Source: Pseudomonas abietaniphila (GTDB lineage: Bacteria; Pseudomonadota; Gammaproteobacteria; Pseudomonadales; Pseudomonadaceae). Taken from it: a stretch of 64,000 nucleotides of DNA. The translations under genes were made by a program, and so were the position numbers. A model generated the notes under the pieces. The model had not been told where the DNA came from. It saw nothing but the letters and a program-made list of their open reading frames with translations, and made no database searches. The stretch is from NCBI RefSeq assembly GCF_039697315.1, contig NZ_CP155619.1, positions 4,588,001 through 4,652,000 of the forward strand, given 5' to 3'. Positions 1-64,000 of this stretch are shown here, piece after piece (positions within the stretch are counted from its first letter, which is position 1; each line of letters opens with the position of its first letter).

Positions 1-620
1 AACTGACCACCAACGCCAAGAATGCCGGTGCCGATGCCTGCCTGCTGGTGACCCCGTACTACAACAAGCCGACCCAGGAAGGCCTGTACCAGCACTTCAA
101 GCACATCGCCGAAGCCGTGGACATCCCGCAGATCCTCTACAACGTGCCAGGCCGCACCGCCTGCGACATGTCGGCAGAGACCGTGATCCGTCTGTCCAAG
201 GTCAAGAACATCATCGCCATCAAGGAAGCCACCGGTGACCTGCAGCGCGCCAAGGATATCCTGGCCGGCGTCAGCAGCGACTTCCTGGTGTATTCCGGCG
301 ACGACGCCACCGCGGTCGAGCTGATCCTGCTCGGCGGCAAAGGCAATATTTCGGTCACCGCCAACGTCGCCCCGCGCGACATGGCCGACCTTTGCAAGGC
401 TGCGATGGCCGGTGACGCCGTCACTGCCCGTGCGCTCCACGAAAAACTGATGCCGCTGAACAAGACCTTGTTCATCGAATCGAACCCTATTCCCGTGAAA
501 TGGGCCCTGCATGAGATGGGTTTGATGCCGGACGGTATCCGTCTGCCGCTCACCTGGCTCAGCGAGTCCTGCCACGAGCCGCTGCGTCAGGCATTGCGCC
601 AGTCCGGTGTATTGGTTTAA
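1..620 (+). CDS. dapA: 4-hydroxy-tetrahydrodipicolinate synthase (5' truncated by window)
   Basis: Condenses pyruvate with aspartate semialdehyde, the first committed step of lysine/diaminopimelate synthesis (cytoplasm). The frame is open from base 3, so about 205 C-terminal residues are visible and roughly 85 are missing. The TIM-barrel motif YNVPGRT carries the proton-relay tyrosine, and the lysine of AIKEATGD is the Schiff-base residue. The end is intact. The stop at 618-620 lies 18 bases before the bamC start, so the two are co-transcribed, the usual Pseudomonas dapA-bamC order. Confidence 0.97.
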
Positions 621-637
621 TGAGGAAGCACTACGCA

Positions 638-1753
638 ATGAAGCGACTGGCCGGACTTTCCGCACTAGCCTTGATTATCTCCAGCACCAGCGGTTGCAGC
701 TGGCTGTTTGGTCAGGACGGTTATTTCCGTGATCGCAGCAGCGATTACCTGGAAGCGACCCAGAAACCTCCCATGCAGCTGCCTGAGGGCATCCAGGAAG
801 CCAAACGCCTGGACCCGCTGCTGCCGATCCCGCGCAACGTCGCCGACGACACCGAGAAGGGTGAGTTCACCGTGCCGCGTCCGCAGTCGCTGTCCACTAC
901 TCAGGACTCCAGCGACTACACGCTGCAGAAGAGCGGCGACAACCGCTGGATTCTGGCTCAGCGCGCGCCCGCCGAAGTCTGGCCGGTGGCTCACCAGTAT
1001 TTCGAAGACAACGGCTTCCGCATCGCCGAAGACCGTCCTGCGACCGGTGAATTCAACACCACCTGGCAGCGCATGGACGAGTTGTCCGCGTCTGTTGCCA
1101 AGCGCATGGGCTCGGCCGGCGACGCCGCCAACACCGAAACTCGCGTGCGCGTTCGTATTGAACCGGGCGTGCAGCGCAACACCAGTGAAGTCTACGTAGT
1201 CAGCGTTCAGCGTCCTGCCGGCAGCAGCGAAGAGCCTGCTTTCCCGTCGCGCAGCACCAACGTAGGCCTGGACTCGGTCCTGACCGACGACATGCTGGCC
1301 AGCCTGACCCGTACCGCCGAGAAGGGTGGTTCGGTGTCCCTGCTGGCGGCGCGTGACTTCGATACCCCAAGCCGTGTCGCGCTGAGCGAAGACGGCAGCG
1401 GCAACCCGGTTCTGAACCTCGGTGCCGACCTTGATCGTGCATGGTCCAGTGTGGGCCGTGCGTTGAACCAGGGTGACTGGCGCGTGGAAGACATTAACCG
1501 CAGCCTGGGTCTGTACTACATCAACCTTGCGGAAAAAGCGGACAAGCCGGAAAACAAACCAGGCTTCTTTGCGCGCATGTTTGGCAGTGAAGAGACCAAG
1601 GAACAGAAAGAAGCCCGCGCCGAGCGTTATCAGGTTCGCCTGAGCAAGGTGGGTGACAACGTTCAGGTCACGGTCGAGAAGAACATCAACACCGTGGCGC
1701 CGACAGAAGTTGCCCGTCGCGTGTTGAGCGTCATTCAAGACAACCTCGGTTAA
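638..1753 (+). CDS. bamC: Outer membrane protein assembly factor BamC (NlpB lipoprotein)
   Basis: Lipoprotein accessory subunit of the BAM complex that inserts beta-barrel proteins in the outer membrane. The N-terminus is a short hydrophobic signal followed by a lipobox ending TSGC, with the acylated Cys at about residue 20. The remainder is a 350-residue periplasmic domain with the late [17 protein letters not shown] segment. I chose ATG 638 because GAGGA at 622-626 is correctly spaced; an in-frame ATG at 620 overlaps the dapA stop and would spoil the signal peptide. It follows dapA directly and is followed at once by a GTG-started hydrolase gene. Confidence 0.95.
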
Positions 1754-2512
1754 GTGCGTTTCGCGGTTCTGGGCAGCGGCAGCCGGGGTAACGGCACGCT
1801 GGTTGCGAGCAATGACACGTACGTGCTGGTCGACTGCGGTTTCTCCTTGCGGGAAACCGAGCGTCGTCTGGACAGGCTGGGCGTCAGCGGTCATCAGCTG
1901 AGCGCCATTCTGGTGACCCACGAACATGCCGATCATGTGCATGGCGTGGGTTTGCTGTCTCGGCGCTACGATGTGCCGGTCTATCTCAGCGACGGGACCT
2001 TGCGCGGCATGCGCAAACCGGTCGAGGCGGGCGTCAGGCTCGCGGGCGGGCAGGGCGTACGGATCGGCGGGCTTAGCATCGATGTGGTTTCCGTGGCCCA
2101 TGATGCGCTGGAGCCCACGCAGTTCGTCTTCAGCGATGGGCGCAAGCGCTTTGGCCTGCTGACCGATCTGGGGTCTTACTGTCCGTCGGTGCTCGACAGC
2201 TATCGTGGACTGGATGCCCTGATGATCGAGTCCAACCACTGTCGTGATCTGCTTGCCCGGGGAGCTTACCCCTACTTTCTGAAACAGCGGGTTGGCGGAC
2301 AATACGGACACTTGAACAATCATCAGGCCGCAGGTCTGGTGAATGAACTGGGATGGCAGGACCTGCAACACCTGGTGCTGGCGCATCTGAGCAGCAAGAA
2401 CAACCTGCCGCATCTGGCCCGGCAATGTTTCGTCGACACCCTCGGGTGCGATCCGGACTGGCTACAATTGGCCGATCAAGATTCAGGGCTCGACTGGCGC
2501 GAAATCGCCTAG
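1754..2512 (+). CDS. MBL-fold metallo-hydrolase (YycJ/WalJ-like)
   Basis: Metallo-beta-lactamase fold hydrolase of 252 residues. The metal-binding motif THEHADHVHG lies near residue 57 and a late histidine sits in YGHLNNHQAAG. The N-terminus RFAVLGSGSRGNGT is typical of the YycJ-like subfamily, whose members are linked to nucleic acid processing; the substrate is not known here. The GTG start follows the bamC TAA without a gap, so translation is probably coupled and the gene is the third of a dapA-bamC-MBL-purC run. Confidence 0.85.
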   Translation: MRFAVLGSGSRGNGTLVASNDTYVLVDCGFSLRETERRLDRLGVSGHQLSAILVTHEHADHVHGVGLLSRRYDVPVYLSDGTLRGMRKPVEAGVRLAGGQGVRIGGLSIDVVSVAHDALEPTQFVFSDGRKRFGLLTDLGSYCPSVLDSYRGLDALMIESNHCRDLLARGAYPYFLKQRVGGQYGHLNNHQAAGLVNELGWQDLQHLVLAHLSSKNNLPHLARQCFVDTLGCDPDWLQLADQDSGLDWREIA

Positions 2513-2523
2513 CGTCCCAAACG

Positions 2524-2588
2524 GGGCGACAGCCCGGTTGTTGTTAACGGGCGACTCGCCCAGAACCTTTTTACTGGGCGCCTCGCCC
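2524..2588 (+). promoter_or_regulatory. Tandem small hairpins in the purC leader
   Basis: Three GC-rich mini-hairpins lie between the MBL gene and purC: GGGC/GCCC at 2524-2535, GGGCG/CGCCC at 2549-2561 and GGGCG/CGCCC at 2576-2588. The last two can instead refold into one 7-bp hairpin (CGCCCAG 2557-2563 with CTGGGCG 2574-2580) around a T-rich loop. The sequence shows this directly; a regulatory role is inference. Confidence 0.35.
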
Positions 2589-2613
2589 GAACATTTTGCA
2601 AGCGGAGCCCATC

Positions 2614-3327
2614 ATGGAAAAACGTGAAGAACTCTACCGCGGCAAGGCCAAATCGGTTTACAAGACCGACGACGCCGACCGCTTGATCCTGCTGTTTCGC
2701 AACGACACCTCGGCGTTCGACGGCAAGCGCATCGAACAGCTCGACCGCAAGGGCATGGTGAACAACAAGTTCAACGCCTTCATCATGCAGAAACTCGAAG
2801 CGGCCGGCATTCCGACCCAGTTCGACAAACTGCTGGCCGACAACGAAGTGCTGGTCAAGAAGCTCGACATGATCCCGGTCGAATGCGTCGTGCGTAACTA
2901 CGCCGCCGGCAGCCTGGTCAAGCGCCTGGGCGTCGAAGAGGGCATGAAGCTCAATCCGTACACCTTCGAACTGTTCCTGAAGGACGACGCCAAAGGCGAC
3001 CCGTTCATCAACGAATCCCACGTCGTGGCATTCGGCTGGGGCACCGCCGAGCAACTGGCTCGCATGAAGGAACTGTCCCTGAAGGTCAACGACGTGCTGA
3101 CCAAGCTGTTCGACGACGCAGGCCTGCTGCTGGTCGACTTCAAGCTTGAATTCGGCGTGTTCAGCGATGGCTCCATCGTCCTGGGCGACGAATTCAGCCC
3201 GGACGGCTGCCGCCTGTGGGACAAGGACACCAAGAAGAAAATGGACAAGGACCGCTTCCGTCAGGGCCTCGGTGACGTCATCGAAGCCTACGAAGAAGTG
3301 GCCCAGCGTCTGGGCGTACCGCTCTAA
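2614..3327 (+). CDS. purC: Phosphoribosylaminoimidazole-succinocarboxamide synthase (SAICAR synthetase)
   Basis: Joins aspartate to CAIR using ATP in purine synthesis. The 237-residue length is normal for bacterial PurC. Visible motifs are [14 protein letters not shown] at the N-terminus (ATP-binding strand), [20 protein letters not shown] and the SPDGCRLWD segment. ATG 2614 is preceded by AGCGGAG at 2601-2607; an upstream in-frame GTG/ATG-like start at 2596 has no ribosome site. The 101-base gap from the MBL gene holds small hairpins. The next gene on this strand is tRNA-Ser. Confidence 0.97.
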
Positions 3328-3379
3328 AGCGAAAATCGCCGCAAGCATCTGAAAGAACGCGAAAAAATCCAAAAAAGGG

Positions 3380-3408
3380 TTCGCGTTCTTCGCCCAAGCT
3401 GTTATGAT
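3380..3408 (+). promoter_or_regulatory. Promoter of tRNA-Ser
   Basis: A -10 box TATGAT at 3403-3408 lies 17 bases after TTCGCG at 3380-3385. Transcription would start about 4 bases before the tRNA. The -10 is good and the -35 weak. Confidence 0.5.
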
Positions 3409-3418
3409 GCGCGCCGTT

Positions 3419-3508
3419 GGAGAGATGCCGGAGTGGCCGAACGGGACGGATTCGAAATCCGTTGTACTGGCGACAGTACCTAGGGTTCAAATCCCTATCT
3501 CTCCGCCA
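3419..3508 (+). tRNA. tRNA-Ser (CGA anticodon)
   Basis: A 90-base class II tRNA with an encoded CCA end. The acceptor stem GGAGAGA pairs with TCTCTCC, the anticodon CGA is at 3453-3455 in loop TTCGAAA, there is a long variable arm, and the T loop is GGTTCAAATCC. It decodes UCG serine codons. A terminator follows immediately. Confidence 0.97.
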
Positions 3509-3517
3509 TTACAAATA

Positions 3518-3555
3518 AAGCCCCAGAAGTTATGCTTCTGGGGCTTTTTTGTTTT
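3518..3555 (+). terminator. Intrinsic terminator of tRNA-Ser
   Basis: A perfect 12-bp stem (AAGCCCCAGAAG with CTTCTGGGGCTT) around a 5-base loop is followed by a T-rich tail. Confidence 0.9.
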
Positions 3556-3579
3556 TGACGGGCACAAAAGGAGCGGTCC

Positions 3580-4011
3580 GTGTTCGATCCAGATAGGGAA
3601 CTGTTTAATGCCGCGCTGCAGATCAAAGCAGGCTCCATCGCGCGGCATGTCGGAAGGGTCAGGGAAGAGTTCGAGAAAGACTCGACGACATCAGTCGTTA
3701 CGATGCGGCGATATTGAACATTGTTCGCGCTTTCGAAGCCGCTGAGAGCATCGGGCAGTTGATCATTTTTCACGCAAAGCTGGATGTCCCTCGGAATACC
3801 GGCCACGTGTTCGATCTGCTGCTTTCCCGCTGCAGGTTAACCGACGCTGATGCCGACAATGCGTCTGTTGGCGGATTACTGCCACAAGGCAATCCATGAT
3901 GATCAGGTTCTCACGCCTTTCGAGACGTCTGCCGTCATAACAGACCATCTGGACGTTTTGCTTCAATTCGCTGACGCCATGCTGGCGAGTGATCTGACCT
4001 CGCCACCTTGA
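3580..4011 (+). pseudogene. HepT-like (HEPN, DUF86) toxin gene broken by frameshifts
   Basis: A GTG at 3580 sits 6 bases after AAGGAG and opens a frame reading FDPDRELFNAALQIKAGSIA. Near 3675-3684 the homology moves to the frame reading DDISRYDAAILNIV, then RNTGHVFDLLLSRCRLTDAD. Near 3858 it returns to the first frame (MRLLADYCHKAIHDDQ) and ends at TGA 4011. Joined, the pieces resemble the YutE/HepT type of HEPN ribonuclease (KAGSI..H..R, ..VP.....VF..L). The RNxxxH-type catalytic motif is altered: the position reads YCHKAIHD. No MNT nucleotidyltransferase partner lies beside it, so this is a decayed remnant. Frames were read directly; the family is a judgement by eye. Confidence 0.55.
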
Positions 4012-4018
4012 GGCATGG

Positions 4019-4246
4019 TTATTCCAGGCTGGCCAGCATTGTCTTCGGATCCTTCCCCATTCCTCGGCATATCTCGATGAATTCGATGACGTCCAATCTG
4101 CGCTCTGAATTTTCCGTTTTCGATACGAATGACTGGGGTCGGCCGAGCCTGTCGGCGAGTTCTTTTTGTGTGAGTCCTTCGGCGACGCGTGTCTCCATGA
4201 GCAACCTCACGAGCGTTTGGTACCTAGCGTTGTGGATAGTCTTCAC
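4019..4246 (-). CDS. XRE-family helix-turn-helix regulator
   Basis: A 75-residue single-domain DNA-binding protein: LTQKELADRLGRPQSFVSK is a clear helix-turn-helix, followed by a conserved tail RRLDVIEFIEICRGMGKDP. I placed the start at GTG 4246 because AAAGG lies 8 bases upstream; a longer reading to 4384 has a non-homologous extension. It converges on the HepT-like pseudogene, with only 7 bases between their stops, so it may be part of the same accessory scar. Its target is unknown. Confidence 0.8.
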   Translation of the reverse strand: MKTIHNARYQTLVRLLMETRVAEGLTQKELADRLGRPQSFVSKTENSERRLDVIEFIEICRGMGKDPKTMLASLE

Positions 4247-4599
4247 GGCGTGCTGCCTTTCATTAAGCCAGTCGTGTAAATAAACCTGATTTGGGATTAA
4301 CCCAAAACAGGATATTGAGCTAAGCTTCTGCCCATGGATAGGTAAATGGAAGAAAGCGCTTCTTCTCCCTGACAACTCTTTCACTGTCCAACCCCATCGC
4401 CCTCAGCCATCATTTCGCAATCGTGTGCGTGACAAAATGACGCAACCACGCCGAGACGAGTAAGATAGGCACCCTGATTTTTCATCTCCCCATTTTCTTC
4501 GGACGGATCCTGCGTTGAGTGTCGTGAAACATCGACCTCCGGGGCATCGTTTCGATTACGAATTGACAGAGCAAAACAGAGAAAAGGCGATCACTGAAA

Positions 4600-6288
4600 A
4601 TGACCAAGACCTCGCGACCTTTATATATTTCCTACGCTGGCCCTTCGTTGCTGGAGATGCCGCTGCTCAACAAGGGCAGTGCGTTCACGCCGCAGGAACG
4701 TGTGGATTTCAACCTGATTGGCTTGTTGCCGCAGAACGTTGAAACCATCGAAGAGCAGGTGACCCGCGTTTACAACCAGTACCAGCAGTGCGCGAGCGAT
4801 ATCGACAAGCACATCTATCTGCGCTCGATTCAGGACAACAACGAAACGTTGTTCTTCCGCCTGCTGGATTCGCATTTGGAAGAGATGCTGCCGATTATCT
4901 ACACACCGACCGTGGGTCAGGCGTGCCAGGAATTCTCGAAGATCTACCGCACCCACCGCGGTCTGTTCATTTCATACCCTGAACGCGATCGCATCGACGA
5001 TATCCTGCGCAGCGCAACGAAAGATCGCATCAAGATCATCGTGGTGACCGACAGCGAGCGCATCCTGGGTCTGGGCGACCAGGGCATTGGCGGCATGGGC
5101 ATCCCTATCGGCAAACTGTCGCTGTACACCGCGTGCGGTGGTATCAGCCCGGCCTATACGCTGCCGATCGTGCTGGACGTGGGCACTAACAACCAGGAGT
5201 TGCTGGACGACCCGATGTACATGGGCTGGCGCCACAAGCGTGTGACGGGCAAGGACTACGAAGATTTCATCGCGCTGTTCATTGAAGCGGTTCAGCGTCG
5301 CTGGCCAGACGTGCTGTTGCAGTTCGAGGACTTCGCCCAGACCAACGCCATGCCGTTGCTGGAGAAGTACCGCGACGAGCTGTGCTGCTTCAACGACGAC
5401 ATTCAGGGCACCGCGTCGGTGGCCGTAGGTACATTGCTCGCGGCCTGTAAGGCGAAGAACGAAACGCTGGGTCAGCAACGCGTGGTTTTCCTGGGCGCCG
5501 GTTCCGCCGGTTGCGGGATCGCCGAGCACATCATTGCGGCGATGGTGATCGAGGGTCTGAGCGAAGCTGAAGCACGCAAGCGCGTGATGATGGTTGACCG
5601 TTTCGGCCTGCTGACCGACAGCATGGACAACCTGCTGGACTTCCAGAAGAACCTCGCCCAAAAGGCAGGCGACGTGGCGGGCTGGTCGAGCGGCGACGGT
5701 TATGCTGAATTGCTGGACGTGGTCAGCCACGGCAAACCGACCGTGCTGATTGGTGTGTCGGGGCAGCGCGGTCTGTTCACCGAGCAGATCATTCGCGAAA
5801 TGCACAAACACTGCGCCAAGCCGTTGGTGATGCCGCTGTCCAACCCGACCTCGAAAGTCGAAGTCACGCCGCAGGAAGTCCTGACCTGGACCAACGGCGA
5901 CGCGCTGGTGGCTACCGGCAGTCCGTTCGCGCCGGTCACCCTGGGCGACCGCACGTTCCACATCGCTCAGTGCAACAACTCCTACATCTTCCCAGGCATC
6001 GGCCTTGGCGTTATCGCGGCGAAGGCCACGCGTATCACGGACAAGATGTTGATGGCCGCCTCTAACGCACTGGCTGAATGCTCGCCGATGGTCACGGGCA
6101 AGGGCGACGCGGTACTGCCGCCGCTGAAAGAAATCCAGGACGTGAGCAAGAAGATCGCACTGGCGGTGGCCAAACAGGCTCAGGCCGAGGGCGTAGCGCT
6201 GGAAACCACCGAAGAGATGCTGGTGGAGGCCATCGAGCGTAACTTCTGGATGCCGAGCTATCGCAGCTACCGCCGTAGCGCGGTGTAA
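4600..6288 (+). CDS. maeA: NAD-dependent malic enzyme
   Basis: Oxidatively decarboxylates malate to pyruvate, linking the TCA cycle to gluconeogenic and anaplerotic flux. The 562 residues match the large MaeA/SfcA type, not the MaeB-phosphotransacetylase fusion. Motifs: [13 protein letters not shown] early, [17 protein letters not shown] with the catalytic region, FEDFAQTNA and [13 protein letters not shown] (metal site), then the dinucleotide fold [15 protein letters not shown]. The gene stands alone: upstream 4385-4599 holds no other gene and downstream lie a REP pair and a terminator. Confidence 0.97.
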
Positions 6289-6322
6289 CGTACACGGTGT
6301 ACACGGGGTGAATGCCCTTCAC

Positions 6323-6414
6323 CTGTGGGAGCGAATTCATTCGCGAGAGGCACGGGCTGGCGATAGAAATGTGTCGAATGTGCTAACCCATCGCGAATAA
6401 ATTCGCTCCCACAG
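6323..6414. repeat. REP pair, class A (inverted)
   Basis: CTGTGGGAGCGAATTCATTC and its near-complement face each other at the two ends of 92 bases downstream of maeA. Four other class A pairs occur in the window, at 17077, 24846, 42271 and 44376. Confidence 0.85.
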
Positions 6415-6452
6415 AACGCGCAGCGACCTCACGTCAGATAGCGTTCCCCAAC

Positions 6453-6490
6453 AAGACCGCCCATGGAAACATGCGGCGGTCTTTTGTTTT
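6453..6490 (+). terminator. Intrinsic terminator after maeA
   Basis: The stem AAGACCGCC / GGCGGTCTT is extended by a CATG/CATG inner pair and followed by TTTTGTTTT. It closes the maeA transcript before the GMC oxidoreductase gene. Confidence 0.8.
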
Positions 6491-6548
6491 GTGACGGAAA
6501 ACCTCAGGATGTCCCCTCGATAAAAACAAGAAGATCGACGAGGGACGC

Positions 6549-8219
6549 ATGCAAACGGACAGTGTGCTCTATGACTACGTGATCGTTGGCGCCGGCCCGG
6601 CCGGGTGTTTGCTGGCCAATCGGCTGTCACTCAACCCTTCGCATCGTGTGCTGTTGCTCGAAGCGGGCGGGCAGGACAATTACGCCTGGATTCACGTGCC
6701 GGTGGGTTACCTCTACTGCATCGGCAATCCGCGCACCGACTGGTGTTTCAAAACCGAAGCCGAACCCGGCCTGAACGGGCGAGCCTTGAGCTATCCACGT
6801 GGCAAGGTGCTGGGTGGCTGTTCGTCCATCAACGGCATGATCTACATGCGCGGGCAATCCCGCGATTATGACGAGTGGGCAGCGCAGGGCAATAAAGGCT
6901 GGAGCTGGCAGGACGTATTACCGCTTTTCAAGCGCTCGGAAAGCCACTACGCCGGCGATTCCGAGCTGCACGGCGGGCAAGGTGAATGGCGGGTCGAGCA
7001 GCAGCGTCTGAAGTGGACGTTGCTGGATTCCTTTCGTGAGGCGGCTGCACAGACCGGCATTGCCTCGATTCCGGACTTCAACGGTGGCGACAATGAGGGC
7101 TGCAGCTACTTTCAGGTCAATCAGCGGCGCGGCGTGCGCTGGAATGCCTCCAAGGCGTTTCTGCGCCCGATTGCTCAACGCCCGAATCTGACGGTGCTGA
7201 CCAACGCCGAAGTATCACGAATCGAGTTCGAAAACGGCCGGGCGAGCGCGGTCCTCGCCAACGTCGGTCCGCAAGCGCGGCGGCTGAATGCCAAGCGTGA
7301 AATCATCCTCTGCTGTGGCTCAATTGGCTCACCGATGGTGCTGCAACGGTCCGGGATCGGGCCGCGCCCGTTGCTGGAAAAGCTTGGCATCGGCGTGCGT
7401 CATGAGCTGCCGGGCGTCGGCGCCAATCTGCAGGATCACCTGCAATTGCGGTTGATCTACAAAGTCAGCAACGGGCAAACCTTGAACCAGATGGCCGGGA
7501 GCTTGTGGGGCAAGATGAACATGGGCTTGCGTTACGCGATCAATCGCAGCGGGCCGCTGGCCATGGCGCCGAGCCAACTGGGCGCATTCGCCCGCTCAGG
7601 GCCGGAGCAGGCGACCGCGAATCTGGAGTACCACGTACAGCCGTTGTCGTTGGAACGCTTCGGGGAACCGCTTCACGGCTTCCCGGCGTTTACCGCGTCG
7701 GTGTGTGATTTGCGCCCGCAGAGTCGCGGCACCGTGGAAATCCGCTCGGCCCTGGCCGACGCAGCGCCGATCATTCGTCCCAACTACCTCAGCCACGAGA
7801 CCGACCTCAAGGTCGCAGCGGATGCCATTCGCCTGACGCGCCGCATCACAGCAGCGCCTGCGCTCGCGCGTTTCGAACCGGTGGAGTATCTGCCCGGCGC
7901 CAGCCTGCAAACCGATGAAGAGTTACGCCAGGCCGCGAGTAATATCGGCACCACGATTTTTCACCCGGTCGGCACCTGCAAAATGGGGCAGGGACGCGAC
8001 GCGGTCGTCGATGAAAGGCTACGTGTTCATGGGGTGACAGGGCTTCGGGTGGTGGATGCGTCGATCATGCCGACCATCACCTCCGGCAACACGTGTTCGC
8101 CTACCGTGATGATTGCCGAGAAGGCTGCGCAGATGATTATTGAAGATGCGCTGAAAAACGAGTCAACGTGCGTGAAAGCAAGCGGTCCGCAATCTGCGGC
8201 GCAAGCGTTAACCGGGTGA
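6549..8219 (+). CDS. GMC-family FAD-dependent oxidoreductase (alcohol/choline dehydrogenase-like)
   Basis: A flavoprotein of 556 residues that oxidises an alcohol. N-terminal YVIVGAGPAGCLLANRLS is the FAD-binding fold. GMC signature 1 is GKVLGGCSSINGMIYMRG, signature 2 is GSIGSPMVLQRSGIGP, and the C-terminal active-site segments are FHPVGTCKMG (His) and DASIMPTITSGNT (Asn). Start ATG 6549 has GAGGG about 6 bases upstream. There is no partner dehydrogenase next to it; betB/betI are absent, so it should not be called BetA. A second, different GMC protein is encoded at 59.1 kb. Confidence 0.88.
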   Translation: MQTDSVLYDYVIVGAGPAGCLLANRLSLNPSHRVLLLEAGGQDNYAWIHVPVGYLYCIGNPRTDWCFKTEAEPGLNGRALSYPRGKVLGGCSSINGMIYMRGQSRDYDEWAAQGNKGWSWQDVLPLFKRSESHYAGDSELHGGQGEWRVEQQRLKWTLLDSFREAAAQTGIASIPDFNGGDNEGCSYFQVNQRRGVRWNASKAFLRPIAQRPNLTVLTNAEVSRIEFENGRASAVLANVGPQARRLNAKREIILCCGSIGSPMVLQRSGIGPRPLLEKLGIGVRHELPGVGANLQDHLQLRLIYKVSNGQTLNQMAGSLWGKMNMGLRYAINRSGPLAMAPSQLGAFARSGPEQATANLEYHVQPLSLERFGEPLHGFPAFTASVCDLRPQSRGTVEIRSALADAAPIIRPNYLSHETDLKVAADAIRLTRRITAAPALARFEPVEYLPGASLQTDEELRQAASNIGTTIFHPVGTCKMGQGRDAVVDERLRVHGVTGLRVVDASIMPTITSGNTCSPTVMIAEKAAQMIIEDALKNESTCVKASGPQSAAQALTG

Positions 8220-8325
8220 TTGAACGCCCGACGGTCTGCGCGAAGAAGCTTGTGAACAAAGGGGCAGATGGGCGGATAGTGGCTGGACTGCACATTCCAA
8301 TGTAGATCCGTCCACGCCCTTCGCA

Positions 8326-8643
8326 CTACACCGCGTTCAAGCGATCAACCATGTCCGGGAATTTTTCGACGAGTTTGATCAGCAGCGCCGCTTGGGCATT
8401 GGGTTTTGACTTTTCTTGTTCCCAATTGCGCAAGGTGCTCGCGCTTGTGCGGATTCGCTTGGCGAAGACGTTTTGTGACATTTGCAGACGTTCTCGCAGG
8501 GCAATGATCTCCTGAGCCGAAACGTCAGGCGCTGGTTTTTCCGCAAATGTATCGCTGCGAAGCGTGATTTTTCCTTCTCGATGCGCTGCCATCTCTTCCA
8601 CGCCTTGCATCATTTCCGCGAATAGATCGCGCTTTCGACTCAT
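8326..8643 (-). CDS. NadS/HigA-like HTH antitoxin
   Basis: A 105-residue DNA-binding protein. The XRE helix-turn-helix is in the second half (MSQNVFAKRIRTSASTLRNW), a signature shared with NadS/HigA-type antitoxins. It is the second gene of a two-gene operon: its ATG overlaps the stop of the toxin gene by four bases (8640-8643), which implies translational coupling. Toxin-first order is typical of HigBA-like modules. It probably represses its own operon; no operator was resolved. Confidence 0.85.
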   Translation of the reverse strand: MSRKRDLFAEMMQGVEEMAAHREGKITLRSDTFAEKPAPDVSAQEIIALRERLQMSQNVFAKRIRTSASTLRNWEQEKSKPNAQAALLIKLVEKFPDMVDRLNAV

Positions 8644-8984
8644 TGCATACCTCGTTTCTTGAGCTCAACGTGGATCGCCACTTTCAGCTGTCGCTCTTGA
8701 TCAGCGGTCAGGTTTTCAAGCTCATCCTTGTCGTAGATGGAAAACATCCAGAATTGGCCGGCGCCCACTAACCAGTAGTAGATGACTCGCAGGTCTCCGC
8801 GCTTACCCTTGCCTCTTCGTGCGTCGGGCCAACGCAGCTTTCTGAAGCCACCGGTCCGAGGCATGAGATCGCCGACGACAGGATTTTCAAGCATCGCAGT
8901 CTGAAGGGATCGGTAATCCTCTTCATTCATGTACTCAGGGCGGAAGGTACTGAATGTCGACGTTTCAAAAAATACAGCATCCAT
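8640..8984 (-). CDS. RelE/HigB-like toxin of a type II toxin-antitoxin pair
   Basis: A 114-residue protein of the HigB2/RelE fold, ribosome-dependent mRNA cleavage being the family activity. Visible family segments are FFETSTFSTF, LENPVVGDLMPRTGGFRKLRW, KRGDLRVIYYW and the late FSIYDKDELENLT. It starts at ATG 8984, where the N-terminus matches the family, although no ribosome-binding site precedes it; weak initiation may keep toxin synthesis low. The antitoxin follows with a four-base overlap. Confidence 0.85.
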   Translation of the reverse strand: MDAVFFETSTFSTFRPEYMNEEDYRSLQTAMLENPVVGDLMPRTGGFRKLRWPDARRGKGKRGDLRVIYYWLVGAGQFWMFSIYDKDELENLTADQERQLKVAIHVELKKRGMQ

Positions 8985-9235
8985 AGAAGTATACGCAAAT
9001 CGATTATGGTTATGATCTGAGTGCCCACCTTACTCAAGCCGTCGATCTCGCTCACACGGTTTTTTGCCACGATCTGTTGCGCAGACTCTTCCTACAGAAA
9101 AAGAAGTCAGCGCCACACCTTTTGTTCTCATCCTTTTCACAAAAAATTGATGGCACGCTGCCTAAAGTTTGCGACGTCGAAGGAGTTTGTATTTCTCCTG
9201 TTCGACGGTGTCTTTCTTCAGTCAAGCAGACCCTC
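8985..9235. other. AT-rich gap between the toxin-antitoxin operon and eptA
   Basis: Noticeably lower GC than its neighbours. It must hold the divergent promoters of the toxin operon and the transferase gene. I found no convincing -35/-10 pair or recognisable PmrA/ColR-type box. Confidence 0.4.
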
Positions 9236-10885
9236 ATGCCGAACATAAAAGCAGTTCGTCCGGAGCTCGTGACCGCGCTCGCCAGCATTTTTTTATTGCT
9301 CGGGTTCAATCTGACGCTCTGGCAGCACCTTTTCGCCATTACCGACTTCAACGGTAAGGGGCTCCTGTTGCGCGGTGCTTTTGCGCTGATGGTGTTCTGT
9401 GCCTTCAATATTTTTCTGACGTTGTTTGCTTTTAAGAAAGTCTTGAAGCCGGTATTGATTATGCTGTTTCTAATCAGTGCGGGTGTTGCTTACTTCATGA
9501 GCCAGTATGGCGTCATGATCGATGCGGGTATGTTTCGTAACTTCGCCGAAACCAATGCGACGGAAGTGCGCGACCTATTGTCGTTGAAACTTGCCGCGTA
9601 TGTTTTATTTCTCGGCGTTTTGCCTTCGGTGATTCTGTGGAAGACGCCCATCAATTACCGCCGTTGGCCTCGAGAGGTATTGAGCAAGGTGGTGGTCGGT
9701 GCCGTGTGCGCGACGGCGATCGGCGGTGTGGCGCTCATCAATTATCAAGGCTTGTCTTCACTGTTTCGTAATCACCATGAGCTGCGCTTGATGGTGGTCC
9801 CGAGTAACTATATTGGTGCCTCGGTGGGCTACCTGAGTGAGCAGGTCAAGTCCGCACAACAACCGTTCGTGAGTATCGGGAAGGACGCGACGCTGTCTAC
9901 CGAGTGGCAACAACACAAGCGCAAGTCGCTGACGGTTTTGGTAGTCGGCGAGAGCGCTCGCGCCGAGAACTTTGGCATTCTTGGCTATAACCGCGACACG
10001 ACGCCTCAACTGAAGAAAGAACGCGGCCTGCTGACGTTCACCGACGTGCACTCCTGCGGGACAGAGACGGCCGTTTCGGTACCGTGCATGTTCTCCAACA
10101 TGGGGCGTAAGGATTACGACGCTACCACGGCGAAAAACAAGGAAGGCATGCTCGACGTGCTCAAGCGCGCCGGTCTCGACGTCATCTGGCGTGACAACCA
10201 GTCCGGCTGCAAGGGCACATGCGATCGTGTGACCCTGCAGGATGTCAGCAACCTGAAGGATCCTGTCCTGTGCGCCAACAATGAATGCCGCGACGAGATT
10301 CTGTTGCAGGGCCTGCAGAACTTCATCGACCACCTGGACAAGGACACCGTGCTGGTACTTCACCAGATGGGCAGCCACGGTCCCGAGTATTTCAAGCGTT
10401 ACCCGAAAGAGTTCGAGAAATTTACGCCGGTGTGTGAAAGCAATGCGCTGAACAACTGTTCGCGGGAAAGTATCGTCAACGGGTATGACAATACGCTCCT
10501 GTACACCGATCATGTGCTGGCCTCGTTGATCGATATATTGCGCAGCAACCAGAACAAGGTCGATACCGCCATGTTGTATCTGTCTGACCACGGCGAATCG
10601 TTGGGTGAGTACAACCTGTTTCTGCACGGCACGCCTTACATGCTGGCGCCGGATCAACAGAAGCATGTGCCGATGATTGCCTGGTTCTCGGATAACTATC
10701 AGCAGTCTTTCGCCGTCGACACTCATTGTTTGCAAAATGAACGCAACGCCCCTTTGAGCCAGGACAACCTGTTCCACTCCATGCTCGGTTTGTTGCAGGT
10801 CCACACCAGCGTCTATAACCCGGCGCTGGACATGTTCGCTGGCTGTCGGGGAATATATACGGACGGGGTACTGGCGAATGAGTGA
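9236..10885 (+). CDS. eptA: Phosphoethanolamine transferase, EptA-like (lipid A modifying)
   Basis: An inner-membrane enzyme of 549 residues with five N-terminal membrane segments and a periplasmic sulfatase-type domain. It transfers phosphoethanolamine from phosphatidylethanolamine to lipid A, lowering negative charge and polymyxin binding. Seen motifs: VVGESARAENFG (metal Glu), CGTETAVSVPCMFS with the catalytic Thr, HQMGSHGPEYFKRYP and YLSDHGESLGE (metal Asp/His), plus paired cysteines expected for disulfides. ATG 9236 gives the canonical N-terminus; the frame is open for 53 more codons without homology. A methyltransferase gene overlaps its last 8 bases. An LPS-core rather than lipid A acceptor cannot be excluded. 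Confidence 0.88.
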   Translation: MPNIKAVRPELVTALASIFLLLGFNLTLWQHLFAITDFNGKGLLLRGAFALMVFCAFNIFLTLFAFKKVLKPVLIMLFLISAGVAYFMSQYGVMIDAGMFRNFAETNATEVRDLLSLKLAAYVLFLGVLPSVILWKTPINYRRWPREVLSKVVVGAVCATAIGGVALINYQGLSSLFRNHHELRLMVVPSNYIGASVGYLSEQVKSAQQPFVSIGKDATLSTEWQQHKRKSLTVLVVGESARAENFGILGYNRDTTPQLKKERGLLTFTDVHSCGTETAVSVPCMFSNMGRKDYDATTAKNKEGMLDVLKRAGLDVIWRDNQSGCKGTCDRVTLQDVSNLKDPVLCANNECRDEILLQGLQNFIDHLDKDTVLVLHQMGSHGPEYFKRYPKEFEKFTPVCESNALNNCSRESIVNGYDNTLLYTDHVLASLIDILRSNQNKVDTAMLYLSDHGESLGEYNLFLHGTPYMLAPDQQKHVPMIAWFSDNYQQSFAVDTHCLQNERNAPLSQDNLFHSMLGLLQVHTSVYNPALDMFAGCRGIYTDGVLANE

Positions 10886-11543
10886 GCAGGCGACCGATAA
10901 ACGCCAGACCCAGCACTACGTTCAGCATCATGAACAGGGCCTGGCACGACGCTTGAGCCTGTGGCGCGATGCGCAACTGGCGCGTCAGGCGTTGCGTGAC
11001 GCCGGAGAGCCCGGCCTGGTACTGGATCTGCCGTCAGGGGCCGGGCGGTTCTGGCCGGTGCTGGCCGAACACAGCAACCGCGTGATCCTGGCGGCCGACC
11101 CATCGACTGACATGCTGGAAATCGCCGAAGCGCAATCACCCGCGGACGTTCGCAAGCGCATCCGCACCTTTCAAAGTTCGGCGTTTTCCATTGGCCTGTC
11201 GGCCAACGCCGTGGATTGCATCTTTTGCATGCGGCTGTTTCATCACGTCGCCGACAGCGAGAAGCGGATGGCGATTCTCGAGGAATTCCACCGCGTGACC
11301 CGCGATACCGCGATTGTGGCGTTGTGGGTCGATGGCAACCTCAAGGCCTGGCGTCGCAAGCGCCAGGAGGGCAGCCGTCTGGATGCGAGTGGGGCGCCGA
11401 CCGTGCGCAATCGCTTTGTGGTCTGCCGTTCCGACATTGAGTCGGAGTTTGCGCAAGCCGGATTCCGCGTTGTCGGTTATCACGACTTCTTGCCGGGTTA
11501 CGCCATGTGGCGCGTTTATGTGCTGCGTAAAAAGGGCGAGTGA
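10878..11543 (+). CDS. Class I SAM-dependent methyltransferase
   Basis: 221 residues with a Rossmann methyltransferase core: VLDLPSGAGRFWPVLAE (SAM loop, motif I), ILAADPSTDMLEIA (motif II acidic end) and DCIFCMRLFHHVADSEKRM. The ATG overlaps the eptA 3' end by 8 bases, so the two are translationally coupled. A role on lipopolysaccharide or lipid is suggested only by this context; the substrate is unknown. Confidence 0.8.
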   Translation: MSEQATDKRQTQHYVQHHEQGLARRLSLWRDAQLARQALRDAGEPGLVLDLPSGAGRFWPVLAEHSNRVILAADPSTDMLEIAEAQSPADVRKRIRTFQSSAFSIGLSANAVDCIFCMRLFHHVADSEKRMAILEEFHRVTRDTAIVALWVDGNLKAWRRKRQEGSRLDASGAPTVRNRFVVCRSDIESEFAQAGFRVVGYHDFLPGYAMWRVYVLRKKGE

Positions 11544-11676
11544 TCCGATGAGTGGTCGCCTGGAAGTGCCCTATCGATAAACACGCAAGATGAAGTTGTT
11601 CAAGACTTGCAGGACGGATGCCCGGTAAACGCTGATAGCGATATATACTGCGCGCCATTCTTCAAGGGAGAGCCGT

Positions 11677-12810
11677 GTGGCCATCGATATTCACTGGATT
11701 CGCGACGACGACAGCCTCGCCCAACATTGCGCACAGTGGCAGACGCTGCCGTTTGTCGCGCTCGACACCGAATTCATGCGGGTCGACACCTTCTATCCCA
11801 TTGCCGCGCTTTTGCAGATTGGCGATGGCTCGCGCGCCTACCTGATCGATCCTCTGCTGATCAATGACTGGAAACCGCTGGCTGCGCTGCTGGAAAACAC
11901 TGACGTCATCAAAGTGGTTCACGCCTGCAGTGAGGACCTGGAAGTTTTGCTGCGCCTGACCGGCAGCCTGCCTGCGCCTCTGTTCGACACCCAACTGGCT
12001 GCTGCCTACCTGAACCTTGGGTTCTCGATGGGCTATTCGCGTCTGGTGCAGGAAGTGTTGAACATCGAGTTGCCCAAGGGCGAGACCCGTTCCGACTGGC
12101 TGCAACGACCGCTGTCCGAGACGCAGATCAGCTACGCCGCCGAAGACGCCGTGCATCTGGCTGAAGTCTACAGCCTGCTGCGCCCGCGCCTGTCTGACGA
12201 CAAATACGCCTGGGTCCTGGAAGACGGTGCCGAACTGGTTGCCAACCTGCGTCGTGAAACCGACCCGTATGAGGTGTATCGCGAAGCCAAGCTGGCGTGG
12301 AAGCTGTCCCGTGCGCAACTGAACGTGCTGCGCGAGCTGTGCGCCTGGCGTGAGCAGCAGGCACGCCTGCGCAATCAACCGCGCAATCGGGTATTACGCG
12401 AGCAGTCGCTCTGGCCGCTGGCCAAGACCCAGCCGGATAACCTCGCCGCACTGGCGAAAATCGAAGACATGCACCCCAAGACCGTGCGTCAGGACGGCGA
12501 GTTTCTGCTCGACCTGATCAAGAAAGCCGGCAGTGTGTCTCAGGATCAGTGGCCCCCGGCGTTGCCGGAGTCGCTCCCAATAGAAGCCTCCAATGTGCTG
12601 AAGAGCCTGCGTGCCATTGGTCAGCAGCAAGCCGAACGCCTGGACATGGCGCCGGAACTGATGTTGCGCAAAAAGACGCTCGAAGCCCTGCTCAAGACCG
12701 GTTTTCCAGACGGTCCCTATAAACTGCCCGACTCGCTGCGTGGCTGGCGTCGCGAGTTGATGGGTCAGATGCTGCTCGACAGCCTGGCCAATGCCGGAGA
12801 ACAGCCTTGA
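11677..12810 (+). CDS. rnd: Ribonuclease D
   Basis: 3'-5' exoribonuclease that trims tRNA precursors. It has 377 residues with a DEDDy nuclease domain: [15 protein letters not shown] (Exo I), [12 protein letters not shown] (Exo II) and [14 protein letters not shown] (Exo III with Tyr). Two HRDC-like helical regions follow to the C-terminus. The GTG start has AAGGGAGAG upstream. The ycgL start overlaps its stop by 4 bases. A TATACT box at 11644-11649 is a possible -10; no good -35 was seen. Confidence 0.96.
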
Positions 12811-13100
12811 AACGTATTTGCTCCATCTACCGCAGTCCTCGCAAGAACGAAATGTACCTCTACGTGCTCAAGAGCGATGCGCTCGAACGCGTCCCGGTCG
12901 AACTGCTCACCGCATTCGGCAAGCCGCAGCACGCGTTCGACCTGGTCCTGACGCCCGAGCGCGCACTGGCCCGTGAAGACATCCACACTGTGCTCGCGAA
13001 CCTTGAAAAACAGGGGTATCACCTGCAGATGCCGCCTGCCGAAGACGAGTACATCGAGCATTTGCCCGAAGAGTTGTTGCGCCGCAACGACCCGGTCTGA
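12807..13100 (+). CDS. ycgL: YcgL domain protein
   Basis: A 97-residue conserved gammaproteobacterial protein of unknown function. The N-terminal [20 protein letters not shown] and the [12 protein letters not shown] segment are family hallmarks. It is coupled to rnd by a four-base ATGA overlap, as in other pseudomonads. Confidence 0.92.
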
Positions 13101-13111
13101 CCGACGTTCGA

Positions 13112-13135
13112 CCCCGTCATTCATCACGGGGGTTT
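13112..13135 (+). terminator. Possible terminator after ycgL
   Basis: CCCCGT / ACGGGG around an 8-base loop is followed by only three T residues. Weak. Confidence 0.3.
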
Positions 13136-13235
13136 ACCGGACCGCTGTCAGCCTCTGCTCGCCCCGGCGTTTCTGAAAACGGTGGGCGCCAGGAGCCTTG
13201 CGGTCGCATGTCCTGCTTTTCTGAGTTTTGAATCC

Positions 13236-14168
13236 ATGCGCGTTCTGATTGCCGAACACGATTACCCTGTTTACACCGAGTTACTTCGCAAGGCCGCTCC
13301 AGATATCGAAGTACTGAGCAGCGGCGACTCTGCCGAGCTGTCAAAAATGGCGGCGCAGGCCTCGATCTGGCTGGGTCAGCCCGACCTGCTCGCCAACCTG
13401 CTGCGCCAGGGTCACACACCACAATGGCTTCAATCGACCTGGGCAGGCATTACGCCGTTGCTGGCGCCTGGGTTGAACCGTGACTACCGCCTGACTCGCG
13501 CAGTCGGCATTTTCGGTCAGGTCATGGCGGAGTTCGTCCTGACCTACATGCTGGTGCATGAGCGTGAAGTGCTGGCCCGGCTGGTGAGTCAGGTCGAGCG
13601 CAAATGGGACGACCGGATGGGCCAGAGTCTGGCCGGGCGCAAAGCGTTGATCGTCGGTACTGGCGACATCGGTGTCCGCGTTGCCGAGTTTCTGGTGCCG
13701 TTTGGCGTTGAGCTGTATGGCATTGCGTCCAGTGCGCGCACACAGGCGCCATTCGTTGAAGTGGGGGCGCTCGAGGATTTGCCACGTCTGGTGGCCGAGG
13801 TCGACTTCGTCGTCAATCTGCTGCCCAATACGCCTCAGACTCACGATCTCTACGACGCGAAGCTGTTCGCCAAATTCAAACCGTCGGCGCTGTTCATCAA
13901 CGTCGGGCGCGGCGTGGCAGTGGTCGATGCCGATCTGGTCCAGGCGCTGAAGGAAGGTCATCTGGCGGGCGCGGTGATTGACGTCTGCCGCCAGGAGCCA
14001 TTACCGCAACGCCATCCGTTCTGGACGGCCTGGGGGCTGTTGCTCACCGGTCACAGTTCTGCACCGACCTCGCCATCGGCGATGACGCAGCTGTTCGTTG
14101 AGAACCTGAAAGCCTATACCGCTGGGGAAGCGTTGCGCGGGGAAGTGGATTTCGCGAAGGGGTATTGA
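13236..14168 (+). CDS. D-isomer specific 2-hydroxyacid dehydrogenase
   Basis: An NAD(P)-dependent 2-ketoacid reductase of 310 residues. The dinucleotide loop is GTGDIGVRVAEFL. The catalytic elements are the Arg region FINVGRGVAVVDADL, the Glu region DVCRQEPLPQRHPFW and the His in LLTGHSSAP. The start at ATG 13236 gives the normal N-terminus (MRVLIAEHDYPVY); an upstream in-frame GTG at 13182 reads into unrelated sequence. It follows rnd-ycgL as in P. aeruginosa. Substrate is not determined; a second member of the family lies at 54.7 kb. Confidence 0.9.
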   Translation: MRVLIAEHDYPVYTELLRKAAPDIEVLSSGDSAELSKMAAQASIWLGQPDLLANLLRQGHTPQWLQSTWAGITPLLAPGLNRDYRLTRAVGIFGQVMAEFVLTYMLVHEREVLARLVSQVERKWDDRMGQSLAGRKALIVGTGDIGVRVAEFLVPFGVELYGIASSARTQAPFVEVGALEDLPRLVAEVDFVVNLLPNTPQTHDLYDAKLFAKFKPSALFINVGRGVAVVDADLVQALKEGHLAGAVIDVCRQEPLPQRHPFWTAWGLLLTGHSSAPTSPSAMTQLFVENLKAYTAGEALRGEVDFAKGY

Positions 14169-14186
14169 GCGTGAGCGGTTCGCCCT

Positions 14187-14318
14187 TGTAGGAGCACGCT
14201 TGCCCGCGATCTGCCGGGAACCGGCGGCAAGACCTGTGCATGCGGGGTGCCAGGCATGATCGAGTTGCCTGATTTTGCTACCGCTGCGCGGTAGATCGCG
14301 GGCAAGCGCGCTCCTACA
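14187..14318. repeat. REP pair, class B (long spacer)
   Basis: TGTAGGAGCACGCTTGCCCG at the left and GCGGGCAAGCGCGCTCCTACA (one arm) at the right, 132 bases in all. The centre also contains a CTACCGC/GCGGTAG hairpin like that of class C. It sits between two convergent genes. Confidence 0.85.
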
Positions 14319-14372
14319 CAGACTGCGTCAGTCTGACGTTTCGAACCAGCAGTAAGAATGGCTCACACCGCT

Positions 14373-14966
14373 TTACAAACTGAAATCCCCTTCAGCCGCC
14401 AACTCTGCCAAAGGCCGACGCGGGCTCGGCGTTTCGCGGGCTTGCAGGTATTCGGCGAGGGTCGATTTGTCGCCCAGTTTGCCAATGGCCACCGCAGCGT
14501 GCAGCGCGTAACCCTCGGGGATTTTCAGCTCCTTGCGCGTCAGCTCCTGATCGAACCCGGCCATGCCGTGGGTGTGCCAGCCGCTGAGGCTGGCTTGAAG
14601 CGCCAGGTGACCCCATGCCGAACCGGTGTCGAAGGTGTGCCACAGTGCCGGTGTTTCCTCGGTGGCGCCGGGTGCCGTAAAGGTTGTCTTGGAGATCACA
14701 ATCACCAGCGCCGAGGCGTGTTGCGCCCAGCCACGGTTGAATTCGTTCAGCAGTCCCAGGAAGCGTTCCCAGTTTGGCGTATCGCGTCGCGCGTACAGAA
14801 AACGCCACGGTTGGGAGTTGTAAGCCGACGGCGCCCAGCGCGCGGCTTCGAAGAAGCTCAGCAGGGTTTCCTGGGGAATGCTTTCGCCGGTGAAGGCCCG
14901 TGGCGACCAGCGATCGGTGAATTGCGGGTGAATGGCGTATTCGGCAACGCGTGGATTGGCGCTCAT
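14373..14966 (-). CDS. Nitroreductase-family FMN enzyme
   Basis: 197 residues of the nitroreductase fold. Family marks: DRWSPRAFTGE near the N-terminus (FMN phosphate), AARWAPSAYNSQPWRF, and the late HAAVAIGKLGD. It reduces quinones, nitro compounds or similar with NAD(P)H; the physiological substrate is unknown. Start ATG 14966 gives a normal N-terminus; longer reading to 15026 is not family-like. It converges with the dehydrogenase gene across a REP. Confidence 0.88.
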   Translation of the reverse strand: MSANPRVAEYAIHPQFTDRWSPRAFTGESIPQETLLSFFEAARWAPSAYNSQPWRFLYARRDTPNWERFLGLLNEFNRGWAQHASALVIVISKTTFTAPGATEETPALWHTFDTGSAWGHLALQASLSGWHTHGMAGFDQELTRKELKIPEGYALHAAVAIGKLGDKSTLAEYLQARETPSPRRPLAELAAEGDFSL

Positions 14967-15189
14967 GGAAAGTCTGATCCTGAAGTATGAGTAAACCGCA
15001 GCGCCCGAACCGGCGTGCGGGATCAATCAGATGGGCCGTGGACGGCAGGCATCGTCGAACGGACAGCTGTCGAAAAGGACAGTTGATGTGCAGGTCGCAA
15101 GCAAGGCTCTGGCGCCAGCCTGCGAGGGCATAAAACTACTGCGCCGGCGTTTCGCTGACAAGTCTGTGCTTACCGACAGTCGCCAGCGC

Positions 15190-15218
15190 TTGGCCCGGCT
15201 GCGATGTGCCACTAGACT
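15190..15218 (+). promoter_or_regulatory. Candidate promoter of ycgN
   Basis: TTGGCC at 15190-15195 and TAGACT at 15213-15218, spaced 17 bases, in the 291-base gap between the divergent nitroreductase and ycgN genes. Nothing else was recognised in this gap. Confidence 0.4.
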
Positions 15219-15257
15219 GGCGGCCTTTTCATTGCCCGATACCGATCCCTCGAAACC

Positions 15258-15707
15258 ATGGCCGCCAAAGTCGAACCGTTCTGGATGCGTAAAACCCTCG
15301 ATCAACTCGATTCGGTCGAGTGGGAATCGCTGTGCGACGGTTGCGGCCTGTGCTGCCTGCAGAAACTCGAGGACGAGGACGATGGCAGCGTCTATTACAC
15401 GCGCATCGCCTGCAAGTTGCTGGACCTGAAGACCTGCCAATGCACCGATTATCCGAATCGTCGCGCCCAGGTGCCGGATTGCATTCAACTCACGCCGGGC
15501 CAGGCCGATGAATTCAAGTGGCTGCCACCGACGTGCGGTTACCGTCTGGTCAGCGAAGGAAAAGATCTGCCCCTTTGGCATCACTTGGTGTGCGGTGATC
15601 GGGACCAGGTCCACAAGGAACGCATTTCCCAGGCGGGGCGCATGCTCAGCGAAAAGAATGTCGCCGAAGATGACTGGGAAGATTACCTGATCTTCCGCGC
15701 GGGCTGA
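15258..15707 (+). CDS. ycgN: YcgN family cysteine-cluster protein (UPF0260)
   Basis: 149 residues with the cysteine pattern [12 protein letters not shown] and later Cys residues ([31 protein letters not shown]) that suggest metal or Fe-S binding. Function unknown. It belongs to the rnd-ycgL-ycgN neighbourhood conserved in Pseudomonas. The next gene starts 68 bases downstream on the same strand. Confidence 0.93.
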
Positions 15708-15775
15708 TTTTTTCGCGCCTCTGCAGGCGTTTGCCACCCGATCCCTGAGCCTGTCGCAACAGGAGTGGTCTGTCC

Positions 15776-17023
15776 GTGCGTTATCAACTGCCGCTGTGTG
15801 CTGTTCTGCTGCTGTTCGGTCTGCCCGTGTGGGCAGCGAAGAAAGTCGATCTGGACTACCACGTCACCTTGCTCCCGCAACGCGATCAGGCAGAAGTGCG
15901 GGTGACGCTGGAGCAGGGGACTGCGGTGCGCAGCCTGGATTTTGATCTGGGCGATCAGGGGTATTTCAGCGACTTCAACGCAGACGGGCAGTGGACGACA
16001 GTCCCTGGGCCGAAGACTGGCGGACTGCGTGGCGTGTGGAGGCCTGGCGCTGGCAAGGCAACGTTGACCTACCGCGTGCACGTCAGTCGCCCCGCGGCGA
16101 GCCCTTCACTGGAGAAGCCGCGCTATGACAGCCGCATGACCGCTGACTGGGCGCTGTTTCGTGGCGAGGATCTGGTGCCCCGCGCGCGTCTGGATCAGCA
16201 GGATGGCGTTCGCCTTCAGGCACGATTGACCTTTGATTTACCGACCGGCTGGAAGCACATCGAGACGTCATGGCCCCGCATCGGCAAGAACCGTTTTCGC
16301 ATCGACAACGTCTCCCGGCTGTTTGATCGCCCGACCGGGTGGATGCTGGCGGGCAACCTGATCAATCGGCGCGCGCGTCTGGGTGACACCGAGGTCACAG
16401 TGAGTTCGCCGAAAGGGCAGGGCATGCGGCGCATGGAAACCCTGACGCTGATGACCTTCGTCTGGCCAAAGCTGCAAGCGGTGTTTCCGCGTACGCCGGG
16501 CAAGTTGCTGGTGGTCGGTGTGGCTGACTCTATGGCGCGCAATGCCAGCGCCGGGCATGACTCGGTCTTTCTCAACAGCAATCGCCCGCTGATTAGCGAA
16601 AGCGGCGTGAGTCCTCTGGTGCGCGAGCTGGTGCAGGTGTTCGGTCGGGTGAAGGCGCGTGATCGCAGTGACTGGATACCCGAAGGCCTGGCCGAGTATT
16701 ACGCCGTCGAGCTGCTGCGTCGGGCGGGCGGCATGAGCGAAGACCGGTATCAGGATTGGCAGTCGATACTCACGCGTATCGGCCGCAAGGTCACCACGCT
16801 GCGCGCCGACCCTGTCGACCCCGCCATCACGGCCCGGGCAGTGCTGTTGCTGATTGCGCTGGATCAGGAGATTCGGCAACGGACCGACGACCAGAAGTCG
16901 CTGGATGACGTGGCTCAGGGTTTGATGCGGATGGGGCCGGTCAGCACGCATGATTTTGTGCAGGTGACCGCCGGAGTGATGGGAGAGCCGTCGAAGGTGT
17001 TGAACAACAGCCTGCTTGAATAA
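15776..17023 (+). CDS. Secreted M61-peptidase-like protein lacking the zinc motif
   Basis: 415 residues with a signal peptide (LPLCAVLLLFGLPVWA, cut after WAA). The N-terminal half is beta-rich, and the C-terminal half resembles gluzincin peptidases of the M61 type, including WIPEGLAEYYAVELLRR, the usual second zinc-ligand helix. The expected HExxH helix position reads VRELVQVFG, so both histidines are missing and peptidase activity is unlikely. GTG start with AGGAG about 10 bases upstream. Family placement is by eye and could be wrong. Confidence 0.6.
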   Translation: MRYQLPLCAVLLLFGLPVWAAKKVDLDYHVTLLPQRDQAEVRVTLEQGTAVRSLDFDLGDQGYFSDFNADGQWTTVPGPKTGGLRGVWRPGAGKATLTYRVHVSRPAASPSLEKPRYDSRMTADWALFRGEDLVPRARLDQQDGVRLQARLTFDLPTGWKHIETSWPRIGKNRFRIDNVSRLFDRPTGWMLAGNLINRRARLGDTEVTVSSPKGQGMRRMETLTLMTFVWPKLQAVFPRTPGKLLVVGVADSMARNASAGHDSVFLNSNRPLISESGVSPLVRELVQVFGRVKARDRSDWIPEGLAEYYAVELLRRAGGMSEDRYQDWQSILTRIGRKVTTLRADPVDPAITARAVLLLIALDQEIRQRTDDQKSLDDVAQGLMRMGPVSTHDFVQVTAGVMGEPSKVLNNSLLE

Positions 17024-17076
17024 CAGCCTATGAATAACAGCCTCAGAACGGTGTTCGCTTGATCGCCGACTACAGC

Positions 17077-17166
17077 CTGTCGGAGCGAATTCATTCGCGA
17101 GAAATCGTACAGCCGTTACACATGTGTCGACCGTACGGACGTCTCGCGAATGAATTCGCTCCCACA
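17077..17166. repeat. REP pair, class A
   Basis: GAGCGAATTCATTCGCGAGA at the left and CGCGAATGAATTCGCTCCCA at the right, 90 bases, between convergent genes. The left arm has TCGGAGC in place of TGGGAGC. Confidence 0.85.
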
Positions 17167-17213
17167 TTGATACATTTTCAGAGAGCTAAAATGGCGGCGC
17201 GCGCGGTCTTCGC

Positions 17214-17585
17214 TTAGACGCCCTTCGGCCCTTTCACCGCATCGATGGTGGTGACCACCGCCTCTTCGGCAGCGACCTCAGCCTTGGTTTTGAGCTTGCT
17301 CAGTTCAGCACCGGCTTCTTCGATGCGCGAGCGGGCGATATCCATCTCACTGCGGCTTTTTTCCAGCAGTGCCTTGGTCGAGCAATGGCCGGTGATACCG
17401 CGCGCCAGCACTGCGCCGCCGATCGCCAGTTGCACCAGGCCGAAGATACCGCCACGGCGCAAGCCTTTGCCCATCATCAGTACGCCACCTGCCAGCGAGC
17501 CGATTCGCTCCCAGCCTTGCACGTTCTGCTCTGGATAATCACGCACGGTTCGTTCGACGCGTTTGATGATCGGGGTATCGCTCAT
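17214..17585 (-). CDS. DUF2892/YgaP-type membrane protein with coiled-coil tail
   Basis: 123 residues. NVQGWERIGSLAGGVLMMGKG and the following glycine-rich hydrophobic stretch match the DUF2892 membrane hairpin. The C-terminal half (KALLEKSRSEMDIARSRIEE onward) is a charged heptad-like helix, probably a coiled coil. ATG 17585 is preceded by GGAGA. Function unknown. Confidence 0.75.
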   Translation of the reverse strand: MSDTPIIKRVERTVRDYPEQNVQGWERIGSLAGGVLMMGKGLRRGGIFGLVQLAIGGAVLARGITGHCSTKALLEKSRSEMDIARSRIEEAGAELSKLKTKAEVAAEEAVVTTIDAVKGPKGV

Positions 17586-17670
17586 GATGCGGTCTCCATG
17601 AATAGGTAGGGTCCCTAAAGCTGACTGCCGCGAGCGCAAACTGTTCAATGCGTTTGTCGTTGCGGGTGGA

Positions 17671-18159
17671 TCAGGTGCGATCGGTCTCACGACCGAACTG
17701 CGGGCCGGAGCGGGTGTTGTTGCCCTTGGCCATGCGGTCGTAAAGCACCACGTTCACGGTCGCCGCCAGGTTCATGCAGCCGGTGGTGGGGATGTACACC
17801 ACGTCCTCGCACCAGTCCCGGATCTCTTTGTCGAGCGAGCCGTCTTCCGGGCCGAAGATATAAATCGCGCGGTCGGGATGGGTGTATTCCGGCAATGCGC
17901 GGGCGCCTTCGACCAGTTCAACGGCAACGGGCACGCAGCCCAGTGGGATGATCTTTTTCAAGTCGTCGATGCCGATCAGCGGAATGTCCTGATGGATCTT
18001 CTTGGTGTCAGTGATGAAGTCCCGCGCCCGCTCGTAGCGTTTGCCGGTGTAGAACACCGACGCCACGCCATAACAGCCCGCCGCGCGCATCACCGAACCG
18101 ACGTTTTCCGGAGACTTGGGGTTGTACAAGCCGATGCAGGCATAGCGTTTGTTGGCCAC
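17671..18159 (-). CDS. SPOUT-family RNA methyltransferase (SpoU/TrmL-like)
   Basis: 162 residues, a minimal knotted methyltransferase. The RNA-binding N-terminus is YNPKSPENVGSVMRAAGCYG (motif 1), motif 2 is IYIFGPEDGSLDKEI and motif 3 YIPTTGCMNLAATVNVVLYD, which forms the SAM-binding knot. It probably 2'-O-methylates a tRNA or rRNA ribose; the target is unknown. It is transcribed ahead of the DUF2892 gene, with an 85-base gap. Confidence 0.9.
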   Translation of the reverse strand: MANKRYACIGLYNPKSPENVGSVMRAAGCYGVASVFYTGKRYERARDFITDTKKIHQDIPLIGIDDLKKIIPLGCVPVAVELVEGARALPEYTHPDRAIYIFGPEDGSLDKEIRDWCEDVVYIPTTGCMNLAATVNVVLYDRMAKGNNTRSGPQFGRETDRT

Positions 18160-18220
18160 GGGGGAGGGTGCTCGTCAGAGAAAGCGCGGGATTATACGGG
18201 AAGGTGGGGCTCAGCGAACG

Positions 18221-18310
18221 TGTAGGAGCGCGCTTGCCCGCGATTGTCCGGATCAGGCGTTAAGGATCTTTCGGCTGAAAGAACGCATCGCGGGCAAGCG
18301 CGCTCCTACA
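18221..18310. repeat. REP pair, class B
   Basis: TGTAGGAGCGCGCTTGCCCG and its exact complement at the two ends of 90 bases, ending 4 bases before the stop of the HNH gene on the minus strand. Confidence 0.9.
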
Positions 18311-18313
18311 GGC

Positions 18314-18685
18314 TTATTCGTCTTTCTTCATCAACCCAGCCAGCGCCGCGAATGGGTTGTGCGTGGCCTTCGCGGTCTTCGGACTGCTGGTCGAGCTGTC
18401 GGAGAAGTACTGCTGATCGGTGTAACGCGAGTGCTCGTTGTCGTGGCAGTACAGGCACAGCAGTTCCCAGTTGGAACCGTCCTGCGGGTTGTTGTCGTGG
18501 TTGTGGTCGCGGTGATGCACGGTCAGTTCGCTCAGGCGCTTGCCGGAAAACTCGCGGGCGCAGCGGCCGCAGACGTGCGGGTACATGCGCAGCGCCTTGT
18601 CGCGATAGCCCATCTCGCGGTCACGCTGGGCATCGGCCAGGATGCGGTCCAGCTTGGAAGTGTTGGTCGGGGTTCCCGAGCTCAT
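18314..18685 (-). CDS. yajD: YajD-like HNH nuclease
   Basis: 123 residues. A zinc-finger HNH core is clear: CGRCAREF, LTVHHRDHNHDNNP (HH) and NWELLCLYCHDNEH. YajD proteins are small stand-alone HNH domains of unknown role. ATG 18685 has AGGTGA 5 bases upstream. A REP pair abuts its 3' end. Confidence 0.9.
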   Translation of the reverse strand: MSSGTPTNTSKLDRILADAQRDREMGYRDKALRMYPHVCGRCAREFSGKRLSELTVHHRDHNHDNNPQDGSNWELLCLYCHDNEHSRYTDQQYFSDSSTSSPKTAKATHNPFAALAGLMKKDE

Positions 18686-18744
18686 GGTGTCACCTGTTTC
18701 GTGTGCGGTTGGCAATGGGGCAAGTCTAGCGCTTTGATCGGCTG

Positions 18745-19431
18745 TCAGGCTTTGACTTTTTCAGCAATCCAGATCGTATGCCGTGTGCCTTTATTGCCGT
18801 GGGCGTAGACCTTGACCTCTTCGGCCTTGAATCCGGCTTTGCGCAGTTTGTCACTGAAGGCTGCGTCGGCGCTGGCCGACCAGACCGCCAACACACCTTT
18901 CGGGCGCAGAGCGCTTGCGCAGGCCGCCAGACCACCGGCGGAGTAGAGCCAGCTGTTGGCTTTTTGCGTCAGGCCTTCAGGGCCGTTGTCGACATCGAGC
19001 ATGATCGCATCGAAGCCCTGAGGCTCGCTTTTCAGCACCTGGGCGACGTCCTGCACGACGACCCGGGCACGTGGGTCCTGCAACGGATTGCCGGACTTCT
19101 CACCCAATGGCCCGCGATTCCACTCGACCACGCCGGGCACCAGTTCGGCCACGACCACTTCGCCGTTCTTGCCAAGATGCTTGAGCGCCGAGGCGAGGGT
19201 GAAGCCCATTCCGAGACCGCCGATCAAAACGCGAGGGTTCAGCCGAGAGGCGACTTTCTTGCAGGGAATTTCCGCCAGCGCGTCCTCGGAGCCGTGCATG
19301 CGCGTGTTCATCAACTGGCCGCCATCGCCCCCCTGAATCTTGATGACGAAGTCTTCGCCGTATTCGAACAGGCACAGGGCGCCGCCGTTGTCGGGAATCG
19401 GGGTGGTGTCGAGCAGAACGAAACGTTTCAT
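18745..19431 (-). CDS. Spermidine synthase-like methyltransferase-fold protein
   Basis: 228 residues. The Rossmann core matches the polyamine synthase fold: VLIGGLGMGFTLASAL (SAM loop), VVVAELVPGVVEWN and DAIMLDVDNGPEGL. It lacks the N-terminal beta domain of SpeE, so it is more likely an orphan methyltransferase-like protein. It lies upstream of yajD on the same strand, 59 bases apart. Confidence 0.8.
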   Translation of the reverse strand: MKRFVLLDTTPIPDNGGALCLFEYGEDFVIKIQGGDGGQLMNTRMHGSEDALAEIPCKKVASRLNPRVLIGGLGMGFTLASALKHLGKNGEVVVAELVPGVVEWNRGPLGEKSGNPLQDPRARVVVQDVAQVLKSEPQGFDAIMLDVDNGPEGLTQKANSWLYSAGGLAACASALRPKGVLAVWSASADAAFSDKLRKAGFKAEEVKVYAHGNKGTRHTIWIAEKVKA

Positions 19432-19542
19432 GGAGAACCCGGTAGAAAGCCTGAAGGTGTGCGCATCAATTTCTCAGCGCACGAAGCGCCGCGCAGGAGT
19501 AGCCTGAGCGTCACAGCAAAAGATTGGCAGTGGAGGCCAACG

Positions 19543-19830
19543 ATGAAGCGGTCCATTCTAGCGGCGATTGCCTTGATGATGCTCGGTGCATCACAGGCGT
19601 TTGCCGAGAATCTGCAGCCTGTCCTTAATACCCCCGAGCCGATCGCTGCAACATCCGGCTCGCCGGGAACGGCCACCCCAACGCCTTATCCGCAAGTCAC
19701 CCCACCGACTGTGCCGCGCGCGGGAGGCCAGGGTAATCCGCCATTACTGCCAAAGATTCCTCAACCCGGCCCGCCCAAAGAAGATGAGCCGCTGCCGGGG
19801 TTGCCGCCGCCCGCCAAGCCCAGTCCTTGA
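19543..19830 (+). CDS. Small secreted proline-rich protein
   Basis: 95 residues. An N-terminal signal peptide (SILAAIALMMLGASQAFAE) is followed by about 75 residues very rich in Pro and Gly, ending PGLPPPAKPSP. ATG 19543 has TGGAGG 6 bases upstream. Predicted to be a periplasmic or surface unfolded segment. I recognise no family. Confidence 0.6.
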   Translation: MKRSILAAIALMMLGASQAFAENLQPVLNTPEPIAATSGSPGTATPTPYPQVTPPTVPRAGGQGNPPLLPKIPQPGPPKEDEPLPGLPPPAKPSP

Positions 19831-19902
19831 TTCAGGCTACCGCGATTGAAACCGGCCCCCAGAAAGGGAGTGGGCATCCAACGTGTTGGGGGCAGTCCTT
19901 CT

Positions 19903-20011
19903 CTGTGGGAGCGAGCTTGCTCGCGAAGACGGTATTCCGGCTGGAAGAGATGCAGCGAAGGTCCAGGCCCTCTTCGTCCGGATGCGGCCCAGACCAAGCT
20001 CACTCCCACAG
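19903..20011. repeat. REP pair, class D, chimeric right arm
   Basis: The left arm is CTGTGGGAGCGAGCTTGCTC. The right side carries TCCGGATGCGGCCCAGA (19977-19993) before CTCACTCCCACAG, a segment also found in the REPs at 40834 and 50442. Confidence 0.75.
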
Positions 20012-20052
20012 GTCAGAGTGAGCTCATCAGGGGCAAGTACAGGTGCGACGCG

Positions 20053-20526
20053 TCATTCCTGCTGTGCCAGCACCTGTCCGTCCATCATCCGCAGGCGCTT
20101 GGACATCGCGATCGCAATCGCGCGGATGATCTTGGCTGCCACTTTCGGGGCGTCGTTGAGCATCTTGTCCAGTGAGTCCTTGCCCAGGTTCAGCAGGTAG
20201 CAAGGCGACGCTGCAATGCAGCTTGCCGAACGACGTTCGCCGTCCAGCACCGCCATTTCACCGAACGCCCGACCGCTGCGCAGGATCGCCGTTTCGACCT
20301 GCTTGCCTTCTCCATTGAGTTTCTGCACCGACACCGTCCCCGAATGGATGATGCACATGAAGGTGCCTGCATCGCCCTCGTTGAAGATCGGCTGGCCTTT
20401 TTCGATGCTGCTGATGCTGAAATAACCTGCTGCCGCGGAAAAGTCGGCGGGCGTCAGGGCGAGGAACAGACCGCAGTCCATCAGCATCTCGCGGATCTCA
20501 TTGTTCAGGGATGACGGTGTTGGCAT
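20053..20526 (-). CDS. Cyclic nucleotide-binding domain protein without DNA-binding domain
   Basis: 157 residues consisting of a single CNB (Crp-like) domain. The phosphate-binding cassette is FGEMAVLDGERRSASC, preceded by the beta-roll FNEGDAGTFMCIIHSGTVSV. There is no C-terminal helix-turn-helix, so it should act through a partner rather than as a Crp regulator. Which nucleotide it binds, if any, cannot be read from the sequence. Confidence 0.85.
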   Translation of the reverse strand: MPTPSSLNNEIREMLMDCGLFLALTPADFSAAAGYFSISSIEKGQPIFNEGDAGTFMCIIHSGTVSVQKLNGEGKQVETAILRSGRAFGEMAVLDGERRSASCIAASPCYLLNLGKDSLDKMLNDAPKVAAKIIRAIAIAMSKRLRMMDGQVLAQQE

Positions 20527-20579
20527 GTGATGGTCTTGTTGAGTCGTGAAGAATGGAGACTGATAACAGCTGATGTGTA

Positions 20580-20616
20580 AGACGTCCCTGGACTACGCAT
20601 CGTCCGGGGACCGTCT
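20580..20616 (-). terminator. Hairpin downstream of oligopeptidase B
   Basis: A long near-perfect inverted repeat (AGACGTCCCTGGAC versus GTCCGGGGACCGTCT) follows the minus-strand peptidase gene. There is no T-run, so its terminator role is uncertain. Confidence 0.35.
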
Positions 20617-20645
20617 GGTATGACACATGGCGATGAGGGAGTTCC

Positions 20646-22703
20646 TCACGCCAGTTGCAATACCTTGAAGATAAAACCGTATTCGAGCGCTACGTCACGC
20701 AATCCCTGATAACGGCCGCTCATCCCACCGTGCCCGGCACCCAGTTCTGTCTTGAGCAACAGTAGGTTGTCATCGGTTTTGGTGTCGCGCAATTTTGCCA
20801 CCCACTTGGCCGCTTCCCAATACTGCACGCGGCTGTCGTTGTACCCGGCAATCACCAGCATCGACGGATACGCCTGAGCGGTGACGTTCTCGTACGGGGC
20901 ATAGGCCTTGATGCGAGCATATACCGCCGGTTCCTGCGGATTTCCCCACTCGTCGTATTCCGTCACGGTCAGTGGCAGATCAGGGTCGAGCATGGTGTTC
21001 AGGACGTCGACGAACGGCACTTCGGCGATGGCGGCCTTGAACAGGTCAGGACGCTGATTGACCACGGCGCCGATCAGCAATCCGCCGGCGCTCCCGCCGC
21101 TGATCACCAGTTTGTCCGCCGTGGTGAGGTTTTGCGCGATCAGGTGCTCGGCGCAGGCGATGAAGTCGCTGAAGGTGTTTTGCTTATGCTCCTGCTTGCC
21201 GTTGAGGTACCAGGCTTCACCGAGTTCGCCACCGCCGCGCACGTGTGCGATGGCGAAGGCGACGCCCCGATTCAGCAAGCTCAGCCGGGCATGGGAGAAC
21301 CATGGGTCCAGACTCTCGCCATACGCACCGTAGCCGTAGAGGTACAGCGGCACGGGCTGGCCGGCCAGCTCGCGTTTGACCACCAGGCTGATCGGCACCT
21401 GGGTACCGTCGGCAGCGGTCGCCCACAAGCGCTGGCTGACGTAGGCATCAGCGTCGAACACGCCCAGTACGGGCGTCTCCTTGAGCACCTCTTGCTCGCC
21501 CGTGGCCAACGTCAGCTGACGCACTTGAGGCGGGCGGTTCAGCGACTGGTAACGCAGGCGAATCTTGTCGCTGTCGAATTCAAGGGTGTCCTGCACATAC
21601 AGGTTGTAGGCGGCGTCCGGCAGTTGCACACGATAGGCCGGCAAGTCCTGTGGGTGAACTTCGACGATGGGCAGGCCGCCTTCACGCAAACTGAGGGTCA
21701 GGCCTTTGGCGTTGAGGCTGAAGCCATCGAGCATCACTGAATCGCTGTGCGGGATCAGCGTTTGCCAGTCCTTGCGCTCTGGGACGCCGCTGGTTTTTTC
21801 CGGCGCATGGAACAGCGCGAAGTTGATGCCGGCCTGATTGCTGCGGATCAGCCAACTCCAGGTGCCGTCGACCAGGCCATGGTCCACGGAGTACTCATGA
21901 CCCTCACTGCGTGGCGCCATGCAGACAAACGCCTGCTCCGGCTTGCTCGCATCCAGCACCCAGGATTCGCCGGTGGTCTTGCTGTCGAGGGCCAACACCA
22001 GTTGCCGCTCGGAGCTGGTGCGGTAGCAGTGCAGGAAGAAACGCCCGTCCGGCTCGTTGAACACGAGGTCGGCAGAATCGTTACCCAAGGTGTGGCGGTA
22101 AAGCTTATGGGGGCGGTGGGTGTCGTCCAGCTCGCCGAAGAACAACGTCTGGCTGTCGTTGGCCCAGGTCATGCTGCCGTCACAGTCCTCGAAGGGGAGA
22201 TTGATGACGTTGCCGCTGCTCAGTTCTTTGACGTAGAGCTGATAGACCTCTTCGCCAGTGGTATCGAGGCTGTACGCCAGACGCTGGTGGTCCGGACTGA
22301 TGCTGAACGCGCCGAGCGAAAAAAAGCCGCCGTTGGCCAATACGTTGGGGTCCAGCAGCAACTCTTCGGCGCTTTCGTCGACCGTCTGTGAGTCGTCTGC
22401 GGGGCGAGGGCAGCGATAGTGGCGGGCGTATTCGTCGCCTTCGGTAGTGCGGGTGTAATACAGATACGGGCCCCAGGGCGAGGGCAGCGACAGATCGGTT
22501 TCAAGAATGCGGCCCTTGATCTCCTGAAACAGCGTTTCGCGCAGCGCCTGCTGGTCGGCCAGTTGGCGCTCCTGATAGTCGTTTTCGGCCTTGAGGTAAT
22601 CCAGCACCTCGTCGGTGTCGCGATTCTGCAGCCAGGCATACGGGTCGGCGCCGTCGGCCTTGCGGGCCAGCGGAGCGCTAGAGGCAGTGTTGGAAGAAGG
22701 CAT
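20646..22703 (-). CDS. ptrB: Oligopeptidase B (S9 family)
   Basis: 685 residues, serine oligopeptidase cutting after basic residues in short peptides. The N-terminal two thirds is a beta-propeller. The C-terminal alpha/beta hydrolase domain has the nucleophile in ISGGSAGGLLIGA, an acid in the YNDSRVQYWE region and the His in LGAGHGGMSGR. ATG 22703 is the first start with family homology and has GAGAGAG before it; the frame is open for another 222 codons that look like noncoding sequence. The next gene on the other strand starts 154 bases away. Confidence 0.93.
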   Translation of the reverse strand: MPSSNTASSAPLARKADGADPYAWLQNRDTDEVLDYLKAENDYQERQLADQQALRETLFQEIKGRILETDLSLPSPWGPYLYYTRTTEGDEYARHYRCPRPADDSQTVDESAEELLLDPNVLANGGFFSLGAFSISPDHQRLAYSLDTTGEEVYQLYVKELSSGNVINLPFEDCDGSMTWANDSQTLFFGELDDTHRPHKLYRHTLGNDSADLVFNEPDGRFFLHCYRTSSERQLVLALDSKTTGESWVLDASKPEQAFVCMAPRSEGHEYSVDHGLVDGTWSWLIRSNQAGINFALFHAPEKTSGVPERKDWQTLIPHSDSVMLDGFSLNAKGLTLSLREGGLPIVEVHPQDLPAYRVQLPDAAYNLYVQDTLEFDSDKIRLRYQSLNRPPQVRQLTLATGEQEVLKETPVLGVFDADAYVSQRLWATAADGTQVPISLVVKRELAGQPVPLYLYGYGAYGESLDPWFSHARLSLLNRGVAFAIAHVRGGGELGEAWYLNGKQEHKQNTFSDFIACAEHLIAQNLTTADKLVISGGSAGGLLIGAVVNQRPDLFKAAIAEVPFVDVLNTMLDPDLPLTVTEYDEWGNPQEPAVYARIKAYAPYENVTAQAYPSMLVIAGYNDSRVQYWEAAKWVAKLRDTKTDDNLLLLKTELGAGHGGMSGRYQGLRDVALEYGFIFKVLQLA

Positions 22704-22856
22704 GCTGGGCTCTCTCAATGGGCGTTCTCGACTAAACGGTCCGGCCCGGCGTTGCCTGGTAGAAGGCAGTGCGGACCGATAACTGAAGCCGGGGAAGCTA
22801 GGCTGGCGAAAAGTCGTTATCATAAGCGCCTCTTTACCTGCCTTACCACGGACGTC

Positions 22857-23363
22857 ATGACCGACAACGACTATCTGATTGCCTGGGGCCTTTACGCATT
22901 CGCTGCGTTGGGTTGTCTGTGGGTGTGGTTCAAGCTGACCGGCTGGATGTGGCGCTACCTGCGCGAGCCGCTGCGCGTGATCGGCGCGGTCCTGCTGTTC
23001 TGCCCGACCGTCATCGATCCGGTCAAGGACAAGTACGCCCCCGCGCTGGCCATCAGCGTGCTGGATCTTGCGCTCAAGGTCGGCAACAACGTCTGGCGAG
23101 CAGTGCTGGATCTGGCCACCTACGGCGCCGTTGCCCTGGGTCTGTATGTCATCTTCGCGCTGATCCGCCTGCCGTTTTTGCGCAAGAAGAAAGCCCGTCA
23201 GGCTCATGCCGAGGCAGCGGCTGCACAGGCGGCTGCCGAGCAGAAGCAGGCAGAGCAGGACGACGAGCCGTTCGCAAACCAGAGTCCGAGCCGCTTCGCC
23301 AATCCACCCGCTGCGCCGGCCAATGGCAGCAGTGGCCGCTACCGGGTCGAACCCAAGTTGTGA
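22857..23363 (+). CDS. Conserved membrane protein with Ala/Gln-rich tail
   Basis: 168 residues. One hydrophobic segment near the N-terminus (LIAWGLYAFAALGCLWVW), others around residues 40-60 and 85-110, then a basic patch LRKKKARQ and a charged Ala/Gln/Glu-rich cytoplasmic tail. No family was recognised. It sits between oligopeptidase B and the glutamine amidotransferase gene, a neighbourhood I believe is conserved in Pseudomonas. Confidence 0.75.
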   Translation: MTDNDYLIAWGLYAFAALGCLWVWFKLTGWMWRYLREPLRVIGAVLLFCPTVIDPVKDKYAPALAISVLDLALKVGNNVWRAVLDLATYGAVALGLYVIFALIRLPFLRKKKARQAHAEAAAAQAAAEQKQAEQDDEPFANQSPSRFANPPAAPANGSSGRYRVEPKL

Positions 23364-23375
23364 TGACACTTTTCC

Positions 23376-23465
23376 CTGTAGGAGCGCGCTTGCCCGCGAT
23401 TGCGCGCTTTCAGGCGAAGCAGGACTGCCTGTCAGACGGCATTCGCGGGCAAGTGCGCGCCTACC
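23376..23465. repeat. REP pair, class B
   Basis: CTGTAGGAGCGCGCTTGCCC at the left and GCGGGCAAGTGCGCGCCTAC at the right, 90 bases; the right arm has drifted. Confidence 0.85.
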
Positions 23466-23500
23466 GTGTGATCTGCGGTTAAGCCTACCGAGAGCCGAGC

Positions 23501-24274
23501 ATGTGTGAACTTCTAGGCATGAGTGCCAACGTACCCACCGACATCGTGTTCAGCTTCACCGGGCTGATGCAGCGTGGCGGGCGAACCGGTCCGCACCGCG
23601 ATGGCTGGGGCATCGGCTTCTATGAGGGGCGCGGCTTGCGCCTGTTTCAGGATCCGGCGGCCAGCAGCGAGTCGGAAGTCGCCCAACTGGTGCAGCGTTA
23701 CCCGATCAAGAGCGAAGTGGTCATCGGTCATATACGTCAGGCCAACGTCGGTAAGGTCTGCCTGTCCAACACCCATCCATTCGTTCGTGAATTGTGGGGC
23801 CGTAACTGGTGCTTCGCCCATAACGGCCAACTGGCGGATTTTCACCCCCGCGCCACGTTCTATCGGCCGGTGGGGGACACCGACAGCGAAGCGGCCTTCT
23901 GCGATTTGTTGAACCGGGTGCGTGAAGGTTTTCCAGAGCCTGTCGAGATCGAACAGCTGTTGCCGACCCTGGTCGAAGCCTGCAGCGAGTACCGCAGCAA
24001 AGGCGTGTTCAACAGCTTGCTCAGTGATGGCGACTGGCTATTTTGTTTCTGCTCCACCAAGCTGGTGCACATCACTCGCCGTGCTCCGTTCGGCCCGGCT
24101 CGCCTGAAAGATGTTGATGTGATCGTCGATTTTCAGGCCGAAACCACCCCGAACGACGTGGTCACGGTCATCGCCACCGAGCCGTTGACCGAGAACGAAA
24201 CCTGGAATCGCTACGAACCTGGCCGCTGGAGCTTGTGGCGTCGCGGCGAATGCGTGGCCGAAGGCCGAACCTGA
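23501..24274 (+). CDS. Class II glutamine amidotransferase (YafJ-like)
   Basis: 257 residues of the Ntn-hydrolase glutaminase fold. Cys2 after the initiator Met (MCELLGMSA) is the nucleophile. Other conserved segments are [34 protein letters not shown] and [11 protein letters not shown]. It probably transfers or hydrolyses amide nitrogen from glutamine, but there is no synthetase domain. The next gene follows after 13 bases, suggesting an operon. Confidence 0.92.
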
Positions 24275-24287
24275 CAGAGAGGGATCT

Positions 24288-24812
24288 ATGCTGCGAAGCT
24301 ATCTGCGACTGGTGTTGTTCACGGCGGGCCTGTTGATCGGCGTGCAGATCCCCGGGTTTATCAGCGATTACACCAAGCGTGTGGAAGCGCACCTGATCGA
24401 GGCGCAAAAGAGCCTTGGCGGTTACAACGACACCGCTCAGCGGTTTTTCAAGGGTGATGTCCAGGCGCTGATCCAGCACTACCGCAGCAGTGATGACCCG
24501 GTGTTTCGCACCGATGCCGATAACATCAATAACCTGCTGACGCGGACACAAACCCTCGACCGCGAATGGCTTGCATTGCAAGGCCCGTGGTACATGCGGG
24601 CTTACCATGTGTTGACCGCCGCCGACCCGGACATCCGCAAGGAAACCTGGAACGGGTATTCCTGGCAGGTCTTGTTGTCGCCTGAAGTCATTGGCTGGGG
24701 CCTGGTGTGCGCGCTGCTGTTCTCGCTGGTCATCGAAAGCTTTGTGCTGCTCATCGACTGGGTGTTCGTAGGACGGCATCACGTGCGACCCATCAATCGC
24801 GACTGGCGCTAG
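24288..24812 (+). CDS. DUF2937 family membrane protein
   Basis: 174 residues. An N-terminal membrane segment (LVLFTAGLLIGVQIPGFI) and a C-terminal one (VIGWGLVCALLFSLVIESF) flank a soluble loop of about 100 residues. The overall pattern matches DUF2937; function unknown. AGAGAGGGA precedes the ATG. Probably co-transcribed with the amidotransferase gene. Confidence 0.75.
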   Translation: MLRSYLRLVLFTAGLLIGVQIPGFISDYTKRVEAHLIEAQKSLGGYNDTAQRFFKGDVQALIQHYRSSDDPVFRTDADNINNLLTRTQTLDREWLALQGPWYMRAYHVLTAADPDIRKETWNGYSWQVLLSPEVIGWGLVCALLFSLVIESFVLLIDWVFVGRHHVRPINRDWR

Positions 24813-24845
24813 GGAGCGAAACCGTTCAGCCGCTTCGCACAGGGC

Positions 24846-24936
24846 CTGTGGGAGCGAATTTATTCGCGATGTTTTGGTACATCCGTCACGAATGTGTTGT
24901 CTTGCTGATTTTTCGCTAATGAATTCGCTCCCACAG
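24846..24936. repeat. REP pair, class A
   Basis: CTGTGGGAGCGAATTTATTC and AATGAATTCGCTCCCACAG, 91 bases. The remaining gap 24937-25164 before pxpA holds no gene; I saw no convincing promoter there. Confidence 0.85.
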
Positions 24937-25164
24937 TGGTAGAGCACCTGTGACCGTACCAACGATGTCCCCTATTGCGGCGCTGAAGAAAGCCGTTCAC
25001 TTTTTCTTATCTCCCCCTCTCGCTTTTATTCGTTGGACGCCCCGTCCTCTCCCGCCCAAGAATGCGCCTGCACATGACAGGCTCGTTTCAACGCTGCAAA
25101 GCGACGCTTCCCACGCGTAGACTCAAGGCCCGTCTTTAACATTCCTCTGCACAGGAGATACGCC

Positions 25165-25929
25165 TTGGGCCGCCTGTTATTGAATTGTGATATCGGCGAA
25201 AGCTACGGCGCGTGGACCATGGGTCTGGATGCCGAAGTCATGCCGTTCATTGATTGCGCCAATATCGCCTGTGGTTTTCATGCGGGCGATCCCAGTGTCA
25301 TGCGCAAGACCGTGGCGTTGGCGTTGACCCATAACGTGAGCATCGGTGCGCACCCTGCGTATCCGGATCTCGTGGGATTCGGCCGCCGCTCCATGGCCTG
25401 TTCGCCGCAAGAGATCCAGGACCTGCTGCATTACCAGGTCGGCGCACTCGACGGTGTCGCCCGTGCACAGGGCGGTCATGTCAGTTACGTCAAACCCCAC
25501 GGCGCAATGTACAACGACATGATGGCCAATCCGGAGCAACTGCGTGCCGTCATTGAAGGCATCGCCCGCTACAACGCTGAATTGCCCTTGATGCTGCTGG
25601 CCATGCGTGACAACAGCGCAGCGCAAGCGATGGCCGATGAATTCGGCGTCACCCTGTGGTTCGAAGCGTTCGCCGACCGTGCATACGACAGCGTGGGGCG
25701 TCTAGTGTCGCGCAGCTTGCCGGGTGCGGTCCACCATGACCCGGAAACCATTATTGCCCAGGCACTGACCCTGTCTCGTGGTGACCCCTTGATTGCGAGC
25801 GACGGCAGCGAACTGCTGCTCAACGCCGACACTCTCTGCGTGCACGGCGACAACGCCAGTTCCATTGCCGCCGTGCAACGGATCCGTCAGGCCTTGGGCA
25901 ACACCCCGGCGCAGTTGTCCGCCTCATGA
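25165..25929 (+). CDS. pxpA: 5-oxoprolinase subunit PxpA (LamB/YcsF family)
   Basis: 254 residues, one of three subunits that open 5-oxoproline (pyroglutamate) to glutamate with ATP, disposing of a spontaneous glutamine breakdown product. [20 protein letters not shown] and [16 protein letters not shown] are family motifs. The start is TTG 25165: AGGAGA lies 6 bases upstream and no ATG or GTG is suitably placed. It is first in an operon with four-base overlaps to pxpB and then pxpC. Confidence 0.93.
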
Positions 25930-26630
25930 ATGTGCGCATCGAAGTGGTCGCGATCGATTGTTTGATGGTGCGTCTGTTCGATGCCATCGACGAAGCCAAC
26001 ATGCCATGGATGCTTGCGGCCAGTTTGCGTCTGCGCGAGGGCTTCGGTGCGCATTTGATTGATCTGGTGCCGTCGTACACGACCTTGATGGTGCATTACG
26101 ACCTGATGGCGCTCGACCCCCGGCAGGCGCGTGAGGTGATCGCGCAGGCCATGACCGACCTGTCCCCTGACGCCGCCCAAAGCGGGCGGCAGCATGTGTT
26201 GCCGGTCTGGTATGACCTGAGCGTTGGTCCCGAACTGACGTTGCTGTCCCGGCGCAGTGGATTGCCGGTGGATGAGGTGATCCGTCGCCACAGCCAGCGT
26301 GAATATCAGGTCTTCGCCTTGGGCTTCGCCCCCGGATTTGCCTTCATGGGGCTGGTCGAAGAGGTCTTGGCGGCACCACGGATCAAAACGCCGCGCAAAC
26401 GCGTGGCGGCGGGCAGCGTCGGTATCGCCGAGCGCCAGACAGCGGCTTACCCGCTGGCGTCACCGGGCGGATGGAACATCCTGGGCCGCACGCCGGCGAC
26501 ATTGTTCGATCGCGACATCGAGGGTTACAGCCTGATGCAGCCTGGCGACACCGTGCGTTTCGAACCTGTCGATCACGCCGAATTCATTCGCCTGGGTGGC
26601 GACGACACTGCGCTGGAGGCGCTGGCATGA
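25926..26630 (+). CDS. pxpB: 5-oxoprolinase subunit PxpB (KipI family)
   Basis: 234 residues, KipI/AHS1 domain. Conserved [31 protein letters not shown] and [10 protein letters not shown] are visible; the last two build the active cleft with PxpC. It overlaps both neighbours by four bases. The N-terminal HxxH-like strand is followed by YDLSVGPEL. Confidence 0.93.
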
Positions 26631-27553
26631 CTGTGCTTACCGTAAAAAGCAGTACGCCGCTGTGCCTGCTTCAGGATGCCGGACGGTTTGGCGTCCGTCA
26701 TCTAGGCGTGACGCAGGGCGGGGCGCTGGACTGGGTGTCGATGTCCTGGGCCAACAAACTGCTCAACAACCCGCTGGATGCCGCCGTCATCGAAATTACC
26801 CTCGGCGGCCTGACCCTGATCGCCGAATCCGATTGCTGCCTCGCATTGGCGGGAGCGGATCTGGGCGCGATGCTCGATGACCGCCCGATGGCGCCTTGGC
26901 GCAGCTTCTTCGTCAGGAAAGGCCAGCAACTGCGCTTCGCTCAGCCTATGACCGGCGCTCGGGCCTACATCGCCGCGCCGGGTGGCTTTGCTGCGGTCGA
27001 AGTCCTCTGCAGCTGCGCCACTGTCGGGCGCGAAGGACTGGGAGGGCTGGACGGTTCCGGAAAAGCGCTGGTTGAAGGCGATCAACTGACTTATTCAGGG
27101 GCGTCATTTGAGCTTCACGCGCTGCCCGATCACCTCATCCCCGACTTCTCCGATCAGCGTCCACTGGATGTCGTCCTCGGCGCGCAGATCGGCCAGTTCA
27201 GCGGCCTGAGCCTGTTCGACGCGTTCAACAACGACTGGACACTCGACAGCCGCGCCGACCGCATGGGCATGCGTCTATTGGGGCCGGAGCTGGTGTATCA
27301 AGGCAAGCCAATGATCTCGGAAGGCATTCCGCTCGGTGCCATCCAAGTCCCGCCGGACGGCCAGCCCATCGTCCTGCTCAACGACCGCCAGACCATCGGC
27401 GGCTACCCCCGACTCGGCGCGCTGACGCCGCTGTCACTGGCGAGGCTGGCGCAGAAACTGCCGGGCACGGTGGTGCGGATGAGGGCGGTGGTGCAGGAGA
27501 TGGCGCATCGGGAGCAGGTGGGGTGTCTGAATCGACTCGGTCTGCCGTTGTAG
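26627..27553 (+). CDS. pxpC: 5-oxoprolinase subunit PxpC (KipA/AHS2, biotin-dependent carboxylase-like)
   Basis: 308 residues, the third subunit. Marks: LLQDAGRFGVRHLGVTQGGALD near the N-terminus, GARAYIAAPGGF, and NDRQTIGGYPRLG near the C-terminus. Start ATG 26627 overlaps the pxpB stop; a longer open frame upstream is a shadow. The stop codon TAG at 27551-27553 lies inside the left arm of a REP, so the final codons abut mobile-type repeat sequence. Confidence 0.93.
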   Translation: MTVLTVKSSTPLCLLQDAGRFGVRHLGVTQGGALDWVSMSWANKLLNNPLDAAVIEITLGGLTLIAESDCCLALAGADLGAMLDDRPMAPWRSFFVRKGQQLRFAQPMTGARAYIAAPGGFAAVEVLCSCATVGREGLGGLDGSGKALVEGDQLTYSGASFELHALPDHLIPDFSDQRPLDVVLGAQIGQFSGLSLFDAFNNDWTLDSRADRMGMRLLGPELVYQGKPMISEGIPLGAIQVPPDGQPIVLLNDRQTIGGYPRLGALTPLSLARLAQKLPGTVVRMRAVVQEMAHREQVGCLNRLGLPL

Positions 27554-27636
27554 GAGCGCGCTTGCCCGCGATTGCGGTGTGTCAGTCAGGGGGGGTCGTT
27601 GATACAACCCATTCGCGGGCAAGCGCGCTCCTACAG
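27549..27636. repeat. REP pair, class B, overlapping the pxpC stop
   Basis: TGTAGGAGCGCGCTTGCCCG and its complement, 88 bases. The first bases supply the pxpC stop codon. The right end lies 9 bases from the stop of the VWA gene on the other strand. Confidence 0.9.
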
Positions 27637-27644
27637 TCTCAGCA

Positions 27645-28823
27645 TTACTTCGCCAGATACCGCATCCCTTCCTCCAACCCGCGCAAGGTCAGCGGGTACA
27701 TCTGATCCTCGATCAAATCCCGTACGATGTTGGTCGAGGTGGTGTAGGCCCAGGCGTCTTTGGGGTAGGGGTTGATCCAGATGATCTTCTTGAACTTGGC
27801 CATGAAGCGGTGCATCCACACGTAGCCCGCTTCTTCGTTCCAGTGTTCGACGCTGCCGCCTGGCTGGGTGATTTCGTAGGGCGCCATGGCGGCGTCGCCG
27901 ATGAAGATCACTTTGTAGTCGGCGCCGTATTTGTGGAGCAAATCCTGGGTCGAAGTGCGTTCCGAGGTGCGGCGCAAATTGTTCTTCCACACGGATTCGT
28001 AGATGAAGTTGTGGAAGTAGAAATATTCCATGTGCTTGAACTCGGTCTTGCAGGCCGAGAACAGTTCTTCGCAGATTTTCACGTGGGCGTCCATCGAGCC
28101 GCCGATGTCGAACAACAGCAACAGCTTGATGGTGTTTCGGCGTTCCGGGCGCATCTGGATATTCAGCAAACCGGCATCGCGGGCGGTGTGGTCGATGGTG
28201 CCGTCGATGTCCAGTTCGTCCGCCGCACCCTGACGCGCAAACTTGCGCAAGCGGCGCAGGGCCACCTTGATGTTGCGGGTGCCCAGTTCGACCTGGTCGT
28301 CGAGGTTCTTGTACTCGCGCTGATCCCAGACTTTCGCCGCCTTGCCCTGACGCTTGCCCGCATCGCCGACCCGAATGCCCTCCGGGTTATAACCGCCCGA
28401 ACCAAACGGGCTGGTGCCGCCGGTGCCGATCCACTTGTTGCCGCCCGCGTGGCGTTCCTTCTGTTCTTCGAGGCGTTTCTTGAACTCTTCGATGAGTTTG
28501 TCCAGCCCGCCGAGGGATTGGATCTGCGCGCGCTCTTCATCCGTCAGCGAACGCTCGAACTCCTTGCGCAACCAGTCCTCGGGAATCAGCGCCTGTAAAT
28601 GGTCGTCGAGCTTTTCGAGGCCATTGAAATAGGCGCCGAAGGCCCGGTCGAACTTGTCGAAATGGCGCTCGTCCTTGACCAGAATCGCCCGCGACAAGTA
28701 GTAGAACTCGTCCATGTCGGCGAAGACCACCCGCTGTTTCAGGGCGTTGATCAGGTCCAGCAGCTCACGCACTGAGACCGGCACCTTGGCGGCGCGCATT
28801 TCGTTGAAGAGGTTGAGCAGCAT
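27645..28823 (-). CDS. VWA-domain protein (CoxE-like), MoxR partner
   Basis: 392 residues. The N-terminal half is helical and charged, with a long KRLEEQKERHAGG stretch. The C-terminal half is a von Willebrand A domain with a MIDAS-like LLLFDIGGSMDAH (D-x-G-x-S, a variant of DxSxS). It follows the MoxR ATPase gene by 30 bases. MoxR/VWA pairs act as chaperone-like assembly machines for metal enzymes or stress complexes; the client here is unknown. Confidence 0.88.
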   Translation of the reverse strand: MLLNLFNEMRAAKVPVSVRELLDLINALKQRVVFADMDEFYYLSRAILVKDERHFDKFDRAFGAYFNGLEKLDDHLQALIPEDWLRKEFERSLTDEERAQIQSLGGLDKLIEEFKKRLEEQKERHAGGNKWIGTGGTSPFGSGGYNPEGIRVGDAGKRQGKAAKVWDQREYKNLDDQVELGTRNIKVALRRLRKFARQGAADELDIDGTIDHTARDAGLLNIQMRPERRNTIKLLLLFDIGGSMDAHVKICEELFSACKTEFKHMEYFYFHNFIYESVWKNNLRRTSERTSTQDLLHKYGADYKVIFIGDAAMAPYEITQPGGSVEHWNEEAGYVWMHRFMAKFKKIIWINPYPKDAWAYTTSTNIVRDLIEDQMYPLTLRGLEEGMRYLAK

Positions 28824-28853
28824 GTTGGTTGTCCCGCACTTATCCCGAAGAGC

Positions 28854-29699
28854 TTAGCGATTGCCACGACGGCTCATGAATGCGAGACGCTCAAGCAATT
28901 GCACGTCTTGCTCGTTCTTCACCAGCGCGCCCGCCAGCGGCGGAATGGCCTTGGTCGGATCGCGCTCGCGCAGCACCGCTTCGCCGATGTTGTCGGCCAT
29001 CAGCAGTTTCAGCCAGTCCACCAGTTCTGAAGTCGAAGGCTTCTTCTTGAGGCCCGGGACCTTGCGCACGTCGAAGAACACATCGAGCGCTTCGCTGACC
29101 AGGTCTTTTTTGATGTCGGGGTAGTGCACATCGACGATCCGCTGCAGGGTGGTGCGGTCAGGGAAGGCGATGTAATGGAAGAAACAGCGGCGCAGGAACG
29201 CATCCGGCAGCTCTTTTTCGTTGTTCGAGGTAATGATGATGATCGGGCGCTTTTTCGCCTTGATCGTTTCGTCGATCTCGTAAACGTAGAACTCCATCTT
29301 GTCGAGTTCTTGCAGCAGGTCGTTGGGGAATTCGATGTCGGCCTTGTCGATCTCGTCGATCAGCAGAATCACGCGTTCTTCCGACTCGAACGCTTCCCAG
29401 AGCTTGCCCTTCTTCAGGTAATTACGCACCTCGTGGACTTTGTCGACGCCCAGCTGAGAGTCGCGCAGACGACTGACCGCATCGTACTCATACAGGCCCT
29501 GATGGGCCTTGGTGGTCGATTTGATGTGCCAGGTGATCAGCTTGGCGCCGAAGGATTCGGCCAGTTGCTCGGCGAGCATGGTCTTGCCCGTGCCCGGCTC
29601 GCCTTTGACCAGCAGCGGACGCTCCAGGGTGATGGCAGCGTTGACCGCCAGCTTCAGGTCGTCGGTAGCGACGTAGGCAGAAGTGCCTTCGAACTTCAT
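28854..29699 (-). CDS. MoxR-family AAA+ ATPase
   Basis: 281 residues. Walker A is VKGEPGTGKTMLAEQ, Walker B ILLIDEIDKAD, sensor 1 IIIITSNNEKELPDAF, and the arginine finger segment is FLRRCFFHY. The start at ATG 29699 has GAGGA 8 bases upstream; an ATG at 29717 is possible but has no ribosome site. First gene of a two-gene operon with the VWA protein. Confidence 0.92.
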   Translation of the reverse strand: MKFEGTSAYVATDDLKLAVNAAITLERPLLVKGEPGTGKTMLAEQLAESFGAKLITWHIKSTTKAHQGLYEYDAVSRLRDSQLGVDKVHEVRNYLKKGKLWEAFESEERVILLIDEIDKADIEFPNDLLQELDKMEFYVYEIDETIKAKKRPIIIITSNNEKELPDAFLRRCFFHYIAFPDRTTLQRIVDVHYPDIKKDLVSEALDVFFDVRKVPGLKKKPSTSELVDWLKLLMADNIGEAVLRERDPTKAIPPLAGALVKNEQDVQLLERLAFMSRRGNR

Positions 29700-29769
29700 C
29701 GGAAAATCCTCGAACATGGCGCCTGAGCAACAACTCAGACCGCCTCAATCAGAAAGAGAGCATGGCGCG

Positions 29770-29799
29770 ACTATAACGCGCGGCCCGCACAACTGTGAA
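29770..29799 (-). promoter_or_regulatory. Promoter of the moxR-VWA operon
   Basis: On the minus strand, TTCACA (29799-29794) and TATAGT (29775-29770) are spaced 18 bases, giving a leader of about 65 bases to the ATG at 29699. Confidence 0.55.
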
Positions 29800-29901
29800 C
29801 GCAGACGCTTTATTCAGTAGCTGAATGGCGGGTCGTGTTTTGACTCGAACAAATGTGTAACGCGTGTTGAGGTATCGCCAAATTGGCTATACATTGCCGT
29901 G

Positions 29902-30132
29902 ATGTCTACCAAACATAGATTCAGGGACAAATACAGGATTCAGCTGCGGGAAAAGGATCACCTGCCGCCCCACGTGCATCTCACCGGGGGCGGTTTGGAT
30001 GTGTTGATCGGCCTGCAACCGGTTGAACCCATGCTCGGTCATGCACCGGCCGCTGTGCTCAAGGAGGCGCTTGAATGGGTACAGGCCCACCAGACAGAAC
30101 TGTTGGAGGAATGGACAAGATGGCATCCATGA
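29902..30132 (+). CDS. DUF4160 protein
   Basis: 76 residues, with FRDKYRIQLREKDHLPPHVHL typical of DUF4160. These small proteins are often encoded next to DUF2442 proteins, as here, and such pairs have been suggested to act as toxin-antitoxin modules. No ribosome site precedes the ATG. A TATACA box at 29888-29893 would start transcription at about 29900, so the mRNA may be leaderless. The partner gene overlaps its 3' end. Confidence 0.75.
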   Translation: MSTKHRFRDKYRIQLREKDHLPPHVHLTGGGLDVLIGLQPVEPMLGHAPAAVLKEALEWVQAHQTELLEEWTRWHP

Positions 30133-30641
30133 AGCGACCACGTCTCAAATCGGTCCAGGCGCTGAAGGGGCGCAAGCTGGACCTGACGTTCATCAACGAT
30201 CAAAAGTTCGTGCTCGACATGAACGCGGACATCCAGAATTTTCCCGGTCTTCGACCACTCCGGATCGAAGATGCCTTCATGCAGGCAGAAATCGGGGACG
30301 ATGGCTGGACTGTGGAGTGGGTGGATCTGGACATTCAGATCGGTGCGGACACGTTGTATCTCGATGCTCAGGCCCAGGCTGCCAAGGACGAGAACACCCG
30401 CATATTCATCGGTTGGCGAGCACGAACGGGGTTGCCCCTGGCGCTGGCTGCCGAAGCCTTGGGCGTCAGCACGCGAAGCATTACGCGCTACAGCAATGGG
30501 CGTGAGGCAACACCCCGAACCCTGGCACTCGCGTGTATCGGCTGGGAAGCATTACAGGGAAGAGAGTTGAGTGGACGGTTGCTCGCCGAAGACCGAGCGT
30601 CTTACGGTATTGAGCATGGACAGGATGAAGAGCAGGGCTAA
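30120..30641 (+). CDS. DUF2442 protein with C-terminal helix-turn-helix
   Basis: 173 residues. The N-terminal half resembles DUF2442 (KRPRLKSVQALKGRKLDLTF, then FVLDMN and LRPLRIEDAF). The C-terminal half is a Cro/XRE-like helix-turn-helix (LALAAEALGVSTRSITRYSNG). ATG 30120 is 9 bases after GGAGGA; ATG 30129 is an alternative that overlaps the DUF4160 stop as ATGA. Together they look like an autoregulated two-gene module; whether either is toxic is not known. Confidence 0.75.
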   Translation: MASMKRPRLKSVQALKGRKLDLTFINDQKFVLDMNADIQNFPGLRPLRIEDAFMQAEIGDDGWTVEWVDLDIQIGADTLYLDAQAQAAKDENTRIFIGWRARTGLPLALAAEALGVSTRSITRYSNGREATPRTLALACIGWEALQGRELSGRLLAEDRASYGIEHGQDEEQG

Positions 30642-30651
30642 GTGGTGGGTC

Positions 30652-30727
30652 AGCGCTTGCTCACGAAGGCTGGCTTTCATCCACTAGAGAGGCAGCGGCG
30701 CTTCCTGAGTCTTCGTAAGCAAGCGCA
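30652..30727. repeat. Degenerate REP-like inverted repeat
   Basis: GCGCTTGCTCACGAAG faces CTTCGTAAGCAAGCGC, with one mismatch, between the DUF2442 and DUF748 genes. It resembles class D arms but lacks the outer GGAGC. Confidence 0.5.
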
Positions 30728-30748
30728 CGTCAACAGGAGGAGGTGCAA

Positions 30749-31816
30749 TCATCCCGCCTCTTTCTTCCCGCTGTCGTACCGCGTATTGAACGCCTTCACG
30801 AAAGCATTGCGCAGAATCTGCAAAAACGCCTGAAACGCGCTGACGTTCTGGTTATGCACGCTGCCACTGAGTTCGACGCGGGTGGCGAACTGGTTTTCGC
30901 GCTGGTTCTTGAGCACGGTTTCGCTGCCGCCCACCATGGCTTCCCAGATGGAGCGGAAGAAACCCTTGTTGCGGTTTTCAACGTCTTGCTGCCAGTTGAA
31001 AATGTCCACATCGCGCAGCAGCGGTTTGATGTAGCCGCTGAGCTGGCCTTTCCTGGCCTGTGCTTCGATGACGATGTCGCCGTTGCCCGCATTGAAGTCG
31101 AACTTGCCATAAGCGGAGGCGAAGTCGTTCATCTGTTTGAGTTGCACGCCGGTAGCTCGCAGTTTGAAATCGAAATCTTCGAAGTTGCTTAACGGGTCAA
31201 ACGTGGCACTGCTTTCCAGCGGAGCATTTCCCAGCAGTAACGCCTTGCCCTCGAAACGGGCGTCGCGCTGGCCTGCGATGTTGGTCAAGTTGTAGATGCT
31301 GGCGTTGACCTTGTCGGCTTCGATTTTCACCTTGGGCGTGGAATTGAAGTTGTTGAAGATGATCTTCCCATCCTGGATGCGTAACTCGTTTAGGGTGATT
31401 GGCAGCAGTTTGTTCAGTTCAACACGCCAGTCGGTGCCTGCACCGGTCTGTGATTGTCGTTTGTCGGGGCCGCCGTCGACGAAGTTAAGCTCGGGGCTGA
31501 CGAACGCAACCTCTGCGACCACCGCGTGGTCGTACCAGAGTGAGTGCCAACTGACCGCCAGATCGATCACCGGGACTTTGAGCAGCGGAACGGGGACCTT
31601 GCCGTCGACCTTGACGATGTTCAGGCCGTTGATCTTGTAGGCGCCACGCCACAGGGCCAGGTCGACGTCGGTGACCTGGCCCCGGTAATCGCCCATGTCG
31701 GCGAGCTTGTTGTTCAGATAATTGCGCACCACATAAGGCAGCGCGATGTGAATGGCAATCAGCAAGACGATGAGGCCCACGACTGTCCACAGCGGCCAGC
31801 TATAGCGACGTTTCAT
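30749..31816 (-). CDS. DUF748 (AsmA-like) envelope protein
   Basis: 355 residues. One N-terminal membrane anchor ([20 protein letters not shown]) is followed by a periplasmic beta-rich domain with [15 protein letters not shown] and [11 protein letters not shown] segments typical of DUF748 proteins, which are relatives of AsmA/TamB lipid-transfer proteins. ATG 31816 has GGAGAG 7 bases upstream; the frame stays open much longer by chance. Divergent from cysK. Confidence 0.82.
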
Positions 31817-31942
31817 GGCAACGCTCTCCGGTATCCTAGATTTGTTGACTGTTGGCGTTGTCATCCGTTCGCTACGACTGGACGCCATATGTGCCCAGGG
31901 CATAGGCTTTGGGCTTTTCCCAACCTGCACAAGGACCCGGTC

Positions 31943-32917
31943 ATGAGCCGTATTTACGCAGACAACGCCCACTCCATCGGCAATACGCCCCTGGTGCAGA
32001 TCAACCGCATTGCGCCGCGCGGGGTCACCATTCTGGCCAAGATCGAAGGGCGTAATCCGGGGTATTCGGTCAAGTGCCGTATCGGCGCGAACATGATCTG
32101 GGACGCGGAAAGCCGCGGCAAGCTCAAGCCGGGCATGACCATCGTCGAGCCAACGTCCGGCAACACCGGTATCGGCCTGGCGTTTGTTGCGGCCGCGCGC
32201 GGCTACAAGCTGATGCTGACCATGCCGGCGTCCATGAGCATCGAGCGGCGCAAGGTGCTCAAGGCGCTGGGTGCCGAACTGGTGCTGACCGAACCCGCCA
32301 AAGGCATGAAAGGCGCCATCGCCAAGGCTGAAGAACTGGTGGCGAGCGATCCAGGCCAATACTTCATGCCCGCGCAGTTCGAGAACCCCGCCAACCCGGC
32401 GATCCATGAAAAGACCACCGGCCCTGAAATCTGGAACGACACCGATGGCGCCATCGACGTGCTGGTTGCAGGCGTCGGCACAGGCGGCACCATCACCGGC
32501 GTTTCGCGTTACATCAAGCACACCAAGGGCAAACCGATCATTTCGGTGGCGGTTGAGCCGATGATTTCACCGATCATCACGCAAGCCATGGCCGGTCAGG
32601 AAATCACCCCCAGCCCGCACAAGATTCAGGGCATCGGTGCGGGTTTCATTCCGAAGAACCTCGACCTGTCCATCGTCGACCGAGTGGAGCTGGTCAGCGA
32701 CGAAGAAGCCAAGGCCATGGCGCTGCGGTTGATGCAGGAGGAGGGCATTCTCTGCGGTATCTCCTGCGGCGCGGCGATGCACGCCGCCGTTCGCCTGGCC
32801 GAGAAGCCGGAAATGCAGGGCAAGACGATCGTTGTGGTGCTGCCGGATTCGGGTGAGCGTTACTTGTCCAGCATGCTCTTCAGTGACCTGTTCACTGAAC
32901 AGGAGCTGACCCAATAG
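31943..32917 (+). CDS. cysK: Cysteine synthase A (O-acetylserine sulfhydrylase)
   Basis: 324 residues, PLP enzyme making cysteine from O-acetylserine and sulfide. Visible: PLVQINRI, the PLP lysine in [14 protein letters not shown], the substrate loop [12 protein letters not shown], the phosphate loop [14 protein letters not shown] and the C-terminal [10 protein letters not shown]. The SVKCR sequence replaces the common SVKDR but is, from memory, usual in Pseudomonas CysK. AAGGA precedes the ATG; an upstream extension of this frame is spurious. Confidence 0.95.
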
Positions 32918-32928
32918 TCGCATCGCGG

Positions 32929-32944
32929 GCCGCTTCGGCTTTTT
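32929..32944 (+). terminator. Possible terminator after cysK
   Basis: A short GCCG-CTT-CGGC stem followed by TTTTT. Short stem, so weak. Confidence 0.35.
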
Positions 32945-33098
32945 ACCGGGCCGACTAAGGCTTATGATGGCCGCCATCCAGACCCGCCGGAAGCTTGTCA
33001 CAGATCATCCGGCGGTACGCTGCAGTGATTCAGACTTATAAGGTCGGCGACAGCACCGTATCAACACTTGGCGATTTGCCTGCTCCAAGGAGAGTTTC

Positions 33099-34037
33099 AT
33101 GACCCTTTCTTTTGCTGCCAAAGCGGCGATTCTGCTGCTGTTTCTCGGCAGCACGCTGTACGTGCACTTGCGCGGCAAGGCGCGTTTGCCTGTGCTGCGG
33201 CAGTTCGTGAACCACTCCGCGCTGTTCGCGCCGTACAACGCCTTGATGTATATGTTCTCCAGCGTGCCGTCCAAACCTTACCTGGACCGCAGCAAGTTTC
33301 CCGAGCTCGACGTGCTGCGCGACAACTGGGAAACCATCCGCGACGAAGCGATGCACCTGTTTGACGAGGGTTATATTCGTGCCGCCGCCAAGGACAACGA
33401 CGCCGGTTTTGGCTCCTTCTTCAAGAAAGGCTGGAAGCGCTTTTACCTGAAGTGGTACGACAAACCCCTGCCGTCCGCCGAGGCTCTGTGCCCGAAAACG
33501 GTAGAGCTGGTCAGCCGCATTCCCAACGTCAAAGGCGCGATGTTCGCGTTGTTGCCGGGCGGCAGTCATCTGAACCCGCACCGTGACCCGTTCGCCGGTT
33601 CCCTGCGTTATCACCTTGGGCTCTCGACGCCGAACTCTGACGATTGCCGTATCTTCGTCGATGGCAAGGTCTACGCCTGGCGCGATGGCGAGGATGTGAT
33701 GTTCGACGAGACCTACGTCCACTGGGTCAAGAACGAAACCGACGTCACCCGGGTGATTCTGTTCTGCGACATCGAACGTCCGCTGAGCAACCGCTTCATG
33801 ACCTCGATCAACCGCAGCGTCAGTGCGTTTCTCGGTCGGGCCACGGCGCCGCAGAATACCGATGACGAGCGCGTCGGCGGGATCAACCAGGCCTATGCCT
33901 TCAGCAAGCGCTTCAGCAATGCGTTCAGCGGCAAGGTGAAACAGTTCAAGCGCGCCAATCCCAAGGCCTACCGCATCCTGCGTCCTGTGCTGGCGGTGAT
34001 CGTGCTGACCCTGCTGGGTTACTGGTTGTTTGGCTGA
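33099..34037 (+). CDS. lpxO: LpxO-like lipid A hydroxylase (aspartyl/asparaginyl beta-hydroxylase family)
   Basis: 312 residues, Fe(II)/2-oxoglutarate dioxygenase. Metal ligands are in LNPHRDPFAGSLRYHLGL (HxD) and DETYVHWVKNET (His), and the 2OG Arg is in TRVILFCDIERP. N-terminal (AAILLLFLGSTLYVHL) and C-terminal (VLAVIVLTLLGYWLFG) membrane segments fit an LpxO that adds a 2-hydroxyl to secondary acyl chains of lipid A. The hydroxylated substrate is inferred from the family. With eptA it is the second lipid A modifying gene in the window. Confidence 0.87.
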   Translation: MTLSFAAKAAILLLFLGSTLYVHLRGKARLPVLRQFVNHSALFAPYNALMYMFSSVPSKPYLDRSKFPELDVLRDNWETIRDEAMHLFDEGYIRAAAKDNDAGFGSFFKKGWKRFYLKWYDKPLPSAEALCPKTVELVSRIPNVKGAMFALLPGGSHLNPHRDPFAGSLRYHLGLSTPNSDDCRIFVDGKVYAWRDGEDVMFDETYVHWVKNETDVTRVILFCDIERPLSNRFMTSINRSVSAFLGRATAPQNTDDERVGGINQAYAFSKRFSNAFSGKVKQFKRANPKAYRILRPVLAVIVLTLLGYWLFG

Positions 34038-34047
34038 TAACTAAACG

Positions 34048-34077
34048 TTGCATCCTGCACCGCGCGCTGGTTATATT
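34048..34077 (+). promoter_or_regulatory. Promoter of the leader ORF and EamA transporter
   Basis: TTGCAT (34048-34053) and TATATT (34072-34077), spaced 18 bases, just after the lpxO stop. Transcription would start near 34084, leaving a leader of about 325 bases before the transporter ATG. Confidence 0.55.
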
Positions 34078-34138
34078 CGGCGCCGGTGTTTTGAAACCTC
34101 TCGAAGCACTCAACCCTATTCCGAAGAAGATCAGCGCC

Positions 34139-34306
34139 ATGCCTGCTTCCCACCTTCAGTTCGTGTTCGACATCGCAGCCTCGTCTGCTGTTGATCCGTG
34201 CGGGTGCATGCAGATCGCCTTCATCACGCGTTACCCCCCACCTTCTCCTGTGAGCAGCCCGGTCGTGTGCGTCGTCGCACCACCAGGCGTCGTTGTGCTC
34301 GGCTGA
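34139..34306 (+). CDS. Val/Pro-rich upstream ORF, possible leader peptide
   Basis: 55 residues if started at ATG 34139 (GAAGAAGA 9 bases before), or 32 residues from ATG 34208. The end reads SSPVVCVVAPPGVVVLG: seven Val in the last 14 residues, in groups of two, two and three, interrupted by Pro. Such runs resemble amino-acid attenuation leaders (the E. coli ilvBN leader is also 32 residues and Val-rich). Its stop overlaps a 7-bp inverted repeat (GATCGAC 34306 region / GTCGATC). It is 104 bases before the EamA gene. Function is inference. Confidence 0.5.
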   Translation: MPASHLQFVFDIAASSAVDPCGCMQIAFITRYPPPSPVSSPVVCVVAPPGVVVLG

Positions 34307-34403
34307 TCGACCCCTCTACGGCTGTCGATCCACGCCTGCAAACGCCAACAAAACATCCGTGAATCCGGTTTTGCGCCGGGTCCGATTTTGTCTGAATCAC
34401 AGG
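34247..34403 (+). promoter_or_regulatory. Possible long-range pairing over the EamA ribosome site
   Basis: CCTGTGA at 34247-34253, inside the leader ORF, is perfectly complementary to TCACAGG at 34397-34403, which overlaps the AGGTGA ribosome site of the transporter. A weak hairpin (ATCCGG/CCGGGT) with few T residues also lies near 34372-34390. Regulatory use is inference. Confidence 0.3.
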
Positions 34404-34410
34404 TGACACC

Positions 34411-35265
34411 ATGTTTGCGAATAAAGCCCTGGCCTCAATGGCCACGACCACACTGTTTGTCCTGCTCTGGAGTAGCGGGGCAATCGTTTCCAAGTGGGGT
34501 CTGGCGCACGCATCACCCTTTGCGTTTCTGTTCTTCCGTTTCGTGCTGGCGCTGATTGCCTTGGCGATCCTGATCCCGACCCTGGGCTACAAGCTCCCCG
34601 GCACGCCTCAGTCGATGCTCTACGCGATAGCAACGGGTGCCGTGTTATTGGGCGCCTACCAGATCTGCTACCTGCTGGCGCTGGACATGAAAGTCGCGCC
34701 AGGCGTCATGGCAACGATCATGGGGGTTCAACCGATCCTCACCGCCGTACTCGTCGAACGTAGCCGCTCTGGCTCGAGGATGTTTGGTCTTTGCCTGGGG
34801 CTGGCGGGCCTGGTGCTGGTGGTCTATCAGGGCATTGGCGACGGTGGGTCGCTCGCCGGCATGGCGTTCGGGGTGTTGGGCATGCTGAGCATGACCGGTG
34901 GCTCGATCATGCAGAAACGCATTACCGACAACCCGCTGGGCACGCTGCCGGTTCAGTACTTTGCCGGTGCCATCGTGTGCGCGGTGTTCGTGCCGTTTCA
35001 GCCGTTCCATTTCGAGCACAGCATCGGCTTCTACGTGCCGGTGTTGTACATGGGGCTGGTGGTGTCGGTGCTGGCGACCTTCCTGCTGTATCGGCTGATC
35101 GCCCAGGGCAATCTGGTGAACGTGACCAGCCTGTTCTACCTGGTGCCCGCGGTGACCGCGATCATGGACTACCTGATTTTCGGCAATCGCCTGGCAGGGC
35201 TGAGCATGCTGGGAATGGTGCTGATTGTGGTGGGGTTGGTGTTTGTGTTCAGGCAGGTGAAATAG
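34411..35265 (+). CDS. EamA/DMT-family transporter
   Basis: 284 residues, ten hydrophobic segments in two EamA repeats (first repeat begins TTTLFVLLWSSGAIVSKWGL; second begins LAGMAFGVLGMLSMTGGSIM). Members export amino acids and other metabolites; the substrate is not shown by sequence. The preceding Val-rich ORF suggests that a branched-chain amino acid may control it. AGGTGA precedes the ATG. Confidence 0.9.
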   Translation: MFANKALASMATTTLFVLLWSSGAIVSKWGLAHASPFAFLFFRFVLALIALAILIPTLGYKLPGTPQSMLYAIATGAVLLGAYQICYLLALDMKVAPGVMATIMGVQPILTAVLVERSRSGSRMFGLCLGLAGLVLVVYQGIGDGGSLAGMAFGVLGMLSMTGGSIMQKRITDNPLGTLPVQYFAGAIVCAVFVPFQPFHFEHSIGFYVPVLYMGLVVSVLATFLLYRLIAQGNLVNVTSLFYLVPAVTAIMDYLIFGNRLAGLSMLGMVLIVVGLVFVFRQVK

Positions 35266-35386
35266 CCCGACGCGATCCCCAGTAGGAGGGGACTTGAAAC
35301 GGTCTGACGGTTGCCAATGAAAGTGCTTCGGTGGCAGAGCCAATCCACTGCTAAGCTCGGCGCTGGAACGATCACGAGATATTTCA

Positions 35387-37111
35387 ATGTCCTCGCCCTG
35401 GCCTGCCGGCGACATCGCCCGCCTGATCCTTGAAGGTTTTGACGATTACCGCGATCACTTCCGCCGCATCGCCGATGGCGCTCAAAGCCGCTTTGAGCAA
35501 GCGCTGTGGCAGGAAGCTCAGGCCGCGTCGGCGGCACGAATCAGCCTGTATGAGGAGAAGGTCGGGGAGGTCACCGCTCGGTTGACCGAGGTGTTCGCCC
35601 GCGACCTTTTGCTGGACGCTGCGCGCTGGCCACAGGTCAAGCGCGCGTACATGGAGCGCATCGAGCCGCGCCTGGACGATGAGCTCGCGGAGACCTGGTA
35701 CAACTCGATCTTCTGCAGCCTCTTCAGTCATGACCTGATCAGCGACGACTGCATGTTCATCCACACCACCCGGCCTGCGTCACGCCATCATGAACACGCG
35801 CTGCAAACACGCACGTACCTGCCAAACGGCGATCTGTCAGCCATGCTGGCTGAGGTGTTCAGCGACTACCGCTTCACCGTCGCCTACGCCGACCTGGCTG
35901 GGGATCTGCAACGCCTGGAAACCCTGCTGCGTGAAACGCTTCCCGACTGGGTCTGCAAGGATCCGGCCCTGACGCTGGAGCTGTTTTCCTCTGTCCTGTA
36001 TCGCAACAAAGGCGCCTACCTGGTCGGCCGTATTTACACCCTCGACGAACAATGGCCACTGGTGATCGCGCTGTTGCACCGTGAAGGGCAGGGCGTGCAG
36101 ATCGATACGTTGATCACCGACGAGGCCGAGGTGTCGATCATCTTCTCCTTCACCCGTTCGTATTTCATGGTCGATGTACCGGTGCCTGCCGAGTTCGTCG
36201 GTTTTCTGAAAGGCATTCTGCCGGGCAAGCACATTGCCGAACTGTACACCTCGATCGGTTTCTACAAGCACGGCAAATCCGAGTTTTATCGCGCGCTGAT
36301 CAAGCACCTGGCCGACACCGATGACCGTTTCATCATGGCGCCGGGCGTGCGGGGCATGGTCATGAGCGTGTTCACACTGCCGGGCTTCAACACCGTATTC
36401 AAAGTCATCAAGGACCGTTTTTCGCCGTCCAAGAACGTCGACCGCGCCACGGTGATCGAGAAATACCGGCTGGTGAAAAGCGTGGACCGGGTCGGGCGCA
36501 TGGCCGACACCCAGGAATTCGCAGACTTCCGCTTTCCGGTCGCCCGGTTCGATCCGGAGTGCCTGGCGGAATTGTTGGATGTCGCTCCGTCGACGGTCGT
36601 GCTGGAAGGCGACATGGTCCTGATTCGTCACTGCTGGACCGAGCGCCGTATGACGCCTCTCAATCTCTATCTGGAAAACGCCAGCGAGGCGCAGGTGCTC
36701 CAAGCGCTGGATGATTACGGGTTGGCGATCAAACAGCTGGCGGCGGCCAATATCTTTCCCGGCGACATGCTGCTGAAAAACTTCGGCGTCACACGGCATG
36801 GGCGGGTGGTGTTCTACGACTATGACGAGATCTGTTATCTGACGGAGGCCAACTTCCGGCGGATCCCTGAACCGCGCACACCGGAGGACGAGATGGCGTC
36901 CGAACCCTGGTACTCGATTGGTCCGCTGGACGTGTTTCCCGAAGAGTTTCCGCCATTTCTGTTTGCCGATCCGGGCCAGCGCCGACTGTTCAACAGCCTG
37001 CATGGCGAGCTGTACGACGCCGATTACTGGAAGGGCGTGCAGGCAGCGATTCGGGCGGGGACGGTGATTGATGTGTTTCCGTATCGCAGGAAGCCGACCC
37101 CACCTCTGTAG
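35387..37111 (+). CDS. aceK: Isocitrate dehydrogenase kinase/phosphatase
   Basis: 574 residues. Phosphorylates or dephosphorylates isocitrate dehydrogenase, sending isocitrate to the glyoxylate bypass during growth on acetate or fatty acids. The regulatory domain fills roughly the first 310 residues; the kinase core includes [18 protein letters not shown] (ATP loop), FKVIKDRF, then [40 protein letters not shown] (catalytic/metal Asp). The stop TAG lies inside a REP. Converges with the acetate-sensor gene. Confidence 0.97.
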
Positions 37112-37194
37112 GAGCGCGCTTGCCCGCGAACCCGTGCTTCCAGACACCGCGAGGGTGAGCTGAAGAACTGTTCGCGGGCAAGCGCGCTCCTACA
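37107..37194. repeat. REP pair, class B, overlapping the aceK stop
   Basis: TGTAGGAGCGCGCTTGCCCG and its complement, 88 bases. The left arm provides the aceK stop codon, as another class B copy does for pxpC. Confidence 0.9.
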
Positions 37195-37227
37195 CGGGGT
37201 CGGCAATCAATCAGCGCGATCTTGACT

Positions 37228-40200
37228 TCACGTCAGGCTCACATGCCGACTCAACAACGCCCGCAACGCAGCAGGTTTGACCGGTTTGGCAAGGTACTCC
37301 AGCCCTGCCGCATGCACCTGTGCCACCAGCTCGGGCCGGCCATCGGCACTGATCAGCACGCCCGGCACCGGCTCGCCCAATTGTGTGCGCAGCCATGCCA
37401 TCAGTTCGGTGCCGGTTTCGCCGTGGTCCAGGTGGTAGTCGACCAGTGCCAGATGCGGACGGATGCCGTCGTCGAGCAGGGCCTGACACTCCTCACGGTT
37501 GCGCGCGGTCCACACCTGACAGCCCCAGCGACTCAACAAGCTGTTCATGCCGATCAGGATGCTGTCTTCGTTATCGATGCACAGCACCTGCGTGCCGTTG
37601 AGTGCGGTTTTTTTAGGCTCGGCGGTCGTGGCTGGCGGCAACGATTGCGAACGCGCCAGAGGCACCGTCACGCTGAAGACGCTGCCTTTGCCCGGCCATG
37701 AGCGCACCTCCAGCGTATGGCCCAGCACACGACACAGGCCGTCAGCGATCGCCAGCCCCAGGCCAAGCCCTTTTTCGGCGCGGGTTTGATGGCTGTCCAG
37801 GCGTTTGAATTCCTCGAAGATCACCTGACGTTTGTCTTCGGGGATCCCCGGTCCACGGTCCCAGACCTCCAGGCTCAGATGGTCGCCTTTGCGTCGCACG
37901 CCCAGCAGGATCGGTCCCTTGGCGTAACGGAAGGCATTGGTCAGGAAGTTCTGCAGTACCCGGCGCAACAGCTTCACGTCGCTGGCAATCCGAAGCTGAC
38001 GGCCGCGCACGCGGAAGCTCAGACCTTGCTCCTGCGCCAGCGCCTTGAACTCCGCGCCCAACGTGTCGAACAGATTATTGAGCGGGAACGGCGCGACGGT
38101 CGGAGTGAACTTGCCGTTTTCCAGGCGGGAAATGTCCAGCAGGTCGCTGATCAGGTCCTCGGCCGAACGCAGGGAACTGTCCAGATGATGGATCAGCTTC
38201 CTGGCTTCATCGGGCACGTTGTCGTCGGTGTGCAACAAGGCGGCGGAGAACAGTCGCGCGGCGTTCATGGGCTGCATCAGGTCATGACTGACCGCTGCCA
38301 GAAAACGCGTTTTTGACTGGTTGGCGGCTTCGGCGTGGGCCTTGGCCTCAGTGAGCGCCAGGTTCAGTTGCGACAGTTCCCGGGTGCGTTCGGCCACCCG
38401 CTGTTCCAGGCTTTCGTTGACGCCTTTAAGCGCGTGCTCGGCTTCGCGGAAGGCGGTGATGTCGGTGAAACTCATGACGAAACCGCCGCCGGGCATCGGG
38501 TTGCCGATCAGCTCGATCACTCGGCCGTTGGGAAACAGCCGCTCGGAAGTATGCGCGCGACCCTGGCGCATCCAGTGCAGGCGTCGCGCGACATGCACCT
38601 CGGCTTCGCCGGGTCCGAGCAAGCCGCGTTCGGCGTTGTAGCGAATGATGTCCGCGATGGGCCTGCCGACGCTGATCAGCCCGTCCGGGTAGTTGAACAG
38701 CTCCAGATAGCGGTCGTTCCAGGCCACCAGCTTAAGCGACTGGTCCACCACGCTGATGCCCTGCGTGATGTTCTCGATGGCGCCTTGCAACAAGGCCCGG
38801 TTGAACTGCAGGACCTCGGAGGCTTCGTCGGCGATGCGCACCACGTCTTCAAGCTGCATGTCCCGGCCTTCGATGGCGGCCTTCACCACCGCACGGGTGG
38901 ACGAGGTGCCGAGGACACCGGCCAGCAGCCGCTCAGTGTGGGCAATCCATTCACCGTTGGCGTTCTGGTTCGGGTTAAAGCCTTTGCCTTGGCGATAGGC
39001 GAAGCGGATGAAGCTTTGCTGGGCGCGCTCTTCGCCGACGAAACGTGCGGAGAGCTCAAGCAAGTCCTCGATCTGTACCGCCAGCAGCGAACGATTGTTG
39101 GGCCGTGCCTGCAACTCCTGACCGATGAATCGGCCTGCCTGCCAGTGTTCCGACACGCGCGTGCGCGACAGCAGCGAAACCCAGGCGAACAGGATGAAAT
39201 TGCCCGCCATCGACAGCACCACGCCTTGGGTCAGTGGGCTGATCGGCAAATTAAGCGGATTGCTGTGAAGCCAGGCCAGCAACGGGAAACTGCTCAGTGA
39301 CCAGCCCATGCTGTGCGCGGTCAAGGGCAGCACGAGGGTGTAGAACCAGATGAAGACACCGGCCGCCAGGCCCGCGAACACGCCACGGCGGTTGGCCGGT
39401 TTCCAGTAAAGCGCGCCGATCATCGCGGGCGTCAGTTGAGTGATTGCGGCGAACGCGATCTGGCCGATGGTCGCCAGGCTGGCCGTCGAGCCCAGCAATC
39501 GGTAGCTCACGTACGCCAGCAGCAGAATCGCCACGATGCTGACCCGGCGCACCGAGAGCATCCAGTAACGGAACACCTCAAACGGACGCTCGGCGGTTTT
39601 ACGGCGCAGTAGCCACGGCAGCAACATGTCGTTGGAGACCATGGTCGACAGGGCCACGCTGGCCACGATCACCATGCCGGTCGCGGCCGATGCACCGCCG
39701 ATGAACGCCAGCATCGCCAAGGCTGGGTGCGCGTGGGCCAGGGGCACGCTGATCACGAAGGAGTCCGGGAGCACCGAGCTCGGCAGCAGCATTTGCCCGG
39801 CCAGCGCGATAGGCACCACGAACAGCGCGGCGAGCAACAGGTAGGCCGGAAACACCCACTTGGCCAGGCGTAAGTCCTGAGGTTCGATGTTCTCCACCAC
39901 CGTCACGTGAAACTGGCGGGGCAGGCACACGATGGCCATCATCGCGACGCCGGTCTGCACAACCATCGAGGGCCAGTTGATCGTCTCTTTCCAGTATTCC
40001 TCGAGGCGCGGCGCGAGCATGGCCTGATTGAACAGATCGTCGACCCCGTCATACAGGCCGAAGGTCACGAAGACGCCGACCGCCATAAAGGCGAACAGCT
40101 TGACCAGCGCCTCGAACGCGATGGCCAGGACCATGCCGCGGTGGTGTTCGGTGGCGTCGAGGTTGCGTGTGCCGAAGACGATGGTGAAAAGCGCCAGCAC

Positions 40201-40701
40201 CAGCGAAACGATCAGTGCGGTGTCCTGCGCGCGCGTACCTGCGGCGTCGGCGCCGGCACCGATGAGAATGTTCACGCCGAGCACGATGCCTTTGAGCTGC
40301 AAGGCGATGTAGGGCAGGACGCCTATCAGGCAGATCAGCGCGACGACGACCGCCAGCGACTGGGATTTGCCGTAGCGCGCGGCGATGAAGTCGGCGATGG
40401 AGGTGATGTTTTCCTGTTTGCTGATGAGCACCATTTTCTGCAGCACCCAGGGCGCCAGCACCATCATCACGATGGGCCCGAGGTAGATCGGCAGGAACGA
40501 CCACAACTGCTCGGCCGCCTGACCGACCGCACCGAAGAACGTCCAACTGGTGCAGTAGACCGCCAGTGACAGGCTGTACACCCACGCGCGCAATCGAGGC
40601 GGCAGGGCGCCGCTGCGACGGTCGCCGTAAAAGGCGATGGCGAACATGATGGCCATATAGGCCAGGGCGACGGCAGCGATCAGTCCGCTGGACAGCGACA
40701 T
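37228..40701 (-). CDS. mxtR: SSS-transporter/PAS/hybrid histidine kinase, MxtR/CrbS-type
   Basis: 1157 residues. The N-terminal half is a sodium/solute-symporter domain (about 12-13 membrane segments, KQENITSIADFIAARYG typical). Then come a PAS domain (about 650-760), the kinase H-box FLAAVSHDLMQPMNAARL near residue 805, N-box QNFLTNAFRYAKG, G-boxes DRGPGIPEDKR and KGLGLGLAIADG, and a receiver with LALVDYHLDHGE near 1087. This architecture and length match P. aeruginosa MxtR and Vibrio CrbS, which control acetate use through ErdR/CrbR; no response regulator is adjacent. ATG 40701 has GGAG 5 bases upstream. Confidence 0.85.
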   Translation of the reverse strand: MSLSSGLIAAVALAYMAIMFAIAFYGDRRSGALPPRLRAWVYSLSLAVYCTSWTFFGAVGQAAEQLWSFLPIYLGPIVMMVLAPWVLQKMVLISKQENITSIADFIAARYGKSQSLAVVVALICLIGVLPYIALQLKGIVLGVNILIGAGADAAGTRAQDTALIVSLVLALFTIVFGTRNLDATEHHRGMVLAIAFEALVKLFAFMAVGVFVTFGLYDGVDDLFNQAMLAPRLEEYWKETINWPSMVVQTGVAMMAIVCLPRQFHVTVVENIEPQDLRLAKWVFPAYLLLAALFVVPIALAGQMLLPSSVLPDSFVISVPLAHAHPALAMLAFIGGASAATGMVIVASVALSTMVSNDMLLPWLLRRKTAERPFEVFRYWMLSVRRVSIVAILLLAYVSYRLLGSTASLATIGQIAFAAITQLTPAMIGALYWKPANRRGVFAGLAAGVFIWFYTLVLPLTAHSMGWSLSSFPLLAWLHSNPLNLPISPLTQGVVLSMAGNFILFAWVSLLSRTRVSEHWQAGRFIGQELQARPNNRSLLAVQIEDLLELSARFVGEERAQQSFIRFAYRQGKGFNPNQNANGEWIAHTERLLAGVLGTSSTRAVVKAAIEGRDMQLEDVVRIADEASEVLQFNRALLQGAIENITQGISVVDQSLKLVAWNDRYLELFNYPDGLISVGRPIADIIRYNAERGLLGPGEAEVHVARRLHWMRQGRAHTSERLFPNGRVIELIGNPMPGGGFVMSFTDITAFREAEHALKGVNESLEQRVAERTRELSQLNLALTEAKAHAEAANQSKTRFLAAVSHDLMQPMNAARLFSAALLHTDDNVPDEARKLIHHLDSSLRSAEDLISDLLDISRLENGKFTPTVAPFPLNNLFDTLGAEFKALAQEQGLSFRVRGRQLRIASDVKLLRRVLQNFLTNAFRYAKGPILLGVRRKGDHLSLEVWDRGPGIPEDKRQVIFEEFKRLDSHQTRAEKGLGLGLAIADGLCRVLGHTLEVRSWPGKGSVFSVTVPLARSQSLPPATTAEPKKTALNGTQVLCIDNEDSILIGMNSLLSRWGCQVWTARNREECQALLDDGIRPHLALVDYHLDHGETGTELMAWLRTQLGEPVPGVLISADGRPELVAQVHAAGLEYLAKPVKPAALRALLSRHVSLT

Positions 40702-40833
40702 GGGAACTCCAGATTCAAACAGGTCACGATTCGACGGCGATCCTTCGCCGGTCAGACAGTCTCGCACGCCGCATCACGTTCGTCTGTCTCGACCAAGGTC
40801 TGAGCGGCGCGGTGTCGCAGGTGCGCGGTGGGG

Positions 40834-40982
40834 TGTAGGAGCGTGGCTTGTGCCTGGGCCGCATCCGGAAGATCGGCGACGTAGTCGCCGTTAAATCTGC
40901 AAACGCGCTGTGTCAGATGCAGTGCGGATGCAGGGTTCACTGCCGCTTCGCGGCAGATCGCGGGACAAGCCACGCTCCTACA
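40834..40982. repeat. REP pair, class C, chimeric left arm
   Basis: TGTAGGAGCGTGGCTTGT at the left and GACAAGCCACGCTCCTACA at the right, 149 bases. The left arm continues CTGGGCCGCATCCGGA (40854-40869), the complement of a segment in the REPs at 19903 and 50442. The right half has a CTGCCGC/GCGGCAG hairpin. It occupies most of the gap between mxtR and the TDT gene. Confidence 0.85.
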
Positions 40983-41032
40983 ATAATTCGTTTATATCGG
41001 TTAAATCTATGAGGGATAGAGAAATTACCCGC

Positions 41033-41061
41033 TTAATCGATATCGGGTCGCGCCGTAATAT
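41033..41061 (+). promoter_or_regulatory. Candidate promoter of the TDT transporter gene
   Basis: TTAATC (41033-41038) and TAATAT (41056-41061), 17-base spacing, about 34 bases before the ATG. Moderate match. Confidence 0.35.
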
Positions 41062-41094
41062 GAATACCACCTCACATGAGGACAGGAGCGACCC

Positions 41095-42240
41095 ATGAAT
41101 CACACCCTTCTAATCCCGCGCAGACCCTTCAGCCAACTGAGCCATCCGCGGGAAGTCATTCGTCAATTCACCCCCAACTGGTTCGCGGCAACCATGGGCA
41201 CCGGCATTCTATCCGCCGTGCTCACGCAGCTGCCCGTTCACATTCCGGGCATGCTTCAGCTCGCAGAAGCGTTGTGGATGCTGAACATCGTCATGTTCCT
41301 CAGCTTCAGCGTTCTTTACGCCGCGCGCTGGGTGATGTTCTTTGATGAAGCGCGGCGGATTTTCGGGCATTCAACGGTTTCGATGTTCTTCGGCACCATC
41401 CCGATGGGCATGGCGACGATCATCAACGGGTTGCTCACGTTCGGTGTGCCGCGATGGGGGCAGGGCGTGTTGCCGCCGGCCGAAGCGCTGTGGTGGCTGG
41501 ACGTGGCGATGTCGCTGGCGTGTGGCGTGGTGATCCCGTTCATGATGTTTACCCGTCAAGAACACCGCATCGATCAGATGACGGCGGTCTGGCTGCTGCC
41601 GGTGGTCGCGGCGGAAGTGGCGGCGGCCAGTGGAGGCCTGCTGGCCCCGCATCTGGCGGACAGCCACAGCCAGTTCAGCGTGCTGATCACCAGCTACGTG
41701 CTGTGGGCGATGTCGGTGCCGGTCGCATTCAGCATTCTCACCATCCTGTTATTGCGCATGGCGCTGCACAAACTGCCGCACGAAAACATGGCCGCCTCAA
41801 GCTGGCTGGCGCTGGGGCCGATCAGCACCGGGGCTTTTGGATTGATGGTGCTGGGGGCTGATTCGCCTGCGATCTTTGCCGCCCATGGTTTAGGGGGCGT
41901 AGGTGAGATTGCGTCGGGGCTGGGCCTGATCGCCGGGATAATCCTGTGGGGTGTCGGTGTGTGGTGGCTGCTGATGGCCGTGCTGATCACGGTTCGCTAT
42001 TTGCGCACCGGCATCCCGTTCAACCTCGGCTGGTGGGGGTTCACGTTTCCACTGGGGGTGTTTGCCTTGACCACGCTGAAGCTGGGGGCTGTCTTGCAGC
42101 TGGGGTTCTTTTCGGTGCTGGGAAGCCTGCTGGTGGCAAGCCTGGCGATGCTATGGCTGGTGATCATGCGCCGCACTCTGGTGGGCGCCTATAAAGGAGA
42201 GCTCTTCGTTTCGCCGTGTATTGCCGGGTTTAAGAAGTGA
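41095..42240 (+). CDS. TDT-family transporter (TehA/SLAC1/SSU1 type)
   Basis: 381 residues, about ten membrane segments. FTPNWFAATMGTGILSAVL at the N-terminus is the family signature. Members carry anions such as sulfite, malate or chloride, or give tellurite resistance; this substrate is unknown. AGGAG precedes the ATG. Stands alone between REPs, divergent from mxtR. Confidence 0.88.
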   Translation: MNHTLLIPRRPFSQLSHPREVIRQFTPNWFAATMGTGILSAVLTQLPVHIPGMLQLAEALWMLNIVMFLSFSVLYAARWVMFFDEARRIFGHSTVSMFFGTIPMGMATIINGLLTFGVPRWGQGVLPPAEALWWLDVAMSLACGVVIPFMMFTRQEHRIDQMTAVWLLPVVAAEVAAASGGLLAPHLADSHSQFSVLITSYVLWAMSVPVAFSILTILLLRMALHKLPHENMAASSWLALGPISTGAFGLMVLGADSPAIFAAHGLGGVGEIASGLGLIAGIILWGVGVWWLLMAVLITVRYLRTGIPFNLGWWGFTFPLGVFALTTLKLGAVLQLGFFSVLGSLLVASLAMLWLVIMRRTLVGAYKGELFVSPCIAGFKK

Positions 42241-42270
42241 ACGGTTTTCCTACTCACGCGATATGAAACG

Positions 42271-42357
42271 GTGGGAGCGAATTCATTCGCGAAAAATGTT
42301 CCGGAGGATGGAGATGTATTGACGTACCTGCCCTTCGCGAATGAATTCGCTCCCACA
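42271..42357. repeat. REP pair, class A
   Basis: GTGGGAGCGAATTCATTCGC and its complement, 87 bases, upstream of the MFS-acyltransferase gene. Confidence 0.88.
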
Positions 42358-42467
42358 GGGTGTGCGCCTATCGACAGAAATGCCGGTTACGTCTTCAATG
42401 TGGCTCGGACTGGAATCCCGTCTTCCAATCCAAAAGCCGACCCCGGCGTCATTCAGGATGAAGTTTG

Positions 42468-44339
42468 ATGAGTCAGTCGCAATTCAATCTGTTGGGCAAA
42501 CGGCGGTTCCTGCCGTTTTTCGTGACGCAGTCCCTCGGGGCGTTCAACGACAACATCTTCAAGCAATCGCTGATCCTCGCCATCCTCTACAAGCTGACCA
42601 TCGACGGTGACCGCTCGATCTACGTCAACCTGTGCGCGCTGCTGTTCATTCTCCCGTTCTTCCTGTTCTCGGCGCTGGCCGGGCAGTTCGGCGAGAAGTA
42701 CCCCAAGGACAAGCTGATCCGCATGATCAAAGTGCTGGAGATCGGCATCATGGTCGTCGGCGCCATCGGGTTTCTCTTCGATCACCTGTCCTTGATGCTC
42801 GCCGCGCTCTTCGCCATGGGCACGCACTCCGCGCTGTTCGGGCCGGTGAAGTATTCGATCCTGCCGCAGCACCTGCATGAAAACGAACTGGTGGGCGGCA
42901 ATGGTCTGGTGGAGATGGGCACCTTTCTGGCGATCCTTGCCGGGACCATCGGCGCGGGGATCATGATGTCGGCCACTCATTACGCACCGATTGTTTCGAC
43001 TGCGATGGTGCTGGTCGCCTGTCTGGGTTATCTCGCCAGCCGTGGCATCCCGCCCGCCGCTGCCGCGAGCCCGGACATGCGCCTGAACTGGAACATCTTC
43101 AGCGAGTCCTGGGCAACGCTGAAACTGGGCCTGGGCCAGACCAAAGCGGTCTCGCGCTCGATCGTGGGCAACTCCTGGTTCTGGTTCGTCGGCGCGATTT
43201 ACCTGACGCAGATCCCGGCCTACGCGAAAGAATTCCTGTACGGCGATGAAACCGTCGTCACCCTGATCCTCACGGTATTTTCCATCGGTATCGCGGCCGG
43301 CTCCATGCTGTGCGAGCGACTGTCGGGGCGCAAAGTGGAGATCGGGCTCGTTCCGTTCGGGTCGATGGGCCTGACGGTATTCGGCCTGTTGTTGTGGTGG
43401 CATTCGGGCGAGTTTCCGCAAAACGTTCAAGCCAATAACTGGCTGGCGGTGCTGGGTTACGGGCAGGCGTGGTGGGTGCTGTTCGACATCCTCGGCATTG
43501 GCGTCTTCGGTGGGTTTTACATCGTGCCGCTGTACGCGCTGATCCAGTCGCGCACGTCCGAGAAGGAGCGCTCGCGGGTCATCGCCTCGAACAACATCCT
43601 CAACGCACTGTTCATGGTGGTGTCGGCGATTGTGTCGATCATCTTTCTGAGCGTGGTGAAACTCTCGATTCCACAGCTGTTCCTTGTGGTCTCGCTGATG
43701 AACATCGCGGTGAATACCTACATCTTCAAGATCGTCCCGGAATTCACCATGCGTTTCATGATCTGGCTGCTCAGCCACTCCATGTACCGCGTCGAGCATC
43801 GTGACCTGGAACAGATTCCTGAAGAAGGCGCTGCGTTGCTGGTCTGCAACCATGTGTCATTCGTGGATGCCTTGTTGATCGCCGGCTCCGTGCGCAGGCC
43901 GATCCGCTTCGTCATGTACTACAAGATCTTCAACCTGCCAGTGCTCAACTTCATCTTCCGCACCGCAGGCGCGATTCCCATCGCCGGACGCAGTGAGGAC
44001 CTGTTGATCTATGACCAGGCGTTCAAGCGGATCGCCGACTACCTGAAAGACGGTGAGCTGGTGTGCATTTTCCCCGAAGGCAAACTGACCACCACCGGTG
44101 AGATCGACGAGTTCAAAGGCGGCATGACCCGCGTGCTGCAAGAGACCGACGTGCCGGTGATTCCGCTGGCGTTGCAGGGCTTGTGGGGCAGTTTCTTCAG
44201 CCGCGATCCCGAGAAGGGTGTGTTCCGCAGATTGTGGTCGCGGGTGACGTTGGTGGCAGGGCCGGCGTTGGCCAGTGAACAGTCCGAACCCGCCTTGGTG
44301 CGTGAGCGGGTGGCGGAGTTGAGAGGGGCGGTGCGTTAA
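42468..44339 (+). CDS. LplT-like MFS transporter fused to a PlsC-type acyltransferase
   Basis: 623 residues. The first 400 or so form a 12-segment MFS domain of the lysophospholipid-flippase type (FFVTQSLGAFNDNIFKQSL). The C-terminal 200 are a 1-acyl-glycerol-3-phosphate acyltransferase with NHVSFVDALL (HX4D), RSEDLLIYDQAF and FPEGKLTTTGEIDEFKGGM. This suits recycling of lysophospholipid or making phosphatidic acid at the inner membrane; it lacks the acyl-ACP synthetase part of the Aas fusion. ATG 42468 follows AGGATGAAG. Confidence 0.9.
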   Translation: MSQSQFNLLGKRRFLPFFVTQSLGAFNDNIFKQSLILAILYKLTIDGDRSIYVNLCALLFILPFFLFSALAGQFGEKYPKDKLIRMIKVLEIGIMVVGAIGFLFDHLSLMLAALFAMGTHSALFGPVKYSILPQHLHENELVGGNGLVEMGTFLAILAGTIGAGIMMSATHYAPIVSTAMVLVACLGYLASRGIPPAAAASPDMRLNWNIFSESWATLKLGLGQTKAVSRSIVGNSWFWFVGAIYLTQIPAYAKEFLYGDETVVTLILTVFSIGIAAGSMLCERLSGRKVEIGLVPFGSMGLTVFGLLLWWHSGEFPQNVQANNWLAVLGYGQAWWVLFDILGIGVFGGFYIVPLYALIQSRTSEKERSRVIASNNILNALFMVVSAIVSIIFLSVVKLSIPQLFLVVSLMNIAVNTYIFKIVPEFTMRFMIWLLSHSMYRVEHRDLEQIPEEGAALLVCNHVSFVDALLIAGSVRRPIRFVMYYKIFNLPVLNFIFRTAGAIPIAGRSEDLLIYDQAFKRIADYLKDGELVCIFPEGKLTTTGEIDEFKGGMTRVLQETDVPVIPLALQGLWGSFFSRDPEKGVFRRLWSRVTLVAGPALASEQSEPALVRERVAELRGAVR

Positions 44340-44375
44340 CCGAGGCCCCTCGGTGCAGGCATGACATGCAATGTC

Positions 44376-44467
44376 CTGTGGGAGCGAATTCATTCGCGAG
44401 ACGTAGGTACATCCGACGCATCTTCGTCGGAGGGCCCACCGCATCGCGAATGAATTCGCTCCCACAG
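44376..44467. repeat. REP pair, class A
   Basis: CTGTGGGAGCGAATTCATTC and its complement, 92 bases, between convergent genes. Confidence 0.9.
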
Positions 44468-44519
44468 TGCTGTGGCGTTTCACATAAAGCGGTTGTTCTG
44501 ACCCATTGCCAGCAACCCG

Positions 44520-45482
44520 TCAGCCCACCACCGGCCTGTCTTCCGTCACCCCTTCATCCGGCGCCATCTTCCTGAAGTACGTCGACAGCAACGCCCCCGA
44601 GATATTGTGCCACACGCTGAACAGCGCGCTGGGCACCGCCGCCAGTGGCGAGAAGTGGGCGCTGGCCAGGGCGGCGCCGAGGCCGGAGTTCTGCATGCCG
44701 ACTTCCAGCGACAGCGACTTGCGCTGGGCCAATGGCAGTTTGAACACCTTCCCCGTGAAGTAGCCCAGCAGAAATCCAAAGCTGTTGTGCAGCATGACCA
44801 CGGCCATGATCAGCAGGCCTGACTCGGCGATTTTTGCCTGACTGGCGGCCACGACGGCGCAGACGATCATCACGATGCTCACCACCGAAATCAGCGGCAG
44901 CACGTCGACCGCGAACTGCACGCGAGCGCCGAGCAGGCGTTGGGCGATGACGCCCAGCACGATCGGCAGCATCACCAGTTGCAGGATCGACCAGAACATC
45001 TCCATGAAGGACACCGGCAGCCATGCCGACGCCAGCAGCCAGATCAGGGCCGGGGTCAGCAGCGGGGCGAGGAGGGTGGTGACGGCTGCGATGGCGACCG
45101 ACAGCGCCAGATCGCCTTTCGCCAGCCAGGTCATGACGTTGGACGATGTGCCGCTCGGGCAGCAGCCGACCAGAATCACGCCGACGGCGATTTCCGGCGG
45201 CAGGTGAAACGCCTGGCACAGCAACCAGGCCACGCCCGGCATGATCACGAAATGTGCGACCACACCCAGGGCCACGCGCCAGGGATGGCGCACGACCTCG
45301 GAAAAATCCTCAAGCTTGAGGGTCAGGCCCATGCCGAACATGACCAGCCCCAAGAGCGGCACGATCAATGTCTTCAGGCCGATGAACCAAGTGGGGAACA
45401 GGAACGCCAGCACGGCGAACAGCAGCACCCAGTACGCGAAGGTATTGCCGACAAAACGACTCAAAGCAGCCAGTGCACGCAT
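44520..45482 (-). CDS. Bile acid:sodium symporter family (BASS) transporter
   Basis: 320 residues, about ten membrane segments. CCPSGTSSNVMTWLAKGDLALSV and the LEVGMQNSGLGAALA segment are BASS sodium-site motifs. Likely a sodium-coupled importer of an organic acid; pantoate, ketoacids and bile acids are known substrates in the family. ATG 45482 has AAGGAG 7 bases upstream. Confidence 0.9.
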   Translation of the reverse strand: MRALAALSRFVGNTFAYWVLLFAVLAFLFPTWFIGLKTLIVPLLGLVMFGMGLTLKLEDFSEVVRHPWRVALGVVAHFVIMPGVAWLLCQAFHLPPEIAVGVILVGCCPSGTSSNVMTWLAKGDLALSVAIAAVTTLLAPLLTPALIWLLASAWLPVSFMEMFWSILQLVMLPIVLGVIAQRLLGARVQFAVDVLPLISVVSIVMIVCAVVAASQAKIAESGLLIMAVVMLHNSFGFLLGYFTGKVFKLPLAQRKSLSLEVGMQNSGLGAALASAHFSPLAAVPSALFSVWHNISGALLSTYFRKMAPDEGVTEDRPVVG

Positions 45483-45521
45483 GGCTTGCTCCTTTTTATG
45501 AGTTGGAACAAGGAACAAAAT

Positions 45522-45610
45522 TGTGGGAGCCGGCTTGCTGGCGAAAGCGTTAGTTCAGACAACTCAATGTTGAATGACAGATCGTATTCGCCAGCACGCC
45601 GGCTCCCACA
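45522..45610. repeat. REP pair, class D
   Basis: TGTGGGAGCCGGCTTGCTGG and its complement CCAGCACGCCGGCTCCCACA (one insertion), 89 bases, between the BASS and rdgC genes. Confidence 0.88.
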
Positions 45611-45624
45611 GTTTCGAGATGGGG

Positions 45625-46545
45625 TCAGATCCCCTGCGGAATCTCTTCACCGCCCAGTGCGTCGAACAACTGCGGCAGGAACTCGCCGAAGGTCAGCATC
45701 ATCAGGGTGAAGCTGGCGTCCTGCTGGCCCAGTGCGTCGTCGCCGCCGTCCTGCTCCGCCTGATCCTGCAGCAGGTCTTCGAACTTCAGGCGTTTGACGC
45801 CCAGTTTGTCGTCGAGCACGAAGGACAATTTGTCCTGCCAGGCCAGTGACAGCTGAGTCACGACTTTACCGGTACTCAGGTGCAGCTGGATTTCGTCGCT
45901 GGTCAGGTCCTGACGCTTGCACTTCACGATGCCGCCGTCCTCGTGGGTGTCGCGCAGTTCGCATTCGTCGAGGACGAAGAAGCTCTCGGCGGTCTGCCCT
46001 GTCTTGACCCATTCGGTCATCACGGCGGTCGGTGCGGTTTTTACGGTCACGGGACGGACCGGCAGCGAGCCGACCACTTCACGCAGAGTCGACAGCAGGT
46101 CTTCAGCGCGTTTCGGGCTGGACGCGTTGACCAGAATGACGCCTTGCTTCGGGGCGATGGCCGCAAACGTCATGGAGCGGCGGATAAAGGCGCGCGGCAG
46201 GAAGGCCTGAATGATTTCATCCTTGAGCTGGTCGCGTTCCTTCTTATAGACCTTGCGCATCTGCTCGGTCTCGATCTCTTCGACTTTCTCTTTCAATGCG
46301 TCGTTGACCACGCTGCCCGGCAGGATGCGTTCTTCCTTGCGCGCCGACACCAGCATGAAGTCGCCACTGACATGCACCAGCGGTGCGTCTTCACCTTTGC
46401 CGAACGGGGCGATGAAACCGTAAGTGGTCAACTCCTGGCTGGCACAAGCGCGTGCAGGCTTGGTCGCCAATGCGGTTTCCAGCGCCTCGGCATCAAATGG
46501 CAGGTCCTGGGTCAGGCGATAGACAAGCAGGTTTTTGAACCACAT
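45625..46545 (-). CDS. rdgC: Recombination-associated protein RdgC
   Basis: 306 residues, the usual length. A nucleoid-associated ring-forming DNA-binding protein that restrains Rec[19 protein letters not shown] is the family N-terminus. ATG 46545 has GGAGAG 9 bases upstream. Divergent from the tRNA pair. Confidence 0.97.
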
Positions 46546-46655
46546 GGGGTACGTCTCTCCTTTATACAAAGGGGGGCATTATTCGCTGCCGCGACCCTGC
46601 GGCCAACCCTGACGTAAGCCTTTGGCGGGAATATAAAAATTATTTAAAAAAGTGC

Positions 46656-46684
46656 TTGCCAGAGGTGGGATCGCTCCGTAGAAT
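46656..46684 (+). promoter_or_regulatory. Promoter of the tRNA-Val/tRNA-Asp unit
   Basis: TTGCCA (46656-46661) and TAGAAT (46679-46684), exactly 17 apart, after an AT-rich stretch at 46630-46650 that may act as an UP element. Confidence 0.75.
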
Positions 46685-46704
46685 GCGCGCCACACCGAAG
46701 CGAA

Positions 46705-46780
46705 GGGTGATTAGCTCAGCTGGGAGAGCGTCTGCCTTACAAGCAGAATGTCGGCGGTTCGATCCCGTCATCACCCACCA
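46705..46780 (+). tRNA. tRNA-Val (TAC anticodon)
   Basis: 76 bases with encoded CCA. The acceptor GGGTGAT pairs with ATCACCC; anticodon TAC at 46738-46740. First of two tRNAs in one transcript. Confidence 0.97.
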
Positions 46781-46799
46781 TTCGTTTCAAGTGTTACGC

Positions 46800-46876
46800 G
46801 CAGCGGTAGTTCAGTCGGTTAGAATACCGGCCTGTCACGCCGGGGGTCGCGGGTTCGAGTCCCGTCCGCTGCGCCA
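46800..46876 (+). tRNA. tRNA-Asp (GTC anticodon)
   Basis: 77 bases with encoded CCA. Acceptor GCAGCGG pairs with CCGCTGC; anticodon GTC at 46834-46836. Follows tRNA-Val by 19 bases. Confidence 0.97.
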
Positions 46877-46882
46877 TATTGA

Positions 46883-46943
46883 GTTACGAGGCCCTTGAAC
46901 TCCTCGTAACGACAGAAAGAGCGACCTTAGGGTCGCTTTTTTT
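46883..46943 (+). terminator. tRNA operon terminator (double hairpin)
   Basis: First hairpin GTTACGAGG/CCTCGTAAC (46883-46910), then AGCGACC/GGTCGCT with seven T residues (46920-46943). The second is a standard intrinsic terminator. Confidence 0.88.
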
Positions 46944-47000
46944 GTGCCCGCGATTTGATGCATGGGCGACGCAATCTGCTGTTGATTCTGGCCATAGGCC

Positions 47001-47135
47001 GTAGGAGCGTGGCTTGTCCTGCGATCGGTTGCTCAGCAGCCGTGAAATCTGACGGCCTGTTTTTCACCTGACACACCGCATTCAACCGTCCTGCTGCCGC
47101 TTCGCGCCAGATCGCGGGACAAGCCACGCTCCTAC
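47001..47135. repeat. REP pair, class C
   Basis: GTAGGAGCGTGGCTTGTCC and GGGACAAGCCACGCTCCTAC, 135 bases. With the terminator it fills most of the gap 46877-47253; nothing else was recognised there. Confidence 0.88.
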
Positions 47136-47253
47136 CGTTCTCCGTCGTGCCGTGCGCAGATGTTGCGTCATACGGCACCTACAGATCCGGGGGGGCGACT
47201 CAGTGAATGCATGTGCTTCCGATCCCGGTTCTGCCCGAAAAACTCTCCGCGCT

Positions 47254-47631
47254 TCAACCCACATCAATCTCCACCACGTCCCCCGCTAATCGCGCGGGCC
47301 ATGTGCGCAGCTTCAAGGCAGGATCCTCAAGGCAGGTTCCGTCTTCCAATCGATAATGCTGCTTATACAGCGGCGACGCGATCACCAGATCGCCCGCCAG
47401 GCTGCCGACCAAACCACGACCGATCACGTTCACTCCCGACACCGGATCACGGTTTTCCACGGCGAACAGTTGTGGTGTGCCGCTGATCGAGGCGACGTAG
47501 AACAGTGCCACCTGGGTATTGCCCACCAGCGCCACGACGCCGGAATTGAGGACCAGGTCCTGACGGGCGCACACGGCGCGCCAGGCGTGGGTTTGAGGCA
47601 TGTCCATCATCAGCGCATTGGCCTGGCTCAT
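47254..47631 (-). CDS. nirD: Nitrite reductase small subunit
   Basis: 125 residues, Rieske-like fold of the NADH-dependent assimilatory nitrite reductase. VALFYV, FAVENRDPVSG and GSLAGDLVIASPLYKQHY match NirD; the Rieske cysteines are absent, as is normal for this subunit. ATG 47631 overlaps the nirB stop by four bases. Last gene of the nirBD transcript; unlike P. aeruginosa, no nasA or cobA follows. Confidence 0.93.
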   Translation of the reverse strand: MSQANALMMDMPQTHAWRAVCARQDLVLNSGVVALVGNTQVALFYVASISGTPQLFAVENRDPVSGVNVIGRGLVGSLAGDLVIASPLYKQHYRLEDGTCLEDPALKLRTWPARLAGDVVEIDVG

Positions 47632-50186
47632 CGTGCGATCTCCGCAACAGGAATAAGGTTGAGTTCATTGGCCCGCGCCGGGCGGCGCTGGCTGCGTTCC
47701 TTGACGAAATGAATGTCCGGGTCGGCGCTCTTGTCGTTGACGAAGGTGCGGAAGCGTTTCAGTTTCTCGGGGCTCTTCAGTGCGTTGGCCCATTCGCATT
47801 CATAACGGTCCACGACCAGTTGCATTTGCTCCTCCAGCTCGGCGGCCAGCCCAAGGCTGTCGTCGATGACCACGGCTTTCAGGTAATCCAGGCCCCCTTC
47901 CAGCGATTCGCGCCAGACAGAGGTACGCTGCAGCTTGTCGGCGGTGCGGATGTAGAACATCAGCACACGGTCGATGTAGCGAATCAGCGTCTCGTCGTCC
48001 AGGTCGGTGGCGAACAGCTCGGCATGGCGTGGACGCATGCCGCCGTTGCCGCAGACGTACAGGTTCCAGCCGTTCTCCGTGGCGATGACGCCGATGTCCT
48101 TGCTCTGCGCTTCGGCGCATTCGCGGGTGCAACCGGACACTGCGAATTTCAGCTTGTGCGGCGAGCGAAGGCCCTTGTAACGGTCCTCGATGGTCAGCGC
48201 CATTTGCACGCTGTCCTGCACGCCATACCGGCACCAGGTGCTGCCGACGCAGGATTTCACCGTTCGCGTCGACTTGCCGTAGGCATGCCCGGTCTCGAAA
48301 CCGGCCGCGATCAACTCGGCCCAGATGTCCGGCAACTCATGCAATTGCGCACCAAACAGGTCGATGCGCTGACCGCCCGTGATTTTGGTGTACAGGTCGT
48401 ATTTCTTCGCCACCGCGCCGATGGCGATCAGGCCATCCGGCGTGATTTCACCGGCCGGAATCCGTGGCACCACCGAATACGTACCGTTCTTTTGCATATT
48501 CGCCATGAAAGTGTCGTTGGTGTCCTGCAAGGGGACCAGCGAAGGGTCCATGATCGGCTTGTTCCAGCACGATGCAAGGATGGAGCCGACAACCGGTTTG
48601 CAGATGTCGCAACCGACGTGCCCCTTGCCGTGGCGGACGAGCATCTCCTCGAAACTCTCGATATTTTCGACGCGAGCAAAGGCGTACAGCTCCTGACGCG
48701 TAAAGGCGAAGTGCTCGCACAGGCTCTTGTCGACAGCGACCCCGCGTGCGGTCAGCTCGTGTTCGAACACGCTTTTGAGCAAGGCCGAGCAGCCGCCGCA
48801 ACCGGTTGCCGCCTTGGTGCAGGCCTTGATTCCGGCAAGGTCGGTACAACCGCTGTCGATGGCCGAGCAGATCGCGCCTTTGCTGACGTTGTGGCAGGAG
48901 CAGATGGTCGCGGTGGCGGGCAACGCGTCGGCGCCCAGGGTTGGCGCGCCTTCGCTGTGGGGCAGGATCAGGCTCGACGGATCGGCCGGGAGCTTGATGC
49001 CGTTCTGCGCGTATTGCAGCAGCGTGTCGTAAAAGCTGTTGTCTCCGACCAGCACCGCGCCCAGCACCTGCTTGCCGTCGGCAGACACCACCAGACGTCG
49101 ATAAGTGGCTGTGGCCTCGTCGATAAAGCGATAGCTGCGCGCGCCGGTCAGGGCGCCATGGGCATCGCCGATAGACCCGACATCGACGCCGAGCAGCTTG
49201 AGTTTGGTTGACATGTCAGCGCCGAAGAACGGCTCGGCGTCCTGATCGCATAGCTGTGCCGCGACGTTACGCGCCATCTGATACCCCGGAGCGACCAGAC
49301 CGAACACGCTGCCGTTCCACGCTGCGCATTCGCCGATGGCAAAGATATCGGCGTCGCTGGTGCGGCAGTGTTCGTCAATGGCGATTCCACCGCGCGGACC
49401 AAGCGCCAGCTCGCACTGGCGGGCGAGGGCGTCTTGTGGCCGAATCCCGGCCGAGAACACGATCAGGTCGGTTTCAAGGAACTCCTCGCCCGCGAAGTTC
49501 ATGCGGTAGCGGTATTCCTCGCCTGCGCTGATTGATTGAGTGGCGCGAGAGAGATGCACGCCGACGCCCAGCGCTTCGATGCGGGCCTTGAGGGCTGCGC
49601 CGCCAAAGTCGTCCAGCTGCACGGGCATCAGACGCGGGGCGAACTCCACCACATGGGCTTCGAGGCCCAGGGATTTCAACGCATTGGCCGCTTCAAGTCC
49701 GAGCAGACCGCCGCCGACCACGACACCGCGTTTGGCATGGGTGGCAGCGGCGCGAATGGTGTCCAGATCGTCCAGCGTGCGGTACACAAGACGCGAATGG
49801 CCTTCGGCGCCTTCGATGGGCGGCACGAACGGATAAGAGCCGGTCGCGAGCACCAGTTTGTCGTAGGCAAAGCAGCCTTTGGAGGTGATGACTTCGCGGC
49901 GGCCGCGGTCGATCTCCAGCACCGGTACGCCCAGGTGCAGCGTCAGGCCGGGGTGTTCATATAAAGAAGCAGCGCTGAGGGCCAGTGACTCGGCATCGCG
50001 CCCGCCGAAGTACTCGGACAGGTGGACGCGGTCATAGGCGCGCTGGCCTTCTTCGCCGAACACATGGATGCGATAGCGCTCGAGGGCACCGGCGGCGATC
50101 AGTTGTTCGACGCAGTGGTGACCGACCATCCCGTTGCCAACGACGATCAGTGTTTGCACATCGTGAAGTGGGGCTGTGGTGTTCAT
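47628..50186 (-). CDS. nirB: Assimilatory nitrite reductase large subunit
   Basis: 852 residues; reduces nitrite to ammonium with NADH in the cytoplasm. Domains: FAD loop LIVVGNGMVGHHC, NAD loop VVGGGLLGLEAANAL, a BFD-type [2Fe-2S] region (CSCHNVSKGAICS ... CTKAATGCGGCS) near residues 415-465, then siroheme/[4Fe-4S] ligands CVGSTWC and CTREC near residues 650-690. Starts at ATG 50186, about 40 bases after the T-run of a leader terminator. Regulated, by the leader evidence, through sigma-54 and antitermination. Confidence 0.96.
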   Translation of the reverse strand: MNTTAPLHDVQTLIVVGNGMVGHHCVEQLIAAGALERYRIHVFGEEGQRAYDRVHLSEYFGGRDAESLALSAASLYEHPGLTLHLGVPVLEIDRGRREVITSKGCFAYDKLVLATGSYPFVPPIEGAEGHSRLVYRTLDDLDTIRAAATHAKRGVVVGGGLLGLEAANALKSLGLEAHVVEFAPRLMPVQLDDFGGAALKARIEALGVGVHLSRATQSISAGEEYRYRMNFAGEEFLETDLIVFSAGIRPQDALARQCELALGPRGGIAIDEHCRTSDADIFAIGECAAWNGSVFGLVAPGYQMARNVAAQLCDQDAEPFFGADMSTKLKLLGVDVGSIGDAHGALTGARSYRFIDEATATYRRLVVSADGKQVLGAVLVGDNSFYDTLLQYAQNGIKLPADPSSLILPHSEGAPTLGADALPATATICSCHNVSKGAICSAIDSGCTDLAGIKACTKAATGCGGCSALLKSVFEHELTARGVAVDKSLCEHFAFTRQELYAFARVENIESFEEMLVRHGKGHVGCDICKPVVGSILASCWNKPIMDPSLVPLQDTNDTFMANMQKNGTYSVVPRIPAGEITPDGLIAIGAVAKKYDLYTKITGGQRIDLFGAQLHELPDIWAELIAAGFETGHAYGKSTRTVKSCVGSTWCRYGVQDSVQMALTIEDRYKGLRSPHKLKFAVSGCTRECAEAQSKDIGVIATENGWNLYVCGNGGMRPRHAELFATDLDDETLIRYIDRVLMFYIRTADKLQRTSVWRESLEGGLDYLKAVVIDDSLGLAAELEEQMQLVVDRYECEWANALKSPEKLKRFRTFVNDKSADPDIHFVKERSQRRPARANELNLIPVAEIAR

Positions 50187-50226
50187 ATCGAGTCCCGGCC
50201 AAGGCCAATCAGGTTTTTTGAAAGCA

Positions 50227-50267
50227 AAAAAAAGGCGCCCGGAACCGTTCGGTTCCAGGCGCCTTTG
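50227..50267 (-). terminator. Leader terminator upstream of nirB
   Basis: On the minus strand, AAAGGCGCC-T-GGAACC, loop GAAC, GGTTCC-G-GGCGCC, followed by eight T. It lies in the untranslated leader, so nirB needs readthrough; its 5' arm overlaps hairpin P2. Confidence 0.9.
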
Positions 50268-50313
50268 CCTGTTCTTTTATGGGTTGTCACTCGACCACAG
50301 TGTCGGCACAACC
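50257..50313 (-). promoter_or_regulatory. ANTAR-type dual hexaloop antiterminator, nirBD leader
   Basis: P1 (50313-50282): stem GGTTGT/ACAACC with inner CGAC/GTCG closing a six-base loop ACTGTG. A 9-base linker follows. P2 (50272-50257): CAGGC/GCCTG closing loop AAAGGC. Both loops have A1 and G4, the signature bound by ANTAR proteins such as NasT. P2 uses AAAGGCGCCT, also the terminator 5' arm, so P2 and the terminator are exclusive. Confidence 0.75.
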
Positions 50314-50403
50314 TGTAGAGCCCATCGCCGTGTGGCGCGGACGATCATCGTTGACCGACCAGGGCTGCCCACCGCGCATTCGGGTTGGGCTTGAAAGGGA
50401 TGA

Positions 50404-50419
50404 AGCAATGGGTGTGCCA
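50404..50419 (-). promoter_or_regulatory. Sigma-54 promoter of nirBD
   Basis: On the minus strand, TGGCACA-N4-TTGCT, with GG and GC ten bases apart. Start expected near 50393, giving a leader of about 207 bases. Points to NtrC control by nitrogen limitation. Confidence 0.75.
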
Positions 50420-50441
50420 GTTGTGGACGCAGTGCGATCAG

Positions 50442-50584
50442 TGTAGGAGCGTGGCTTGTCCCGCGATCGGCGGGGAACCCGTCGTGAAGCCTGTGGACGC
50501 AGTCAGCCCAATACACCCTGTTAATCAGATTGACTTCGCGGCAGATCGTCCGGATGCGGCCCAGAGACAGGCCACGCTCCTACA
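50442..50584. repeat. REP pair, class C, chimeric right arm, between nirB and nasA
   Basis: TGTAGGAGCGTGGCTTGTCC at the left and GGCCACGCTCCTACA at the right, 143 bases. The right arm carries TCCGGATGCGGCCCAGA (50549-50565). It separates the two sigma-54 promoters. Confidence 0.85.
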
Positions 50585-50598
50585 AGGGATAGCGTATG

Positions 50599-50613
50599 GC
50601 ACGCAAACGGTGC
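50599..50613. promoter_or_regulatory. Candidate NtrC site
   Basis: GCAC-N7-GTGC, the spacing of the NtrC dyad, 131 bases upstream of the nasA -24 element and 180 from that of nirB. A single half-consensus dyad, so moderate support. Confidence 0.45.
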
Positions 50614-50743
50614 GATTTCGTGAGGTTCGCCCCATTGCGAGGCCGAAATGCAAGTGTCGGTCGCTGCCTTGCTTTCCAGCCAGAGCGCCTTTGTACACGC
50701 CACCGCCAGCCACTCGCACTCGCTTCAAGGCCTCCCATCAGGC

Positions 50744-50759
50744 TGGCCTGTCCTTTGCA
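50744..50759 (+). promoter_or_regulatory. Sigma-54 promoter of nasA
   Basis: TGGCCTG-N4-TTGCA with GG and GC ten bases apart. Start expected near 50770, only about five bases before the first leader hairpin. Confidence 0.75.
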
Positions 50760-50774
50760 GTCATCCTTTATATA

Positions 50775-50817
50775 GGCAGTCAACGCCGATTGCCCTCTTC
50801 ACGACAAAGGCGCCGTG
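50775..50817 (+). promoter_or_regulatory. ANTAR-type dual hexaloop antiterminator, nasA leader
   Basis: P1 (50775-50794): GGCAGTC/GATTGCC (one G-U pair) closing loop AACGCC. Linker of 5 bases. P2 (50800-50817): CACGAC/GCCGTG (one A-C mismatch) closing loop AAAGGC. Both loops have A1 and G4. P2 includes AAAGGCGCC, the terminator 5' arm. Confidence 0.75.
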
Positions 50818-50860
50818 TGCTCCCCGTTTTTCAACGGAGGAGAACAGGGCGTCTTTTTTT
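50806..50860 (+). terminator. Leader terminator upstream of nasA
   Basis: AAAGGCGCC pairs with GGCGTCTTT (one G-U), with an inner CTCC/GGAG and CCGT/ACGG stem, then seven T. It ends 19 bases before the nasA ATG. Confidence 0.85.
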
Positions 50861-50878
50861 GGGTTCGGGAAACGGGTT

Positions 50879-53800
50879 ATGGCGAGCAACAGCGTACGAA
50901 GCGTGTGTCCTTATTGCGGTGTCGGCTGCGGCATCGTCATGCAGGTCGAGAATAACCGCGTGATCAAGGTCAGCGGAGACAAGGCGCATCCGACCAATTC
51001 CGGGCGTCTGTGCACCAAGGGCACTACCTGTGGTCAGGCGATTGCCGAATCCGGTCGGATGACGTCCGCCTACCTGCGGCATCAGCGTAGTCAGGACCCG
51101 GTGCGCAGTGATATCGACGCCGCGATCACGGAAACGGCCAGCCGCCTGCGGGGCATTCTTGATCGTGACGGACCCGATGCGCTCGCGTTCTATGTCTCGG
51201 GCCAGATGTCCTTGGAAGCGCAGTACCTGGCCAACAAGCTTGCCAAAGGTTTCGTGCGCACGAACAACATCGAATCCAACTCCCGGCTGTGCATGGCGAG
51301 CGCTGGCAGCGGTTATAAATTGTCGCTGGGTTCGGACGGTCCGCCGGGTTCCTATGACGACTTCGACAAGGCCGACCTGTTCTTTGTCATCGGCGCCAAT
51401 ATGGCCGACTGTCACCCGATCCTGTTCCTGCGCATGATGGATCGGGTCAAGGCGGGCGCAAAGCTGATCGTCGTGGACCCTCGGCGCAGCGCCACGGCGG
51501 ACAAGGCCAGCCTTTTCCTGCCCATCAAACCCGGCACCGATCTGGCGTTGCTCAACGGCCTGCTCTATCTGTTGCTGGAAAACGGCGATGTCGACACCGA
51601 CTTCATCGACGCCTTCACCCAAGGCTGGGACGTGATGCCCGAGTTCCTGGCCAATTACACGCCCGCTCACGTCGCGCAGATCACCGGGCTACCCGAGGCA
51701 GACGTTCGTCAGGCTGCCCGGATGATCGGTCTGGCGCCGGAGTGGATGAGTTGCTGGACCATGGGGCTGAACCAGAGCACCCACGGCACCTGGAACACCA
51801 ACGCGTTGTGCAACCTGCATCTGGCCACCGGCGCGATTTGTCGCCCTGGTAGCGGCCCGTTTTCGCTCACCGGTCAACCGAATGCCATGGGCGGCCGGGA
51901 AATGGGTTATATGGGCCCCGGCCTTCCGGGTCAGCGGTCGGTACTGGTTGAGGCGGATCGCTGTTTTATCGAAGACCTGTGGTCGATTCCGCGCGGCAGT
52001 CTGGATCAGACACTCGGGGGTGGCACCATCGACCTGTTCGAACAGATGCGTGACGGGCACATCAAGGCCTGCTGGATCATCTGCACCAACCCCGTGGCAA
52101 GCGTCGCCAATCGCTCGACAGTGATCCAGGCACTGCAAAAGGCTGAATTGGTGATCACTCAGGACGCGTTTCTCGACACCGAAACCAATCGCTACGCGGA
52201 CATTCTCCTGCCCGGTGCGCTGTGGGCGGAAGCGGAAGGGGTGATGATCAACTCGGAGCGCAATCTGACCCTGACTCAAAAGGCGGTCGATGCGCCGGGT
52301 GAGGCGTTGCCTGATTGGCAGATCATCGCCCGGGTCGCCTGCGAAATGGGGTTTGCCGAAAGCTTCAGCTACGCCTCGGCCGAGGACGTGTTCGAAGAAA
52401 TCAAACAGGCCTGGAACCCGAAAACCGGTTACGACATTCGTGGTGCCAGCTATGGGCGTCTTCGCGATCAGTCGCTGCAATGGCCTTGCGGCCCTGACGA
52501 CACCGGCACGCGTCACCCGATTCGCTATCTCGATAAAAGTGGCGAACCGTCAGAGCGCCCGAGGCTCGTTTTCGCGACGGACCACGGCAAGGCGGTTTTT
52601 CTGCCGCGTCCACACCTGCCGCCGGCCGAGATGCCAAACGATGCGTTTCCGATGGTGCTGAATACCGGTCGCCTGCAACACCAGTGGCACACGCTGACCA
52701 AGACCGGAAAAGTCCCGACCCTCAACAAGCTCAATCCCGGTCCTTTCGTCGAGATCCATCCGGTCGACGCAGCGGCGTTGGGCATCCGCGACAAGGACGC
52801 CGTGGAAATCCGGTCGGTGCGCGGTCAGGCGGTTCTGCCAGCCGTGGTGACCGACCGGGTGAGACCGGGTAATTGCTTTGCGCCGTTTCACTGGAACGAT
52901 GTCTACGGTGAGCACCTGGCGATCAACGCTGTCACCAGTGACGCCGTCGATCCGGTTTCGAAGCAGCCCGAATTCAAGTTCTGCGCAGTCGCGCTGCGCA
53001 AGGTTGAGCTGATCGGCCATCGTTTTCTTGATGTGCCACAGCCCGATGCGCAGACGCTGGAAGAGTCCGAAGGGGAGCCGCTGCTCACTTTGCTCTGGGC
53101 CTCGCAAACCGGCAACGCAGAGGCACTCGCCAAACGCTTCGGCACGCACCTGCGCTCATCAGGCATCCCAGTGCAGGTCGCTGCGATGGACCAATTTCCG
53201 GTGGCACGCCTGAGCGATGTCAGCCATCTCGCGTTGATCAGCAGCACCTTTGGCGACGGCGACTCGCCCGACAACGGTCAGCGGTTCTGGCAGTCGCTGA
53301 GCGAACGCCAGGAGCGGCTGGAGTCGCTGCGTTACGCCGTGCTCGCGCTGGGGGATCCGAGCTACGACCGCTTCTGCCAGCACGGCAAAAATCTCGATCA
53401 GCGACTGCTGACATTAGGGGCTTCGCCGTTGATGCCTCGTGTCGATTGTGACGGCGATTTTCAGGACCATGCCGATGGATGGTTCATGGCGCTGCAACAG
53501 GCGCTGGATCTTCCTCCCATCGACATGACCCCGCAAACGTCGAGCAGCCAACCGTCGCGTGCGCACCCTCATAACGCCAGGCTGTCGATCAACCGACGCT
53601 TGAACGGCGAGGGCGCGAGCAAGGACACACGGCAGTTTGCGCTGACGCTGGGCGACTCGGGTCTGGCTTACGAGGCAGGCGATGCGCTGGGCGTGTGGCC
53701 ACGCAATTGTCCGGCATTGATCGATGAAGTGCTCGCGTTGACGGGCCTGCGGGGCGACCAGCCCGTGAGTGTCGGCAAGGTGGGGGAAATGCCGTTGTCA

Positions 53801-54655
53801 CAGGCACTGACTTCGCAATTCGAAATCGCAAGACCCACGGCAGAAGCGCTGGGTTTCATTGCCGAGCGCAGCGGCAGTAGCGAGCTTAAAACCTTGCTGA
53901 CCGAGCCGTTCAACAGCGAGTTGAAGGACTGGCTATGGGGAAGGCAACTGGCGGACGTGATTCGGGAGTTTCCGCTGAGCTGTTCAGCGCAGGAGTTGCT
54001 GGACCACCTCAAGCCGCTTCAGCCCCGGTTGTACTCCATCGCATCCAGCGCAAAGGCACATCCCGATGAGGTTCATCTGACGGTTTCTGCCGTGCGATAC
54101 GGCAAGCGCAAGGGCGTGTCCTCAACCTTTCTCGCCGACCGTGCCGGTGACGGCGAGGTGCCGATTTTCCTGCAACCGACCCAGCACTTTCGCGTACCGG
54201 TCGAGGGTGACGTGCCGATGATCATGATCGGGCCCGGCACTGGCGTGGCACCGTTCAGGGCGTTTCTGCAGGAGCGGCGCATGCGTGCCGATCGCGGACG
54301 CAACTGGCTGTTCTTCGGTGAGCAGCATGCGGCCACGGATTTCTACTACCGCGACGAGCTCGAAGGCATGCAAAAAGACGGTTTGCTCACGCACCTGAGC
54401 CTGGCGTTTTCCCGTGATCAGGCCGAGAAGATCTACGTCCAGCATCGCATCCGCGAACAGGGCGCGGAACTGTGGCGGTGGTTGCAGGACGGCGCGCGCA
54501 TCTACGTGTGCGGGGATGCGACGCACATGGCCAGTGACGTTGATCAGGCATTGCGCGAGGTCATCGTTGCCCATGGCGGGATGAGCACAGAGCGTGCCGC
54601 CGAGCATCTGCGAGTGATGGCCGGCGAGAAGCGCTATGTGCGGGACGTTTATTAA
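50879..54655 (+). CDS. nasA: Assimilatory nitrate reductase fused to CysJ-like flavoprotein
   Basis: 1258 residues. Residues 1-60 carry a [4Fe-4S] site (CPYCGVGC ... RLCTKG), followed by the Mo-bis-MGD catalytic region and, about 600-720, the molybdopterin dinucleotide C-terminal domain (NTGRLQHQWHT). A flavodoxin domain begins near 735 (LLWASQTGNAEALAKRFG), then an FAD/NADPH reductase of the CysJ type (RLYSIASSAK; MIGPGTGVAPFRAFLQERR; CGDATHMASDVDQAL). It should pass electrons from NADPH through FAD and FMN to the Mo centre and so need no separate NasB-type reductase. ATG 50879; the frame upstream is the leader, not protein. Confidence 0.92.
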   Translation: MASNSVRSVCPYCGVGCGIVMQVENNRVIKVSGDKAHPTNSGRLCTKGTTCGQAIAESGRMTSAYLRHQRSQDPVRSDIDAAITETASRLRGILDRDGPDALAFYVSGQMSLEAQYLANKLAKGFVRTNNIESNSRLCMASAGSGYKLSLGSDGPPGSYDDFDKADLFFVIGANMADCHPILFLRMMDRVKAGAKLIVVDPRRSATADKASLFLPIKPGTDLALLNGLLYLLLENGDVDTDFIDAFTQGWDVMPEFLANYTPAHVAQITGLPEADVRQAARMIGLAPEWMSCWTMGLNQSTHGTWNTNALCNLHLATGAICRPGSGPFSLTGQPNAMGGREMGYMGPGLPGQRSVLVEADRCFIEDLWSIPRGSLDQTLGGGTIDLFEQMRDGHIKACWIICTNPVASVANRSTVIQALQKAELVITQDAFLDTETNRYADILLPGALWAEAEGVMINSERNLTLTQKAVDAPGEALPDWQIIARVACEMGFAESFSYASAEDVFEEIKQAWNPKTGYDIRGASYGRLRDQSLQWPCGPDDTGTRHPIRYLDKSGEPSERPRLVFATDHGKAVFLPRPHLPPAEMPNDAFPMVLNTGRLQHQWHTLTKTGKVPTLNKLNPGPFVEIHPVDAAALGIRDKDAVEIRSVRGQAVLPAVVTDRVRPGNCFAPFHWNDVYGEHLAINAVTSDAVDPVSKQPEFKFCAVALRKVELIGHRFLDVPQPDAQTLEESEGEPLLTLLWASQTGNAEALAKRFGTHLRSSGIPVQVAAMDQFPVARLSDVSHLALISSTFGDGDSPDNGQRFWQSLSERQERLESLRYAVLALGDPSYDRFCQHGKNLDQRLLTLGASPLMPRVDCDGDFQDHADGWFMALQQALDLPPIDMTPQTSSSQPSRAHPHNARLSINRRLNGEGASKDTRQFALTLGDSGLAYEAGDALGVWPRNCPALIDEVLALTGLRGDQPVSVGKVGEMPLSQALTSQFEIARPTAEALGFIAERSGSSELKTLLTEPFNSELKDWLWGRQLADVIREFPLSCSAQELLDHLKPLQPRLYSIASSAKAHPDEVHLTVSAVRYGKRKGVSSTFLADRAGDGEVPIFLQPTQHFRVPVEGDVPMIMIGPGTGVAPFRAFLQERRMRADRGRNWLFFGEQHAATDFYYRDELEGMQKDGLLTHLSLAFSRDQAEKIYVQHRIREQGAELWRWLQDGARIYVCGDATHMASDVDQALREVIVAHGGMSTERAAEHLRVMAGEKRYVRDVY

Positions 54656-54704
54656 GCCCGGTCATCGGATCGCCCAATACAGGGGCGCTGGCCGTACCGT
54701 TCCC

Positions 54705-55631
54705 TCAGTAGCCTTGATGCCGGGCGATCACGCCTTGCATCGCTTCCCCTTGCTGGTGGCGACGAAGGTTGCCGAGCAATACCTCGAAAGCGGTGTCGGG
54801 AGAGGTGTTTGCGCCGATATGAGGTGTCAGCCAGATGTTGGGATGGTGCCAGAACGGATGATCGGTCGAAGGCGGCTCGTCCTCAAGCACGTCGACGACG
54901 GCCTCACTCAGTTGCCCACTGTCCAGCGCATCCAGCAGGTCGCGCTCGATCAGATGTCCGCCCCGTCCCAGGTTGATCAGTTGGGCACCTTTGGGCATGG
55001 CAGCGAAGGTCTGCGCATTCAACACACCACGGGTGTCGTCCGTCAGAGGGAGCAGGCAGATCAGAATGTCGCATTGGGCGAGAAAGGGCTTGAGTTGATC
55101 ATCGCCAGCGTAGCATTGCACGCCGTCGATGTGTTTCTGTGACCGTGACCAGCCCCGCAGTTCAAAGCCAAACGGGCGCAGGGCTTGCGTCACCGCCAAG
55201 CCGAGATTGCCCAGGCCCATGACCCCGACACGGCGCCGTCTGGCGGGTGTCAGTGCATGTTCTTTCCAGACCCCCGCCTGTTGCTGACGCACATAAAGGG
55301 GAATCTGCCGATGCAGGCTCAGCACGGCAAAACAGGCGTACTCGACGATGCCTTGGGCAATGCCGGGATCGAGCATCCGGACCACCTGGATGTGCTCCGG
55401 CAGTTCGCCAAGGTCGAACTGATCGACCCCGGCAGAGGTGGCGAAGATCACTTCGAGGTTGGGAAAGCGCGCGAGCAAGTCTTGCGGTGGTTGCCAGGCG
55501 GCGAAGTAACGCACCTGCAATGGATCCCCCATGTCCGGCCACAGGCGTACATCGATGTCCGGTGCATGCTGTTCGAACAGTGATTTCCAGACGCTGCCAC
55601 GTGAGTCGTCAACTTTGAACAGCAGGGCCAT
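54705..55631 (-). CDS. Glyoxylate/hydroxypyruvate reductase A-like dehydrogenase
   Basis: 308 residues, D-2-hydroxyacid dehydrogenase of the GhrA type. Cofactor loop GVMGLGNLGLAVTQAL; catalytic Arg region LINLGRGGHLIERDLL, Glu in DVLEDEPP and His in WLTPHIGANTSP. The WSRSQK after the cofactor strand has an Arg that suggests NADPH preference. Start ATG 55631 gives the usual N-terminus. It converges with nasA, 49 bases apart, and precedes no obvious partner. Confidence 0.88.
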   Translation of the reverse strand: MALLFKVDDSRGSVWKSLFEQHAPDIDVRLWPDMGDPLQVRYFAAWQPPQDLLARFPNLEVIFATSAGVDQFDLGELPEHIQVVRMLDPGIAQGIVEYACFAVLSLHRQIPLYVRQQQAGVWKEHALTPARRRRVGVMGLGNLGLAVTQALRPFGFELRGWSRSQKHIDGVQCYAGDDQLKPFLAQCDILICLLPLTDDTRGVLNAQTFAAMPKGAQLINLGRGGHLIERDLLDALDSGQLSEAVVDVLEDEPPSTDHPFWHHPNIWLTPHIGANTSPDTAFEVLLGNLRRHQQGEAMQGVIARHQGY

Positions 55632-55737
55632 GGGGAACTCGCAGTTGAGGGGAGGGTGTTCATACGATGCCAGAGCCCGGCGCAACAATCTCCCGAATCA
55701 TGGGGCGCAGACAGGAGATTGCGCGCAACTGGCCGGG

Positions 55738-56817
55738 TCAGACAGCAGCGGCGATGGCTTTGCCCAAGGCTTCGGTATTGCCGGTCCCGCCGATGTCCGC
55801 CGTGAGCGGGGCGTGCTCAGGCCCCATCGCCAGCACGGTTTCGATGGCGGCGAGTACGGCTGCCCCTGCTTCCGGATGACCCAGGTGTTCAAGCATCATC
55901 GCCCCGCACCAGATCTGGCCGATCGGGTTGGCGATGCCTTTGCCGGCGATGTCGGGCGCCGAACCGTGCACCGGCTCGAACAGGCTCGGGAAGTTGCGTT
56001 CCGGGTTGATGTTGGCCGATGGCGCGATGCCGATCGTACCGGTGCACGCCGGGCCCAGGTCCGACAGGATGTCGCCGAACAGGTTGCTCGCCACCACCAC
56101 GTCGAACCAGTCAGGGTGCAGAACGAAGTTCGCGGTGAGGATATCGATGTGGTACTTGTCGACGTTCACTTCAGGGTACTTTTTGCCCATTTCGGCAGCG
56201 CGTTCGTCCCAGTACGGCATGGTAATCGCGATGCCGTTGGACTTGGTGGCCGACGTCAGGTGTTTCTTTGGCCGACTCTGCGCGAGGTCATAAGCGAACT
56301 TCAGGATACGGTCGACGCCAACGCGGGTCATGACCGTTTCTTGCAGCACGATCTCCCGGTCCGTGCCCGGAAACATCTTGCCGCCGACGCTGGAGTATTC
56401 GCCTTCGGTGTTCTCCCGTACCACCCAGAAGTCGATGTCGCCAGGCTTGCGATTGGCGAGCGGCGCCTTGACCCCGGGCATCAGACGGCAGGGGCGCAGA
56501 TTGACGTATTGGTCGAATTCTCGGCGAAACTGGAGCAACGAGTCCCACAGCGAAATGTGATCCGGCACCACGTCAGGCCAGCCGACGGCACCGAAGTAAA
56601 TCGCGTCGTACCCCTTGAGAATGTCAAACCAGTCGTCGGGCATCATCTTGCCGTGGGCCAGGTAGTAATCGGCGCTGGCGAAGTCGAACCAGTCCCATTG
56701 CAATTCCAGGTTGTGCCTGGCCGCCACCGCGTCCAGCACGCGAACACCCTCAGGCATGACTTCCTTGCCGATGCCGTCGCCGGGGATCACTGCAATTTTG
56801 TACCGGGGTTTGCTCAT
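55738..56817 (-). CDS. Tartrate/D-malate dehydrogenase (isopropylmalate dehydrogenase family)
   Basis: 359 residues, Mg/NAD beta-decarboxylating dehydrogenase. Motifs: AVIPGDGIGKEV, NLRPCRLMPGV (substrate Arg), VRENTEGEYSSVGG, and the metal/NAD region NLFGDILSDLGPA and EPVHGSAPDIAGKGIANP. Sequence style fits TtuC/DmlA, acting on tartrate or D-malate rather than LeuB. AGGAG precedes the ATG. A LysR gene is divergent 108 bases away, the usual DmlR-like arrangement. Confidence 0.88.
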   Translation of the reverse strand: MSKPRYKIAVIPGDGIGKEVMPEGVRVLDAVAARHNLELQWDWFDFASADYYLAHGKMMPDDWFDILKGYDAIYFGAVGWPDVVPDHISLWDSLLQFRREFDQYVNLRPCRLMPGVKAPLANRKPGDIDFWVVRENTEGEYSSVGGKMFPGTDREIVLQETVMTRVGVDRILKFAYDLAQSRPKKHLTSATKSNGIAITMPYWDERAAEMGKKYPEVNVDKYHIDILTANFVLHPDWFDVVVASNLFGDILSDLGPACTGTIGIAPSANINPERNFPSLFEPVHGSAPDIAGKGIANPIGQIWCGAMMLEHLGHPEAGAAVLAAIETVLAMGPEHAPLTADIGGTGNTEALGKAIAAAV

Positions 56818-56925
56818 GGAATTCGACTCCTGGGATTGTTGAGGAACGGTTCCAGTGTATGGCGCGTTTCTGGATTAATAATTAGTCTTGTTCGAAAGCT
56901 ATTCTTAGTTTTAAGGAAAGAATCC

Positions 56926-57837
56926 GTGAGCATGATCGACGACCTGAGTTTCTTTCAGCAGGTGGCGAGCCGGGGCAGCCTGACCGAAGTCGCGCGTCAT
57001 CTGGGGCTGTCATTGCCTGCGGTCAGCAAACGGCTGAGCCAACTGGAGGCGCGCCTGGGCGTGCAGTTGCTCCAGCGCACCACCCGACGTCTGTCGCTGA
57101 CCCCGGAAGGGACGTTGTACCTGGAAGGCGGGCGGCCGATCCTGCGTCAGCTGGAAGAACTCGAGAGTGCGCTCGATAGCCGTCAACCCACTCTGAAGGG
57201 GCGGTTACGGATCAACGGAACGCTGGGCTTCGGCCGCCAACATCTGGCGCCCGTAGTGTCCAGCTTCGCTCGCCTGCACCCCGAACTTGAGATTTCCCTT
57301 GAACTCACGAGCCAGCCGCTGAGCGTGCTGGATGACCAGTTCGATATCGGCGTGTGCATGGGTGAACCGCCTGACTCCCGGCTGATCGGTGTTCGCCTCC
57401 TGGAGAATCCACGCATCCTCTGCGCGTCTCCGAAATACCTTGAAGCTATGCCTGCGTTGACTCGAGTTGCTGATTTGGCGCAGCACAACTGCATCGTGCT
57501 GAGGCAATTCGGCAGCGACTACGCCATCTGGCGGTTCAGCAAGGACGGCCAGGATTACGCGCACAAGGTCAGCGGTACGTTGTCGAGCAATGATGGTGAA
57601 GTCGCGCTGAGCCTTGCGCTGGATGGGCATGGGCTGATCCTGCGTTCGCGCTGGAATGTGCAGGCGTCTCTTGAGAAAGGCCTGCTGCAGGCGGTACTCA
57701 CCGATTATCAAGCACCCTCGGCCGATATTTTCGCGGTGTACCAGCACCGTCGGCATATCCCGCAACGGATCTCGGTGTTTGCCCGATATCTGGCGCAGGA
57801 ACTGGCCGAGCGCTTGCCGTTCGCGGCGATTCAGTGA
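56926..57837 (+). CDS. LysR-family regulator (DmlR-like)
   Basis: 303 residues. The winged HTH is SLTEVARHLGLSLPAVSKRLSQLE; the rest is a periplasmic-binding-like effector domain. Start GTG 56926 lies 5 bases after AAGGAAAG; ATG 56932 is an alternative. It is divergent from the tartrate/malate dehydrogenase gene and probably activates it in response to the substrate. Confidence 0.9.
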   Translation: MSMIDDLSFFQQVASRGSLTEVARHLGLSLPAVSKRLSQLEARLGVQLLQRTTRRLSLTPEGTLYLEGGRPILRQLEELESALDSRQPTLKGRLRINGTLGFGRQHLAPVVSSFARLHPELEISLELTSQPLSVLDDQFDIGVCMGEPPDSRLIGVRLLENPRILCASPKYLEAMPALTRVADLAQHNCIVLRQFGSDYAIWRFSKDGQDYAHKVSGTLSSNDGEVALSLALDGHGLILRSRWNVQASLEKGLLQAVLTDYQAPSADIFAVYQHRRHIPQRISVFARYLAQELAERLPFAAIQ

Positions 57838-58055
57838 GTGATTGGCCATCACCTGGAGCAGCGCGCGTGCGTATGACTCCAGGTTATGGTCGGCCTGACT
57901 AATCGTGCATTGCCCCCCGATGTCATGCTCTTGTAACGTCGAAATGTCCCGCTCGGTCGAACAATAAAATCAAACCTGAGCAAAGCACTGCGGTGCAGGG
58001 TGTTCAGTCGAGGTTTTAACGCTGCCGAATTAATCTACGTCCAGGATGATTTGCC

Positions 58056-59105
58056 ATGAAAACCTTGTCTGTCACTGCAGCTGTCGGTTCCGTCATTTCC
58101 CTGTTGAGTCTGGCTGTCGCGTGCGCAACGCCGGCCATTGCCGATGAGATCACTTTCGTCTCCCAAGGGGGCTCCTACCAGGAAGCCCAGACCAAGGCGA
58201 TTCTGGACCCCGCTGCAAAAAATCTGAAGATGACCATCAAGCAGGACAGCGCCCCGGATGCCTGGCCGATGGTCAAGGCGCAGGGCGAGGCGAAGAAACC
58301 GGTTTGGGACGTGATTGATACACCGCCTTCCAATTGTGTGCGTGGGGGTAATGAAGGGCTGATCGAGCCGCTCGACCTGAGCAAGATGCCCAACGTGCAA
58401 AGCATGCCCGCAACCTACCGCACACCGTACTCGGTGGCGTATGAGTTCTATTCGTCGGTGATCGGGTACAACAAGAAGTCCCTGAAAAAAATTCCGCAGA
58501 CCTGGGCTGAGTTCTGGGACGTGAAGAACTTCCCCGGCACTCGTGCCTTGCGCAACGATCCGATGAGCACGCTGGAAGCTGCTTTGCTGTCGGACGGTGT
58601 ACCTCGCGACAAACTGTATCCGCTGGATGTTGATCGGGCCTACAAACGCCTGGAGCAGATCAAGCCCAATATCGCCGTGTGGTGGACCTCAGGTGGTCAG
58701 TCGGCGCAGTTGCTCGCCGATGGTGAGGTGGACATGCTCATGATCTGGAACGGCCGCGCAAGCGCCGTGCAGAAGAGCAACCCGGACGTCGCGTTCACCT
58801 ACAACGACGGCCTCCTGCAGAACACCCAGCTGTGCATCCTCAAGAACGCGCCCAACTACGCGGCGGCGGTGAAGTTCGTCAATGAAGCGGTGTCGCCTGA
58901 ATTGCAAGCCAATCTGCCGCTCTACATCGATTACGGCCCAGGAAATCCGGCAGCGTTTGGTACGGGGAAAATTACCGCCGAGCGCGCCAAAGAGCTACCT
59001 AGCTCGCCGGATAACGCCGCCAGGCAGGCCTTGATGTCAGAGGAGTGGTGGGCTTCGGCAGCCGGCATCGCGGCCAAGGATCGCTGGCTTAAATTTGTTC
59101 AGTAA
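58056..59105 (+). CDS. Polyamine-type (PotD-like) ABC transporter substrate-binding protein
   Basis: 349 residues with a signal peptide (SVISLLSLAVACATPAIA, cut before DEITFVS). It has the family-1/PotD fold: ITFVSQGGSYQEAQ, then WDVIDTPPS, YSVAYEFYSSVIGYNKK, IWNGRASAVQ. It should capture a polyamine-like or related small cation in the periplasm. No ATPase or permease is encoded within the window; they may lie beyond its end. AGGATGA precedes the ATG. The GMC gene follows after 15 bases. Confidence 0.87.
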   Translation: MKTLSVTAAVGSVISLLSLAVACATPAIADEITFVSQGGSYQEAQTKAILDPAAKNLKMTIKQDSAPDAWPMVKAQGEAKKPVWDVIDTPPSNCVRGGNEGLIEPLDLSKMPNVQSMPATYRTPYSVAYEFYSSVIGYNKKSLKKIPQTWAEFWDVKNFPGTRALRNDPMSTLEAALLSDGVPRDKLYPLDVDRAYKRLEQIKPNIAVWWTSGGQSAQLLADGEVDMLMIWNGRASAVQKSNPDVAFTYNDGLLQNTQLCILKNAPNYAAAVKFVNEAVSPELQANLPLYIDYGPGNPAAFGTGKITAERAKELPSSPDNAARQALMSEEWWASAAGIAAKDRWLKFVQ

Positions 59106-59120
59106 CGCCGGGACGACGAC

Positions 59121-60869
59121 ATGATCGATTACCTGATTCTGGGAGGGGGATCGGCCGGCTGCGTGCTTGCCGCCCGGCTCTCGGAGGACCCCGACAAGCA
59201 GGTGTACCTGATCGAGGCCGGACGCGACATTTCTGCGCAGACCATGCCGCCGGCGATTCGCAGCCGCTACCCCGGCCGTGCCTATCTGGACGTCAGCAAT
59301 ATCTGGCAGCGGCTGACCGCCCTGATGGGCCACCGCGCTCATGCGACACGACGTTACGAGCAGGCTCGCATCCTCGGAGGAGGGTCGGCGATCAACGCGT
59401 TGATGACCAACCGCGGCGCGCCTGCCGACTATGACGAGTGGCAGGCGTTGGGTGCTGAAGGATGGGAGTGGAGGACTTGCCTGCCGTACTTTCGCAAGCT
59501 GGAAACCGACACGGATTTCAGTGAGCCAGAGGATGCTGCCTTACATGGCCATGACGGTCCGGTAAGGATTCGACGCACGTCTGCCGAGCGACTGTCGCCG
59601 TTTGTCAAAGGCGTGATGAAGGTTTTCGGCGCACAGGGCCTGACGCACAAACTCGATCAGAACGGGCCGTGGGAAGAGGGCGTGTTTGTCGGGGCGATTG
59701 GGGTCAGTGAGCAAGGCGAGCGGATTCCAACCTCGGTGTGTTACCTCACCGATGAGGTGCGACGACGCAGTAATCTGACCATCGTGACCCACTGTGTGGT
59801 GGATCGCGTGCTGATCGATAACGGAGTTGCGGTGGGCGCCCGGGTTTTGCGACCAGGAGGCAAAGCCGAGTCGCTGATGGCCCGGGAAGTGATCGTGTCT
59901 GCCGGGGCCATTCACAGCCCTGCCGTGTTGATGCGCAGCGGAATCGGTCCGGCGGATGATCTGGTTTCGCTGGGGATCACGCCGGTCGTTGATCGGCCGG
60001 GCGTAGGCGCAAACTTGATGGAGCATCCGTCGATTGCCGTGTCTGCATTGCTGACTCGCAGAGGGCGGACTGCGTTTCCCGAGGAGCATCACGAGCAGGC
60101 CGTCGTGCGTTTCTCATCAGGGCTGCCCGGCACGGTGCCCTGCGACATGCATGGCGCGATCCTGTCCCGTTCGGGCTGGCATTCGGTCGGGTATCGCTTG
60201 GGAACGATCTTTTTCTGGGTCAACAAATCGTATTCCAGAGGTCGCCTGCGGCTGGCGTCTGCCGATCCCCATGATGAGCCTCAGGTGAGCTTCAACATGC
60301 TGTCCGATGAACGCGATCTCGAACGCTTGAAGCACGCGTTGCGATTCGGCGCTCTGGCGTTGTCGGCTGATTCGTTGGCGGGGGAACGGAGTGTGGCTTT
60401 CCCTTCCAGCTATTCGCCACGGGTGGCCAGGGTCGCCATGCCCGGTGCCTTCAACGCGGTGCAGCGTGGGGTGTTGAGTCTGTTGCTGGACGTCGCCGGA
60501 CCCCTGCGCGGATGGCTGATTCATCGGTTGGTGACTCAAGGGGTGACGGTCGAAAAACTCGTGTCCGATGACGCGGCACTGACTGACTTTGTACTGCGTA
60601 ATGTCGGCGGCACCTGGCATCCGTCCGGCACCTGTCGCATGGGTCGTGCTGATGATCCGCTGGCCGTGACCACGGGGGACGGGCGGGTGATCGGTGTCGC
60701 ACATTTGCGCGTGTGCGATGCATCGCTGATGCCTTCCATTCCTTGCGCCAACACCAACGTCCCGACCCTCATGATCGCTGAGCGAATTGCCGACCTGATC
60801 AGGGGTGACGCTGTTGATGCGGCCGAACCGGCAGATGCCGGATTGCGCGTTACGCCATCCTGCCTCTGA
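59121..60869 (+). CDS. GMC-family oxidoreductase (second copy)
   Basis: 582 residues. FAD loop YLILGGGSAGCVLAARLSED; GMC signature 1 RILGGGSAINALMTNRG; signature 2 GAIHSPAVLMRSGIGP; C-terminal WHPSGTCRMG (His) and DASLMPSIPCANTN (Asn). Its divergence from the 6.5 kb copy suggests a different alcohol substrate. It follows the binding protein by 15 bases and faces the aldehyde dehydrogenase gene convergently, so an alcohol-to-aldehyde-to-acid route is plausible. Confidence 0.88.
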   Translation: MIDYLILGGGSAGCVLAARLSEDPDKQVYLIEAGRDISAQTMPPAIRSRYPGRAYLDVSNIWQRLTALMGHRAHATRRYEQARILGGGSAINALMTNRGAPADYDEWQALGAEGWEWRTCLPYFRKLETDTDFSEPEDAALHGHDGPVRIRRTSAERLSPFVKGVMKVFGAQGLTHKLDQNGPWEEGVFVGAIGVSEQGERIPTSVCYLTDEVRRRSNLTIVTHCVVDRVLIDNGVAVGARVLRPGGKAESLMAREVIVSAGAIHSPAVLMRSGIGPADDLVSLGITPVVDRPGVGANLMEHPSIAVSALLTRRGRTAFPEEHHEQAVVRFSSGLPGTVPCDMHGAILSRSGWHSVGYRLGTIFFWVNKSYSRGRLRLASADPHDEPQVSFNMLSDERDLERLKHALRFGALALSADSLAGERSVAFPSSYSPRVARVAMPGAFNAVQRGVLSLLLDVAGPLRGWLIHRLVTQGVTVEKLVSDDAALTDFVLRNVGGTWHPSGTCRMGRADDPLAVTTGDGRVIGVAHLRVCDASLMPSIPCANTNVPTLMIAERIADLIRGDAVDAAEPADAGLRVTPSCL

Positions 60870-60944
60870 GCTCCGCCGCAGCAGGGCGTAGGGGCACGCA
60901 CCGGTCATGCCGGTGGGTGCCTGGGATGACTCAGTTGGCCTCTC

Positions 60945-62375
60945 TCAAACGCCCCATCCCACCACGCCCTTGGTTTCCAGAAACGCCTCCAGGCCCCACT
61001 CGGCATATTCGCGACCGTTGCCCGATTGCTTGTACCCGCCAAACGGCGCGCCGGCGTCCCAGTTCGGGTAGTTGATGTAGACGCTGCCCGCGCGCATCCG
61101 CAGCGCTACGTTTCGGGCTCGCGCCAGGTCTGCCGACTGCACGTAGGCGGCCAGACCAAAGACGCTGTCGTTGGCCATGCTCACGGCGTGTGCCACGTCG
61201 TCGTAGGGCTGAATCACCAGCACCGGACCGAAGATTTCTTCCCGCGAAATGGTCATGTCTTGAGTGACGTTGGCAAAGATCGTTGGCTGGACGTAATACC
61301 CTTTGGGCAAATGCGTCGGCCGACCCAAGCCCCCACACACCAGTTGCGCGCCTTCTTCGATGCCGATGCCGATCATCTTTTGAATGGCGTTGAACTGCCG
61401 CTCGCTGATGACCGGGCCCATACGGGTGGACGCGTCTTCCGGTGCGCCGAGGGTGTGAGCCAATGCAGCGCGGCGAGCGATCTCAACGGCCTGATCATGC
61501 AAGGCCGCCGGCACCAGCATGCGCGTCGGGGCATTACAGGACTGGCCGCTGTTGCCGAAGCAGCTGTCCACGCCGGCTGTGACGGCAGACACGAGGTCAA
61601 CGTCGTCGAGCAGGATGTTCGCGGATTTTCCCCCCAGCTCCTGATGCACGCGTTTGACCGTCGGCGCGGCCAACCTCGCGATCTCGATACCTGCCCGAGT
61701 GGAACCTGTGAACGACACCATGTCCACCTGAGGATGAGCCGACAGGGCTGCGCCGACGAGGGGGCCGTCACCGTTGATCAGGTTGAATACCCCGGGCGGG
61801 ACACCCGCGTCATGCATGACCTCGGCAAACAGCAAGGCGTTGATCGGGGCAATTTCGCTGGGCTTGAGCACCATGGTGCATCCGGCCGCCAATGCGGGAG
61901 CCACTTTGCAGACGATCTGGTTGATCGGCCAGTTCCAGGGAGTGATCAGGGCGACGACCCCTACCGGTTCCTGCCGGACCAGGGTGGTGCCCCGGCTTTT
62001 CTCGAATTCGAAGGTCTCCAGAGTGCGCAGCAGTTGTTCCAGGTGACGCTTGCCGATACCGGCCTGCCAGTCGTGGGAAAGCGCCTTTGGCGCGCCGACC
62101 TCTTGCAGGATGGCGTCAGCGATCTCGTCGTAGCGGTCCATGAAGGCGGCAAGAATGCTTTGCAGCAGCTGTGTGCGCTGAGCCGGTGATGTTTCCGCGA
62201 AAGAGGGAAACGCGCGCCGTGCTGCGATCACGGCGGCTTCCACGTCGTCCAGATTGCCCAAGGCGATTTCGCCGAACGCCTGCTCGGTGGCAGGGTTGAT
62301 CACCGGCAGGCGGGTGCTGCTGCAGGGTTCGACCCAGCGGCCATCGATATAAAACTTCAGGGCGTTTCGCATCAT
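60945..62375 (-). CDS. NAD(P)-dependent aldehyde dehydrogenase
   Basis: 476 residues. Motifs: ALITPWNWPINQIVCKVAPA, LKPSEIAP, SFTGSTRAGIEIA (cofactor), general-base Glu in HQELGGKSANILLDD and nucleophile Cys in CFGNSGQSCNAPTRM. ATG 62375 or 62372; no strong ribosome site. Convergent with the GMC gene and divergent from a LysR regulator, which likely controls it. Substrate unknown. Confidence 0.9.
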   Translation of the reverse strand: MMRNALKFYIDGRWVEPCSSTRLPVINPATEQAFGEIALGNLDDVEAAVIAARRAFPSFAETSPAQRTQLLQSILAAFMDRYDEIADAILQEVGAPKALSHDWQAGIGKRHLEQLLRTLETFEFEKSRGTTLVRQEPVGVVALITPWNWPINQIVCKVAPALAAGCTMVLKPSEIAPINALLFAEVMHDAGVPPGVFNLINGDGPLVGAALSAHPQVDMVSFTGSTRAGIEIARLAAPTVKRVHQELGGKSANILLDDVDLVSAVTAGVDSCFGNSGQSCNAPTRMLVPAALHDQAVEIARRAALAHTLGAPEDASTRMGPVISERQFNAIQKMIGIGIEEGAQLVCGGLGRPTHLPKGYYVQPTIFANVTQDMTISREEIFGPVLVIQPYDDVAHAVSMANDSVFGLAAYVQSADLARARNVALRMRAGSVYINYPNWDAGAPFGGYKQSGNGREYAEWGLEAFLETKGVVGWGV

Positions 62376-62521
62376 CGGGGCAGTCTCGTGGGGAGTATGA
62401 AGAAGGGGCGCACATCGGCTGGCCGGTGGCCGAAAAGCTGCGGGCGGTCGCTCGCAAGAATAGCCCCGGTTTTTTTCAGCCGGCAATTTACTAATAGTTG
62501 TGAGAGGCATAAGCTCAGGTC

Positions 62522-63469
62522 ATGTCTACTCTTCGTCGAAAGCTCCCCAGTTCCAGTTCGTTGTTCGTCTTTGAAGCCGCCGCCCGTTGTGGCAGCTTCA
62601 CCCGAGCGGCGGATGAATTGTGCGTCAGTCAGCCGGCGGTCAGTCGCATGTTGTCGCGCCTGGAAGAGCACCTGGGCGTACAGCTTTTCGAGCGGGTTCG
62701 TGGCGGTGCGCGGCTGACCGAGAGCGGCAGCATTTTGTATCGTCGGGTGCAGGAAGGGTTCAGCACCATCGAGTCGGCGATCAGTGAAATCGAAGCGAGA
62801 GCGACGGGCATCGAGACCGTCACGTTGTCGGTGTCAACCGCGTTCACCACCCATTGGCTGATGCCTCGAATGAGCCGGTTCAGTCAGCGGTTCCCCACTG
62901 TCGACATGCGATATCAGTTGATGTCCGGCAGGATCGGTGGCCCGTTGGTGGACGTTGATCTGGGCATGCGCTACCTCGACGTCGGAAGCCTGAAACCCAC
63001 GGAAAGTCTGGTCATTCCCGAAATAACGCTGCCCGTTTGCAACCCTCAATACCTGGCTGATGTGCTGCAAGGAAAGGGTAAGAAACGGTCCCCGACCCTG
63101 ATCAGCATGGACAACCAGGAACGCGAATGGGCCTCGGCTTTTGAAACGGCGGGCCGTACGGTCAACACCCTGGTGTTTTCCGATTATGCCGTGGTGGTTC
63201 AGGCTGCGTTGCTCGGCCAGGGCATGGCGCTGGGTTGGCTGAATGTGATCTCGAACTCGCTGTGCAAAGGCGAACTGGTGCCCGCGATCGATGCGTGCCG
63301 GGTCACCTCCCGTCGATGCTGTCTGGTGGTGCCGGCCAATCGTCCGGTCCGGCCGATCGTGGAAAATGTACGCGACTGGATCATCGAAGAAATGCGCGCG
63401 GACATGCTCGAAATCGACGCGCTCTACCCTCATCTGAGGTTGGGATCGATCCTCGAATCCCACCGTTGA
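62522..63469 (+). CDS. LysR-family regulator (GcvA-like)
   Basis: 315 residues. HTH SFTRAADELCVSQPAVSRMLSRLEEHLG; the effector domain begins near residue 95 (TLSVSTAFTTHWLMPRMSRF, typical of GcvA-type members). Divergent from the aldehyde dehydrogenase gene by 146 bases, and upstream of the HAD gene on the same strand. Confidence 0.9.
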   Translation: MSTLRRKLPSSSSLFVFEAAARCGSFTRAADELCVSQPAVSRMLSRLEEHLGVQLFERVRGGARLTESGSILYRRVQEGFSTIESAISEIEARATGIETVTLSVSTAFTTHWLMPRMSRFSQRFPTVDMRYQLMSGRIGGPLVDVDLGMRYLDVGSLKPTESLVIPEITLPVCNPQYLADVLQGKGKKRSPTLISMDNQEREWASAFETAGRTVNTLVFSDYAVVVQAALLGQGMALGWLNVISNSLCKGELVPAIDACRVTSRRCCLVVPANRPVRPIVENVRDWIIEEMRADMLEIDALYPHLRLGSILESHR

Positions 63470-63611
63470 GCACAGGTACCGCACCCCGAGTAGAAAAACA
63501 GTAGGTTATGCCTCCAGGGCAGGGCAAAACAGAATATTGCGCGAGAGAGCGGGCAGATAATGAGTCCGTCCAGTCAGTTTCACCCTCACGACTTTTCTTG
63601 CGGAGCGCCCT

Positions 63612-64000
63612 ATGTCTTTCAAGCAGTTCAAAGCCCTGACGTTCGACGTCGTCGGTACCCTGATCGATTTCGAAGCCGGCATCCTCGCCCATGTGCGAGA
63701 AGTCGCGGGTGACGCGGGCAAAGCCTGCACCGACGACGACATCCTGAAAGCTTACCGTGAAGCACGCGCCTCCACCGACTCCGGCTGGTGGCCCGATGAT
63801 CTGGAGCGTTGCTACCACGTCATCGCTTCCAGGCTCGGGCTGCCGGATAACGATGATTACGCCAAAGGCCTGGCGCAGTCGGTTAAAAATTTCCCTGCAT
63901 TTCCTGATTCGGTTGAAGCCCTCAAACGCCTGCGCAAACACTTCAAGCTGGTGGCGACGACCAACTCGCAGATCTGGGCGCTCAATCATATGGCCGAAAC
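63612..64000 (+). CDS. HAD hydrolase, haloacid dehalogenase type II-like (3' truncated by window)
   Basis: 129 residues visible. The N-terminus FKALTFDVVGTLIDFEAG carries the nucleophilic Asp in the FDVxGTLxD form of 2-haloacid dehalogenase-like HADs, where the second Asp of DxD is replaced (here Val). LVATTNSQ is the second HAD motif (Thr/Ser). The rest of the protein lies past position 64000. It may belong with the preceding catabolic genes. Not detected by stop-based ORF calling because the stop is outside. Confidence 0.82.
   Translation, partial: MSFKQFKALTFDVVGTLIDFEAGILAHVREVAGDAGKACTDDDILKAYREARASTDSGWWPDDLERCYHVIASRLGLPDNDDYAKGLAQSVKNFPAFPDSVEALKRLRKHFKLVATTNSQIWALNHMAE

Follow-up and report, generated by a model that had tools for sequence, protein, structure and literature searches.

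The window analyzed here is a 64,000-nucleotide stretch of the Pseudomonas abietaniphila genome (NZ_CP155619.1, forward-strand positions 4,588,001 to 4,652,000), and it contains divergently oriented genes for assimilatory nitrate and nitrite reduction. On the minus strand, nirB (47628 to 50186) encodes an 852-aa nitrite reductase large subunit with the Pfam domains Pyr_redox_2, Fer2_BFD, NIR_SIR_ferr, and NIR_SIR, and the open reading frame of nirD (47254 to 47631) encodes the small subunit with a Rieske_2 domain. On the plus strand, nasC (50879 to 54655) encodes an assimilatory nitrate reductase of 1258 aa, in which molybdopterin domains are followed by a C-terminal flavodoxin/FAD/NAD reductase part. 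Replacement of the nitrate reductase gene was considered and rejected, because its in-frame identity to divergent relatives is 70% to 94% over the part compared.

According to sequence and predicted fold, each strand of the nirB/nitrate reductase intergenic region carries a -24/-12 element, hairpins with six-base loops that have A at the first and G at the fourth position (A1/G4), and an intrinsic terminator. The sigma-54 promoter of nirBD, TGGCACACCCATTGC, lies at 50405 to 50419 on the minus strand and matches a TGGCA...TGC pattern found in 60/60 divergent loci, and that of the nitrate reductase gene, TGGCCTGTCCTTTGC, lies at 50744 to 50758 on the plus strand, at the start of a match to the Rfam narK RNA. 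The sequence thereby bears out the initial annotation, which had placed such an element on either strand and had described a terminator that has its 5' arm in common with the second hairpin; on both strands the terminator does reuse AAAGGCGCC of the last hairpin (P2). Candidate transcription start sites would be 50393 (minus) and 50770 (plus), about 12 nt beyond the GC of each -12 element. Both leaders folded better than all 200 dinucleotide shuffles (z = -3.89 and -4.89), and the spaced pattern TGGC-N7-TTGC ... AACG ... AAWGRCGYC, which was composed after the leaders had been viewed, has a single match in the window and none in 100 shuffles.

In the plus-strand leader, the first hairpin (P1, 50775 to 50794) pairs GGCAGUC with GAUUGCC around the loop AACGCC, and P2 (50800 to 50817) pairs CACGAC with GCCGUG around AAAGGC with one A-C mismatch; P2 is identical in most of the divergent loci listed. 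The predicted terminator overlaps P2, its arms spanning 50803 to 50853, followed by seven T up to 50860. Two six-base A1/G4 loops and a P2-overlapping terminator are the features of a leader recognized by ANTAR proteins of the NasT type. The leader also matches the Rfam narK RNA (RF03032) at 50745 to 50816 with 58.6 bits, above the cut-off of 43.2 (E = 2e-8 in the 64-kb scan). As aligned, the model starts at the sigma-54 -24/-12 sequence, and only the first hairpin is paired in it, P2 being part of the consensus but unpaired. The A-C mismatch of the plus-strand P2 stem recurs in most relatives, although in the genome's narK leader the stem reads as fully paired at that point.

The minus-strand (nirBD) leader has three A1/G4 hexaloop hairpins, so that the annotated two hairpins per strand hold for the plus leader, while the minus leader has a third one further upstream. 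This distal hairpin (50343 to 50356) pairs GGUC with GAUC around AACGAU and sits in a distal domain enclosed by GCCC/GGGC (50320 to 50365, from sequence and predicted fold). A predicted middle hairpin (50282 to 50313), the inner part of which (50305 to 50292) pairs CGAC with GUCG around ACUGUG, ends 10 nt ahead of P2 (50256 to 50271), in which CAGGC and GCCUG enclose AAAGGC. The terminator (50226 to 50266) overlaps P2 and consists of a 16-bp stem and a U run. The second hairpins of the two strands had been called near-identical; they do have the loop and the GCC arm in common, and the internal A-C mismatch sets the plus-strand one apart. The weak match of the minus leader to Rfam P11 (RF00625), which we take to be the same RNA as PA14 P11, aligns at 50234 to 50431 and covers the sigma-54 element and the P2/terminator part; at 25.4 bits it is below the cut-off of 70, and the Rfam scan of the region gave no narK RNA match on this leader. 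RF03032 and RF00625 both contain a sigma-54 -24/-12 sequence near their 5' ends; this sequence would be expected ahead of the transcription start and hence outside the RNA that is modeled. Matches of the region to Thr_leader, ctRNA_p42d, STnc40, mir-H7, and Moco-II were below the cut-offs of these families and were dismissed.

The loops ACUGUG and AAAGGC, the 10-nt linker between their hairpins, and the P2-overlapping terminator give the minus leader the features of an ANTAR target, including a linker of 5 to 12 nt. In the predicted fold of the nascent nirBD RNA, the middle hairpin and P2 retain their six-base loops 10 nt apart, the distal loop closes further, to four bases, and the distal hairpin is about 70 nt from P2. 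The accessible part of a study of Enterococcus faecalis gives linkers of 5 to 12 nt for the eut leaders and a drastic reduction of induction when the eutP linker is shortened to 3 or lengthened to 14 nt (PMC3369931), and by this analogy the middle hairpin appears to be the better-placed partner of P2 in the window.

To follow these elements through the genus, we used 149 Pseudomonas genomes with 89 nirB loci, 28 of them with a divergent nitrate reductase gene within 1.5 to 2 kb upstream, and 80 named records (the best 80 of 447 relatives), 32 of them with such a gene. Since the genomes and the named records overlap, the locus counts contain duplicates. The double arrangement annotated in the window is real, and its description as unusual needs softening, because in 28/89 nirB loci the nitrate reductase gene is likewise divergent and has a leader of its own and because two further leaders of this type are present in the same genome. 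Both sigma-54-like promoters were found in 60/60 divergent loci, duplicates included, by search patterns less strict than the consensus. Promoter and P2 of a nirBD leader could both be located in 167/169 loci (152 distinct sequences), L068 and L117 being left out after their promoter or P2 pattern failed. The P2 loop is AAAGGC or AAAGAC in 150/152 distinct leaders, themselves retrieved by a P2 pattern, and the terminator overlaps P2 in 152/152. The distal hairpin can be anchored on TC(N6)GA in 144/152. Among the nasC leaders, a P2-overlapping terminator of six pairs followed by at least five T occurs in 50/60 divergent loci, and 10/60 failed this criterion. The hairpins and terminators of the leaders are thus kept in relatives.

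The P1 stem of nasC was compared in 37 distinct windows from 59/60 loci, with kinship uncorrected. Because the sites were picked on pairs 1 to 4, only pairs 5 and 6 are unselected; both are paired in 37/37 windows. Pair 4 occurs as A-T, C-G, G-C, G-T, and T-G, and the covariation score of the stem, in which pair 6 is invariant, was matched by 0 of 500 column shuffles. The remaining locus (L049) was left out for an A-C mismatch in the stem; its loop reads AACGCA by eye. In the distal stem of nirBD, pairs 3 and 4 are paired in 99/99 distinct windows, pair 5 in 91/99 (variants C-G, T-A, and G-C), and pairs 6 to 9 in 51, 44, 19, and 48 of the 99. These counts are weaker than they look, because the site was anchored on the two inner pairs and, among several candidates, ranked by the length of its stem with extra credit for an A1/G4 loop, so that site choice favors pairing. 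A lack of stem covariation had been named as evidence against the annotated leaders; within these site-selection caveats, neither the plus-strand P1 stem nor the minus-strand distal stem speaks against them.

Aligned to 15 named near relatives, the window shows a conserved block between the two promoters, around a GGCAC-N7-GTGCG dyad (50598 to 50614), and the remainder of the inter-promoter stretch is mostly variable and consists in part of REP-like repeats. From the NtrC consensus, we take this dyad to be a putative NtrC site, positioned upstream of each -24/-12 element as expected at NtrC-activated sigma-54 promoters and a candidate for use by both. As a control, glnK (the sole P-II gene) and glnA (the top scorer among six genes of the glutamine synthetase family) in the same genome each have one such dyad in the stretch examined, which precedes a sigma-54 element by 91 and 89 bp, respectively. 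Near the nasS and narK promoters of this genome, the strict dyad was not found. The strict dyad is present in 13/15 named near relatives and in 16/60 divergent rows (duplicates included) and is absent from 44/60, among them the near relatives L104 and L111. It is also not rare, with 2 matches in the 64-kb window compared with 3.2 expected. Between the promoters there is also an inverted 19-nt pair with 95% complementarity (50442 to 50460 and 50566 to 50584), presumably a Pseudomonas REP pair judging from its resemblance; similar words are present elsewhere in the window, and the spot of the pair varies in length among relatives.

A profile search of the genome with Pfam confirmation found a single ANTAR domain, belonging to a receiver-ANTAR protein encoded downstream of an NMT1-like protein, and no match to a NIT domain. 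By their domain features, these two proteins can be assigned as putative NasT and NasS. A narK RNA match of 74.3 bits (cut-off 43.2) lies between nasT and an MFS transporter gene, and the match before nasS, at 36.4 bits, is below the cut-off. Inspected by eye, the leaders of nasS and of the transporter each have a sigma-54 element and A1/G4 hairpins. The region upstream of nasS (L010, 3055 to 3167) also has, by eye, a terminator in addition to these elements, and nasST may therefore be opened by its own product. Since there is one ANTAR protein and narK-type leaders precede the transporter gene and nasS, NasT probably reads four leaders, that of its own operon included. In the 149 genomes (this one included, with narK RNA scored at E up to 0.001), narK RNA and an ANTAR protein are both present in 128, both absent in 15, and found singly in 5 (ANTAR only) and 1 (RNA only), a co-occurrence with a Fisher p of 1.6e-15 that is not corrected for kinship. 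The genomes with ANTAR and without narK RNA are G001, G018, G041, G051, and G147; G086 has the RNA (E = 4.2e-8) without an ANTAR match, which could be an orphan RNA or an assembly gap. The initial annotation's proposal of NasT-type control is thus supported by the narK RNA match, the single ANTAR gene beside nasS, the co-occurrence across the genus, and the conserved hairpins and terminators. These observations also suggest that NasT targets the RNA described by the Rfam narK family, the model of which would include promoter DNA. Our literature search, which left most subscription papers outside its reach, found no paper naming "narK RNA", "narK motif", or RF03032.

Reading these sequence features together, we consider it very probable that nitrate assimilation is controlled here by a divergent region with two gates, in which transcription is started by NtrC and opened by NasT. 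Binding of NtrC and NasT, antitermination, and the service of one dyad to both promoters are inferred. Under nitrogen limitation, phosphorylated NtrC at the central dyad would activate sigma-54 polymerase at both promoters, and each transcript would start with an ANTAR leader folding by default into a terminator. Nitrate or nitrite would release NasT from NasS, and the freed NasT would bind the P1/P2 hexaloop hairpins on either side, blocking the terminators of both leaders and opening nitrate reductase and nitrite reductase together. The same NasT would probably open the nasST and MFS (narK-like) transporter leaders too. Since both leaders are probably opened by one nitrate-responsive protein, both pathway steps would switch on together, and the operons for consecutive steps could be matched at one site by one activator and one RNA-binding protein.

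A NasT-controlled nirBD leader has reportedly been described in P. aeruginosa and P. putida (P11 / NalA; Romeo 2012, Nie 2024). The leader in the window resembles it in gene, sigma-54 promoter, and NasT-opened terminator, and differs in having an extra A1/G4 hairpin and a divergent nitrate reductase gene with its own NasT-type leader. In the part of a review available to us, NasT opens the nirBD leader NalA, transcribed from a sigma-54, NtrC-dependent promoter, for which a P. putida study is cited (PMC12830290); the parts seen of two other reports describe a P. putida nasT deletion that does not grow on nitrate (PMC7261876) and binding of NasT to the nasA leader RNA in Paracoccus (PMC3795266). 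The plus leader is a member of the Rfam narK RNA family above its curated cut-off; the family model differs from it in beginning with promoter sequence upstream of the transcript and in pairing the first hairpin only. The EutV dual-hairpin antiterminators (Ramesh 2012, PMC3369931, accessible part) likewise have two A1/G4 hexaloop hairpins with P2 overlapping the terminator; their E. faecalis eut linkers are 5 to 12 nt, whereas the leader of nirBD carries one more upstream hairpin, at some 70 nt from P2. The same text lists ANTAR matches before nitrite reductase and nitrate transporter genes. Leaders of the ANTAR type are also opened in a nitrate-dependent way by Klebsiella NasR (NIT and ANTAR domains); the genome of the window has no NIT match, and some congeners carry NasR instead of NasT. 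The literature accessible to our search, to which most subscription papers do not belong, yielded nothing on a divergent leader pair. The parts of the locus are thus members of known families, and what is new is the double divergent layout with a single candidate enhancer, the presence of three hairpins in the nirBD leader, and the turnover of hairpin loops.

Several observations count against the double gate, namely the 10/60 nasC leaders that fail the terminator test, the 44/60 rows without the strict dyad, and the distance of about 70 nt between the distal nirBD hairpin and P2, compared with the loss of induction with a 14-nt eutP linker in the accessible text of PMC3369931. The weak nasC terminators would fit a locus in which one leader alone is NasT-controlled and the other is an attenuator that has decayed or acts constitutively, as would a minus leader that is under the P11 cut-off and without a narK match. 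We regard this as quite improbable, because each of the window's two leaders has a terminator and because an upstream A1/G4 hairpin is present in 39/39 anchored nasC and 96/96 nirBD leaders from NasT-scored genomes. The weak resemblance of the minus leader to Rfam P11 raises another alternative, that the terminated leaders are mainly P11-like small RNAs and not attenuators. P11 is highly expressed in PA14 under the growth conditions of one study and acts on C. elegans behavior, but the same study, in the part available, calls it a regulator of the PA14 NirB, NirD, NasC operon (PMC12080996), and the nirBD leader is described as an attenuator in the accessible text of PMC12830290, which makes a mainly small-RNA role highly improbable. 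The resemblance does suggest that the terminated nirBD leader in P. abietaniphila would be a P11-like RNA.

Within the double gate, the alternative that deserves most weight concerns the nirBD leader, in which the distal hairpin could be the working P1 and the middle hairpin a spacer bringing it near P2. The distal hairpin is present genus-wide (144/152 anchored), all 28 short nirBD leaders have it as their sole A1/G4 hairpin ahead of P2, and 43/99 long leaders with an A1/G4 distal loop have no A1/G4 middle hairpin by the rule used. This is a serious contender with somewhat less than an even chance; against it stand the 10-nt linker of the window's middle hairpin, within the eut range of 5 to 12 nt, and the state of the middle hairpin where the distal loop has changed. 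The distal loop of the 144 anchored leaders is A1/G4 in 127 and G1/G4 in 17, and an A1/G4 middle hairpin accompanies 17/17 G1-distal leaders compared with 56/99 long A1/G4-distal ones, where shuffled linkers would yield 0.7/17 and 4.6/99. A middle hairpin was called if it had three or more pairs and was closed by C-G, a rule preferred to folding, which misreads the middle loop in some leaders. Of the 152 distinct nirBD leaders, 149 have one or more A1/G4 hairpins upstream of P2. We believe the named G1-distal leaders to belong mostly to the P. syringae group, with P. bohemica in addition. Because the G1 leaders represent few independent events, the pattern is only suggestive of turnover of the first hairpin.

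Five genomes, G001 (L182), G018 (L181), G043 (L184), G068 (L180), and G147 (L183), have a NasR-like NIT-ANTAR protein and no NasT-like match and have kept the nirBD leader. Pfam confirmed the NIT and ANTAR domains in four of them, and G068 was identified by matches in one frame. Every other leader-bearing genome of the 149 was counted as NasT, including G125, the best ANTAR match of which is weak (E = 3.6e-12). In 20 of the 80 named genomes, searched and judged by frame length and profile span, L107 (the same as G068), L109, L116, L121, and L123 look NasR-only and L114 has both regulators; 46/152 distinct nirBD leaders are outside the regulator assignment. The three nirBD leaders without an upstream A1/G4 hairpin (L075, L076, and L116) are all NasR-only, so this hairpin is missing in 3/9 distinct NasR-only leaders compared with 0/96 scored as NasT. 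The other 6/9 retain one, the distal one in L013, L109, and L090, which argues against a simple NasR reading, and according to the accessible part of PMC3369931, A1 and G4 matter for NasR too.

From these series there is a fair, though less than even, chance that nirBD has two interchangeable first hairpins before one P2, that the role of P1 has shifted between the distal and middle positions across the genus, that the need for A1/G4 in the first hairpin has relaxed where NasR took the place of NasT, and that the locus is one NtrC-started, NasT-opened two-way switch. As natural variants, in which the distal loop is changed and the middle one kept or NasT is replaced by NasR, they offer a direct way to test what the first hairpin contributes to ANTAR recognition. 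In nasC, the A1/G4 loop of P1 is kept in 39/39 anchored NasT loci, in 15/15 loci with no regulator assigned, and in the one locus with both regulators; it is lost in 4/4 NasR-only loci (three distinct loops: GACGCA, AACACA, and AAAAAC), all with the P2 loop kept. G043 and G068 each have an additional, weaker ANTAR match of another kind.
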